From the IMG/VR virus record IMGVR_UViG_3300048589_000228, positions 1 through 35,630 of that record: a DNA stretch of 35,630 nucleotides; one strand, 5' to 3'. Position 1 is the first letter of the stretch, and every line of letters begins with the position of its first letter. Position numbers and translations under genes: made by a program. The notes beneath the pieces were generated by a model. It saw only the letters and a program-made list of their open reading frames with translations. It made no database searches and was not told the origin of the DNA. Below, one piece after another: positions 1 to 35,630 of this stretch. Origin of the DNA: a virus.

Positions 1-127
1 TGGTCGAGCTGGTCGAGGTGGTTGGCCGCCGTGAGCGTGACGGCCACATGGGTGCCGACGACGGCAGCGGATGGCGCCGTAGCGGTGGTGCCATCAGCGC
101 GGGTGACGACGGCCGCCGGGGTCACCG
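1..127. repeat. Terminal direct repeat, left copy (assembly overlap)
   Basis: These 127 bases are identical to positions 35504-35630. An exact overlap of 127 nt equals a common largest assembly k-mer, so it most likely marks circular closure of the contig and not a biological packaging repeat. Both copies lie inside the head-tail connector gene, whose frame continues correctly across the join. The non-redundant genome is 35,503 bp. Confidence 0.95.
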
Positions 128-185
128 GCGTGCCGTCGAACGGCTCCGACATCACGGTGACGGTCGACCCGACAACAGCGCGCAT
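1..185 (-). CDS. Head-tail connector (gp6-like), 5' part across the contig join
   Basis: This is the start of the 273-aa connector whose remainder is at 34867-35630. ATG at 185-183 opens MRAVVGSTVTVMSEPFDGTP, which runs in frame through position 1 (equivalent to 35504) into the downstream part. The preceding membrane-protein gene ends at 200, only 14 nt upstream, with a G-rich stretch between them that could serve as a ribosome binding site. The N-terminal ~60 residues look like a small beta-sandwich extension (many V, T, A) ahead of the helical connector domain. Function is described in the entry for the other part. Confidence 0.85.
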   Translation of the reverse strand, partial: MRAVVGSTVTVMSEPFDGTPVTPAAVVTRADGTTATAPSAAVVGTHVAVTLTAANHLDQLD

Positions 186-199
186 GGGAACACCCCCAA

Positions 200-1015
200 T
201 CAGATGAGCTCCGGTTGACGCCACCACGCGACGTGGGCGACGACGACCAACGGCAGCCATGCCGCCGGGTAGGTCTCAGCGGCGGCGAGCGCCACCACCG
301 GGCCGGCGGTCGTTGCGAGGAGCCGCACCGTGTCGGTGGCGACGAGGAGCTGCCCGTGAGCGACGGCGAGCGTGGCGATGGTCTGGCGGTCAGGTGCGAC
401 GAGGGCGGCAAGTGTGGCGCCCCACGGGGCGACCATCAGCCAGGCGTCACGCCACCGGCCGTGACGGTGCTCGATGGCGGAACGCACCGGATGGTCATGC
501 ACCCGGCGTAGGTTCGGGTGGGCGGTCACCTCGTCCATCTGCGGGCGACGGACGACGGCGGCGAGGGCAGGGGCGGCGAGGGCGAGCAGCGGCCACGGAG
601 ACCAGCACCACAACGCCACCCACACGGGCGAGGTCTCTTTCATGGTGGCGGCGAGCACCGTGACAGCGACGGCGGGCACCTCGTGGCCGTGGGTCCAGAG
701 GGCGGCTGCGATGAGTCCGACAGCGAGTGCTGGCAGGTCGACCCCGACAGGGCGGGCGACACGTGGCCCCCACACGCCCGGGAGTGCCACCAGGAGCGCC
801 GCAGCGGCGAGGGGCACCTGCCACCCCCCGGCTGTCCCGTGCGCCCACCAGGCACACCCCGCAGCGGCGAGCGGCCAGGAGACGAGCCACACGGCACGCC
901 ACCGGTGAATGCTGTCCCGACACACCGCGGGGAGGAACCATCGGAGGTTGAACGGGCGAGCCACCGGCTTGCCGGTGCCGGCGATGAGGTAGCGGGCGGC
1001 GTCAGGACCCAACAT
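200..1015 (-). CDS. Polytopic membrane protein paired with the glycosyltransferase
   Basis: This 271-aa protein has about six hydrophobic segments, for example around residues 40-60, 65-85, 92-110, 115-150 and 195-215, and a longer hydrophobic C-terminal stretch after that. Charged or Trp/Pro-rich loops separate them, including a KETSPVWVALW patch near residue 127. The ATG at 1015 overlaps the end of the glycosyltransferase gene by 14 nt, so the two are probably co-translated. I do not recognise a named family. By position it may present a lipid-linked sugar or assist the neighbouring transferase, as membrane partners do in O-antigen-modifying phage cassettes, but that is inference. Its place between capsid and connector genes is unusual. 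Confidence 0.75.
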   Translation of the reverse strand: MLGPDAARYLIAGTGKPVARPFNLRWFLPAVCRDSIHRWRAVWLVSWPLAAAGCAWWAHGTAGGWQVPLAAAALLVALPGVWGPRVARPVGVDLPALAVGLIAAALWTHGHEVPAVAVTVLAATMKETSPVWVALWCWSPWPLLALAAPALAAVVRRPQMDEVTAHPNLRRVHDHPVRSAIEHRHGRWRDAWLMVAPWGATLAALVAPDRQTIATLAVAHGQLLVATDTVRLLATTAGPVVALAAAETYPAAWLPLVVVAHVAWWRQPELI

Positions 1016-1751
1016 GTGCCCGGAACGCCTGCTGGAGGTCGTAGGACTCCTCGTCGAAGAACACCCCGCCCTTGTCGTGGGTCGTCCTGACGGAGGTGTC
1101 GACGTGAAGTGGGATGCCACAGGCGGCGAGTCGGAGACAGAAGGAGATGTCCTCGCCGAACACGGTCCGCCCGCTCGGCCCCTTCGGCACCTCGATGCCG
1201 TCGAACCAGCGGTCGCCGTACTCGGCGCGCACCTTCTCCAGTGCACTGCGGTGGATGAGGAGGCAGGCGCAGCCGGTGGCGGCGACCTCGACGACCTCAC
1301 CTCTCGGGTAGTCGAAGATGGGGGCGAACCCGACCTCAGTGTCGGTCTCGCCCATCTTGTAGAGGGTGGGGCACATGCGGTAGCGGCGGGCGCCGAACTC
1401 TCCGGCGCCGTCGGACTTCTGGGCGAACGCCAGGCCACCCATCACCGGACGTTCGACGGGGTCCGCAGAGGCGACGAGCCGGTCGACGGTGTCCCCCGCG
1501 AAGCCCATGTCGGCGTCCACGAACCAGAGCCACTCAGCTTCTGACTCGTCGAGCACCGCAGCGGCGATCCGGTTGCGCCCGGCGTGGATGTGGCTGGCGC
1601 CGGTCTCCTTGCCCATCCACCCGTGGTGGTGGCGGAACATGCGCTGTTCGGCGGTCACGTCGTGGAGCATCAGCTCCATGAGCGAGTTGCCGAACACCGC
1701 CGACCACTCCCCCGGGTGGAGGAACCCGACCGTGACGGCGCCCCGAATCAT
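1002..1751 (-). CDS. GT-A fold (family 2-like) glycosyltransferase
   Basis: This 249-aa protein shows the hallmark of a GT-A transferase: a hydrophobic strand followed by an acidic metal-binding triad (WLWFVDADMGF, Asp79-Ala-Asp81). Upstream is a conserved-looking Asn/Arg region (AGRNRIAAAVLDES); near the C-terminus is FGEDISFC, where the acidic pair resembles the catalytic-base motif of the family. No signal peptide or membrane segment is seen. The ATG at 1751 overlaps the stop of the 56-aa gene (ATGA); a longer GTG-type start at 1778 is less likely. Within the virion gene block it could glycosylate capsid or tail protein, or a host surface polymer with its membrane partner. Donor and acceptor cannot be read from sequence. 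Confidence 0.85.
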   Translation of the reverse strand: MIRGAVTVGFLHPGEWSAVFGNSLMELMLHDVTAEQRMFRHHHGWMGKETGASHIHAGRNRIAAAVLDESEAEWLWFVDADMGFAGDTVDRLVASADPVERPVMGGLAFAQKSDGAGEFGARRYRMCPTLYKMGETDTEVGFAPIFDYPRGEVVEVAATGCACLLIHRSALEKVRAEYGDRWFDGIEVPKGPSGRTVFGEDISFCLRLAACGIPLHVDTSVRTTHDKGGVFFDEESYDLQQAFRAHVGS

Positions 1752-1918
1752 CGGATGGAGCGCCAGTAGGAGAACCACGGGCGGCGCCGCTTGCGCGTCT
1801 CCCGTAGTTCACCAGGAGCGGCGGTCGCCTGCTCCACCGGACGGTCCGTGTCGTCTTTCGACGTGTGCACGACCGTCCACACGCGGCCGTCGATGACGAC
1901 CTTCTCCGTGATACCCAT
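1748..1918 (-). CDS. Small basic protein following the capsid gene
   Basis: This 56-aa protein (MGITEKVVIDGRVWTVVHTS...) has a short beta-type N-terminus and a very basic, aromatic C-terminus (RKRRRPWFSYWRSIR). A strong ribosome binding site (GGGGAGG) sits 4 nt before ATG 1918, and its stop overlaps the glycosyltransferase start, so it is very probably translated. It could be a small head component or a regulator of the downstream pair. No family recognised. Confidence 0.7.
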   Translation of the reverse strand: MGITEKVVIDGRVWTVVHTSKDDTDRPVEQATAAPGELRETRKRRRPWFSYWRSIR

Positions 1919-1943
1919 GCGGCCTCCCCGCTCGGATGGTGGT

Positions 1944-1973
1944 GGGGGTGGGCCACCGAAGCGACCCACCCCC
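1944..1973 (-). terminator. Hairpin just after the major capsid gene
   Basis: A perfect 9-bp GC-rich inverted repeat (GGGGGTGGG at 1944-1952 with CCCACCCCC at 1965-1973) has a 12-nt loop and lies 20 nt after the capsid stop on the transcribed (minus) strand. No U-tract follows, so it may be a partial terminator or an mRNA 3'-end stabiliser that raises capsid output relative to downstream genes. Confidence 0.55.
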
Positions 1974-1992
1974 GAAGGTTGACAACGGCAGG

Positions 1993-3417
1993 TCAGGCCG
2001 AGGTCTTGTCCTGCAACAGGCGGAACGCCACGTCGTTGACCGAGTCGGCACCGGTGCGCCAGTAGGCGTACCAACCGCGCCGGCCGTCGGGCAGGTTGTT
2101 CGCCGTGTTGAACATCTGGGGGATGTACTCCACGGCGAAGCTGCCGGGCTTGTCGACGACGACGTAGTTGGAGAAGTCGCCGAGCACGATCCGGTTGTCG
2201 CGAACCGTGGTGGTCGCCGTGGTCGGCGCGTCGTCGGACTCGACCACCGGACGACCGAGCCACCGCTGAGCGGGTGCCTGGGTCAGGTCGGTGGAGTAGT
2301 TCGCCGACACGGCGGTGCCGAGATTCTGCACCACGAGGGACCACGTCGGGTGGGTGAGCCACGCCGACTTGCCACGGAACCGCACAGGCACACCCGAGTA
2401 GACCGCGTCGAGGTCGACCTTGCCGATGGTGGCGGCGGTGGTCGACGTCAGCTCGACGTTGGTGTTCGCGTCCAGCGCGGTGAACACGCCGGTTGGCTCG
2501 TTGGTGCCGGTGCCGGTGCAGTGCGCCGCACCCTCGAGACGGTCGCGGGCATCAGCGAACATCATCAACAGCTCGCCGGCCAGGCCGGCGATGTCCTCGG
2601 TCGCCTCGATGGACGCCTGCACGAACGCCTGCGCCTTGTGCGTGGGGATCGTGGGCTGGGCGAACGTCGGGGAGTCGTCGGACACCTCGGTGAGCTGAGC
2701 GTCGAACGACGCGGTGACACCGGCGGAGGTGATCCCCTGCCAGGAGGTGTCGCCGGGACGGGTCAGGGTGACCACCCGGGAGATGCCGCGCACAGCGTTG
2801 GACGTGCCCGAGTTGGTCAGGATGACCGTCGGGTCGAGGTGGGTCGGCACGAGGTAGTTGCCGTTGGCGTCGGTCACCGTGGAGAGCGCGGTGCGCTCCT
2901 CGGAGGTGAGGCGCCACTCGTTGCCGGTCACCATCTTCGCCCAGCCGGACTCGTAGGCGTCGGTCGCCCGGGCGATCAGGGCACGGGCCCAGTCCCGGTC
3001 GGCACGGTGGCGCATGACCAGCTTGCGGACGTGGTCCATGTCCTCCGGGCGCTCCACCTTGTGCTCCAGGGAGCGGGTGAGCGCGTCGGCGAGCTGCTGT
3101 GGGGTGGCCGACCGGTCCTCCAGCACGTCGGTGCTGTCGGGCTTGGCGATCACCTGGAGCGCCGGACGCTTCGCACGCTCGGCGGTGCGCTCGGCGATGT
3201 CGACCAGCTCGGCCTCGCGGGCGTCGATCTCGGCGAGCTTCTCGTCGATGTCGGCCACCTCGGCCTGTCGGGCGGCGATGGCCGCGTCGTCGTCGGGGGT
3301 GAGGGACCGCTCCTCGTCGAGGGCGACGGTCGCCACGGCCTCGAGCGCCTCGATGGCGGCGTCTCGGGCCTGTTCCAGTTCGGCGCGCTTCTCGCGCACC
3401 AGTTCGAGAGCCTTCAC
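1993..3417 (-). CDS. Major capsid protein, HK97 fold
   Basis: This 474-aa protein forms the icosahedral shell. Residues 1-85 are a strongly charged coiled coil (KRAELEQARDAAIEALEAV, then DIDEKLAEIDAREAELVDIAE) typical of the delta/scaffold domain removed by the prohead protease. The rest has the expected HK97-fold features: a G-rich loop region, the long spine-helix stretch ATEDIAGLAGELLMMFADAR, then a TGTGTNEPTGV segment and a C-terminal P-domain strand series. It follows the protease gene with an ATGA overlap at 3414-3417. Length and place (terminase, portal, protease, capsid) fit the family. Confidence 0.95.
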   Translation of the reverse strand: MKALELVREKRAELEQARDAAIEALEAVATVALDEERSLTPDDDAAIAARQAEVADIDEKLAEIDAREAELVDIAERTAERAKRPALQVIAKPDSTDVLEDRSATPQQLADALTRSLEHKVERPEDMDHVRKLVMRHRADRDWARALIARATDAYESGWAKMVTGNEWRLTSEERTALSTVTDANGNYLVPTHLDPTVILTNSGTSNAVRGISRVVTLTRPGDTSWQGITSAGVTASFDAQLTEVSDDSPTFAQPTIPTHKAQAFVQASIEATEDIAGLAGELLMMFADARDRLEGAAHCTGTGTNEPTGVFTALDANTNVELTSTTAATIGKVDLDAVYSGVPVRFRGKSAWLTHPTWSLVVQNLGTAVSANYSTDLTQAPAQRWLGRPVVESDDAPTTATTTVRDNRIVLGDFSNYVVVDKPGSFAVEYIPQMFNTANNLPDGRRGWYAYWRTGADSVNDVAFRLLQDKTSA

Positions 3418-4124
3418 GGCTTCTCCTTTCGTCCCAACCGCATGGCGGTTGCGAGGTGGAGGGCGGCGCGGGGATCGCGTCCGCCGGTGGTGCCCGAGGT
3501 GCCCTCGTGGGCGGCGTCGGGTTGCTTGGGTGGCGTCGAGGTGCCCGTGCGGGCGGCGTCAGCGCCGAAGATGTCTGCCAGCAATTGCGACTGCTGGGCT
3601 TCGTCGAGATCTGCGAGCAGCGACCGCACCCCGACCGAGGTGGCGGCGTAGGCGGGGAACACGACCGGGCCGAGCTCGAACAGCTCCAGCTCACGGATCG
3701 TGCGCAACGGCACGTCTCCGGTCCCGTCCCACTCCTCGCGGGTCACCCGGAACCGGAACGACATCCCATCGATAGCGCCGCCGGCGATGGCCTGGCGGAT
3801 GGGCTCCACCCGAGGGTTGTCGAACATGCGGGCAGACACGAACAAGCCGTGCTTGTCCTCACGGACCGTGTCGATGGCGGCTATCGGCACGGACCCGGTT
3901 GCGATGTCATGGCCGTGGTCGAACTGCATGACCGGGGTGCGCTCCTTGAGCGTCTTCGTGAACGCGTTGCGGGCGATGCGCTCGTCGAAGGTGCCCTCCC
4001 ACGAGTCGATACGGGTGGTGGACCCGAACACCGCCGCGTACCCCTCGAGGGTGAACCCGTCGTCAGTCGCCCGGGTCTCGAAGGTGGCGGCGCGGGTCAG
4101 CAGCGCCTTGGGTGCTTCAGGCAT
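3414..4124 (-). CDS. Prohead protease (HK97 gp4-like, S78 family)
   Basis: This 236-aa serine protease matures the capsid precursor by cutting the scaffold domain. The order of family motifs is visible: EGYAAVFGS near residues 27-35, the histidine in VMQFDHGHD (about H70), the serine in AIDGMSFRF (S122), and a downstream acidic region ELELFELGPVVFPAY that supplies the third catalytic side chain. The C-terminal 60 residues are low-complexity and probably self-cleaved. The chosen ATG at 4124 gives MPEAPKALL and overlaps the portal stop by 8 nt. An upstream in-frame start inside the portal gene would add a basic extension and is unlikely. Confidence 0.92.
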   Translation of the reverse strand: MPEAPKALLTRAATFETRATDDGFTLEGYAAVFGSTTRIDSWEGTFDERIARNAFTKTLKERTPVMQFDHGHDIATGSVPIAAIDTVREDKHGLFVSARMFDNPRVEPIRQAIAGGAIDGMSFRFRVTREEWDGTGDVPLRTIRELELFELGPVVFPAYAATSVGVRSLLADLDEAQQSQLLADIFGADAARTGTSTPPKQPDAAHEGTSGTTGGRDPRAALHLATAMRLGRKEKP

Positions 4125-5298
4125 CGGGGGCCTCCTGCGGGGGCGCGTCATCGCCGGGAATGCCCGGCTCGTCGAACTCATCCCCACCGAACGGCGGCTC
4201 GTCCTCGAGCGCCCGGGCCTCGTTCACGGTCATCGTCTGGTTCTTCAGCCGCCGGTCCACCACCTCAGAGCGCGTCACCGGGTCGGTGCGCAGGAAGGCG
4301 TTCCGGTTGAACCGCACCACCTGCGGACGGGGCAACAGCCGGGTGAGCGCTCGCTCGATGCGCACGAGGTGCCCCTCCAGCGAGTGCTTCAGGTAGGCGA
4401 GGTCCGACTGGGTCACGTTCGCGTAGGTGACCGACTGGCCCGACACCGCCGCATACACCATCGACGGCGGCACCCGCCAGAAGCGGCATGCCTCCTCGAT
4501 GGTGAAGCGCATCAGGTCGATGAACTGCGAGTCGTTCGGGTCGACCATGATCGGCTCGTAGGTCACCCCGGAGCCGAACACCGCCGGCTCCCGGTTCCCC
4601 CGGGTGGCAGCCATGAACACCCGCTTCAGCGCCGTCGCCTGCTCCTGGGTCATCTCCTGGTCGTCGGATCGCAGGATGGCGCCCGGGTGGCCGCCGTCGC
4701 CGAAGAAGCGAGCCCCGAAGTCCCGGGCGGCGATGGCAGCACCGATCGTGGAGCGGGCACGCTCCACCGGGGACTCACCGAAGGGTGAACCGGCACGCAC
4801 GAACGGCCCCGGGCAGTGCCACAGGTCGCCGTGCGGCCACAACTGTCGGGACTCCCCGTGCAGCGTCACCGTCGGAACTCCGGACTCCATACGCCGGTTG
4901 ATGACCGCAGCGGGAGCCACGAGCTCGATGCTCGTCGGGTAGCCCGTCGGACTCACCCCGAGCACCTCACCGAAGGCGTTACCGTCGGTCAGACGGCTCT
5001 CCTGGAGCTGGTAGAACCACACGTCCTGTTCCACCATCGACGACGGCTCACGGACCAGCGTGGGGGTCGGCGTCACCGGCGTGCGCACGTTGCCCGACGA
5101 CCGCACCACGTCCACGGGGAGAGCCGACACCGAGGTCGCAAGCTGGTCGATGCAGGCGGAGGAAGCGGCGTGGGTGAGCGCCCGCTCAACACCCACCGGG
5201 ACCGGCGAGTACGACAGCGAATCTGACCAGAGCCCGGCGTAGGCGGACAGGTTGACCGACCGCTCTTCGGGCTCCGCACGCCGCCGGAACAGACCCAT
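4117..5298 (-). CDS. Portal protein (HK97 gp3-like)
   Basis: This 393-aa protein forms the dodecameric ring at the packaging vertex. It begins MGLFRRRAEPEE, a common portal start, with the wing/core signature SACIDQLATSVSALPVDVV, a TDGNAFGEV segment, and a C-terminal tail rich in Pro, Asp and Glu. Its ATG at 5298 shares a base with the stop of the 44-aa membrane peptide gene (TGATG). Length is normal for gp3-like portals and synteny with terminase upstream and protease downstream is complete. Confidence 0.93.
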   Translation of the reverse strand: MGLFRRRAEPEERSVNLSAYAGLWSDSLSYSPVPVGVERALTHAASSACIDQLATSVSALPVDVVRSSGNVRTPVTPTPTLVREPSSMVEQDVWFYQLQESRLTDGNAFGEVLGVSPTGYPTSIELVAPAAVINRRMESGVPTVTLHGESRQLWPHGDLWHCPGPFVRAGSPFGESPVERARSTIGAAIAARDFGARFFGDGGHPGAILRSDDQEMTQEQATALKRVFMAATRGNREPAVFGSGVTYEPIMVDPNDSQFIDLMRFTIEEACRFWRVPPSMVYAAVSGQSVTYANVTQSDLAYLKHSLEGHLVRIERALTRLLPRPQVVRFNRNAFLRTDPVTRSEVVDRRLKNQTMTVNEARALEDEPPFGGDEFDEPGIPGDDAPPQEAPDA

Positions 5299-5432
5299 CA
5301 GCGGGACTCCATGAACACGCCCACCACCAGCAGCGCCACGCCGGCCACAGCCACGGCCAGCGGCGGCGACACCAGCGCCGCAGCCGCCACCAGCGCGACC
5401 AGCCCGAGACCTTCCAACAGCGTCGACAGCAT
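5298..5432 (-). CDS. Tiny two-helix membrane protein between terminase and portal
   Basis: This 44-aa protein (MLSTLLEGLGLVALVAAAAL...) consists almost wholly of two hydrophobic helices joined by SPP and ends in GVFMESR. A GAGGTG ribosome site precedes ATG 5432, and the stop is joined to the portal start by TGATG. It resembles small membrane peptides sometimes found between terminase and portal genes in actinophages, whose role is unknown. A holin-like or membrane-anchoring role is possible, but a better holin candidate lies next to the lysin. Confidence 0.7.
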   Translation of the reverse strand: MLSTLLEGLGLVALVAAAALVSPPLAVAVAGVALLVVGVFMESR

Positions 5433-5448
5433 CCAGCACCTCGCGAAG

Positions 5449-6891
5449 TCAGTAGGCGTACACAGGTGCCGGAGCGGCGGCGACATCACCATGACGGGCC
5501 GCCCACGTCGCCAACGTCACCGCCACCGCCGGAGTGATGCACGCGCCGTCACGACGGCCCCAAGCGAACGCGCCAGCCAGTGGGCGAGTCGTCAGCGCGC
5601 TAATCGCATCGTTCAGGATCTCGTCATCCAGATGAGCTAGCCGCCCATCGCCGACGAGGTCCAAGAACATGCCGCACGCCGCAGCCATCTCACGGGAGGT
5701 CACGAGTCGGACCTCGACGCCGGCCGCCTCGAGGTCCACGACCAGCGACCCCGCAGGCCCCGCCGGGTCGAGCACCACCATTCCCGCACGATGCCTCGCC
5801 CGGATCTCGGCGACACGCTCCACGACCCACGACGTACCCGGCCGATGATCGACCACCTCGACGCCGACCTCAGCCGCAGATGAATGGCCCGCCGCCGCCA
5901 CCGACGACAACGACCGATCGGGCGCCACGTCCACCGCCAGGTGGAGGTTCCCGACCAACTCCGAACCAGGATGAGCACACGCCGACCACAACGACTCGGC
6001 AACCGGCGAAGCGGAGTCCACGTCAGCCGGCCACACACCCAGCACCTCGGAAAGGAACTGGGCTTCCGGCATCGCATCACGCAGCGCCTCGACCGTCTCC
6101 ACCGGCACCCGGAACCCCATGCCGGGGTTCGCCGAGCACCACGCTTCGCGGTCATCGGCGTCGACCAGCACCGGCGGATCCTCCGGCCGGTCCTGCTGGG
6201 CAGAGGTCCACTCCATCCACACCAACCTGCCCGGAGCGTCCGACAACGACCGGCGGCGCATCCGCAGCAGGTGGGCGGTCTCGGCGTTGAGCTCGGTCGG
6301 TACCGTCGAGGTCAACCACACCTGAGGGTTGGGCGACGCCGCGAGCGTCGGCATGATCGCGCCGACGTTCTCCGCCGGCAGGTCGTACGCCTCATCCAGC
6401 ACCAGGAGGTCGCCAGTCAGACCGCGACCCGACGAGCGCGAGCGGGCGATGAACCACACGCACGCACCATCGACCATCTCGATGCGTGGCTCGTTGCCGA
6501 CGATGACGTTGCGCACCCGGCGACGGATGTCCGGGCACCCCTCCACAAGGTCGATCAGCCGACGTTGGTGGTTCTTCGCCGTCTTGAACTCGTGCGCCGT
6601 GTGGATGATCTGCTCACCCAGCACCACCAGCCCGAACAGCTCCCGGGCCTCGAGCGCCGATCCCTTGCCGTTCTGACGGGCGACGGTCACCGCCACCTCG
6701 TAGGCGGCCCATGCGTTGCCGTTGGTCGCCATCCCCTCAGTGAGGGTCAGCTCCTGCCACGGGTCCAGGAGCAGCCCGGCGAGCCGGGCCAACTCGACCG
6801 CATCGGGGCCGAGCGTGCCGTCAGCGCGAGGAGGCTTGACGAGCCTTCGCGGGTCGCGTGCGCCGATCAACTCGACGGTTGGCAAGCTCAT
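5449..6891 (-). CDS. Terminase large subunit
   Basis: This 480-aa packaging motor has an adenine-binding Q region (LLLDPWQEL), a Walker A variant VARQNGKGS at residues 70-78, Walker B DLLVLDEAYD at 161-170 with the catalytic Glu, and a motif III-like WLTSTVP stretch. The C-terminal nuclease contributes acidic residues in LAVDVAPDRS, VVLDPAGPAG and LNDAISAL. Its ATG at 6891 lies 71 nt inside the upstream small gene; no later start keeps the Q motif, so the overlap seems real. It cuts concatemeric DNA and pumps it into the prohead through the portal encoded next. Confidence 0.95.
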   Translation of the reverse strand: MSLPTVELIGARDPRRLVKPPRADGTLGPDAVELARLAGLLLDPWQELTLTEGMATNGNAWAAYEVAVTVARQNGKGSALEARELFGLVVLGEQIIHTAHEFKTAKNHQRRLIDLVEGCPDIRRRVRNVIVGNEPRIEMVDGACVWFIARSRSSGRGLTGDLLVLDEAYDLPAENVGAIMPTLAASPNPQVWLTSTVPTELNAETAHLLRMRRRSLSDAPGRLVWMEWTSAQQDRPEDPPVLVDADDREAWCSANPGMGFRVPVETVEALRDAMPEAQFLSEVLGVWPADVDSASPVAESLWSACAHPGSELVGNLHLAVDVAPDRSLSSVAAAGHSSAAEVGVEVVDHRPGTSWVVERVAEIRARHRAGMVVLDPAGPAGSLVVDLEAAGVEVRLVTSREMAAACGMFLDLVGDGRLAHLDDEILNDAISALTTRPLAGAFAWGRRDGACITPAVAVTLATWAARHGDVAAAPAPVYAY

Positions 6892-7075
6892 CGACTGCGC
6901 TCACCTCCGCCGGTGCGATCTGGTCCAGCTCGGCGGTCACCGCCACCAACCTGCCGGCCACCGACGCCGCTTCACCCGCCGGCGTCGTCTCGTTGTCCAG
7001 AATCTCCGCCAGCCGGCGCTGCACGGCAGTCAGCACCGCCACCCGCCCAGCCTTCACCGCTTCACCCACGCTCAT
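6821..7075 (-). CDS. Probable small terminase subunit
   Basis: This 84-aa, mostly helical protein (AVLTAVQRRLAEILDNETTPAGEAASVAGRL in pieces) has a basic C-terminus. The pattern of a helix, a D-x-x-TPA turn and a second helix ending in AELD matches the very short proteins that sit just before the large terminase in HK97-like actinophages and are usually called the small subunit. Classic small terminases are larger and carry an HTH, which is not obvious here. An ACGGAG site lies 8 nt before ATG 7075. Assignment rests mainly on position. Confidence 0.65.
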   Translation of the reverse strand: MSVGEAVKAGRVAVLTAVQRRLAEILDNETTPAGEAASVAGRLVAVTAELDQIAPAEVSAVDELANRRVDRRTRPAKARQASSR

Positions 7076-7173
7076 CGGTCACGCTCCGTGAGTTTCCCAC
7101 ACACTCTGTGTGCAAAATTGGATGACTAGGCGGGTCTCCGGGGGGGGGCGACGACGGCTAAAAACGGAAGCCG
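7076..7173. other. Candidate cos/packaging region between HNH and terminase genes
   Basis: This 98-bp non-coding gap has the position of cos in HK97-like phages (HNH gene, cos, small terminase). It holds a run of nine G at 7140-7148 followed by CGACGACGG, a perfect 6-bp dyad CACACA-CTC-TGTGTG at 7098-7112, and a 7-bp inverted repeat GACGGCT/AGCCGTC at 7153-7159/7169-7175 with an A-rich loop that overlaps the HNH stop. These could be cutting and binding sites for terminase. The exact overhang cannot be read from sequence. Confidence 0.45.
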
Positions 7174-7464
7174 TCACCATGCCCGGCTCGTCACCGTCAC
7201 TCGCGGTGAGTGGAGGGCGGCCCGGGTCTCGTTGCCCTTGCGCGAGTTGCACCCGTGGTGAGCGAGTCGGCATCGGGTGCGGTCGTAGACGTCTCCCCCG
7301 AGTGCGATGGGGTCGAGGTGCTCGACGGTGGCGGAGCGAGGATGGTTCGGCGGCAGGTTCTTGTCGACGGGTTCACCGCAGATGCAGCAGCGGGTTTCCT
7401 CGGCGATGACCTGGCGGCGGAGGCGTTGGTACCGGGAGCCCTTGCGGGGGTTGTGGTTGCTCAT
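7174..7464 (-). CDS. HNH endonuclease, packaging-associated
   Basis: This 96-aa HNH nuclease has a zinc ribbon (CCICGEPVD with a second pair around HHGCNSRKGN) and the catalytic His in ATVEHLDPIALGG. The order C-x2-C, H, then HxxCN is the compact phage HNH form that works with terminase to cleave cos DNA. ATG 7464 is preceded by a G-rich ribosome site; upstream in-frame sequence is basic junk antisense to the previous gene, so the short start was chosen. A weak TATACA hexamer about 40 nt upstream, inside the end of the previous gene, might start late transcription. Confidence 0.88.
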   Translation of the reverse strand: MSNHNPRKGSRYQRLRRQVIAEETRCCICGEPVDKNLPPNHPRSATVEHLDPIALGGDVYDRTRCRLAHHGCNSRKGNETRAALHSPRVTVTSRAW

Positions 7465-7495
7465 GGCTTCCACCCCCCGACGCGAACCTCGCACG

Positions 7496-8023
7496 CTAGG
7501 TGTTGTGTATACCACCGTCCGACGCGCGAGGGGTGGACCTCTCCCCAGATCGTCGGTCGCTGTCCCCCGGGCGGGCGGGTCGCCGGTCACGCCCGGTGCG
7601 GCGTCGGTACTCGTAGCAGGCGTGGCAGCGTCCGGCGTGGCCTGCCTCGGCCCACCGGTCATCAGGGCATCCGTGGACGTTGGCGCAGATGGCTAGCCCG
7701 CGGTCGACGGGTAGCGGGGGTGGTGGGGGTTCGAGCGTGTGGCGTCGGATGTTGTCGCACACCGCGGCGGCCTGGTCGATCTGACGCACGGCGTGCTCGA
7801 GGCGGGTGCGGGCGCCTGCCCATTCGTCGGTGGCGATGGCTGCGTGTCCGGTGGGGTCCGTGATGTGTCCGGGTGCGGGTGTGCCTCCGCCTGAGGCAAT
7901 GCCGGCGGAGTAGTCCCTGAGGGCGGCAACGAGTCGTGGGAGGTCGGTGAGGAGATCTCCGAGGCGTTGGTGTGCTCGGGTGGCGACGGCTGCAAGCTCG
8001 GATGGTCGGATGGGTCGGGTCAT
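7496..8023 (-). CDS. Hypothetical protein with C-terminal zinc-binding segment
   Basis: This 175-aa protein is helical in its N-terminal 95 residues (RPSELAAVATRAHQRLGDLL), followed by a proline run and then a Cys cluster with ICANVHGCPDD and GRCHACYEYRRRTGRD, which looks like a treble-clef or zinc-ribbon module. The last 30 residues are basic and low-complexity. It sits between the PrimPol-helicase and HNH genes, with a GGGAGA ribosome site before ATG 8023. The Cys module suggests nucleic-acid binding. Not recognised as a named family. Confidence 0.75.
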   Translation of the reverse strand: MTRPIRPSELAAVATRAHQRLGDLLTDLPRLVAALRDYSAGIASGGGTPAPGHITDPTGHAAIATDEWAGARTRLEHAVRQIDQAAAVCDNIRRHTLEPPPPPLPVDRGLAICANVHGCPDDRWAEAGHAGRCHACYEYRRRTGRDRRPARPGDSDRRSGERSTPRASDGGIHNT

Positions 8024-8050
8024 CCATGTCTCCCGTGGTTGGTCGTGGGG

Positions 8051-10174
8051 TCAGAACAGGTAGGCGTCGGTGTCGTCGTCGGTCGGGTCAGCGGTCAGGG
8101 ATGGGCCACCCCTGTCCCTTGTTAGGGACAGGGGGGTGTCCCCACTTCCCTCGTCCACCTGTCCGCGACTGTCCGCATCGCTGTCCGCCTTGGTATTGCT
8201 GGGGACTGACGCGCTGTCCGCCTCAGGCGTGGACAGGTGCTGTCCGTTCTCCGTCGCGCGCTGTCCGCGGACAGCTTTTCCACCCTCCGTGGCCGTAGCC
8301 GCCACAGTGAGTGACCGAATCTCAGCCTCTCCAGAGCACTCCCGACGCCACTTGATGGCAGCCGTCAGCACCCGGTTGGCGACAGCAGACCCAGCCTCGG
8401 AGAGCATCCGGCGCGCCGTCGGACGTCCCGCATCAAGCGGCACACCGAGCCGGTCGAGCAGATCCGCCGCTTCCCTTGTTCCCGCCGGCCAGGTCACACC
8501 CGCCGTCGTGGAGAACTCCAGTGGCGTGTCCGAGCGGACGATATCCACCCGTTCGGGGACCCACCCGAGTCGACGATGGGTGGCCTTGAGCGTGAGCCCC
8601 CCGTCATCCGCCGCGCTGAGGAACCACGCCACGTCCACGTCCGACGCCTTGGCCGAGGATCCCCGAGCTCGGGTGTTCTCGTGTCCTGCGTGGTCGAGGC
8701 GGAGCACGGCAGCACCGAGCGCACGCACGGGCTGGAAGGCCAGCCGGTAGAGGTCGTGATAGGTCAGAGCGTCGTTCTCGTCCCCCCCGACGACCCGGGC
8801 CAGGGTGTCGATCACCACGAGGTCGGGGGCGATCCGCTGCACCATCCTGATGAGCTGTCCCGCTCCATCCTTCGTGTTCATGGGAAGCAGCGGTGTGAGC
8901 TGAAAGTAGTGCAGCTCGCTCATGTCATCGTCAGGGCCGTAACCCATGTCCACGAGTCGCTCCTGAAGGTCCGCCGGGCCCATCTCCTGGTCGATGTAGA
9001 GCACCCTCAATCGACGCTGAGCGGGCAGACCGAGCACGGACCGCCCCGTGGCCGCCGCTGCGGCGATGTGGAGTGCCAGTAGCGACTTGCCGACCTTCGG
9101 GGCGGAGGTGATCGAGTGGAGCCGTCCGGCGGCCAGGAGCGGCTCCACGAGCCAGTCCGAGGACGTGTGGTCAGTCGCCCAGAACGTCGGCCAGTCGATC
9201 CTCGACCGGTAGAGGGGGGCGTCGGGGTCGTCGTCCTCAGCCTCAGACACCGCCTCGGCGCTGCCGACCGGCGAGGTCGTGACATCGGAAGTGTGCTCCT
9301 CCACCGCTTGGGCGATCGCCCACCGCCAGATCCCCTCGAGCTCCCCACGGCTGGGGAGTTGCCGACCGTCCTCCCCCTGGCGATCACGCCACGCCCGCTC
9401 CCACGCCTCGTTAAGCCACGTCCGGGCGCGCTCGGCGGAGTAGTGGCCGGTGCTCACCTCCCTGGCGACCCAGGGGGCGATCTTCACGAACGTCTCGTGA
9501 ATCCCGATGCCCTCATCGAGGTACCGGCCGGCCTTCTCCGCCACCCCGTGCAACTTGCGTGGCGTGCGGTCCTCGGTGTGCTCTGAGGTCCACAAGACCA
9601 CCTCTGCGTCGGTGGCGGCGGACTCGTAGGCTCCTCGGCCGGTGAGCCACCCAAGGAGCCGCTCGGGGGCGGCGGGGATCGCTTGGTGTGGGTCGTAGCA
9701 GTAGCGGTGCCCCTTGACGTCGGGGTGTGGTCCCCAGATGACGACCTGACCACCACATGCGCGCACCTCCCCCCACCCCTGCACGGGGAACCCTCCGGTG
9801 CTAGCGGACCACTGTCCGTCGGCAGCGAACACTCGGTGCCCTCGGCCGGGCCGCGTGGGGTTGAGCGCCCCCATCTTGCACACCTCGCGCATCTCGGGAG
9901 ACAGCGCCGAGGGGTGATCGACGTCGATGGCCACCGTGCCGTACCCCTGCGCCCACCCGATGTTCGTCCACCGGCTGTCGGATGCGAACACGGCGACCGC
10001 CTCGGCGGGGTCGGTGATCGCTCGGGACCACCAGTCCGCGCCGTAGGCGCACGGGTTCTTGCCGACGAGGGGCACGATGGCGAGTCCGTGGGAGCAGTAG
10101 TAGTGCGCTGCGGACTCGATGGGGAGGTGGCGGAGCTCCTCGACGGACACGGCCGGCTCTGGTTCGGCGTTCAC
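8051..10174 (-). CDS. Primase-polymerase fused to RecA-like (SF4-type) helicase
   Basis: This 707-aa replication protein has an N-terminal archaeo-eukaryotic primase (PrimPol) domain, about residues 15-180, with the metal-binding pair in TVAIDVDHP (D84, D86) and the GRGHRVF and QVVIWGPHP segments. The middle (from about 330) is a RecA/RepA-like ATPase with Walker A SAPKVGKSLLALH (358-364) and Walker B DLVVIDTLARV, plus RLDHAGH further on. A linker rich in Ser/Asp ends in an acidic tail (DDDTDAYLF) that might bind a partner. The GTG at 10174 overlaps the small upstream ORF by GTGA. It probably primes and unwinds phage DNA. Confidence 0.9.
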   Translation of the reverse strand: MNAEPEPAVSVEELRHLPIESAAHYYCSHGLAIVPLVGKNPCAYGADWWSRAITDPAEAVAVFASDSRWTNIGWAQGYGTVAIDVDHPSALSPEMREVCKMGALNPTRPGRGHRVFAADGQWSASTGGFPVQGWGEVRACGGQVVIWGPHPDVKGHRYCYDPHQAIPAAPERLLGWLTGRGAYESAATDAEVVLWTSEHTEDRTPRKLHGVAEKAGRYLDEGIGIHETFVKIAPWVAREVSTGHYSAERARTWLNEAWERAWRDRQGEDGRQLPSRGELEGIWRWAIAQAVEEHTSDVTTSPVGSAEAVSEAEDDDPDAPLYRSRIDWPTFWATDHTSSDWLVEPLLAAGRLHSITSAPKVGKSLLALHIAAAAATGRSVLGLPAQRRLRVLYIDQEMGPADLQERLVDMGYGPDDDMSELHYFQLTPLLPMNTKDGAGQLIRMVQRIAPDLVVIDTLARVVGGDENDALTYHDLYRLAFQPVRALGAAVLRLDHAGHENTRARGSSAKASDVDVAWFLSAADDGGLTLKATHRRLGWVPERVDIVRSDTPLEFSTTAGVTWPAGTREAADLLDRLGVPLDAGRPTARRMLSEAGSAVANRVLTAAIKWRRECSGEAEIRSLTVAATATEGGKAVRGQRATENGQHLSTPEADSASVPSNTKADSDADSRGQVDEGSGDTPLSLTRDRGGPSLTADPTDDDTDAYLF

Positions 10175-10278
10175 CCGGGGCGCTCCTCGATCGCCTGCAT
10201 GGCGGCGATCAGCAATCGGATGGTGCCCACGCCGTTGTAGCGCAGCGACGTGACGGCGCCACACGATGGGCACTCCAC
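10171..10278 (-). CDS. Tiny zinc-ribbon-like protein (start uncertain)
   Basis: A 35-residue reading frame (V-E-C-P-S-C-G-A-V-T-S...) ends in a TGA that overlaps the GTG of the PrimPol gene. 32 of its 35 codons end in G or C, whereas the overlapping extension of the PrimPol frame has much poorer third positions. It carries one C-x2-C knuckle and a helical C-terminus (LLIAAMQAIEERPG). A good GC3 pattern continues upstream in another frame from ATG 10310 (MLMTYLHRLEV), so a TG dinucleotide at about 10279 may have split a slightly longer gene. Confidence 0.45.
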   Translation of the reverse strand: MECPSCGAVTSLRYNGVGTIRLLIAAMQAIEERPG

Positions 10279-10317
10279 ACCTCCAGGCGGTGGAGGTAGG
10301 TCATCAGCATTTTCGCA

Positions 10318-10734
10318 TCAGAACTCGTCGAGGTCAACAGGCGTCGACGGTGCCGGCGGGGTGTAGCGGGCACGGAACAGCTTCGGCGGGTTGAACCCGG
10401 GCTTGGAGGGCTCGCCCTCGCCGGTGAACTGCACTTTGAGCGTGCCCCCTGCCTGGAGCCCCGATGCTCCGGCCTCGCGCACGGCGTCGGAGATGGCGGA
10501 GGTGATCCGGCGCTGAGCGGGCAGCCACAGCGAGTAGGTGCCCTCGGCGGTGTCGATGTCCACGACGAGCTTGCGGGAGCGTCCGCCGTCGAGGTCGTCG
10601 GTCTCAACCACCCGCGGGTCGTCACAGATCGTGCCCTCACACGTCGCGCCGACCGCATCGAACTTGAAGCTCGGATGCGAGTCGAAGGTACGGTTCTGCG
10701 CGAGGAACTCGTCGGGGTTGTCGGTCATGGTCAT
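10318..10734 (-). CDS. Probable single-stranded DNA-binding protein
   Basis: This 138-aa beta-rich protein has an OB-fold-like pattern: FKFDAVGATCEGTI, SRKLVVDIDTAEGTYSLWL, GGTLKVQFTGEGEP. It ends in an acidic tail, TPVDLDEF, like the partner-binding tip of bacterial SSB. The chosen ATG at 10734 has an ideal AAAGGGGAG ribosome site just upstream; an alternative ATG at 10776 overlaps the exonuclease stop but would translate that site as KGET. It lies between an exonuclease and the PrimPol-helicase, which fits a replication/recombination role. Direct family identity is not certain. Confidence 0.7.
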   Translation of the reverse strand: MTMTDNPDEFLAQNRTFDSHPSFKFDAVGATCEGTICDDPRVVETDDLDGGRSRKLVVDIDTAEGTYSLWLPAQRRITSAISDAVREAGASGLQAGGTLKVQFTGEGEPSKPGFNPPKLFRARYTPPAPSTPVDLDEF

Positions 10735-10772
10735 GGTCTCCCCTTTCGGGATGTCAGGTGTCGGTGTCTGTG

Positions 10773-12335
10773 TCACGACGCCAGGGCCTGCACGGCCCCG
10801 GCGAAGTCCCTATGCGACTCGGCCAGCGCGGCGAGCTGGTCGGCCTCCTCGATGGTGAGCGACCCGATGAGCGCCCCGACCGGGTGGCTCGAGATGGCGT
10901 CCTCCCCGATCACCAGGGAGATCCATCCCCGGGCGATCTCATCGTCCTCCGTGCGCCGGGCGAGTCCGATGGATGCCCGGGCGCACCCCCAGCGTCGGCG
11001 GGGCACGGCGTCGATGGCCTTACCCATCCCCCATGGCCGGCTGGCCGCAGCGCCCTCGCGGACCCACTGGTCGACCCGCTCCTTGGCCGCTTTCGGCAGC
11101 GCTGCGTGGCGGCGGCGGAGGGCGACCACGTCGTCGGCATCCATGAGCGGGCCGTCGTTGGGTGCCGACGGGGGAGGGGGGGCTGAGGTGACCGCAGGGA
11201 CGGTCCCCCTCCCCCGTCGATCGGGCGCCGGGGCTGTCGGGTCCGGCGAGGGGTAGGGCAGCCCGTGGTCGTCCTCGACGCGGGTGAGGTGCGCCACGGC
11301 AGCGTCCATCTCCGCAGAGGTCCACGAGATGGCCTTGCGGGGCCCGGGCACACCCTCGGGCCACCCCTGGGCGATGCGCTCAGCGGGCACCGCCTCGCGC
11401 AGCTCGTCGTAGCGCGCCACGAACCACTCGATGCGCTCCCTGGTGGGCAGGGGAGGTGCCGGAGCCGTGCCAGCGTCCGACACCTCCCCCCGCTCGACGA
11501 CGGTGGTGGAGGGAGGACCACCGTCGGAGCTCTCGGCGATCGGTGAGAGCAGCGCGCTGCTCTTGGCTTCCGATCGCCAGTTGCGGACATCGAGGGCGAC
11601 AGCGAGACCCCGGGCGCCCATTGCGAGGTCGATCCAGTGGAGGGTGCACGGGCCACCCTCGGGGAGATGGATGATGACCCCACGCTCCCGGTCGAATCCC
11701 GGTGCCGCCTCGAGCCGCTCGAAGTCCGCAGAGAGGATGTGCGGGGCGCTGGCGTAGATGTGGAGCTGGATGGCGAAGGCGGCCGGGTAGCCGACGCTGC
11801 CGGTCTTCACATCCGCGACGAACAGCGGGCCACCGGCAGCGCGCAGCGCCACGTCGAACGTCCCAGCGATGCCCCGCGCGTGGTCCACCACGATCCGCTC
11901 GACCAGCTCGGGCACCGGCACGAGTCCGGCGGCGGCCAGCGCGGTCCGGTAGGCCTCGACCTCTGCGGCGAAGAGCGGCAGCGGCTCGTGTCCCCGGTTG
12001 ACGGCCTCGATCGCTGCGTGCACGGCGGTGCCGGCGTTGCGCGCCCTGGTGGCGCCGCCCGCCTCCTTGGCGTCGGTGCAGATCCGGTTGAGGGCCTTCT
12101 TGTCGTCGGGGTCGGTGGTGGCGACCAGGGCGAGGAGGTCGGGTCGCTGGGCGAGCCCGAGGGCGACCATGCGCCCCTCCCACGCCATGAGCCCCCCCTG
12201 ATCCTCCGGTGCCTTGGCTACGGTCGTGGCCCTGGTGAGCGCCACGCGTCCGTCGTCTCCGTCATCGCGGGGCACGAGGTAGCGCCCCCAGCGATCCCTC
12301 GGTGGCTCCGTCGGCTGGGTGAGCGTGTCGGTCAT
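10773..12335 (-). CDS. PD-(D/E)XK exonuclease, RecB/Cas4-like
   Basis: This 520-aa protein has a RecB-like nuclease domain in its first half: H106 in GTAVHAAIEA, D161 in GTFDVAL, the D-x-K signature in FVADVKTGS (D175, K177), and the Q-x3-Y motif AIQLHIY (Q190, Y194). The second half (after about 270) is linker-like and rich in Pro and Ser, with a helical C-terminal region (DADDVVALRRRHAAL) that may contact a partner. ATG 12335 overlaps the stop of the 68-aa gene (ATGA). Phage enzymes of this type trim DNA for recombination, usually with an annealing or SSB protein, here encoded next. Confidence 0.88.
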   Translation of the reverse strand: MTDTLTQPTEPPRDRWGRYLVPRDDGDDGRVALTRATTVAKAPEDQGGLMAWEGRMVALGLAQRPDLLALVATTDPDDKKALNRICTDAKEAGGATRARNAGTAVHAAIEAVNRGHEPLPLFAAEVEAYRTALAAAGLVPVPELVERIVVDHARGIAGTFDVALRAAGGPLFVADVKTGSVGYPAAFAIQLHIYASAPHILSADFERLEAAPGFDRERGVIIHLPEGGPCTLHWIDLAMGARGLAVALDVRNWRSEAKSSALLSPIAESSDGGPPSTTVVERGEVSDAGTAPAPPLPTRERIEWFVARYDELREAVPAERIAQGWPEGVPGPRKAISWTSAEMDAAVAHLTRVEDDHGLPYPSPDPTAPAPDRRGRGTVPAVTSAPPPPSAPNDGPLMDADDVVALRRRHAALPKAAKERVDQWVREGAAASRPWGMGKAIDAVPRRRWGCARASIGLARRTEDDEIARGWISLVIGEDAISSHPVGALIGSLTIEEADQLAALAESHRDFAGAVQALAS

Positions 12336-12538
12336 GGTGTCCCCTTGTGCATGGCGGTGGCCCGTGCGGCGAGCCCGGCTTCGTGGCGGGCGGAGAGCTG
12401 CTCCAGGCGTCGGGCGGCGAGGGTGAGCACGTGGCCGATGGTCGGGTCGAGCGCCCCGGTGAACCCGTCTGCGATGACGCGCAGAGCGCCGACGATGTCG
12501 GCGGTTGCCGGTTCGGAGCGGGGGTAGTCGTCGCTCAT
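12332..12538 (-). CDS. Small helical hypothetical protein
   Basis: This 68-aa protein has two amphipathic helices (IVGALRVIADGFTGAL and HVLTLAARRLEQLSARH). Both ends overlap neighbours by ATGA, with the helicase-methylase upstream and the exonuclease downstream, so it is translationally coupled to DNA-processing genes. No motif for catalysis or metal binding is visible. Confidence 0.75.
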   Translation of the reverse strand: MSDDYPRSEPATADIVGALRVIADGFTGALDPTIGHVLTLAARRLEQLSARHEAGLAARATAMHKGTP

Positions 12539-15048
12539 GGCGTCGCCTCGTCAAGGTCGAACAGCGTGGGCATTGCCACCTTCCGCTCAGCGCTCTGGAG
12601 GTACTTGACGCCGTCGAGGAAGTAGCCGGTGTTCAGCTCGGCGGCGCGCCCTCGACGGTCCTTGAGCAGTGCCCGCATGGGCACGGTGAACAGGCCACCG
12701 AACGGGTCATAGATCAGTTCTCCGGGGTTTGAGTATCGGTCGATGAGCCGGTCCACAATGTCGAATTGCAGCGGACAGACGTGCATGGCTTGCGCCTTGC
12801 GTGACTGCTCCGTGTTCAAGGTCAGCATCCGGTTCACGTCGTGCCACACGTCGGGGTGCCACGATGCGGGGGAGAGTTCCATGAACGTCGCTGGTAGTCG
12901 GCCTTCGGCGTCGATGGCGTCTCCGATGGCCACGTGCACTTCGTGGTCGTACACAGTCTCAAGGGTGAACCGCTCGAACAGCGACATGATCTGAGCGGTA
13001 TCGAATGCCGCCCATTCCTCCGGGGTGAGCGGTCGGTCACCGTTCGATCTCCAGAACGCGTGAGCGTCGGTCTGCCAGCGAGATCGCGAGTAGTCCGCCT
13101 TGTCTTTCGTCACTGGGAGGTCGGCGTAGCCCTTGGTGCGGTCAGTCTGTGGCTTGCGGAAGATCAGCACGTACTCCGGCGAACCGACTCCCATCTTGGA
13201 ACCATCCTTCGCCATCTCTGACCATCCGAGCCGGTAGGACTGATTGTTCTCCCTCACCACGTCGGTTGTGATGGTGACCATTCCGAGGTACTCGAACCCA
13301 TGTCGCAGTGAGTGCATGAGCGCTTCGGCGTGGAACGGCGAGACCGTCGAATACCCCTTGCCGGTCGTGTTCCCGAAAAGAATGCGGTCCTTGACGTGAC
13401 AGCAATAGATCCGCCCTGGTCGCAGCACTCGCAAGAGTTCGGGTGTGAGGAAGTCCATCTGCGCCCAAAAGTGGTCGTTGTCATCGGTGTGCCCAAAGTC
13501 GTTGTAGGACGGCGTGTATTCGTAGTGGTTCGAGAATGGAATGGAAGTGATGATCTGGTCGACGCTCTCCGTCTCGATCATCTGCGTTTCGAGCACGCAA
13601 TCATTGTTGGCGACGGTCCACCCGTCGCCGGAAGCCTCGACTCTCTCGACGCCGAGGCTGCGGATGAGCTGTTCGTTCAATCCCACGTTATTGAGCCCGT
13701 GCTCGCGGATGAGATTCGACATGATCTTCACCGTCTCCCTGTGCCTGTCCCACTTCTGGTTGATGGTCGACACGACCGGCGATTCAGCGTCGGTGTGCAC
13801 GATGTGCGCGTGACATGTGCGGGTCTGACCGAACCGGTAGATCCGGTGGACCGCCTGTATCACGTCGTTGAACTTGTAGGTGAGCCCGACGAACACGGCC
13901 CGGTTGCACTGCTGGAGATTGAGTCCCTGGCCGAGCATCACCGGCTTGCCGATGAGCGCGCACGTCTCGCGAGCTTTCCATGCGGCGATCCGCCGCTCCG
14001 ACTCGTCGATGGTGAGCGATCCATACACCGACGAATGCGAAATGCCAGCATGGTCGAGGGCGCGCTCAATTGCCCGCTGCTCGTCGTTCAGATCGCACCA
14101 GATGACCACTTGCTCTCCGTCATTACCGACGCCATGCCCGGCGAGAATCCCCATCAACTCGGCCAGCCTGTCGTCGATCGTCTCCCGCTTCTCGGCGGCA
14201 GCTTCACTCACACCCAGACTGCCGACGCTAAGCAGCTTCCCCTGCCCGTCTCGCTCATAGGAAAGTAACTTGTTCGGATCTGTGGTCACCTTGTGGTAGT
14301 GCACCTCAAGCTCGGGGAGCCGGTACCGGTCATCGGGGTAACCGAGGTCGCTCGGGGTCTGTAGGAACACGGCCCACGACGAAAGCCATAGCCAGAACTC
14401 CTCTTCCTTGTGCGGGTAAAGGGTGAGGTTGTTCGCCTTCGTCGAATCTCGTTGGAAGAACCGTGTCAACGCCTGCCCGGTGTCCATCACCCCGAGAAAG
14501 CCGGCGTAGTGGATGAGCTCTTTGTATCGGTTCGGTGCGGGGGTGGCCGTTGCCACAAAGCGGTACGGCACGGCATCGAACATCTGCAGGAAGGAGATGT
14601 AGGTCTTTGATCCGAACGACCTCAACACGCTCGCTTCGTCAAGGCTCACCGCGCTGAACAGATGAGGGTCGAGCTTCCCATCACGCACGCTCTCGTAATT
14701 GGTGAGGTAGATCCCCGGCTCGTCGACCTCATCGGTGCGGCGAACGAACCGTGTTTCGATTCCGAGCATGTCGGCATCGTGGACGAACTCGGCGCGCACC
14801 CCGAGCGGGCAGATGATGAGTGCCCGCTCACCTTCCGGTGTGACGAGTCGCAGCGTCTCCAGTTGCATGACGGACTTGCCTAGTCCGAAGGCGGCGAAGA
14901 TGGCGCGCCGCCCGCCGCGCACTGCCCATTCGACGATTGCCCGTTGATGGGGGAACAGGAGTGGGTTCACTTCGCCGGCGTCGACGACTACCCCATGGTC
15001 CGTGGTCGGCGGGCGCTTCGATTCGAGGAACGCTTGGTAGTCGCTCAC
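12535..15048 (-). CDS. SNF2/DEAD-type helicase fused to DNA methyltransferase
   Basis: This 837-aa protein has two parts. Residues 1-430 form a superfamily 2 helicase: Walker A FGLGKSV (54-60), DEAS (137-140), VATATPAPN (165-173) and motif VI HRIYRFGQT (401-409). Residues 480-837 form a beta-class methylase with catalytic motif TSIPFSNHYEY (501-511) before the SAM-binding motif YDPFGGLFT (780-788). The catalytic tetrapeptide SIPF departs from the usual (S/N/D)PP(Y/F). The gene is visibly less G+C-rich, with many A/T-ending codons, unlike its neighbours, which suggests separate origin. It likely modifies phage DNA against restriction. No cognate nuclease is seen. Confidence 0.9.
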   Translation of the reverse strand: MSDYQAFLESKRPPTTDHGVVVDAGEVNPLLFPHQRAIVEWAVRGGRRAIFAAFGLGKSVMQLETLRLVTPEGERALIICPLGVRAEFVHDADMLGIETRFVRRTDEVDEPGIYLTNYESVRDGKLDPHLFSAVSLDEASVLRSFGSKTYISFLQMFDAVPYRFVATATPAPNRYKELIHYAGFLGVMDTGQALTRFFQRDSTKANNLTLYPHKEEEFWLWLSSWAVFLQTPSDLGYPDDRYRLPELEVHYHKVTTDPNKLLSYERDGQGKLLSVGSLGVSEAAAEKRETIDDRLAELMGILAGHGVGNDGEQVVIWCDLNDEQRAIERALDHAGISHSSVYGSLTIDESERRIAAWKARETCALIGKPVMLGQGLNLQQCNRAVFVGLTYKFNDVIQAVHRIYRFGQTRTCHAHIVHTDAESPVVSTINQKWDRHRETVKIMSNLIREHGLNNVGLNEQLIRSLGVERVEASGDGWTVANNDCVLETQMIETESVDQIITSIPFSNHYEYTPSYNDFGHTDDNDHFWAQMDFLTPELLRVLRPGRIYCCHVKDRILFGNTTGKGYSTVSPFHAEALMHSLRHGFEYLGMVTITTDVVRENNQSYRLGWSEMAKDGSKMGVGSPEYVLIFRKPQTDRTKGYADLPVTKDKADYSRSRWQTDAHAFWRSNGDRPLTPEEWAAFDTAQIMSLFERFTLETVYDHEVHVAIGDAIDAEGRLPATFMELSPASWHPDVWHDVNRMLTLNTEQSRKAQAMHVCPLQFDIVDRLIDRYSNPGELIYDPFGGLFTVPMRALLKDRRGRAAELNTGYFLDGVKYLQSAERKVAMPTLFDLDEATP

Positions 15049-15428
15049 GACGCCCTCGCCCGCTTGGCGGCGTCACGGCACCTCGCGGAGCAGTGGACGT
15101 GGTTGCGGCGCCACGGCCGGAACTCGGCCCCGCACGTCCGGCACTCACGCACGATGTCCGAGAGCCTGTGCCCGCGCCGCATCTTCTGACGCGCCTTCTC
15201 GGAACGGCCGCCCCACACCCCGAACACCTCCGGCACGGTGAGCGCCCACTCGAGACACTCGGCGCGCACCGGGCAGTCCTCGCACACCTCCACCGCCCGG
15301 CGGAAGGTCTCCATGTCGCCGCGGTCGGGGTGGAACATGGCGGGGTCGAGCCCGCGGCATTCGGCGTGCTCCATCCATGCCCGCTCGTCGGGTTCGGTGA
15401 CGGGTGGGGGGCCCAGCCGGCCGGTCAT
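15045..15428 (-). CDS. whiB: WhiB-family regulator with extra C-terminal zinc finger
   Basis: This 127-aa protein has the four iron-sulphur ligands of WhiB/Wbl proteins (C24, C49, C52, C58; pattern C-x24-C-x2-C-x5-C) followed by the G(V/I)WGG turn at 70-74 (VFGVWGGRS). Unusually it continues into a second Cys module, ECRTCGAEFRP...HCSARCRDAAK (C96, C99, C113, C117), a probable zinc finger. Wbl proteins bind sigma factor region 4 and tune host transcription, and phage copies can shut off host genes. ATG 15428 is ATGA-coupled to the previous gene. The start was chosen because upstream sequence is proline/arginine shadow. Confidence 0.92.
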   Translation of the reverse strand: MTGRLGPPPVTEPDERAWMEHAECRGLDPAMFHPDRGDMETFRRAVEVCEDCPVRAECLEWALTVPEVFGVWGGRSEKARQKMRRGHRLSDIVRECRTCGAEFRPWRRNHVHCSARCRDAAKRARAS

Positions 15429-15772
15429 CGGTCGTCTCCGGGGGTGGGGTGGAGGTCCGGCATGGGTCGAGGCTCCGGCGTGATAGCGGCGCACGGCCAC
15501 GGCTCATCGCATCGCGGGCACACCAGCCGGGATGTCAGCTCCCCGGCGAGTGTCACCGTCACATTCACCTTCGGTTGGTGCTCCGCCATCGCGGCGATGC
15601 CGTCCTCGAAGCCGTCGTGGTAGGAGCACAGCCACCACTTGCCGGTTGTCGCTTCCCACCCATCCCTCAGTTCGCAGGCGCACCCGGACTGGCTAACCAT
15701 TCCGACGAGGCTCGGACCTTGCAGTTCGATGCTCTCCTCGGTGAGCGGGTGGATGGACTTGCGGCCGCTCAT
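15425..15772 (-). CDS. Cys-containing hypothetical protein
   Basis: This 115-aa protein has a middle segment with CACELRDGWEATTGKWWLCSYHDGF and a C-terminal knuckle LVCPRCDEPWPC, so two Cys groups could bind a metal. The Trp/His-rich GKWWLCSYHDGF stretch looks like a conserved actinophage hypothetical family, but I cannot name it. It is joined to the 70-aa gene upstream by TGATG and to WhiB downstream by ATGA. Metal-binding accessory or regulatory roles are possible. Confidence 0.75.
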   Translation of the reverse strand: MSGRKSIHPLTEESIELQGPSLVGMVSQSGCACELRDGWEATTGKWWLCSYHDGFEDGIAAMAEHQPKVNVTVTLAGELTSRLVCPRCDEPWPCAAITPEPRPMPDLHPTPGDDR

Positions 15773-15984
15773 CAGTCGACCTCCTCGTTAGGCGGACGCC
15801 CGAACGGCGACCGCTTCGCCCACTCGGCGCAAGCGGGACACGGGCACACAGCATTCAGGTCGCCCCAACAGATGGAGTGCCTCCCGTTGCTACACGGCAC
15901 GCACGGGGCAGCGGCCAACAGGCGCCCCGATCGGCGCACCGTGTCCACCCACAAGCTCTGGGGGCTCTGGTCCTGGCCGCTCAT
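15772..15984 (-). CDS. Small Cys-rich protein
   Basis: This 70-aa protein has Cys residues arranged as PCVPC, ICWGD, VCPCPAC, enough for one or two zinc sites. It begins MSGQDQSPQSLW at ATG 15984 and is chained to both neighbours by overlapping stop/start codons. It resembles small zinc-binding proteins common in actinophage early operons, with no assigned function. Confidence 0.7.
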   Translation of the reverse strand: MSGQDQSPQSLWVDTVRRSGRLLAAAPCVPCSNGRHSICWGDLNAVCPCPACAEWAKRSPFGRPPNEEVD

Positions 15985-16046
15985 CGGTCGACCTCCTCGT
16001 AGTACCCCACAAACACGTGGGCGACATGGTCCACATCACCGCTCAT
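15981..16046 (-). CDS. 21-residue micro-ORF in the coupled operon
   Basis: The frame reads M-S-G-D-V-D-H-V-A-H-V-F-V-G-Y-Y-E-E-V-D-R. Its ATG overlaps the RuvC stop and its TGA overlaps the next ATG, both as ATGA, exactly the junction used throughout this operon. That double coupling is the only evidence for translation. It may serve just to pass ribosomes on, or encode a short regulatory peptide. Confidence 0.5.
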   Translation of the reverse strand: MSGDVDHVAHVFVGYYEEVDR

Positions 16047-16522
16047 CCCTCACTCCTCCTCGATTGCCTCACGAACTCCGCCACCCAGCAGGCGTCCGCG
16101 ATGTCCGCATCCGCTGCCGGGGAACCCCACCGCTGACACGCAGCCGCCATCACCGCCGGCTTCTTCGCCGCACCGTTGCCGGTGGCGAGGTGCTTCGCCT
16201 TCGCTGGCGGCACCTGGCACGGGTCGATCGCCGCCACCGCCCAGCAGGCAAGGGACACGACACCCCACGCGGCGGCGAGCTTCCGCGTGGTCTCACCGGA
16301 CCCGTGCGCGAACCCCGACTCGACGCCCACGTCCGCCACGTTGCGCAGGCCGAGGAGCACCCCCCGTGTGCTGATGTCGATCTGCTCCAGGCGGTCGACG
16401 AGCGGCCGGTCAGCCGGTGTCTCGATCACCCCGCAGCGGATCAGACAGCCGGTGTCCCAATCGAGCACCGCCCACCCCGTCCGGGCGAGCGACACGTCGA
16501 AGCCGACGACAGTGGCGGTCAC
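16043..16522 (-). CDS. RuvC-like Holliday junction resolvase
   Basis: This 159-aa RNase H-fold nuclease opens with VVGFDVSLARTGWAVLD (first catalytic Asp, D9), continues with a second acidic strand VGVESGFAHGSG (E68), and ends with ADADIADACWVA (D138, D140, D143), the RuvC DEDD order. The GNGAAKKPAVM stretch matches the substrate-binding region of the family. The GTG at 16522 is overlapped by a TGA in the +1 frame (GTGA), which marks the true start. The same frame stays open upstream, but that part has poor codon bias. It resolves branched replication or packaging intermediates. Confidence 0.87.
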   Translation of the reverse strand: MTATVVGFDVSLARTGWAVLDWDTGCLIRCGVIETPADRPLVDRLEQIDISTRGVLLGLRNVADVGVESGFAHGSGETTRKLAAAWGVVSLACWAVAAIDPCQVPPAKAKHLATGNGAAKKPAVMAAACQRWGSPAADADIADACWVAEFVRQSRRSEG

Positions 16523-16723
16523 CGGTCGTCCCCCTTGAGTCGCTCCTCGGCGGCGACGGCACGGCGGGTTGCCATGTCGCGTGCGTGTGTGGCGCAGGTC
16601 GTCGATCTCGTCGCACGCCGCGTGGATCACTGACGGCCAGTCGAGCTCGGCTGCTCCGGCGAGGAGCCCGGTGAGTCGTTCCATGGCGGCGGCAAGATCG
16701 CGGGCTCCACGACGCTCGGTCAT
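16519..16723 (-). CDS. Small protein gene, apparently frameshifted before RuvC
   Basis: The frame starts at ATG 16723 (MTERRGARDLAAAMERLTGLL), coupled by ATGA to the gene upstream. From about 16590 its codons lose the strong G/C third-position bias, while the +1 frame gains it (about 16 of 19 G/C-ending against 11) and reads THARDMATRRAVAAEERLKGDDR before a TGA that overlaps the RuvC GTG. The most economical reading is a ~68-aa protein broken by a one-base change near 16,585-16,600, which makes it seem fused in frame to RuvC. A sequencing error, mutation or programmed shift could all explain this. Confidence 0.55.
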
Positions 16724-16947
16724 CGGTCCTCCTCGTGGCGGGGGTGTGGAGGCACGACGGGTGCGACCGGGGCGGGCTGAGCGACCCCAGCCCCGGCGTA
16801 CTCGGCGAACCCGCGGGCCATCTTCCCGAACTGGACGGCGACCGACGTGAGCCGCTCCGACGCGGTCGCCAGCTCCAACGTCACCGCTGCCAGCTCCCCC
16901 AACAGGTTCGCGACCACCAGCTCATCGAGCGGCGCCTGCCCGGCCAT
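16720..16947 (-). CDS. Small helical protein with Pro/Val tail
   Basis: This 75-aa protein is a long amphipathic helix region (LVVANLLGELAAVTLELATASERLTSV) followed by a flexible VAQPAPVAPVVPPHP tail. It could form a coiled coil or oligomer. The start at 16947 shares a base with the preceding stop (TGATG), and its stop overlaps the next start. No family recognised. Confidence 0.7.
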   Translation of the reverse strand: MAGQAPLDELVVANLLGELAAVTLELATASERLTSVAVQFGKMARGFAEYAGAGVAQPAPVAPVVPPHPRHEEDR

Positions 16948-17273
16948 CAGTCGGCCCTCCGATTGCCGTCGACGGCGCGGGCCATCGCGGCGGCCACCGC
17001 CCGCAGCTCGTCGACGCTGCCGGAGATCGTCAGCCCGTGCAGGACCGTGCCCGGGCTGATCCGCAGATGGGCTCTCCTGTCGTCGACGACGTGCGCTGAC
17101 GCCTCGATACCCGCCGCAGCGAAGTGCAGGTTCGAGCCGATGACCCCCGGCTCCATGGTCATGGTCTCCTCCTCGCACACGTCGCAGCAGTCGCTGCACA
17201 CGTCCTCACCGTCGGCGGCTGTGTGGGCGGCCCACACCGGGTAGATGTCGTCCCCGCACCGGTCGCAGATCAC
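16947..17273 (-). CDS. Zinc-ribbon protein with a domain paralogous to 19358-19729
   Basis: This 108-aa protein starts at GTG 17273 (GTGA overlap). Residues 1-36 form a double Cys motif, CDRCGDD then VCSDCCDVCEEE. Residues 43-104 (VIGSNLHFAAAGIEA through SGSVDELRAVAAAMARAVDG) clearly resemble the C-terminal half of the 123-aa protein at 19358 (VIVGANVHLAAEVAE through SGTPAEVEMLARRMLAAVD). An internal GAGGAGGAGACCATG could also start that second domain on its own. The function is unknown; the duplication suggests a useful small alpha/beta module. Confidence 0.75.
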   Translation of the reverse strand: MICDRCGDDIYPVWAAHTAADGEDVCSDCCDVCEEETMTMEPGVIGSNLHFAAAGIEASAHVVDDRRAHLRISPGTVLHGLTISGSVDELRAVAAAMARAVDGNRRAD

Positions 17274-17758
17274 GCCAGTCCCTCCAGCGCGCACTGCGTG
17301 CCGAGTGCCGCCTCCGGTGGCGGCATGTCCTCGGGGGGCAGCCGAAGCGCGATCAACCCACCCTTCGTGCGCCCAACCTCGCTGAACCCGGCGCGCCGGT
17401 AACAGCGCCCGGGGTCACGCTTCCGACGGACCTTCGCCGCGTCCACGAACGTGACCATCCCGAGGTCTGGCACCTCCGGCCAGTGGGCACGGGTGGCGGC
17501 GACGGCAGCGACGATCATGTCTGACGCGACGTGCTCGCCCCCCTCGCGTCGAAAGCAACTGTTCACCCACGCCCCCGCCCACGCATGGCGGACGAACTCG
17601 GCGAACGGCCACGATGTCACCCATACCGCGTGCTCGGTCTTGAGCACCAGGCATCGACCTGGCGGGACGAATTGCGGGGTTCCTGGCTTCTGCCGGTTGT
17701 AGTGCCGGTCAGCAATCGTTCGGGCCTCGGGGTCGGAGCGGTGGCTCTTGGTCCACAT
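17270..17758 (-). CDS. GNAT-like (possibly Mom-like) protein
   Basis: This 162-aa protein begins MWTKSHRSDPEARTIADRHY, has PQFVPPGRCLVL and VWVTSWP strands, and ends in a GNAT-type segment MVTFVDAAKV...PGRCYRRAGFSEVG, where RCYRRAGF is the typical helix/strand after the acetyl-CoA loop. Similar proteins in actinophages are mostly left unnamed. The phage Mu DNA-modification protein Mom is also a divergent GNAT, and two DNA methyltransferases are encoded in the same operon, so base modification is a reasonable but unproven idea. ATG 17758 is coupled by TGATG to a 31-aa membrane peptide gene. Confidence 0.72.
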   Translation of the reverse strand: MWTKSHRSDPEARTIADRHYNRQKPGTPQFVPPGRCLVLKTEHAVWVTSWPFAEFVRHAWAGAWVNSCFRREGGEHVASDMIVAAVAATRAHWPEVPDLGMVTFVDAAKVRRKRDPGRCYRRAGFSEVGRTKGGLIALRLPPEDMPPPEAALGTQCALEGLA

Positions 17759-17853
17759 CACCGCCGACCCCCCGCCATGAACCGTCCCGCCAGCACGGCA
17801 GCGGGCACCGACACCACACACCACACGACGAGCACCACCAGCACGGCGGTCAC
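17758..17853 (-). CDS. 31-residue single-pass membrane peptide
   Basis: Starting at GTG 17853 (GTGA overlap with the upstream gene), the peptide reads MTAVLVVLVVWCVVSVPAAV and then LAGRFMAGGRR. It is one hydrophobic helix of about 20 residues with a basic tail. Its TGA overlaps the ATG of the GNAT-like gene. Overlapping at both ends, as in the rest of the operon, supports real translation. Confidence 0.6.
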   Translation of the reverse strand: MTAVLVVLVVWCVVSVPAAVLAGRFMAGGRR

Positions 17854-18092
17854 GACCCGTACCACCAGACAGCCAGCAGCCCGCACCCCCACAGCGCGAC
17901 GGCCACCCACACCCACCCGACCGCGTCCAGGGTGATCGCCCCCCGCTCCCGATGGATCTCCTCCAGCAGGCGGCGCAACTCGTTGCGGTGCCGGTTCTCG
18001 GCGAGGCGTTGCCGGTGCTCACCGATGAGCCAGCCGGCGGCGAATACTGCGGCGAGGGTCACGAGGAACACGGCGATCTGCCAGTCGGTCAT
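17850..18092 (-). CDS. Two-helix membrane protein with central charged coil
   Basis: This 80-aa protein has an N-terminal transmembrane helix (IAVFLVTLAAVFAAGWLIG), a charged helix rich in Arg/Glu (HRQRLAENRHRNELRRLLEE), and a second hydrophobic segment (VGWVWVAVALWGCGLLAVWW). Both ends are probably on one side of the membrane with the coil inside. It is preceded by a 3-nt gap from the 50-aa gene and followed by a GTGA junction. It belongs to a run of envelope-directed small genes. Confidence 0.72.
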   Translation of the reverse strand: MTDWQIAVFLVTLAAVFAAGWLIGEHRQRLAENRHRNELRRLLEEIHRERGAITLDAVGWVWVAVALWGCGLLAVWWYGS

Positions 18093-18095
18093 CGC

Positions 18096-18248
18096 TCACC
18101 GTCCACGAGTCATCTCGATGGGCCAGTCAGGGACACGGGTCGGCAGCGGCTTGCCGTCGATGGTGAGCCGCAGTCGGACCTTGGGAAGCGGCCCCGCTAC
18201 CCGTAGCCAGAGAGGCACGTGCGACAGGTCTTCCGGTTCGTCGCTCAT
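18096..18248 (-). CDS. 50-residue hypothetical protein
   Basis: The frame runs from ATG 18248 (overlapping the lipoprotein stop, ATGA) to TGA 18096. It reads MSDEPEDLSHVPLWLRVAGP, then a strand-rich KVRLRLTIDGKPLPTRVPDW and IEMTRGR. No membrane segment is seen; it looks like a tiny beta-type soluble protein. G/C-ending codons throughout and the coupled start support it. Confidence 0.6.
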   Translation of the reverse strand: MSDEPEDLSHVPLWLRVAGPLPKVRLRLTIDGKPLPTRVPDWPIEMTRGR

Positions 18249-18376
18249 CGCTCACCGTCCACGTGGACGACCACCGTGCACCGGTGCGGGCCCACGACCT
18301 CGCACGGCAGCGGGTGGGGACGCTCGGTGACCGGGTGGCAGCCCGCGAGCAGGACCAGGAGGAGGAGTCTCATCAT
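18245..18376 (-). CDS. Tiny lipoprotein
   Basis: This 43-aa protein starts MMRLLLLVLLAGCHPVTERP: a short basic n-region, a leucine core and a classic lipobox LAGC, so Cys14 should be lipidated and the signal peptide cut. The mature part is only about 30 residues, with two further Cys (CEVV, RCTVVV) that could form a disulphide outside the cell. It is ATGA-coupled on both sides. Phage lipoproteins of this size are known as superinfection-exclusion factors (for example T5 Llp), which is the leading hypothesis; a lysis role is less likely. Confidence 0.7.
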   Translation of the reverse strand: MMRLLLLVLLAGCHPVTERPHPLPCEVVGPHRCTVVVHVDGER

Positions 18377-18552
18377 CCGACCCCCTCGGTCTTGGTGCGG
18401 TCGATGTCGCGGGCGGTGGCGACCAGGCGGGCGATCCACTCGGGATCCCAGTCGGCGATCGCGGCGCGGCGTATCGCCATGAGCAGCTCGTCGCGCTGCC
18501 AGCGGGCCTCTTTGAGCTGCGCCTGTGCGATGTCGACGTCGGTGGTGGTCAT
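18373..18552 (-). CDS. Small helical (possible HTH) protein
   Basis: This 59-aa protein is one long helix (IAQAQLKEARWQRDELLMAI) followed by RRAAIADWDPEWIARLVATARDI, where the spacing suggests a degenerate helix-turn-helix of the type found in small phage proteins. ATG 18552 overlaps the pentapeptide gene stop. Evidence for DNA binding is weak. Confidence 0.65.
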   Translation of the reverse strand: MTTTDVDIAQAQLKEARWQRDELLMAIRRAAIADWDPEWIARLVATARDIDRTKTEGVG

Positions 18553-19361
18553 CGCCGGGCCTCCTGGACGTAGCCGCGGTCGTCCATCACCCAGCCGGGC
18601 GGCAGGGTCACGCCCTCGGCACCGCGCAGGTCGGCACCGCGCAGGTCGGCACCGCGCAGGACGGCGTCGCGCAGGTCGGCACCGCGCAGGACGGCACCGC
18701 GCAGGTCGGCGTCGCGCAGGTCGGCACCGCGCAGGTCGGCATAGCTCAGGACGGCACCGCGCAGGTCGGCATAGCTCAGGTCGGCACCGCGCAGGTCGGC
18801 ACCGCGCAGGACGGCGTCGCGCAGGACGGCGTCGCGCAGGACGGCACCGCGCAGGACGGCACCGCGCAGGTCGGCACCGCGCAGGTCGGCGTCGCGCAGG
18901 ACGGCGTCGCGCAGGTCGGCATAGCTCAGGACGGCACCGCGCAGGTCGGCGTCGCGCAGGACGGCGTCGCGCAGGGCGGCATAGCTCAGGACGGCACCGC
19001 GCAGGTCGGCGTCGTGGCAGATCAGCATCCGCACCGGGTCGAACGGCTCCGGTGCCACCCACAACCGGGACACCCGCACCTTGTCCACGGTGGCGGCCAG
19101 CACGTCGGCGGGCAGGTACCCGACGAGCAGCCCGACCGACGTACCGATGCGAGCGCCACCGGACCGCGCCCCCGTCAGGGTACGGGCAGCGCACAGCCCG
19201 TCACCCGGATGATTCGGGCACGGGTCGTCGTGCACGGTCGGGTTTTCCGCCTCATGCCACTCACCCAGCCGGTAACGGTACCGGCCTCCGGCGTGGTCGT
19301 CAGTGGCAAGGTCAGTGCCGACGAACTTGTACCCCCAGTGGAGCCCCTCGGGGACGGTCAC
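18549..19361 (-). CDS. Pentapeptide-repeat protein (26 repeats)
   Basis: This 270-aa protein has about 115 residues of unique N-terminus (MTVPEGLHWGYKFVGTDLA; GTG start 19361 overlapping the previous stop) and then 26 uninterrupted pentads A(D/V)LRG, A(D/V)LRD or A(D/V)LSY. Such repeats fold into a right-handed quadrilateral beta-helix. In MfpA/Qnr proteins the helix mimics DNA and protects or inhibits gyrase; phage examples are less studied. The pentads are nearly pure Leu in the centre with Arg/Asp outward, more uniform than MfpA. A short cap (EGVTLPPGWVMDDRGYV) ends the protein. A gyrase or nuclease decoy is plausible but not shown. Confidence 0.88.
   Translation of the reverse strand: MTVPEGLHWGYKFVGTDLATDDHAGGRYRYRLGEWHEAENPTVHDDPCPNHPGDGLCAARTLTGARSGGARIGTSVGLLVGYLPADVLAATVDKVRVSRLWVAPEPFDPVRMLICHDADLRGAVLSYAALRDAVLRDADLRGAVLSYADLRDAVLRDADLRGADLRGAVLRGAVLRDAVLRDAVLRGADLRGADLSYADLRGAVLSYADLRGADLRDADLRGAVLRGADLRDAVLRGADLRGADLRGAEGVTLPPGWVMDDRGYVQEARR
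18621..19010 (-). repeat. 26 tandem 15-bp units encoding pentapeptides
   Basis: The DNA is an unbroken array of 15-bp units, mostly CAGGTCGGCACCGCG-like on the plus strand with a few fixed variants (GACGGCGTC, ATAGCT). DNA identity between units is far higher than protein function needs, which points to recent expansion by slippage or unequal recombination, and the copy number may vary between related phages or be mis-assembled. Confidence 0.95.
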
Positions 19362-19729
19362 GACGCCACCTCGGCCGCATCGACGGCGGCATCGACGGCG
19401 GCGAGCATCCGACGGGCGAGCATCTCCACCTCGGCGGGGGTGCCGGAGAACACGGCGGTGAAGCACGACCGTCCGACGGACAGGAACACCCGGCCGTCGG
19501 CGGTCCGGGCGGTCGGCTCGGCCACCTCTGCGGCGAGGTGCACGTTGGCCCCGACGATGACGTCGTATGGATCGCTCATGGTTGGTCCCTCTTCTTGGTT
19601 GACGAACTCGGCGAGCGCGGCGAACGCCTGCCCGTCGAGGTAGAGCACGGGCCCCGTGGCGACCCGGGTGCCGCGGGTGGTGCGGGTCCAGAGGACGACC
19701 GTCCCGTCGGACTCGCTCGGCCACTTCAT
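19358..19729 (-). CDS. Hypothetical protein with paralogous C-terminal domain
   Basis: This 123-aa protein starts at ATG 19729 (ATGA overlap). Residues 1-50 (MKWPSESDGTVVLWTRTTRG...) are a small strand-rich part. From Met51 (MSDPYDVIVGANVHLAAEV) begins a domain that is repeated in the 108-aa protein at 16947. An AAGAGGGACC ribosome-like site precedes Met51, so a separate 73-aa product from 19579 is possible. The function is unknown. Confidence 0.7.
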   Translation of the reverse strand: MKWPSESDGTVVLWTRTTRGTRVATGPVLYLDGQAFAALAEFVNQEEGPTMSDPYDVIVGANVHLAAEVAEPTARTADGRVFLSVGRSCFTAVFSGTPAEVEMLARRMLAAVDAAVDAAEVAS

Positions 19730-19908
19730 CGCTCCTCCACCCTTCGGGCACGGCGGGCCGCAGCAGCACGCCGGCGGGCCTCCTCGGCTTCGCGGCGCTC
19801 ATGGTGGACCCCGAGATGGACCCCCGCCCACCCGCCGGCGACGAACGCCACGATGATGAGCACCCCCGCCCAGTCGTCGAGGGAGTAGTCGAGGATGGTG
19901 GCGAGCAT
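19726..19908 (-). CDS. Single-pass membrane protein with charged tail
   Basis: This 60-aa protein has one hydrophobic helix (WAGVLIIVAFVAGGWAGVHLG) near the N-terminus, then a long Arg/Glu/Ala helix (HHERREAEEARRRAAAARRA), giving an N-out/C-in topology by the positive-inside rule. ATG 19908 overlaps the upstream stop and its own stop overlaps the next start. No known family. Confidence 0.68.
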   Translation of the reverse strand: MLATILDYSLDDWAGVLIIVAFVAGGWAGVHLGVHHERREAEEARRRAAAARRARRVEER

Positions 19909-20033
19909 CAGCCGTGCTCCTGCGTTAGGGCCTTCCGGCCGGCTTCGATCCGAAAGCGGAATCCGGCCACCTCGTACCGTTCGCCAGCAGCGAACCGTCG
20001 AGAGCCGATGTCGAGGTGAGCTTCCCTGCTCAT
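19908..20033 (-). CDS. 41-residue hypothetical protein
   Basis: The frame begins MSREAHLDIGSRRFAAGERY at ATG 20033, ATGA-coupled to the methyltransferase stop, and continues EVAGFRFRIEAGRKALTQEHG. It looks like a small beta-hairpin protein. Support comes from coupling at both ends and the G/C-ending codons. Confidence 0.6.
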   Translation of the reverse strand: MSREAHLDIGSRRFAAGERYEVAGFRFRIEAGRKALTQEHG

Positions 20034-20689
20034 GCCTCGTTCCCCCATGTGTGCCACCCGAACCGTCGGCGCCTGGCGAACATGTCCAGCCTCGGTGCCG
20101 GTGAGCACGTCTCCACGAGGTCGTAGAACGACTCGGGTTTGGCAGAGTGGCGGGTGCGGTCAGCGACGAAGTGTGTAGGCACGTCGTTGCGCGCTGTCGG
20201 GAGCTTGCCTCGGATGCCGAACAGCACATGCTCCGTGCTGTTGCGGAACCAGTTGCCCATACCGATCTGTGGCTTGCACCACGTCAGGCACGTCTTGTAG
20301 GTGAACCCCCAAGCGTCGACCAGGTCGAACGCCTCTCGGAGGAATCCGTTGGTGGTCCACAGGTAGAGGTGCGCGTTGTCCGACGCGGGGAGATCGAGTG
20401 CGGCCAGCTCTGCGAGGGTCATCGTCGGGTAGTGGTCTTCGGCGGCGCCTCGGGTGGCGGTGTTGTCGTACCGCCAGGGCGGGTCTACGACGATGGTGGG
20501 GAACTCGGCGGCGGCCTCGGCCCAGAGCCTCACGGTCTCCCGACTCACCGGCACTCCCACGATGCCGCTCAGCTCATCGGCGATGCGCTGCCATGCCCAC
20601 CCCGCACCCCTGAGATGTCCCACCCACTCGAATGGGTCCTGGCGGAGGGAGGTGCGGGCTAGTCGTTGCAGTGGGGAGTCGTTCTCCAT
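20030..20689 (-). CDS. MT-A70 family N6-adenine DNA methyltransferase with N-terminal HTH
   Basis: This 219-aa protein has the catalytic tetrad DPPW (residues 69-72, in FPTIVVDPPWRYDN) and the following MT-A70 landmarks HYPTMTLAEL, HLYLWTTNGFL and FTYKTCLTWCKP. The SAM-binding fold continues with SKPE-like SAKPESFYDLVE and RLDMFARR. Residues 24-58 (VGHLRGAGWAWQRIADELSG...VSRETVRLW) form a helix-turn-helix, uncommon in the stand-alone enzymes. ATG 20689 is chosen; the promoter 9 nt upstream would give an almost leaderless mRNA. As first gene of the early operon it may methylate phage DNA against restriction or act as its own regulator. Confidence 0.92.
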   Translation of the reverse strand: MENDSPLQRLARTSLRQDPFEWVGHLRGAGWAWQRIADELSGIVGVPVSRETVRLWAEAAAEFPTIVVDPPWRYDNTATRGAAEDHYPTMTLAELAALDLPASDNAHLYLWTTNGFLREAFDLVDAWGFTYKTCLTWCKPQIGMGNWFRNSTEHVLFGIRGKLPTARNDVPTHFVADRTRHSAKPESFYDLVETCSPAPRLDMFARRRRFGWHTWGNEA

Positions 20690-20693
20690 GTCG

Positions 20694-20764
20694 TGCAACT
20701 ATATTGCAGTACCGCAGGAATGCAACCCCCTTGCGGAAGATTCTTCCCGGGTTCCCCCTTGCAA
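20694..20764. promoter_or_regulatory. Cluster of TTGCA/TGCAA half-sites in the divergent control gap
   Basis: Four pentamers lie in 71 bp: TGCAA 20694-20698, TTGCA 20704-20708, TGCAA 20721-20725 and TTGCA 20760-20764, with near-copies TTGCG in between. The first two form a perfect dyad around CTATA, flanking the -10 of the promoter read toward the methyltransferase, and the third overlaps its -35. CCCCCTTGC also occurs twice (about 20726-20733 and 20755-20762). The layout suits a repressor/activator operator or, beside a half-integrase, arm-type attachment sites. Confidence 0.5.
20698..20725 (-). promoter_or_regulatory. Putative early promoter for the methyltransferase operon
   Basis: On the minus strand TTGCAT (20725-20720), a 16-nt spacer and TATAGT (20703-20698) form a sigma-70-like promoter. 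The -10 is good and the -35 weak. Predicted start is about 20691, only 2 nt before ATG 20689, so the mRNA would be close to leaderless, common in actinobacteria. Confidence 0.55.
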
Positions 20765-21058
20765 ACGATTTGCGGTGAGGGCACCACCCACCGACGGCCG
20801 ATCACCGCGCAACGGATCTCCGAGCTCGTCGCCGGATGGGTGCGGACCGCCGGAGTGCAGCTCCACCCGAGGGACGGGCGCACCGCCCACGCGTTGCGCC
20901 GGACATGCGCCACGGACCTTCTCGAGCGCGGCACGTCGGTGCGGACCGTGCAAGCGGTGCTCCGCCACCAGTCGCTATCGACCACGGCCCGCTACCTGCG
21001 CCGGGCGGACGCGGCGGCGCTGGCCGAAGTGCTCGACGTGAGACGGTGGGCGGCGTAA
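20720..21058 (+). pseudogene. C-terminal half of a tyrosine integrase
   Basis: The coding pattern is convincing from about residue 45 of the open frame: ITAQRISELVAGWV, then box II HALRRTCATDLLERG, LRHQSLSTTARYLRR with the His and the tyrosine nucleophile, and a short end RRWAA. Missing are the N-terminal DNA-binding domain and the first catalytic Arg/Lys, so by itself it should not recombine DNA. Start is uncertain (ATG 20720 is the first plausible one). It is a decayed integrase or a deliberately short protein. The frame is intact, with no stops, which is odd for a dead gene. It lies on the opposite strand to almost everything else. Confidence 0.75.
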
Positions 21059-21068
21059 CGTCCCGGGG

Positions 21069-21176
21069 ATGAACGATGAGTGGGTGCTCGCCCTGTTGGC
21101 CGTCGTCGCGGTGGCTCTCGCACTGTTCGGCCTCTACCGGTTCATCGCCGCAGCGGTCGCCCGAGGTCGACGATGA
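21069..21176 (+). CDS. 35-residue membrane peptide after the integrase remnant
   Basis: ATG 21069 opens M-N-D-E-W followed by VLALLAVVAVALALFGLY, one hydrophobic helix, and a basic end AVARGRR. Its TGA overlaps the ATG of the next gene (ATGA). A GGGG run directly precedes the start. It is probably co-transcribed with the integrase remnant and the 68-aa gene. Confidence 0.6.
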   Translation: MNDEWVLALLAVVAVALALFGLYRFIAAAVARGRR

Positions 21177-21379
21177 GCGAGGAAGCCGACCGCCGCCAGC
21201 GCACCGTCATCACCACGGTCTCCGTGGTCGGGCTGGTTGTCGGCCCGTTGCTGATGGTCGACGCGTGGAACACCCAGGACATCACGGGCAAGGTCACTCC
21301 CGATGAGATGGTGATCGGGGTGGTGATTCTCGTGCTCGCCGTGCTCGGCATGGCGAAGACGCTCCTCGCCCGTCACTGA
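21173..21379 (+). CDS. 68-residue two-helix membrane protein
   Basis: The protein reads MSEEADRRQRTVITT, then a hydrophobic helix (VSVVGLVVGPLLMV), a polar hinge with WNTQDITGKVTPDEM, and a second helix (VIGVVILVLAVLGMA) with a basic tail. Both termini are predicted inside. It converges with the HTH gene, 10 bp away. Candidate roles are holin-like or exclusion protein; nothing decides between them. Confidence 0.68.
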   Translation: MSEEADRRQRTVITTVSVVGLVVGPLLMVDAWNTQDITGKVTPDEMVIGVVILVLAVLGMAKTLLARH

Positions 21380-21389
21380 CCCCCTCGAC

Positions 21390-21854
21390 TCACCTCCCCG
21401 GCCTCCGCCCCGGACGCCCCCTCACCCCTGCCGCCGCGAGCATCCGGCCGACCGTCCGCACCGAGCAGCCCTCCGCCTCGGCGATCTCCGGGCGGGTCGC
21501 TCCGGCGGCGAACGCAGCAGCGACCCGCTGAGCGCGTCGCTCCCGCTCCTCCACATCCAGCGGATCAGCCCCGGCCGGTGCGAGACCACGACGGGCCAGC
21601 CACTCCCGCACCGTCGACTCATGCACCCCAGCCTCCTCGGCCATGTCCGCCACCGACAGACCCTGACGGACCCGCACCTCGAGCCATCGGAGCGTGAGGA
21701 TCTCCCCGGCGCCGTGATCGGTGCGGCCTCGCAGCGGCACCCCCCCAGCGTGGAGCCGCCGCCAGATCGTGGACTGGTCGACCCCTACGTCTGCTGCGAG
21801 CTCGGCGACTGGCACACCCGCCAGGTAGCGGGCGGCCAGGTCGTCGGCGGTCAT
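21390..21854 (-). CDS. Triple helix-turn-helix DNA-binding protein
   Basis: This 154-aa protein contains three consecutive HTH units: PVAELAADVGVDQSTIWRRL, SVADMAEEAGVHESTVREWL and TRPEIAEAEGCSVRTVGRML, each about 45-55 residues apart, with a basic C-terminus (GRPGRRPGR). Repeated resolvase-type HTHs suggest it reads a long or repeated site. It is ATGA-coupled to the 112-aa gene, and both follow the best promoter in the genome. It is a good candidate regulator for the TTGCA operator 650 bp away, but there is no direct evidence. Confidence 0.8.
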   Translation of the reverse strand: MTADDLAARYLAGVPVAELAADVGVDQSTIWRRLHAGGVPLRGRTDHGAGEILTLRWLEVRVRQGLSVADMAEEAGVHESTVREWLARRGLAPAGADPLDVEERERRAQRVAAAFAAGATRPEIAEAEGCSVRTVGRMLAAAGVRGRPGRRPGR

Positions 21855-22189
21855 CGGAGGGCCGAGGCGTAGCAGGACTCGCAGCCGTGCTCGTCGACGC
21901 TCGTCCAGTAGTCGCGGGTGAGGCGCTCGCACTCGGCCCAGTCGCCGTCGTCGTCGACGTAGCCGAGGGACACGGCGACGCACCACATGACGTGGGTGCC
22001 GCCGTCGGCGTCCATCGACCCGGGGCGCAGCTCCCGGTACTCGGAGTCTGTGAGGACCGACTGAGTGCCGTCAGTATCCACTGCGACAGCGACCAGGTCG
22101 GAGCCTGCCTCAGTGCTGGCGGAGATGACTTCGGTGGTGACGACGATCTCGTCGGTGGAGTGGATGTTGGTGGTGGTCTCTGTTTCCAT
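21851..22189 (-). CDS. Hypothetical acidic protein, first gene after the strong promoter
   Basis: This 112-aa protein starts METETTTNIHSTDEIVVTTE and is Thr/Glu/Asp-rich. It continues with strands (DLVAVAVDTDGTQ), an HVMWCVAVSLGYVDDDGDW segment and Cys residues near the end (ECERL, GCESCYASALR). The acidic surface could mimic DNA or bind a basic partner; that is speculation. ATG 22189 coincides with the expected transcription start of the promoter at 22196-22223, so the message is probably leaderless. Confidence 0.75.
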   Translation of the reverse strand: METETTTNIHSTDEIVVTTEVISASTEAGSDLVAVAVDTDGTQSVLTDSEYRELRPGSMDADGGTHVMWCVAVSLGYVDDDGDWAECERLTRDYWTSVDEHGCESCYASALR

Positions 22190-22195
22190 GTCTCT

Positions 22196-22223
22196 ATTGT
22201 ACGCAATGGAGACAGGAAGTCAA
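22196..22223 (-). promoter_or_regulatory. Near-consensus sigma-70 promoter giving a leaderless mRNA
   Basis: On the minus strand TTGACT (22223-22218), a 16-nt spacer and TACAAT (22201-22196) each match 5 of 6 consensus bases. The start 7 nt downstream is the A of the ATG at 22189. It drives the 112-aa and HTH genes and lies just past the late terminator. It stands out sharply in very GC-rich DNA. Confidence 0.8.
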
Positions 22224-22258
22224 CCCTCCGGCCGAAAAAATCCCCCGAGAACGCGAAA

Positions 22259-22290
22259 GAGCCCTCCCACCCCGAAGGGCGGGAGGGCTC
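22259..22290 (-). terminator. Late-operon terminator
   Basis: A perfect 10-bp stem (GAGCCCTCCC at 22259-22268 with GGGAGGGCTC at 22281-22290), one A-C mismatch, 3 more pairs and a CGAA tetraloop. On the transcribed strand it is followed by TTCGCGTTC and, about 18 nt on, a run of six T. It closes the tail operon 70 bp after the sigma-like gene and insulates the promoter at 22196. Confidence 0.85.
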
Positions 22291-22360
22291 ACGCGGTCTC
22301 AACAGCAGGCGCCAGGCAGCGGGGAGAGGGTGGACCCGACAACCCGAGGAGACCACGAAC

Positions 22361-22813
22361 CTAGGCGACCTCACGCAACGCCGCGCAGTGATGCGACACC
22401 CGCGCCGCAGACACCCCACACACCTCCGCCACCCGCCACTTCGGCCACCCGGCTGCCAACAACCGGGCCACCATCTCGAGCCGCCCCGACAGCCCCCACG
22501 TCACCGCGGGGTCCACAAGGTCGGCAGGATCCGCAGCGGTCGGAGTGAGATGCTCCGACGCCTGCAACTGGCTGGCGGTGGCGACGTGCGCGGATTGGAT
22601 CCGACGACCACCCACCCGCCCGTACACGCGGCGCAAGTAGTCGATCGCCCCACGCCACGCTGCGTAGGTGCGGGCGCTCTCACGTCTCGCGGCGAGCGCC
22701 CGCATGAGCGCCTCCTGGCGGAGGTCGTCCGCGTCCGCAGGCCAGCGGCGGCACATGTCGCCGGTGACCCGGGCGACCATCTCCATCACCTCGGCGAGCT
22801 CGGCGTCGTCCAT
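22361..22813 (-). CDS. Small sigma-70-like protein
   Basis: This 150-aa protein resembles an ECF sigma factor in layout: a region 2-like half (DADDLRQEALMRALAARR, then AWRGAIDYLRRVYGRVGGRR) and a C-terminal region 4-like HTH (GWPKWRVAEVCGVSAARVSHH). The linker is short and the -10 recognition segment divergent. It is last in the tail operon (ATGA junction at 22813), an odd place for an early regulator. It might redirect RNA polymerase late in infection or be packaged/late-acting. It could also be a mere HTH protein using sigma-like folds. Confidence 0.68.
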   Translation of the reverse strand: MDDAELAEVMEMVARVTGDMCRRWPADADDLRQEALMRALAARRESARTYAAWRGAIDYLRRVYGRVGGRRIQSAHVATASQLQASEHLTPTAADPADLVDPAVTWGLSGRLEMVARLLAAGWPKWRVAEVCGVSAARVSHHCAALREVA

Positions 22814-23136
22814 CAGATGCTCGGCGCAGTGCCCGGAGGGTCGGAGAGGGACAGGCGGTAGACCGGCGACGCGTAGCGCGTGGATCCGTCGCCGGCCCAC
22901 ACAGTCACGTCGACCACCCCGGCGGTCCCGCACACCGTGTCGGTCAGGGTGACCGTGACCGTTCCGGTCGGACCATCGACAGCGCCGATGATCGACCCGG
23001 TGGCGCCGGTGGACATGTGCTCCCATGTCGCCTCTCCGTCCCAGCCGGTGAGGTCGATCACGTCGCCGTCGTCGTCGAGGAAGGTGTGGTCGATCGGGTC
23101 GGGGCGTTCCCCGGCCACGAGCGCAATGCGGAACAT
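22813..23136 (-). CDS. Small tail/baseplate protein (BppU N-terminus-like)
   Basis: This 107-aa all-beta protein (MFRIALVAGERPDPIDHTFLD, then VIDLTGWDGEATWEH, GTVTVTLTDTVCGTAGVVDVTVWAG) has the pattern of small Ig-like or BppU N-terminal domains that attach tail-tip adhesins. It follows the long fibre-like protein, sharing its boundary base at 23136. Assignment is by fold pattern and location. Confidence 0.62.
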   Translation of the reverse strand: MFRIALVAGERPDPIDHTFLDDDGDVIDLTGWDGEATWEHMSTGATGSIIGAVDGPTGTVTVTLTDTVCGTAGVVDVTVWAGDGSTRYASPVYRLSLSDPPGTAPSI

Positions 23137-24635
23137 CAGTTGTCGCCCTCCTCGCGTGCGGACTGGGACATGTCGGGCCGGCGCGCTGAGCGGCGGATCC
23201 GTCGGGCGGGGGCTGTGCCTACGGTGACGGTGCCGGTGCCGTGAGCCTCGGCGGAGGCGATGGCTGCGCCGACGATGAGGACACCCAGCACGACCTGGCC
23301 GAGCCCGTGTGCCTCACTGGAGGCCAGCGCGGTGCCGGTGAGGTTGACGGCGCCTGTGCTGATCGTCCCCGTACCGTGCGTCTCACTCGACGCCAGACCG
23401 GCGCCGACGATCTGGGCGGCACCGATCGTGACCGTCCCCGTGCCGTGCGCCTCCGCTGTCGCGAGCCCGGCGCCAACGATTGTGACACCGAGAGTGACGG
23501 TGCCAGTTCCGTGCGCCTCGGCCGACGCGAGCCCCGACCCGGCGAGGTTGACGGCGCCGACGCTGATGGCACCGGTCCCGTGCATCTCTGCGGACGCGAG
23601 CCCCGTGCCGTCGATGTTCTGGGTGCTGCTGGTGAGCGTGACCTCACCCGTGCCGTGAGCCTCGCTCGACGTGAGCCCCACGCCGGTGACGTTGACCAGA
23701 CCGGTCGCAACGGTGCCCGTCCCGTGGACCTCACCGGACGCCAGACCGGTGCCGGCGAGGTTGACGGCACCGACGCTGACCGTCCCAGTGCCGTGCGCCT
23801 CCGCGGATGCGAGCCCGGCGCCCGCGAGGTTGATGGCACCGGTGCCGATGACCCCCGTGCCGTGCGCCTCGGCCGATGCGAGCCCCGTCCCTGTGAGGTA
23901 CTGCGGTGTGATCGGGTTGATGTCCGGTGTCGGGATAGTGACCGTGACCGGGAGCCCGGCGTTCACCGCGGGGAAGAACGACTCGGGAAGCGACACCGCG
24001 ACGACAACCGCCGGGGCGAGGATCGGCGCCGAGTAGTCAAGGACCAGCAACGGCCGGTAGCCGGACGTCGACGACTCGACCGTGTGGCACCGCCAGTTCG
24101 ACGCGGTGACGTTATGGCCTTTGACGAGCACCGAGACGATCCGGTACGCGTCGTCGGCGGGGTCATAGTTGGCGTGGTCGACAACCGTCTGCACCAGGCT
24201 CGCGAAATCGGCCGTGTCGTAGGCCACGTCGTTCGTGCCCGAGCTCCCGTGATTCCAGGAGACCGGAGTGCCAGTCAGAGTGGAGCCGCCCCACCGGTCG
24301 AAAGGCGAGTCGGTGGAGGTGGTCGCACCGTCGGACGCGGCCCACGCTGTCGGGTTCGGGACGTTCTCGACGTTGATGTCCCCGCGAGGGTACGCGCCGG
24401 CGGTCCCACCCGACGCCTGAGTGAGCGTGAGATACGCGGCGTTGATCGTCACCCCAGCGGGCGCGTCGATCAAAAACCGGAACCCGACCACCGCCCGATA
24501 CGCCGCGTTCGTGTGCGAGAAGACGTTGCCATAGGTGGCCGTGTGGGAGTAGGCGGTGCCCGAGGTCGCTTCGTGAGCGTCGCCTTTGTGACGCTCCGAA
24601 CCCGGCGCGTAGACCGAGAACTGATGCTCACTCAT
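23136..24635 (-). CDS. Tail fibre/adhesin with ten 23-residue repeats
   Basis: This 499-aa protein has an N-terminal jelly-roll-like carbohydrate-binding domain of about 200 residues (AYRAVVGFRFLIDAPAGVTI, SFASLVQTVVDHA-like helix, GYRPLLVLDYS), a bridge, and ten repeats of GLASAEAHGTGTV plus about 10 strand residues (VSVGAVNLAG). The last 23 residues are very basic (ARRIRRSARRP). Repeats of the form G-x-x-S-x-E-A-x-G are familiar from many phage structural proteins and probably build a rigid beta-shaft. ATGA overlap with the SGNH gene. It is likely a host-binding fibre. Confidence 0.78.
   Translation of the reverse strand: MSEHQFSVYAPGSERHKGDAHEATSGTAYSHTATYGNVFSHTNAAYRAVVGFRFLIDAPAGVTINAAYLTLTQASGGTAGAYPRGDINVENVPNPTAWAASDGATTSTDSPFDRWGGSTLTGTPVSWNHGSSGTNDVAYDTADFASLVQTVVDHANYDPADDAYRIVSVLVKGHNVTASNWRCHTVESSTSGYRPLLVLDYSAPILAPAVVVAVSLPESFFPAVNAGLPVTVTIPTPDINPITPQYLTGTGLASAEAHGTGVIGTGAINLAGAGLASAEAHGTGTVSVGAVNLAGTGLASGEVHGTGTVATGLVNVTGVGLTSSEAHGTGEVTLTSSTQNIDGTGLASAEMHGTGAISVGAVNLAGSGLASAEAHGTGTVTLGVTIVGAGLATAEAHGTGTVTIGAAQIVGAGLASSETHGTGTISTGAVNLTGTALASSEAHGLGQVVLGVLIVGAAIASAEAHGTGTVTVGTAPARRIRRSARRPDMSQSAREEGDN
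23208..23900 (-). repeat. Ten tandem ~69-bp repeats in the fibre gene
   Basis: Each unit encodes about 23 residues and contains a constant AGCSAGGCBCACGG-like core (plus-strand CCGTGCGCCTC). Units differ more from one another than in the pentapeptide array, so this is an older expansion. One unit is lengthened by 2-3 codons (TSSTQNIDG). Confidence 0.9.
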
Positions 24636-25492
24636 GGGCGCATCAGTCCGACCGTGTTGCCGCGCCGACCCCAGCGTGCGACGAACAGCTCGACCCCGGC
24701 AGGAGTGAGATGCACCCCGTCACTCGACCAGTTGTTCGCCGAACCAGGCGAAGCGAGCAGCCCCGCGAACCCCATCGACACGTTGATGACCGGAATACCG
24801 TTCGGCTGCAAATACCCCGACCCGCCGCCTGCGCCGACAGCCCCGGCGGCGTTGATCGCCGCCTCGTGATAGGCGGAACGTGTCACCGCCTCGTTCGGGA
24901 AGGTGAGACCCCCTGAGCCATCCCACACCCACGCGAGCATCACAAACTTGCGAGCAACGTGCGTCCACTCCGATAGGCGGTCCTCCATGTTCGCCTGAAA
25001 TGTCGCCGGCGAGTCGGCCTCCGCTACGTCGTTAGTCACGAACTGGACGAACAGCCAATCGATCGGATCATCCCAATCCGTGCCGACCGTCGCGTACGTC
25101 GCGTCGGCAGTGAACTCGCCGGCGGTGTCACCCGGCGCCGACAGCAGATGGTGCACGACGTCGTAGTTCGCTGCGAGCGCCCGGCAGTTGGCGCGCAAGT
25201 CGTCACGGTCCGGGTAGGTCCCCGAGTGGATCGTTGCTTCCGCGTTGATCGTCCCGTCCCGCGTCCAGCCTCGCGGATAGTACGCGGGTGCGGTGGAGGT
25301 CGCGTCGGTGAAGTAGCCCTGACCGAACCGGAGCACGCCGCGGGTGCATAGAGCGCGGGCCATGCGATCCCCGAGCCGCGTCCAATTAGACCCGGACGCA
25401 GTCCCCGCAGAGGTCATCGAATCGCCGACCCACACCATGTGCTTCTGCCCGGCTGCGGTGCCGGGATCGTGGCGGAGATGCAGACGCGCCAT
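24632..25492 (-). CDS. SGNH/GDSL-type hydrolase in the tail module
   Basis: This 286-aa protein has block I VWVGDSMTSAG with nucleophile Ser25, a block III Asn in FVTNDVAEAD, and block V SSDGVHLTPAG with Asp258 and His261, the SGNH catalytic set. The fold probably removes O-acetyl or other ester groups from sugars. Being in the tail genes between two adhesin-type proteins it is likely virion-borne and acts on the host envelope or capsule during adsorption. ATG 25492 has a GGGGG ribosome site. A longer GTG start at 25564 would overlap the previous gene and is rejected. Confidence 0.87.
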   Translation of the reverse strand: MARLHLRHDPGTAAGQKHMVWVGDSMTSAGTASGSNWTRLGDRMARALCTRGVLRFGQGYFTDATSTAPAYYPRGWTRDGTINAEATIHSGTYPDRDDLRANCRALAANYDVVHHLLSAPGDTAGEFTADATYATVGTDWDDPIDWLFVQFVTNDVAEADSPATFQANMEDRLSEWTHVARKFVMLAWVWDGSGGLTFPNEAVTRSAYHEAAINAAGAVGAGGGSGYLQPNGIPVINVSMGFAGLLASPGSANNWSSDGVHLTPAGVELFVARWGRRGNTVGLMRP

Positions 25493-25505
25493 AGGTCGGC
25501 CCCCG

Positions 25506-25994
25506 TCAGTAGGTGAAGGACAGGATGCCGTCGGTCGGATCCCACTCAACCTCGAACTCACCACCGTCGAACGAGAAGTCGGAGCCGAAGTTGATGAACA
25601 CGATCGGGCGCGTGTACGCCGAGCCGTTGTGATGACAGACGAGCAGACCGCGGGCCGAACCGGACCCGGAGAGCCCCGACCACAGCAGCGACGCAGCGCC
25701 GTCGGTCCACACCACCTGCCGCGACCCGGACGCCGACGAGACGATCGGATCGGTCAGATAGCCGGGCGTGCCACCACCGGCGGTGTAACCGGTCCAAGCG
25801 ATCTCATTCGCGTTCCACGGTGACGTCCCGTAGGCAGCGGTCGTGGTCTCTTCGTCGACCGTGCCGGACCACGAGTCCGTCCACAACGACGACCGGTAGC
25901 GGCCGTCGGTCGTCTCGTCCAACGTGAGCGACAGATCACCGGTGAGGATGTCCGCCAACGTCTTGCCGGCCAGAAACGAATCGGGGAGCGCCAT
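25506..25994 (-). CDS. Minor tail protein, beta-rich
   Basis: This 162-aa protein begins MALPDSFLAGKTLADILTGD, then a strand-rich region with many Ser/Thr/Gly (SASGSRQVVWTDGAASLLW) and ends DGGEFEVEWDPTDGILSFTY. The pattern matches structural proteins that follow the lysis genes in actinophage tail modules. No catalytic motif. It starts 2 nt after the previous stop. Confidence 0.7.
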   Translation of the reverse strand: MALPDSFLAGKTLADILTGDLSLTLDETTDGRYRSSLWTDSWSGTVDEETTTAAYGTSPWNANEIAWTGYTAGGGTPGYLTDPIVSSASGSRQVVWTDGAASLLWSGLSGSGSARGLLVCHHNGSAYTRPIVFINFGSDFSFDGGEFEVEWDPTDGILSFTY

Positions 25995-25995
25995 G

Positions 25996-26229
25996 TCATC
26001 GCCGCCTTTCCGCGCGCACCGTCCGAGCGCGCACCTTCGCTGACACCCGCCCGTCCGGGTGGTGGATCTGCACACCGGCCGGCCGGCCGTCGTCCTCATG
26101 CGGGACCGTGACGACCTTCGCCCCGTCGGAGCGCACCGTCGGCCGCGGGATCCGCATGCCCTGCCCGGAGAACCCGACGGACTGGAGAGCGTCGCGGTCG
26201 ATGACCCGACCCGCCCCGTCGAAGATCAC
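25996..26229 (-). CDS. Small hypothetical protein in the tail module
   Basis: This 77-aa protein, GTG start at 26229 overlapping the previous stop (GTGA), reads MIFDGAGRVIDRDALQSVGF and ends basic (KVRARTVRAERRR). It could be an adaptor between adhesin proteins. Nothing identifies a family. Confidence 0.65.
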   Translation of the reverse strand: MIFDGAGRVIDRDALQSVGFSGQGMRIPRPTVRSDGAKVVTVPHEDDGRPAGVQIHHPDGRVSAKVRARTVRAERRR

Positions 26230-26654
26230 AGCTTGAAGATCTTGTTCGTGCCGGAGTCGGGCGTGAACGTGATCTGCCCGCCGTTCGGGGTCACGGGCAG
26301 GTTCGTGGCGGTGTCGATCCAGTCGATGAGCCTCTGCGCCGACGCTGCGACGTCACCGCCACCGGTCACAGCGGAGGACTGAAAGAGGATGATTCCGGTG
26401 CACGCCGCGCCGGACGCGACGTTCCCGAAATCCCACACCCCCGAGTTGGCGATGCCGTTGGTGACCGCCTTGGACGAGATGGCGGAGCTCGTGGCGACGA
26501 GTGTGCCGCCGGCGCCGGTCACCTCGGACACGAACTTGTGCGCAGCCGAGAACGTGTAGCCGCGCACGAGCGCGGCCTTGATGACGGCCGTATCGAAGTC
26601 GATCTCACCGGCGAGGAACCCCTCCCGGCCCGGATCGAACAGTGCGTTTGCCAT
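26226..26654 (-). CDS. Minor tail/adhesin protein
   Basis: This 142-aa protein starts MANALFDPGREGFLAGEIDF with DTAVIKAALVRGYTFSAAHK, a start seen in tail-tip proteins of actinophages, then a beta-rich body and the end PNGGQITFTPDSG. A clear AGGAGAG ribosome site precedes ATG 26654. It lies just after the holin and a hairpin, so it may be separately expressed. Confidence 0.72.
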   Translation of the reverse strand: MANALFDPGREGFLAGEIDFDTAVIKAALVRGYTFSAAHKFVSEVTGAGGTLVATSSAISSKAVTNGIANSGVWDFGNVASGAACTGIILFQSSAVTGGGDVAASAQRLIDWIDTATNLPVTPNGGQITFTPDSGTNKIFKL

Positions 26655-26695
26655 GAGTGGCTCTCCTGGTTTGGGTTGAAAGGGGGAACGCGAAG

Positions 26696-26722
26696 CGGCC
26701 CCACCCGCAGGGGGCAGGGCCG
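26696..26722 (-). terminator. Hairpin between holin and adhesin genes
   Basis: CGGCCC (26696-26701) pairs with GGGCCG (26717-26722), followed inward by a CA/CA mismatch and 3 more G-C pairs. On the transcribed strand it is followed by TTCGCGTTCCCCC, sharing TTCGCGTTC with the terminator at 22259. It probably trims transcription between the lysis genes and the second tail block. Confidence 0.6.
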
Positions 26723-26746
26723 GTCAGTTGACGGGGGTGAGCGGGG

Positions 26747-26926
26747 TCAGTCGGGGGTGGTGGAGGTGTTCGCTGTGGCGAGCCCGAGGCCGAGCGTCGC
26801 GGCGGCGACACCGAGCCACGCGGCAGCGGTGTTCTCGTCGAGCACCCCGTAGCCGACGAGGATGGGCACGAGAGCGACGAGCACCCGGTAGACCCAGGCT
26901 CGTTCGGTGGCGGTTGGCATGCGCAT
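26747..26926 (-). CDS. Holin, two transmembrane helices
   Basis: This 59-aa protein (MRMPTATERAWVYRVLVALV) has helices at VYRVLVALVPILVGYGVL and AAAWLGVAAATLGLGLAT, separated by the short DEN turn, and a short polar C-terminus (ANTSTTPD). Size, the R-x-W-x-Y-R-V-L-V-A-L start and place right after the lysin match actinophage holins. A GTG at 26932 overlaps the lysin stop and could be an alternative start, giving a dual-start protein typical of holins. Confidence 0.85.
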   Translation of the reverse strand: MRMPTATERAWVYRVLVALVPILVGYGVLDENTAAAWLGVAAATLGLGLATANTSTTPD

Positions 26927-26928
26927 GG

Positions 26929-27369
26929 TCACGCTCCTGCGAAGATGGCGAACCAACGCCGGAGCGCCGGCGTGTCGGGCCGGTCGGCCATGTCGACGGT
27001 CATCCCGATGTGCACGTGGTCCCGGTGAGGGTTGGACCCGTGGTAGGCGACGGTCCCCTTCTCTCTGGTCCATCGCTTCCGGTCGTGGATCACCTCGGCG
27101 ACACCGAGCGCGTCGGCCGCCCGGATCACCCGCAGCGCGATCTCCCAGCCGACGGGGTCCCCCACGGGGACCATGAGGTCGAGCGCCCGGCCGACCGCGT
27201 GCAGACTCCACGATGTGCCACCGCGGATCGGCCGCCGGTTGTAGATCCCGCCCGAGGTCACGCCCCGGCCGTGGAACATCCAGACGAGCACGTCATGCAG
27301 CGCACGGGTGCCCGGGCGAGGTCCGGTGTGGGCGCGCAACTCGGCGCGCGAAACGCTCTGGTAGGCCAT
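26929..27369 (-). CDS. Endolysin, M15-type peptidase
   Basis: This 146-aa protein has the zinc-peptidase motif SLHAVGRALD (H57, D64) and HRDHVHIGM (H118, H120), the hedgehog/D-Ala-D-Ala carboxypeptidase fold, which cuts peptidoglycan cross-links or stems. There is no signal peptide, so it needs the holin encoded directly downstream. An AAGGGGAG ribosome site lies 9 nt ahead of ATG 27369. It has no separate cell-wall-binding domain, so it is a single-domain lysin. An alternative reading is a virion peptidase, but the neighbouring holin favours lysis. Confidence 0.87.
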   Translation of the reverse strand: MAYQSVSRAELRAHTGPRPGTRALHDVLVWMFHGRGVTSGGIYNRRPIRGGTSWSLHAVGRALDLMVPVGDPVGWEIALRVIRAADALGVAEVIHDRKRWTREKGTVAYHGSNPHRDHVHIGMTVDMADRPDTPALRRWFAIFAGA

Positions 27370-27395
27370 TCGCTTGCTCCCCTTGGGTCAGGTCG

Positions 27396-27635
27396 TCAGG
27401 CGGCGTCGCGCTCGCCGATACCGAGGTGGTGTTCGATCTTCTCGACGCGTCGCCACAGCGGCGGCGTGTCACCGTTCGGGCCGAGGTGGTGTCGTGTCGC
27501 CTCGACAACCTGCCGGCGGATCCACCGACCGAACCCGCCAGTGATCCGCTCGAACAAGGTCATCAGCCCGACGCCCGCAGCGGCGACGGCGGCCACAGCG
27601 CCGACGATCTCCACGAACGACATGGCGGCGATCAT
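27396..27635 (-). CDS. Small membrane protein before the lysin
   Basis: This 79-aa protein has one transmembrane helix (IVGAVAAVAAAGVGLMTLF) followed by a basic helix and a C-terminal WRRVEKIEHHLGIGERD. Similar small N-anchored proteins sit beside lysis genes in actinophages and may act in lysis or as minor tail parts. ATG 27635 overlaps the stop of the upstream gene (ATGA). Confidence 0.72.
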   Translation of the reverse strand: MIAAMSFVEIVGAVAAVAAAGVGLMTLFERITGGFGRWIRRQVVEATRHHLGPNGDTPPLWRRVEKIEHHLGIGERDAA

Positions 27636-28186
27636 GCCCACGACACCAGACGGGCTGACAGGAAGTTGAGGACGTTCGCCTGGACGTCCAGGTCGCTGCC
27701 CTTCGTGTGGTAGACGCGCAACTCCACGTACTCCCCCGCGGCCAGCGCCACCTCACACGAGAGGTTCACCACGGTGACATCCCCCGAGGTGATCGGCGCC
27801 CGGCAGTCCATGGCGAGGTACGTCGCCGCCCCCTTCTTGATGGACGTGATGCGCATCCCCGTCGAGTCGGCCGCCCAGACCACCGATCCGTTCAGGCTGT
27901 AGCGCCCCCCGAACCCCGTGGGGATCGTGATCCTCGACGTGTTAGAGGACATCGAGTGGAAAGCGTCGGTGTCCCAATTCTCGACGGCGTCCCCCGTACC
28001 AAACGTGATGGCAGTCTCAGTAGCGGTCGTGATCGTCTGCGCTGCCCCACTACGCACCACTCGCACACCCGGCGGATTCGCCAGGCTCACGATGTCGTCG
28101 CGAACCGTGTCACCCCACGTCGCGGGGGGCTTCCCTCCGGCCGCCGGATTGTGGATCGTCTGCGGGTCGACGTACACGGTGGTCAC
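27632..28186 (-). CDS. C1q-like tail-tip protein
   Basis: This 184-aa protein, GTG start at 28186, has an N-terminal linker and a jelly-roll of the C1q/TNF type from about residue 50: AITFGTGDAVENWDTDAFH, GGRYSLNGSVVWAADS, YVELRVYHTKGS. Such domains trimerise at tail tips and bind host polymers. It starts right after the Tal-like gene with no gap. Confidence 0.78.
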   Translation of the reverse strand: MTTVYVDPQTIHNPAAGGKPPATWGDTVRDDIVSLANPPGVRVVRSGAAQTITTATETAITFGTGDAVENWDTDAFHSMSSNTSRITIPTGFGGRYSLNGSVVWAADSTGMRITSIKKGAATYLAMDCRAPITSGDVTVVNLSCEVALAAGEYVELRVYHTKGSDLDVQANVLNFLSARLVSWA

Positions 28187-30157
28187 TCAGAACACCCAGC
28201 CTTTCGCTCCGGTCGTAGTGCCGGTCCCGTCATCCCACGGTGTGCCGACCGTGCCGGACCCGTCGTCCCATGTGAACCCGGTCAGGTCCGTCGCCCTCGA
28301 CGCGTCGAGGTTGAGGGACACGTCCCAGTTGGTGAGCCCGATGCGGTGCCCGACGTCGACCACGTGAGCGTCAAAGGTGAGCCCGTCACGCTTCACCCGG
28401 ATGAGCCACCCGGGCTCCACCTGACATGCGAGAGGGACGAGGGTGGCGGCCTCGTTCATCGCGGAGAACCCGAGCACCTCGACCCGGGCCTGCGGCTCGC
28501 CGTGGGTGGACACGAGCCAGTCGGCCACAGCCTTGGATTGCCGGTCGTTCGCGTAGAGGAGGTTGGAAAGGGTGACCGGCTGTCGGCGCCCGTAGGCGGC
28601 GATGCTCGCCGCGTTCTCGGAGATCTGCTGGATGCCGTACTCGCGGGTCACCGTGGCGACGTTGACGATCTGCCGGTCGTCGTCGACGATGCGGGACAGC
28701 GCCGCAGCGTAGGGCAGGTCCGTGCCGGTGTCACCGAACGTGGCCTGCACCGTGTTCGACACGGTGTCTGCGGTCGGCCAGGACCGCCCGGAGAACCGGA
28801 ACTGCCCGGCGTTGTCAACCCAGATGCGCCCCTGTTCGGTGTCCTCCAGCCGTTGGAGCAGCTCCAGCATGTTGCCTGCTCGCCGGTAGCCCTGCTGGGT
28901 GACGATCTGGGAGTCGTCAAGCGTGCCGACGAGCCCCCAACTGGTGGACTCGAGCAGCCATTCCATGCGCTCCGACATGGAGTCGCCGACCCGGGCGAGC
29001 CGTCCGGCCTCGAACAGCGAGGCGACTGCTTCCTCGACGGTCACCGACCAAGCTGCGGTGTCGGTCCACCACGTGACGTGGTCGATGAGCCCGTCGACCT
29101 GGCCGCCGTTGACGATCTCTCCCGACGACGAGTAGCGGCCGACGAGCGTCCAGTTGTCGGTTCCGGCGGACACGGTGGCGGTAGATGACGAGAGCACCTT
29201 CGATTCGGTGTCGACCCAGCACTCGCCGAAGTCAGCCGCCGATGCGTGGTAGGCGACCATGTGGGTTGCCCCGTCCAGCACCGTCCAGTTGTTGGCAAGC
29301 AGCGGGATCGGTGTGAAGTCGTTTCGCCAGTCGGTGCCGTGCATCGACAGGAACGACAGGCCGTCCTCTGCGGTGAGGTTCACGTACACCATGTCGTCGT
29401 CCTGTTGCAGCTCGACCACGATCCCCGAGTCGGACCATGACGCTTTCGACGACCGCACCCACATCACGAGCAGCCCGTTCGATGCCGTGGAGAACAGCGG
29501 GGCGGGCACCTTGTCGGACAGGTCGGTACCACCCGATGCGGTCTCGGTCGCCCACCCGCCCTCCTCGTCTCCGTCGACGAGCGCATCACCCGCATCGGTT
29601 CGGGTGAACGCTGCGGTGTTCGGCCACGAGTGACCCGACACCCGTTCCACCCACGTACCGTCGGACTGCGGGCGGATCCAGCCGAGCAGCGTCGCCCCCT
29701 CCACCTCCTGCAACCTCTGCACCTCAGCCTCATACGCCGAGCGTGGAGTCGGCGCCTGCGCCGCCCACCCCACAGCATCCACCGCCTGAATCGGCACCGT
29801 CCGGGACTGCTGCGCGAAGTCCTGCGGCCACCCGCCATCCACGAACCCGCGGAACAGGGTGTAATCAGTCGAGCTGTAGTTCACCCGCACTCGCACCGGC
29901 ACCCGGGGGACGAGGTCGCCGTAGTACGGCCCGGACGCGTTGCGAGGGTTGAACCGGCCGTCGCTGTTGTCGAGGGTGAAGCTGAGCCGTCTCGGAGAGA
30001 TCGACGACCGCTCCGCCGTCCGCCCTGGGGTGATCGTCACACCCACGTTCAGGTCCACGTAGGCGGAGACGTCGGTCCATGTCGGCGACGCCACATCCGG
30101 TGCGGAGCCGAACCCGAACTGGACGGTGACCGTTGCCGGAAGCGCGCCCGTCGGCAT
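28187..30157 (-). CDS. Dit/Tal-like minor tail protein with lectin-type insert
   Basis: This 656-aa protein has an N-terminal distal-tail-like part (VTVQFGFGSAP, DVSAYVDLNVGVTITPGR, RLSFTLDNSDGRFNP), a middle (about 190-370) with a LamG/concanavalin-type pattern (SNGLLVMWVRSSKASW, IVVELQQDDDMVYVNLT, VAYHASAADFGECWVD) and a C-terminal Tal-like half (DNAGQFRFSGRSW, VDDDRQIVNVATVTREY). ATG 30157 shares its last bases with the tape measure stop. It forms the tail tip and may bind a surface sugar through the lectin domain. Confidence 0.85.
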   Translation of the reverse strand: MPTGALPATVTVQFGFGSAPDVASPTWTDVSAYVDLNVGVTITPGRTAERSSISPRRLSFTLDNSDGRFNPRNASGPYYGDLVPRVPVRVRVNYSSTDYTLFRGFVDGGWPQDFAQQSRTVPIQAVDAVGWAAQAPTPRSAYEAEVQRLQEVEGATLLGWIRPQSDGTWVERVSGHSWPNTAAFTRTDAGDALVDGDEEGGWATETASGGTDLSDKVPAPLFSTASNGLLVMWVRSSKASWSDSGIVVELQQDDDMVYVNLTAEDGLSFLSMHGTDWRNDFTPIPLLANNWTVLDGATHMVAYHASAADFGECWVDTESKVLSSSTATVSAGTDNWTLVGRYSSSGEIVNGGQVDGLIDHVTWWTDTAAWSVTVEEAVASLFEAGRLARVGDSMSERMEWLLESTSWGLVGTLDDSQIVTQQGYRRAGNMLELLQRLEDTEQGRIWVDNAGQFRFSGRSWPTADTVSNTVQATFGDTGTDLPYAAALSRIVDDDRQIVNVATVTREYGIQQISENAASIAAYGRRQPVTLSNLLYANDRQSKAVADWLVSTHGEPQARVEVLGFSAMNEAATLVPLACQVEPGWLIRVKRDGLTFDAHVVDVGHRIGLTNWDVSLNLDASRATDLTGFTWDDGSGTVGTPWDDGTGTTTGAKGWVF

Positions 30158-32241
30158 CAGGCGACACCCGGAATCGCCGACGCTCCAGCCCGGTTCGACC
30201 GGGCCAGCAAGTCGAGGATCCAGCCCTCGGCATCGCGCGCAACCGGGCCATGGAAGTGCAGGTGGGTGACGTTGCCGCCCACCCCCCCGCCGGACCCGCC
30301 CGCCGACTGCCACCGACTGGGGGACCCGACGTCACCCGTGATCGCTGCGAGCTCGGGCCGCACCTCGGTGTCGAACCCCGCAGCGAGTCCCCGCTGAAGG
30401 CCGGACATCACGTTTTCGCCGATCCCCGCCATGACGGTCGATGGGGACTTGATGCCGAGGATGCCCCGGAACATGCTGGGGATCGAATCGACCTTGTCCG
30501 AGATCCACCCGGAGATGCTCGACCATATCGACTTGAGCCCGTTCCACAGGCCCTGGAGGATGTCCCTCCCCGCGTTGTAAAGCCAGTTGATGGCGCCGGA
30601 GAGGGCCTCGGTGACCTTGCCGGGGAGGGCTTGCACCCACGCTATGACCCCGCCGACCGCTCGACCGACGGCACCGACAGCATCATTCCAGTAGCCACCG
30701 AACGTGTCGGACACCCACCGGCCGAGCCCCTGGAGCACGGCCCACACCTGCCCGACGATGCCGGACACGATGGCGTAGATCGCATCCCACACCCCACCGA
30801 AGACGTTACGGATCCCCTCCCACACCTTCGACCAGTCGCCGGAAATGACACCGGTCACGATCTGGATGATTCCCCGCACGATCTGGATGGCCGCCTCGAC
30901 GACGCCACGGATCGTGTTCCACGCGACGCTCAGAACGTCGACGATCGTGGCCCACGTGTTCGACCAGTTCTGCATAATGGCGTCACCGTGCTCCGCCCAG
31001 AACGCCTGGAACTGGGCGACCTTCTCGGAGATCGCATCAGCCACCGCAGCGAACAAGTCACCGATGTCACGGAAGGCCGGCCCGAGGTTCTCAACCAGCC
31101 ACGCCCACACCTCGCGGCCCTTCTCCACCAGCCAATCGAACGCTGCGCGCAGTGCCGGTATCCCGGTATTCACCACCCAGTTGAAAGCGACCTGGAGCCC
31201 GTCCCAGATCGCTGCGGCAATCCGGTCCACCCACTCGCGGAACCCCTCGTTGTTCTGGTAGAGCCACACGAGCCCCGCAGCGAGAGCAGCGATGGCGAGG
31301 ACCACGAGCCCAATGGGTGAGGCGATCGCACTGATGGCGGTGACAAGTCCACCGATGATGAACACGACCGGGCCAATCGCAGCGGCGACCGCGGCGGCGA
31401 TGACGATCACCGTCTGCCACTTGTCGTCGAGGTTCGTGAACCACTCGACCGCCTTGGTCACCCACTCGACCAGCTTGGTGACGTACGGCAGGAGCACCTC
31501 GCCGAGCGCCGTCCCCGCGTCCTTGAGTGATGCGGTCATCGTCCGCTGAGCGTTTGTCGCACCGTCAGCGTTGCGGGCGTAGTCACCCTGCACGATCGAC
31601 GCCTGGTCCTGGATGAGTGCCAGCGTCGCAAGCTGCTTCTGCTGGGCGGTGAGCGTCCCTGTGACCTCCTGGCCGGTCATCTCGAAGAGCTTGTGCTTCA
31701 GGGCTGCATCGTTGATGACGACCCCGTACCGCTTCAGCGGCTCGAACTCTCCGGTGAGGGCGGAGCCGAGGGCCTGCGCTGCCTCATCCACGGACCCACC
31801 GAACGCCGAGGCAAAGTCACCAGCGAGCTGCACGAGGTTCTGCGACGTCTTCGCCGCCTGGTCCTCGGCCATCCCCCCGATCTGACGGAGACGGATCCCC
31901 ATCTGATTCGCCCACTCGATCGCGTCGCCCGTCGACAGGCCGAAGTTCTGTGCCGAGTTAGCGGCCCACCGGTCCATGTCGGCGGCCATCCCGCCGAACA
32001 CCTGCCGGTTCATCGCCTCGGCGTCCTCGAGCTCGCCCGCCCACTTCACAGCGACCGCACCAACCGCGACGATCGGGAGCGTGACCCCGGCGGACATCGT
32101 CATGCCAACCGAGCGCATCTTCGATCCGATGGCGGCGGCCTTCGCCTGAAACCCCTCCATCTGCCCGGCGGCAGTGCCGAGCGCACGGCCGAGCGCAGAC
32201 GGGTCGCCGGTGATGACGACCCTTACCTCGTTCTGCGCCAT
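30157..32241 (-). CDS. Tape measure protein
   Basis: This 694-aa protein sets tail length. It begins MAQNEVRVVITGDPSALGRA, has the MEGFQAKAAAIGSKMRSVGM start domain, long helices with a hydrophobic tract (VIVIAAAVAAAIGPVVFIIGG and later SPIGLVVLAIAALAAGLVWL) and WxxL-type repeats with WVQALPGKV and WISDKVDSIPSMF, ending in GWILDLLARSNRAG. The AAGGGG ribosome site favours ATG 32241 over a GTG at 32247 that overlaps the chaperone stop. By the usual 0.15 nm per residue the tail would be about 100 nm. Confidence 0.93.
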   Translation of the reverse strand: MAQNEVRVVITGDPSALGRALGTAAGQMEGFQAKAAAIGSKMRSVGMTMSAGVTLPIVAVGAVAVKWAGELEDAEAMNRQVFGGMAADMDRWAANSAQNFGLSTGDAIEWANQMGIRLRQIGGMAEDQAAKTSQNLVQLAGDFASAFGGSVDEAAQALGSALTGEFEPLKRYGVVINDAALKHKLFEMTGQEVTGTLTAQQKQLATLALIQDQASIVQGDYARNADGATNAQRTMTASLKDAGTALGEVLLPYVTKLVEWVTKAVEWFTNLDDKWQTVIVIAAAVAAAIGPVVFIIGGLVTAISAIASPIGLVVLAIAALAAGLVWLYQNNEGFREWVDRIAAAIWDGLQVAFNWVVNTGIPALRAAFDWLVEKGREVWAWLVENLGPAFRDIGDLFAAVADAISEKVAQFQAFWAEHGDAIMQNWSNTWATIVDVLSVAWNTIRGVVEAAIQIVRGIIQIVTGVISGDWSKVWEGIRNVFGGVWDAIYAIVSGIVGQVWAVLQGLGRWVSDTFGGYWNDAVGAVGRAVGGVIAWVQALPGKVTEALSGAINWLYNAGRDILQGLWNGLKSIWSSISGWISDKVDSIPSMFRGILGIKSPSTVMAGIGENVMSGLQRGLAAGFDTEVRPELAAITGDVGSPSRWQSAGGSGGGVGGNVTHLHFHGPVARDAEGWILDLLARSNRAGASAIPGVA

Positions 32242-32243
32242 CG

Positions 32244-32414
32244 TCACCCCTTCTTCGGCTCGACGAGGAACATGGCCCCGACGGGCGGCAGGTTTGAGAG
32301 CCGCTGGAGGAACTCGTCCAGCTCGCCGTAGGGCAGGTCGTCAACGTCCTGCGGAGCGAGACCGAACCAGTGGGCCAGTTCCGGGAGGTGCCGCCTCAGT
32401 CGGCGGCGAGGGCT
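32244..32414 (-). CDS. -1 frame extension of the tail assembly chaperone (gpT-like part)
   Basis: The -1 frame relative to the gene at 32396-32728 stays open past that gene's stop and encodes RRRLRRHLPELAHWFGLAPQ, then DVDDLPYGELDEFLQRLSNL and a short end VEPKKG. The pattern PELAxxxG(L/M)xPxDVxxLPxxE is the typical second half of actinophage tail assembly chaperones. It has no start of its own and is made as a fusion of about 161 aa. Confidence 0.8.
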   Translation of the reverse strand, partial: SPRRRLRRHLPELAHWFGLAPQDVDDLPYGELDEFLQRLSNLPPVGAMFLVEPKKG

Positions 32415-32728
32415 TCCGGGGCGTGATCGGGTTCCTCTTCGCCGAGGGCTTCGATCTCGGAGCCAAAGGTGATCGCATCGGCGACAGTGCTCCACGCGAC
32501 CGAGTCGCCACGGGTGCGCCGTGACAGCCAGACAAGCGCCGCCGCATGCATCACTCCCGGTGTGCCCGAGGCGAGAGCGGTTCCGAGGTCGGCCACGGTC
32601 ATGCCCGTCACCCGAAATAGCTCCATCTCGATCGTGCCGGAGATATCGGACATACGCAGCGGATAGGTCACCCCATCCACCTTGAGCCCGATCACATCAT
32701 CGGCGGCGCGTCGCTGTTCCCTGTTCAT
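32396..32728 (-). CDS. Tail assembly chaperone (gpG-like part)
   Basis: This 110-aa protein starts MNREQRRAADDVIGLKVDGV with ATG 32728 after a GGGGAG site and ends in an acidic, Ala-rich tail. It lies between tail tube/gp10-like genes and the tape measure, the usual place of gpG. An upstream in-frame start would add basic shadow sequence and lacks a ribosome site. It binds the tape measure during tube assembly; the longer frameshift product ends in the gpT-like part. Confidence 0.87.
   Translation of the reverse strand: MNREQRRAADDVIGLKVDGVTYPLRMSDISGTIEMELFRVTGMTVADLGTALASGTPGVMHAAALVWLSRRTRGDSVAWSTVADAITFGSEIEALGEEEPDHAPEALAAD
32414..32420 (-). other. Candidate -1 slippery site for the chaperone
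   Basis: Near the end of the gpG-like gene the minus strand reads C-CCG-GAA, the best fit to X-XXY-YYZ in the overlap: the first tRNA re-pairs perfectly as CCC, the second only partly. Stop of the zero frame is 16 nt further on. Other heptamers in the overlap fit worse. Confidence 0.4.
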
Positions 32729-32738
32729 GGTCTCCCCT

Positions 32739-33203
32739 TCATCCCCGCAGGCCTGCCCCGCGGAAGTCCACATCGAGCCCCGCTTGGCGGATCGCGTGAC
32801 CGATCGCCCACTCGAACTCGTCGACGATCTCCGGCATGGCACCGCGGACCGCTTCACCGATCACATACGGGCCACCGCCGGCCATGATGTCCCAGCTGTT
32901 CCCCACCCACGGGGGGAACTGCCGGTACTGCAACGCCCCCATGAACGCACCGACCCCGAACGGGACCCGGCCCGTGTTCCGCACCGCCACCGACGCCGAC
33001 GTCGACGTGCCCTTGCCGAGCAGCGCCGCAGCGGCCTTGCGTTGCTGGGGTGCCGCGTTGATCGCCTCACGCTTCGACCGGTCCGTCGCCAAGCGGCCGA
33101 CCTCCCGATAGGCGCGGGACAGGTCGCGGGTGGTGCCGGTCGCCTGACGGAACGCACGGGACAACTCCCGTGCACCTTCCACCCGCAGCGCCGGATCAGG
33201 CAT
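32739..33203 (-). CDS. HK97 gp10-like head-tail/tail protein
   Basis: This 154-aa protein (VEGARELSRAFRQATGTTRDL, then GRLATDRSKREAINAAPQQR) is helical at first, then has PFGVGAFMGALQYRQFPPW and a C-terminal helix (VDEFEWAIGHAIRQAGLDVDF). The helix-beta-helix plan is that of gp10-like tail completion proteins. Here it follows the tail tube and not the connector, a small departure from the usual order. Confidence 0.65.
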   Translation of the reverse strand: MPDPALRVEGARELSRAFRQATGTTRDLSRAYREVGRLATDRSKREAINAAPQQRKAAAALLGKGTSTSASVAVRNTGRVPFGVGAFMGALQYRQFPPWVGNSWDIMAGGGPYVIGEAVRGAMPEIVDEFEWAIGHAIRQAGLDVDFRGAGLRG

Positions 33204-34183
33204 CAGGGAGTGGCGTCGAGCGTCGTGTACGCCACGCTGATCGGCTGAGCGGAGCCGTCCGACAGACCCATGCCCGTGATCGCCTGCATCATCAGGCCCG
33301 GACCGTCCACCGTCGCATCGACCGCATCGAATCGGACGTTCGGCATCGTGATCGTCACACCCGGGTAGGTGGTCGCACCAATCAGCGTCGGAGACTTCGC
33401 CGTCACGATCACCGCAGCGAGCGTCCCGGCTGCGGTCTCCGCCTTGAACCGGTTGTATTGCGTCAGGCTGTCCCAGTCCGCCTCACACTCGAAAGTGATC
33501 TCCCGCATCCCCTCCTCAGCGGACTGCGCCCGCCGAGTAGAGTTCTGAAGGAAGTGACGGTCGGTCTTCAGCTTGTTGTCGACCTTCACCGACCACTTCG
33601 TGACAGGCACCGCGGTGCCGCCGATCGTGCAGTCAGCACGCGCCCACGACATCACCTCGACCGACGACGGATAGGACGCGGACGCCAACGCCGTGGCGGT
33701 CGACTGGTCCTCGAAGATCAGCTCAGCCTCGAATGCGAGCAGCCCCTCCTTCTCGCACGACAAGGTCCACGAGACGACCTTGCCGCCCTCCCACGTGAAC
33801 GCCTGATCCGTTGACCCGGCCGGGCCGAGCGGACGATTCACCTGCATGGTGAAGCTGTCGCCCCACAAGTCGCCCACGGTGCCCGTGTGCGTGTAGGCCG
33901 AGTCGGTCGGCCCGGCCGTCGCGACGGCACCGAGCATGTGCTTGAGCCACCAACCGAACCCCTTCGACGCCGGCTCCAGCTTGATGCCACCGGAAGCGCC
34001 GAGGATGTAGGGCACGAACCTGTCGGTACGGGCGACGCGCTGCCCGGAGCGCAGGCCCTCGGACACGGCTCGGCCGGTGTCGAGCTTGATCGACTCCGAC
34101 GAGTACTCGAAGAACCGGTCCACCGTGACCGCGGTCCCGTAGGTCACCTCGTCCTTCACCCCGAGCTGGCTGACGATGGGCAT
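33203..34183 (-). CDS. Major tail (tube) protein
   Basis: This 326-aa protein begins MPIVSQLGVKDEVTYGTAVT and contains SEGLRSGQRVARTDRFVPYI, GGIKLEPASKGFGWWLKHML and KVVSWTLSCEKEGLLAFEAE, the signature of tail tube proteins in HK97-like actinophages, with a second beta domain toward the C-terminus (TIGGTAVPVTKWSVKVDNKL). It polymerises into the tail tube around the tape measure. It is the largest of the neck-to-tube genes and in the expected position. Confidence 0.92.
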   Translation of the reverse strand: MPIVSQLGVKDEVTYGTAVTVDRFFEYSSESIKLDTGRAVSEGLRSGQRVARTDRFVPYILGASGGIKLEPASKGFGWWLKHMLGAVATAGPTDSAYTHTGTVGDLWGDSFTMQVNRPLGPAGSTDQAFTWEGGKVVSWTLSCEKEGLLAFEAELIFEDQSTATALASASYPSSVEVMSWARADCTIGGTAVPVTKWSVKVDNKLKTDRHFLQNSTRRAQSAEEGMREITFECEADWDSLTQYNRFKAETAAGTLAAVIVTAKSPTLIGATTYPGVTITMPNVRFDAVDATVDGPGLMMQAITGMGLSDGSAQPISVAYTTLDATP

Positions 34184-34186
34184 GGG

Positions 34187-34378
34187 TCACGCCTCCTTGG
34201 CGGCGGCAGGCTTCGCGGCTTTCGCCGGCTGCCAGTTGTCCGGCTGGTCGAGCAACGACTCGCCGAGCTGGTCGGACACCTCGACCTCTTCGCCGTGGGC
34301 GACAGTCGCGGTGAGCTGCGGTGCGACCTCGATCACGACCGCGTCGAACGGGCCGACATACGTCAGGCGCTTGGACAT
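34187..34378 (-). CDS. Small conserved protein before the tail tube gene
   Basis: This 63-aa protein (MSKRLTYVGPFDAVVIEVAP) is a small beta hairpin type followed by DQLGESLLDQPDNWQPAKAA, a pattern repeatedly found just ahead of major tail protein genes in actinophages. An AGGAG site precedes ATG 34378, with an unusual C8 run (on the minus strand) just upstream. It may belong to the tail tube or neck; the role is not known. Confidence 0.75.
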   Translation of the reverse strand: MSKRLTYVGPFDAVVIEVAPQLTATVAHGEEVEVSDQLGESLLDQPDNWQPAKAAKPAAAKEA

Positions 34379-34396
34379 GGGATCTCCTGGGGGGGG

Positions 34397-34867
34397 TCAG
34401 GTGATGCGGGTGTGAACCTCGACCGACAGACGCATCGCGGAACCGCACCCCTCAGAGGTGCGCCACGGTGTCGGGCCGTCCAGGTCGGACAGCACGGCAT
34501 GGACGACCCCCGGCAACGGGTTGCCGTCCAGGTCGTCGAGGAACGGATGAGCGGCGAGCTCCACTCGGATCGCTTCCACGAGATCCTCGACGTCGATGTC
34601 GGACTGCTCGTGGTCGGGGTCGCCCGGGTTCCACGCTGCGGCGACGACATCGACGGTGCACACGTCGTCATAGGCGAGCGACCCGGCGCGCTGGTTCGCC
34701 ACGGTGAGCACACCGCGCACGTCGGAGAGGAACACGTTCGCCCCGACCATCGGCTCGGTAGGTGCGGAGTAGGTGACGGTCACCCCGGCGAGCCCCGAGG
34801 CGCCCTCCAGCACGTCACGCAGCCGAGACTTGATCGCTGACCGGGAGAGTCGGGTGGCGACAGCCAT
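34397..34867 (-). CDS. Tail terminator
   Basis: This 156-aa protein has an alpha-beta order: helix SRSAIKSRLRDVLEGA, strands VTVTYSAPTEP and NVFLSDVRGVLTVANQ, helix VEDLVEAIRVELAAHPFL, last strand AMRLSVEVHTRIT. It matches gpU-like tail terminators, which cap the tube and join it to the head. ATG 34867 shares a base with the connector stop (TGATG). Confidence 0.78.
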   Translation of the reverse strand: MAVATRLSRSAIKSRLRDVLEGASGLAGVTVTYSAPTEPMVGANVFLSDVRGVLTVANQRAGSLAYDDVCTVDVVAAAWNPGDPDHEQSDIDVEDLVEAIRVELAAHPFLDDLDGNPLPGVVHAVLSDLDGPTPWRTSEGCGSAMRLSVEVHTRIT

Positions 34868-35630
34868 CAGGCGATCCCGGGGATGGCCCGGTAGCCGTTG
34901 AGCACGGCATCCAACTCGAGGACTCCGGTGGGTCGACCGGCGTCGTAGTCGGGGGTGGAGTAGCGGACAGTGTTGCCGTCGACGGTCTCCCACAGCATGT
35001 CAGACGGCGCCTGAGCGCCCCGGCCGAGGAGGTCCCGCCGGACAGCGCGCACCATGGCGGTGACGATCTTGGCGGGGGGGAACGGGTCGCCGTGTTCGAC
35101 CTCGACGACGATCGGCTTGCCGGCGGTCCACCCCGCGTCGAGATGGAGGACGGTCCCCGCGATGATGTCGATGTCGGCAACGTCGACCGCTTCACCATCG
35201 ATCGTGGCGGCACGAACGGCGGACACGGGAGAATGGAAAGCGGGCAGACAGGTGCCACCCTTGCCCCAGTGCGACTCAATGACGAACTGGGGCACGAACG
35301 ACTGCCGGCAGTACCGCTCGACGTACTCGGCCATCCCGTCGCGGTGTTCCATGAGCAGCCAGTCGGGGAACCTGCCGACGTCGGACAGCCCCGGTTCGCG
35401 GCGGAGCCGGGCGAGGGTCATGTAGTCGGTTCCGACCGCGTCGACCCGGAACCCGACGACCTGTGGTGCACCACCGACGGTGGCGGTGATCGTCACATCG
35501 AGCTGGTCGAGCTGGTCGAGGTGGTTGGCCGCCGTGAGCGTGACGGCCACATGGGTGCCGACGACGGCAGCGGATGGCGCCGTAGCGGTGGTGCCATCAG
35601 CGCGGGTGACGACGGCCGCCGGGGTCACCG
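34867..35630 (-). CDS. Head-tail connector (gp6-like), main part
   Basis: Together with positions 185-1 this gives a 273-aa protein. The helical core is visible in DYMTLARLRREPGLS, DWLLMEHRDGMAEYVERYCR and QSFVPQFVIESHW, then strands and a C-terminal helix KIVTAMVRAVRRDLLGRG. The pattern YVERYCRQSF is the mark of gp6-type adaptors that form a ring under the portal. A short LDQLDQLDV triplet-like duplication lies at the contig join. The stop overlaps the tail terminator start. Confidence 0.87.
   Translation of the reverse strand, partial: VTPAAVVTRADGTTATAPSAAVVGTHVAVTLTAANHLDQLDQLDVTITATVGGAPQVVGFRVDAVGTDYMTLARLRREPGLSDVGRFPDWLLMEHRDGMAEYVERYCRQSFVPQFVIESHWGKGGTCLPAFHSPVSAVRAATIDGEAVDVADIDIIAGTVLHLDAGWTAGKPIVVEVEHGDPFPPAKIVTAMVRAVRRDLLGRGAQAPSDMLWETVDGNTVRYSTPDYDAGRPTGVLELDAVLNGYRAIPGIA
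35504..35630. repeat. Terminal direct repeat, right copy
   Basis: Exact copy of positions 1-127. See the left copy: it marks circular closure of the assembled genome, inside the connector gene. Confidence 0.95.

Follow-up and report, generated by a model that had tools for sequence, protein, structure and literature searches.

A glycosyltransferase gene overlapping the gene of a predicted GT-C-fold membrane protein in the head operon of a probable actinobacterial virus

The window, i.e. the whole stretch of DNA analysed here, comprises the 35,630 bp of a virus record. A direct terminal repeat of 127 bp (positions 1–127 and 35504–35630) indicates that the genome is probably complete. The host is probably actinobacterial, as pointed to by a WhiB-like gene in the genome. 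The genes transcribed from the minus strand follow each other in the order terminase, portal, S78 protease, HK97-type capsid protein, a 56-aa ORF, a glycosyltransferase (GT), a membrane protein (MP) and a connector-like gene. The relevant features are the following:

Upstream of the GT/MP pair, minus strand: genes coding for portal, S78 protease and HK97-type capsid protein, assigned by profile matches
1993–3417, minus strand: major capsid protein of the HK97 type (PF05065, 1.3e-30), a possible sugar acceptor
1748–1918, minus strand: 56-aa ORF between the capsid and GT genes, conserved in the relatives L004 and L040 (PHROGs connector, E 0.0098)
1002–1751, minus strand: GT-A glycosyltransferase (P0001), 249 aa, ATG at 1751 and stop at 1002
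200–1015, minus strand: MP (P0002), a predicted GT-C-fold membrane protein without helix TM1, 271 aa, ATG at 1015 and stop at 200
1002–1015, minus strand: 14-nt overlap of the GT 3′ end with the MP start, read off the sequence
989–1003, minus strand: MP codons 5–9, bounded by the invariant residues D5 (predicted catalytic Asp) and Y9 (the Tyr paired with it)
1–185 and on to 35628–34867, minus strand: the next gene downstream of MP, delimited by its translation and the 127-bp terminal repeat
33203–34183, minus strand: tail tube protein (PF18906, 1.8e-29), a second possible sugar acceptor

The coordinates and the overlap of the two central genes agree with the earlier note on this DNA once the minus strand is stated. 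The overlap is consistent with translational coupling, and the stop of the 56-aa ORF, whose PHROGs connector match is weak, in turn overlaps the GT start in ATGA. The gene starting at 185 crosses the contig ends through the terminal repeat and ends at 34867; its product has an Ig-like start, its sole PHROGs match is a family of unknown function, and it is a probable head-tail connector judging from its position and sequence. The pair is thus placed between the capsid gene and this probable connector gene.

Elsewhere in the window, a 130-aa ORF (20666–21058, plus strand) matches PF00589 over the C-terminal half of the integrase alone (profile positions 101–170), with no N-terminal part of a tyrosine integrase evident for it, so it appears to be an integrase remnant or a mini-integrase; with such a fragment in the genome, a strictly lytic lifestyle cannot be asserted. 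Two short ORFs (17850–18092, minus strand, and 21080–21379, plus strand) contain two hydrophobic stretches each and are either possible holins or chance ORFs.

Since GC-rich DNA gives many spurious ORFs, the conservation of GT and MP was checked. Scans of IMG/VR yielded 97 distinct MP sequences in public records, which were grouped at 90% identity into 56 clusters. The dN/dS values between the window and L004 (NG86) are 0.10/0.49 for MP and 0.04/0.63 for GT, with 0.03/0.25 for the capsid protein. Both genes are genuine, intact and under purifying selection.

Pfam gives a hint of GT2 for the GT product and no more, while the PHROGs glycosyltransferase family is matched at 1.5e-18. Nine residues are invariant across 35 relatives (R59, D79, D81, G160, H167, E200, D201, H225 and K227), among them the metal-site motif D79-x-D81 (DxD) and the acidic pair E200-D201. 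In the fold comparison performed with the AlphaFold2 model (mean pLDDT 93.1), 745 of the 997 aligned chains have Z >= 8 and the top rows are GT-A enzymes. The motif, the invariant acidic and His residues and the model thus bear out the GT-A transferase proposed earlier, with a predicted Rossmann-like GT-A fold. The best structural match is A197 of the archaeal virus STIV (Z 19.9, 2.2 Å over 175 residues, 16% identity), followed by the LH3 GT domain (Z 18.6), mimivirus R699 (17.0), Mnn9 (16.1) and COLGALT1 (15.8); that LH3 and COLGALT1 are both protein glycosyltransferases is suggestive, not decisive.

MP has no match in the Pfam, PHROGs and NCBIfam families, 34 members of its family have none in Pfam, and no useful match was obtained against PDB sequences. 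The model built from 33 aligned relatives (mean pLDDT 92.9, pTM 0.90) contains about ten membrane helices, so that the six counted previously were too few, as well as four juxtamembrane (JM) helices. Foldseek returned no PDB match below E 0.001, its top rows, with weak E-values, being oligosaccharyltransferase subunits and ALG12. With VIA-align, the first 43 PDB rows are all GT-C folds with Z from 15.4 to 7.6, and the next row drops to 2.5, which upholds the guess of a GT-C fold made in the earlier note. The matches include Pmt4 (Z 15.4), Stt3 (15.2), AglB (14.9), ArnT (14.6), ALG12 (13.7), AftD (12.5), PglB (12.1), AftB (11.1), EmbB (10.0), PimE (9.2) and ALG6 (7.6), and also PIGU (9.5 and 9.2).

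By its model, MP belongs to the GT-C fold without the canonical GT-C architecture, because TM1 is missing, a point that had been overlooked; at 271 aa it is shorter than every matched GT-C chain. The standard eleven-helix layout is given as 1-6-4 (PMC6801728), and that of the MP model is 6-4, the leading 1 being absent, with JM1, JM2, a very short TM6 and two JM helices between TM7 and TM8, a pattern similar to that of PimE. Residue 1 of MP meets residues 42–51 of AglB, Stt3, PglB and ArnT, just past their TM1, which by the alignment ranges places MP D5 within a residue of D56, the catalytic Asp of PglB (PMC6801728). In PimE, the tip of JM1 carries the catalytic D58, which forms a bond with Y62, and neither residue is dispensable (PMC12041525); MP D5 and Y9 have the same Asp-x-x-x-Tyr spacing; likewise, PDAARY in MP corresponds to PDETRY in E. 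coli ArnT. The residues D5, Y9, D93, E127, D228 and R231 do not vary in any row of the alignment of MP relatives, and D5 is the predicted acidic catalytic-type residue in the first outer loop of the GT-C plan.

In BFVD, the MP model has a single clear relative among viral proteins, which comes from Caudovirales and is uncharacterised. A separate BFVD entry, A0A514K2W1 (326 aa, uncharacterised, from a Nitrosopumilus spindle-shaped virus), aligns with probability 0.99 and TM 0.56 but E 0.39, and may represent a small GT-C fold from an archaeal virus.

TM1 is missing not only in the window but in nearly all phage relatives, most of which have an in-frame stop close upstream of the MP start; among them, an upstream hydrophobic stretch of transmembrane strength was found in L113 only. 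It is kept, by inspection, in three cellular relatives: L180 (an Ignavibacteriae MAG, 7914–8801), L181 (Microtetraspora glauca, about 7872–8816) and L187. Cellular relatives are rare, with one among the 396 genomes of the phylum sample: the first genome scan revealed none, a second one with a distant alignment revealed two, and a family-level search added one more. The chromosomal relatives with TM1 are seen in an Ignavibacteriae MAG and in Streptosporangiaceae, and no GT gene lies beside the MP relative in L180 and L181. Loss of TM1 as a single derived event had been expected at first, but the MP tree, in which L113 and L180 stand on long branches, does not fix the polarity, and TM1 was either lost in phages or gained in the others.

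The functional linkage of the two genes suggested in the earlier note is supported by the presence of GT in the same locus in 49 of the 56 MP clusters. GT is located immediately upstream of MP in 38 clusters, upstream with a one-gene gap in nine, where the intervening gene is in several cases a methyltransferase, and downstream in three, these placement classes overlapping as one cluster may count in more than one. The seven clusters without GT in cis are three truncated contigs (L037, L088 and L090), three with other glycosyltransferase genes nearby (L002, L108 and L111) and L113, a 91.7-kb contig of a distant phage in which no GT of this family was found. Close relatives with MP and without GT, which would speak against the linkage, were sought and not found, L113 being the sole GT-less phage cluster. 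In the group of L093, L095 and L099, the MP gene lies between those of terminase and portal, and GT still follows the capsid gene.

The reverse case, GT present with MP missing from the locus, occurs in L040–L044 and in L046, and MP is broken in L039, so an obligate pair is ruled out. L040 shares 98.9% identity with L004 over 5.5 kb to the GT end and then leads straight into a methyltransferase gene, which looks like a near-clean deletion of MP (L040 5479–5512 versus L004 5479–6307), with identity falling to 75% downstream of the MP site. As MP was lost there while GT and the head genes stayed, it is not essential, and as GT occurs without MP more readily than MP without GT, MP leans on GT more than the reverse, an asymmetry that the comparison of loci adds to the previous description. 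Further genes of a sugar type occur in the loci of relatives. L004 encodes a GT-B type transferase (PF13524) behind its connector genes, and inspection shows comparable genes in L039, L040 and L109. Methyltransferase genes adjoin the pair at several loci, those of L004 and L080 being recognised by Pfam, and L044 and L046 contain other sugar-type genes, again by inspection. These loci look like a glycan-building module within the head operon. In L108 (694–4736), which is a different phage type also encoding a ribonucleotide-reductase-like protein, the MP relative is found amid four other glycosyltransferase-like genes.

To our knowledge, all solved GT-C enzymes act at the outer side of the membrane. 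In MP members, catalytic-side segments have a mean of 13.4 K/R, against 0.2 for the loops opposite, the sides having been set by hand from the helix order, without coordinates. In E. coli ArnT the charge is reversed, with 11 K/R in 35 residues of the N-terminus and the first three cytoplasmic loops. Under the positive-inside rule, according to which cationic loops remain on the cytoplasmic side, the catalytic face of MP would therefore be cytoplasmic. Phosphate-binding sites are also cationic, and since the MP relatives with TM1 show the same cationic bias on the catalytic side, the charge signal was downgraded from strong evidence for inversion. It is proposed tentatively, and with more doubt than confidence, that the phage MP family represents an inverted GT-C type, without TM1 and with a cytoplasmic catalytic face, in which a polyprenyl-linked sugar of the inner leaflet would glycosylate assembling virions with no flippase. 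Loss of TM1 would make such an inversion simple.

Taken together, GT and MP most likely form a cassette of two glycan enzymes that is expressed along with the head genes and serves virion glycosylation, a reading to which we give about an even chance, the enzyme activity being predicted. The soluble GT-A enzyme would take a nucleotide sugar in the cytoplasm and attach its sugar either to a virion protein, such as capsid or tail tube, or to polyprenyl phosphate as carrier. MP, as a minimal GT-C enzyme whose Asp5, set by Tyr9, would activate the acceptor, would then extend or use the GT-A product by transferring a sugar donated by a polyprenyl phosphate. The activity, the polyprenyl donor, the order of action and the virion protein as acceptor are all what we infer. 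Capsids assemble in the cytoplasm, so virion glycosylation is simplest with the catalytic face of MP turned inward, an orientation compatible with the distribution of charges but not proven by it. It is favoured by the overlap of the genes within the head operon, by the nearest fold match of GT to A197 of a virus with a glycosylated coat, then to LH3 and COLGALT1, and by the extra sugar-type genes (GT-B type transferase, methyltransferases) in the operon of relatives. The predicted GT-C fold of MP with invariant D5 and Y9 also speaks for it, as does the retention of GT in cis even where the MP gene moved in the head operon. Against it count the outward orientation of known GT-C enzymes, facing a side where no capsid protein occurs, the dispensability of MP in L040 and the cationic catalytic loops found also in relatives with TM1.

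Modification of the host envelope, which is the main alternative and which we regard as less likely than virion glycosylation, would have GT-A charge polyprenyl phosphate, a host flippase export the product and an outward-facing MP sugar an envelope glycan. The receptor would thereby be masked and re-infection hindered, in the manner of the gtr and Arn systems. MP does share the fold of enzymes that work at the outer face with lipid-linked sugars (PMC6801728), its matches include the mycobacterial GT-C enzymes AftD, AftB and Emb, and three-component GT-C systems, one of them in a tailed phage, alter surface glycans (PMC11127046). However, the genome has no match to PF04138 of GtrA-type flippases and no other multi-helix candidate by hydropathy, which counts for virion glycosylation although a flippase of the host might serve. 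The location of both genes within the late head operon and the MP charge pattern opposite to that of ArnT also argue against envelope modification, and as the sole integrase trace is a C-terminal fragment, there is no evident lysogen to benefit from it.

It is improbable that MP is a non-catalytic subunit of GT-C fold binding lipid or anchoring GT-A at the membrane in the manner of PIGU. This subunit of GPI transamidase, GT-C-like but with another role (PMC12041525), is among the fold matches, and TM1 is missing, but the six invariant residues of MP suggest an active site and in the L093 group the MP gene stands apart from GT. Glycosylation of phage DNA by GT, with MP unrelated, has precedents in the DNA-glycosylating phage transferases of the literature but is very improbable here, as the scanned ORFs include no recognisable gene for base hypermodification and the tight link of GT to MP and the head genes would be left unexplained.

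Dozens of related viruses carry the pair, which probably adds sugars to the virion or, alternatively, to the surface of the host. A phage protein family with no Pfam or PHROG annotation thereby becomes a defined, testable enzyme class, whose member in the window is shorter than any of the GT-C folds that it matched and is linked to a viral GT-A gene of the head operon. The pair offers a simple system for studying how phages build particle glycans and for asking whether GT-C catalysis is possible on the cytoplasmic side.

Among known systems, virion glycosylation in actinophages is represented by mycobacteriophages such as Che8, which are reported to have glycans on capsid and tail tube and to encode glycosyltransferases (PMC11256854, PMC12619734). 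The window phage likewise encodes a glycosyltransferase; unlike its head-operon GT, those of the Che8-related F1 phage Maravista are placed near the 3′ genome end, and the excerpts of these sources mention no GT-C partner. STIV A197 is, like GT, a small viral GT-A enzyme; it is essential to the virus and possibly glycosylates the STIV coat protein, which is glycosylated (PMC10551542), but it belongs to an archaeal virus with another capsid lineage, and the excerpted account mentions no GT-C partner for it. MP resembles the GT-CA class (ArnT, PglB, PimE and PMT) in fold, Asp-x-x-x-Tyr motif, juxtamembrane helices and very short TM6, and differs in the missing TM1, the shorter length and the lack of a detectable sequence family. 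Compared to the gtr seroconversion cassettes, the Arn system and the three-component GT-C systems, the window pair has no flippase, a GT-A enzyme without membrane anchor and a location in the head operon, and shares with all of them the joint encoding of a GT-A and a GT-C protein.

Follow-up and report, generated by a model that had tools for sequence, protein, structure and literature searches.

Partial integrase genes, called likely defective by the authors who described them, occur in the Gordonia phages Wizard (gene 44) and Twister6 (gene 47; PMC5559632), and mycobacteriophage TM4 is interpreted as a derivative of a temperate parent from which the integration cassette was lost (PMC3203893). 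The locus analysed here resembles those of Wizard and Twister6 in that a truncated integrase gene lies near the genome centre of an actinophage and a portion needed for catalysis is missing. Their gene, however, is serine-integrase-like, lacks its N-terminal catalytic domain and accompanies an integration system that looks intact, whereas the present fragment is of the tyrosine type and is the sole recombinase found. With TM4 it shares the absence of a central integration module relative to temperate relatives; TM4, however, has wholly lost int and attP, whereas here the 3′ third of int stays and no close temperate relative with the same int is known. Given the Gordonia partial integrases and the TM4 precedent, the finding is ordinary in kind.

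Two further systems invite comparison. In the integration-dependent immunity of phage BPs, attP lies in the repressor gene (PMC4557955). In four cultured phages that we fetched (Gordonia phages TillyBobJoe, Walrus and Phishy and Mycobacterium phage Xula) a full-length tyrosine int is preceded by an annotated repressor gene, either immediately or with one gene in between, and the int product ends in AA in three of them and in VA in the fourth. The ORF studied here ends in RRWAA, which would be a putative ssrA-like degradation tag of the kind on which the earlier note had speculated; since three of the four fetched integrases also end in AA, the ending may be inherited; unlike the four phages, this one yielded no attP, no upstream repressor and no full-length tyrosine integrase of the kind that BPs-type immunity involves. 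The archaeal SSV-type suicidal integrases, with their int(N) and int(C) pieces, offer another likeness (PMC8371274). There the attachment site lies within an int gene that the free element carries whole and that is split on integration, and such enzymes are reported only from archaea; here it is the free form that is broken, in a closed circle without an N-terminal half.

The window analysed is the whole 35,630-nt stretch of viral DNA (IMG/VR record IMGVR_UViG_3300048589_000228). Its first and last 127 bases (1–127 and 35504–35630) form an exact terminal repeat, and the window is a closed circular genome of ~35.5 kb (35,503 bp with the repeat counted once). The blocks of the closest sister phage (G002) that match nearest the window ends lie ~6.2 kb apart, against 5.6 kb expected in a closed circle, a spacing that supports the circle by distance only, the intervening genes of G002 not matching those of the window. 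The assigned genes point leftward, apart from the plus-strand ORFs of the remnant locus (Table 1).

Table 1. Features at and around the integrase remnant, in window coordinates.
Feature	Position	Strand	Basis or remark
Stretch with remnant and methyltransferase, no DNA match in G002	18566..22244		~2.0 kb of other genes there in G002
MT-A70-type methyltransferase, divergent, first gene leftward of the array	20030..20692	-	Pfam MT-A70 5.2e-24, PHROG 359
Mechanical ORF	20666..21058	+	TTG start, 130 aa, no internal stop
TTGC/GCAA site array, both strands	20666..20785		8 sites in 120 bp; operator-, origin- or attP-like by inference
Sole later in-frame ATG ahead of the homologous part	20720..20722	+	a 112-aa product could start here
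17-nt imperfect direct repeat pair inside the array	20726-20742 and 20754-20770	+	82%; short two-copy repeats often arise by chance
Integrase 3′ remnant, C-terminal tyrosine-recombinase catalytic part	20786..21058	+	Pfam, PHROG, codons, alignment
35-aa hydrophobic peptide ORF, downstream of remnant	21069..21176	+	hydrophobicity by eye
68-aa hydrophobic protein ORF, start overlaps preceding stop	21173..21379	+	hydrophobicity by eye
Multi-HTH protein	21390-21986	-	up to three helix-turn-helix matches in one chain

The length of the ORF alone is unremarkable, as 118 of 2,000 shuffled 393-nt blocks of the window stayed open in one frame; its homology is what stands out. Residues 42–115 match positions 101–170 of the 172-position Pfam Phage_integrase profile (PF00589; E = 9.7e-14), and four PHROG integrase families match as well (best E = 8.9e-14). 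Matches in the PDB at E up to 0.01 comprise seven distinct sequences, including XerC-like, XerA and XerD proteins and phage ‘Gp33’, which we take to be the Brujita integrase, while the NCBIfam XerC, XerA and XerD matches were far under their cut-offs. On alignment, the box II His and Arg, the second His and the Tyr are present in the remnant, and the regions of the first Arg and the hairpin Lys have no counterpart; among eight aligned rows the four residues (H, R, H, Y) are invariant. By C-terminal catalytic homology with these four residues, the predicted product belongs to PF00589. The ORF and its alignment thus bear out the earlier note, which had described half an integrase with an intact C-terminal catalytic motif and no N-terminal half, keeping box II, the second His and the Tyr, lacking the first catalytic Arg and free of internal stops.

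Although the note had equated the fragment with the entire ORF, and that ORF does exist, the integrase part is shorter. Codon log-likelihoods trained on 13 of the phage's own genes were positive in the remnant's frame in eight of nine ten-codon blocks from 20786 onward and negative in the three blocks spanning 20696–20785; block 20666–20695 scored slightly positive but overlaps the methyltransferase gene, to which the first 27 nt of the ORF are antisense. Because the coding signal begins only near 20786, the true integrase part comprises about 91 codons (~20786–21058). By eye, and unscored, RFFPG, a faint WFP-like stretch at ~20735–20755, resembles cultured phage integrases. The arm-binding domain is absent, as the note had remarked, but that alone is nothing unusual: the Brujita integrase is described as arm-less, and the four integrases of cultured phages that we took from the list of matches are only 272–296 aa long. 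The notable loss is that of the entire core-binding domain together with the first part of the catalytic domain. In the named collections, the coding part matched no phage at 1e-5. The whole ORF matched phage records (166 at E up to 1, the best at 2e-4) and plasmid records (42 at E up to 1e-3), in every case as a partial match to another integrase.

The missing half was sought throughout the genome. The remnant is its one PF00589 match, and neither Phage_int_SAM_1 (PF02899) nor the serine recombinase family Resolvase (PF00239) matched anywhere in it. A profile built from the N-terminal halves of six integrases gave nothing convincing when run on a six-frame translation of the circularised window, with 714 ORFs (best E = 1.2); this profile detected full-length integrases in all three loci outside its build (L011, L004 and L005; 9e-8 to 4e-21), and a C-half profile detected the remnant at 1.2e-19. 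Neither the ORF nor the six frames of the genome yielded a core-binding domain or the two residues that would complete the catalytic set (first Arg, Lys), in agreement with the claim that there is no N-terminal half. In the sisters, the two profiles gave sub-threshold matches, the N-half at L189 9200–9490 (E = 0.016), antisense to the HTH gene there, and the C-half at L192 6927–7019 (E = 0.02); neither reaches any Pfam family, and both were taken as chance. No tRNA gene or Rfam element that could serve as a candidate attachment site was found in the window.

The remnant itself shows little decay. It scores 51.9–52.5 Pfam bits, against 44.2–65.1 for nine C-terminal pieces of full-length integrases. 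Under 5% random substitution, 216 of 300 copies stayed open, with a median profile score of 55.4; under 10%, 146 of 300 stayed open (a stop arose in 154) and the median was 45.5, compared with 66.9 observed, a test that bounds decay loosely, the remnant's starting score not being known. Because its score has decayed so little, the observations point to either a recent loss or a fragment under selection or in use. Of the random substitutions in the catalytic box that the earlier note had named as evidence against its reading, no clear sign is seen.

Directly ahead of the remnant lies the TTGC/GCAA array. None of 2,000 dinucleotide shuffles of the same 120 bp reached its eight sites, and some four-letter word reached eight in 4 of 2,000, the stretch and the word having been chosen after inspection. 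The longer form TTGCA/TGCAA occurs six times there, against once in each next-best stretch, which makes this the densest such array of the genome. The densest cluster in the sister has four sites (L189 9156–9207), just ahead of the HTH gene of its own cassette; the more distant relative G006 has no cluster. Comparison of the two phages suggests that the array is possibly a shared regulatory or origin-like element heading the leftward genes in both. Its reading as attP is weakened, since the sister has the array without any int. A 22-base exact pattern taken from the array matched no viral contig. In the sister, a 74-aa ORF on the minus strand (L189 8916–9137) lies beyond the array from the HTH gene, on the opposite strand, and scores 23.6 bits against the Ltp lipoprotein family, just over the cut-off of 23.2. 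This family is known from superinfection exclusion by temperate phages, and the ORF is a possible superinfection-exclusion gene.

A capsid search returned 27 loci, two at 95% identity, seven at 73–77% and the remainder lower. We looked for PF00589 in 34 related records, made up of 26 of these 27 loci and 8 of the 80 that a methyltransferase search returned, with none of the 61 from a terminase search included, and 8 of the 34 have it; many of these records are fragments, so its absence is meaningful only for G002, and of the eight that bear it only G006 was placed against the remnant locus. G002, at 95% capsid identity, has no PF00589 in 31.8 kb, which spans the locus, and one of its replacement genes encodes a small HTH protein that resembles BldC and excisionases at scores below cut-off. 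It was also the only record returned by a search of viral contigs with the sigma-like neighbour. G006, at 77% capsid identity, has a 322-aa int ORF on the strand opposite to all its window-matching genes. This int lies between the homologue of the window gene at 26226 and the WhiB and exonuclease homologues, in the same order as in the window, within a broad interval of ~14.6 kb between flanking matches, and an HTH ORF of the same orientation (DicA-like, below cut-off) overlaps the 5′ end of int. The earlier note had held that relatives with a full-length int at the same locus would tell against it; judged from the order of the flanking matches, one relative, G006, does carry such a gene at the equivalent place, but its product is a distant homologue of the remnant (~44% identity over 41 aa) and the interval is wide. 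At locus L011 (5884–8477), a relative (70%) of the window's MT-A70 methyltransferase has an integrase ORF upstream of it in the same orientation.

Viral contigs searched with the ORF and then with its coding part gave no confirmed relative, in searches where only close relatives are visible. The prophage form with a longer N-terminus envisaged in the earlier note did not come to light either: genome contigs searched with the ORF and with the capsid alignment gave no confirmed relative, by short peptide patterns (two only for the capsid) that would show close relatives only. As regards a repressor, the distance from the methyltransferase start to the remnant is only ~95 bp, too short for a repressor gene, and a screen of 20 ORFs against PHROGs returned a WhiB-like factor and the multi-HTH protein but no clear repressor. 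The multi-HTH protein, with weak PHROG matches to repressor families, is a candidate regulator beside the remnant and could be a repressor. The 68-aa ORF matched no PHROG family and had no confirmed relative in viral contigs.

We read the fragment as the 3′ scar of a tyrosine integrase gene, left by deletion or cassette exchange in a phage that would be unable to integrate by itself, and give this a probability of about 0.78. The ancestral int would have been transcribed rightward from a divergent control region that also served the leftward early genes, probably with a repressor gene upstream of int, as in G006; that this repressor was lost is a guess. The stretch from the control region to the last third of the gene would then have been lost, either by deletion or in a cassette exchange that had one of its ends within int, so that the TTGCA array came to adjoin the int 3′ end. 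Loss of this stretch is the simplest history, and the coding signal does stop at ~20786, right after the array. Internal deletion and cassette exchange are not separable, because the whole 18566–22244 block differs from the sister. Tyrosine recombinases need a core-binding domain and the full set of catalytic residues for recombination. The product of the remnant, if made, would have no core-binding domain and neither the first Arg nor the Lys, and by itself should be incapable of recombination, so that the phage should not integrate with its own enzymes; the two split parts of the archaeal SSV2 integrase did not interact in solution without DNA (PMC8371274). What the sequences show is the fragment, the absence of the other half, a closed genome, a full-length int in one relative but none in the sister, and the array; the deletion or exchange, the loss of a repressor, the function of the array and the non-integrating lifestyle we infer. 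Against a scar stand the lack of a relative with the parent state (the same int at full length), the mildly unexpected retention of a broken gene in a compact phage genome and the lack of clear decay. With a full-length int in G006, none in G002 and little decay in the fragment, recent loss of lysogeny, one of the possibilities raised in the earlier note, fits best.

The note had also proposed a short protein with a new role. Such a protein would be expressed, from the ATG in Table 1, out of the divergent control region together with the two small hydrophobic ORFs, and would bind DNA or interfere rather than act as a recombinase. An open frame with phage-like codon use in 20786–21058, a well-preserved catalytic core, closely spaced same-strand ORFs downstream and the existence of a short PHROG integrase family that matches the remnant (phrog_7269, 89 positions; E = 9.5e-05) all suit it. 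However, the 22 codons from that ATG to 20785 score as non-coding, and no relative carrying the fragment emerged from the viral contigs, among which only close relatives would show. A consensus promoter scan found none on either side of the array, remnant or methyltransferase, a weak objection as the methyltransferase is likewise without a promoter, and AlphaFold prediction of the fragment alone reached a mean pLDDT of 46.6, from a single sequence and too poor to use, which counts weakly against it as well. Beyond the preserved open frame nothing speaks positively for a functional short protein, and we consider it unlikely. Far less probable is that the phage carries the 3′ end of a recombinase gene of the host or a resident element as its attachment site, with a recombinase acting in trans, integration into that gene joining its host 5′ part to the 3′ part from the phage, and the full gene present only in the lysogen. 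The break directly follows a repeat array that could hold arm-type sites, a 3′ copy that restores the gene would need just such a preserved catalytic end, and restoration of disrupted tRNA and tmRNA targets by island sequence is a general pattern (PMC4383910). Yet no phage recombinase was found to start integration, the sister's array without an integrase match makes the array more likely regulatory, no prophage or host form was found among close relatives, and the known enzymes with att inside int, described as exclusive to archaea, are intact when free and split on integration (PMC8371274). The note's version, an attP within int with the full gene only in the prophage, is improbable and finds no support: no N-terminal half was found in the closed circle, so the free phage could not catalyse such an integration and a recombinase would have to be supplied by the host.

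Slimmer still is the chance that the phage dropped its own recombinase, that the 3′ end of a resident recombinase gene serves as its att and that excision is controlled by a hybrid host–phage int in the lysogen; no paper on an integrase C-terminus fused to host DNA turned up in one literature search. Just as hard to credit is an assembly artefact, with two molecules wrongly fused in the contig at ~20.75 kb and a complete int in the actual phage. This is a single assembly, and the break coincides with the repeat pair, but the circle is closed by the exact 127-bp repeat, an array of the same motif also precedes leftward genes in the sister, and a full int would need to have collapsed out of a closed assembly.

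The probable scar of a lost int matters mostly as a call for caution, in that automatic integrase annotation would call this phage temperate, whereas its closed genome holds no usable recombinase that we could find. Together with the sister that has no int and the further relative with a full-length one, the phage makes up a short natural series in which the loss of lysogeny can be followed within one lineage.

Elsewhere in the window, a repetitive stretch at 18616–19033 has 81–88% DNA similarity to genes of Salmonella and Edwardsiella phages, some annotated as pentapeptide repeat proteins, a similarity probably driven by the repeats. An 837-aa protein encoded on the minus strand at 12535–15048 joins a helicase C-terminal domain to an N6/N4 DNA methylase, and the 3′ part of its gene has 74% DNA similarity to Mycobacterium phages Nivrat and LilMoolah. 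The large terminase subunit (5449–6891, minus strand) is 30% identical to that of G006 and 37% to that of G002 (partial), whereas the portal, protease and capsid proteins encoded beside it reach 70–95% identity, which suggests module exchange at the terminase/portal border.
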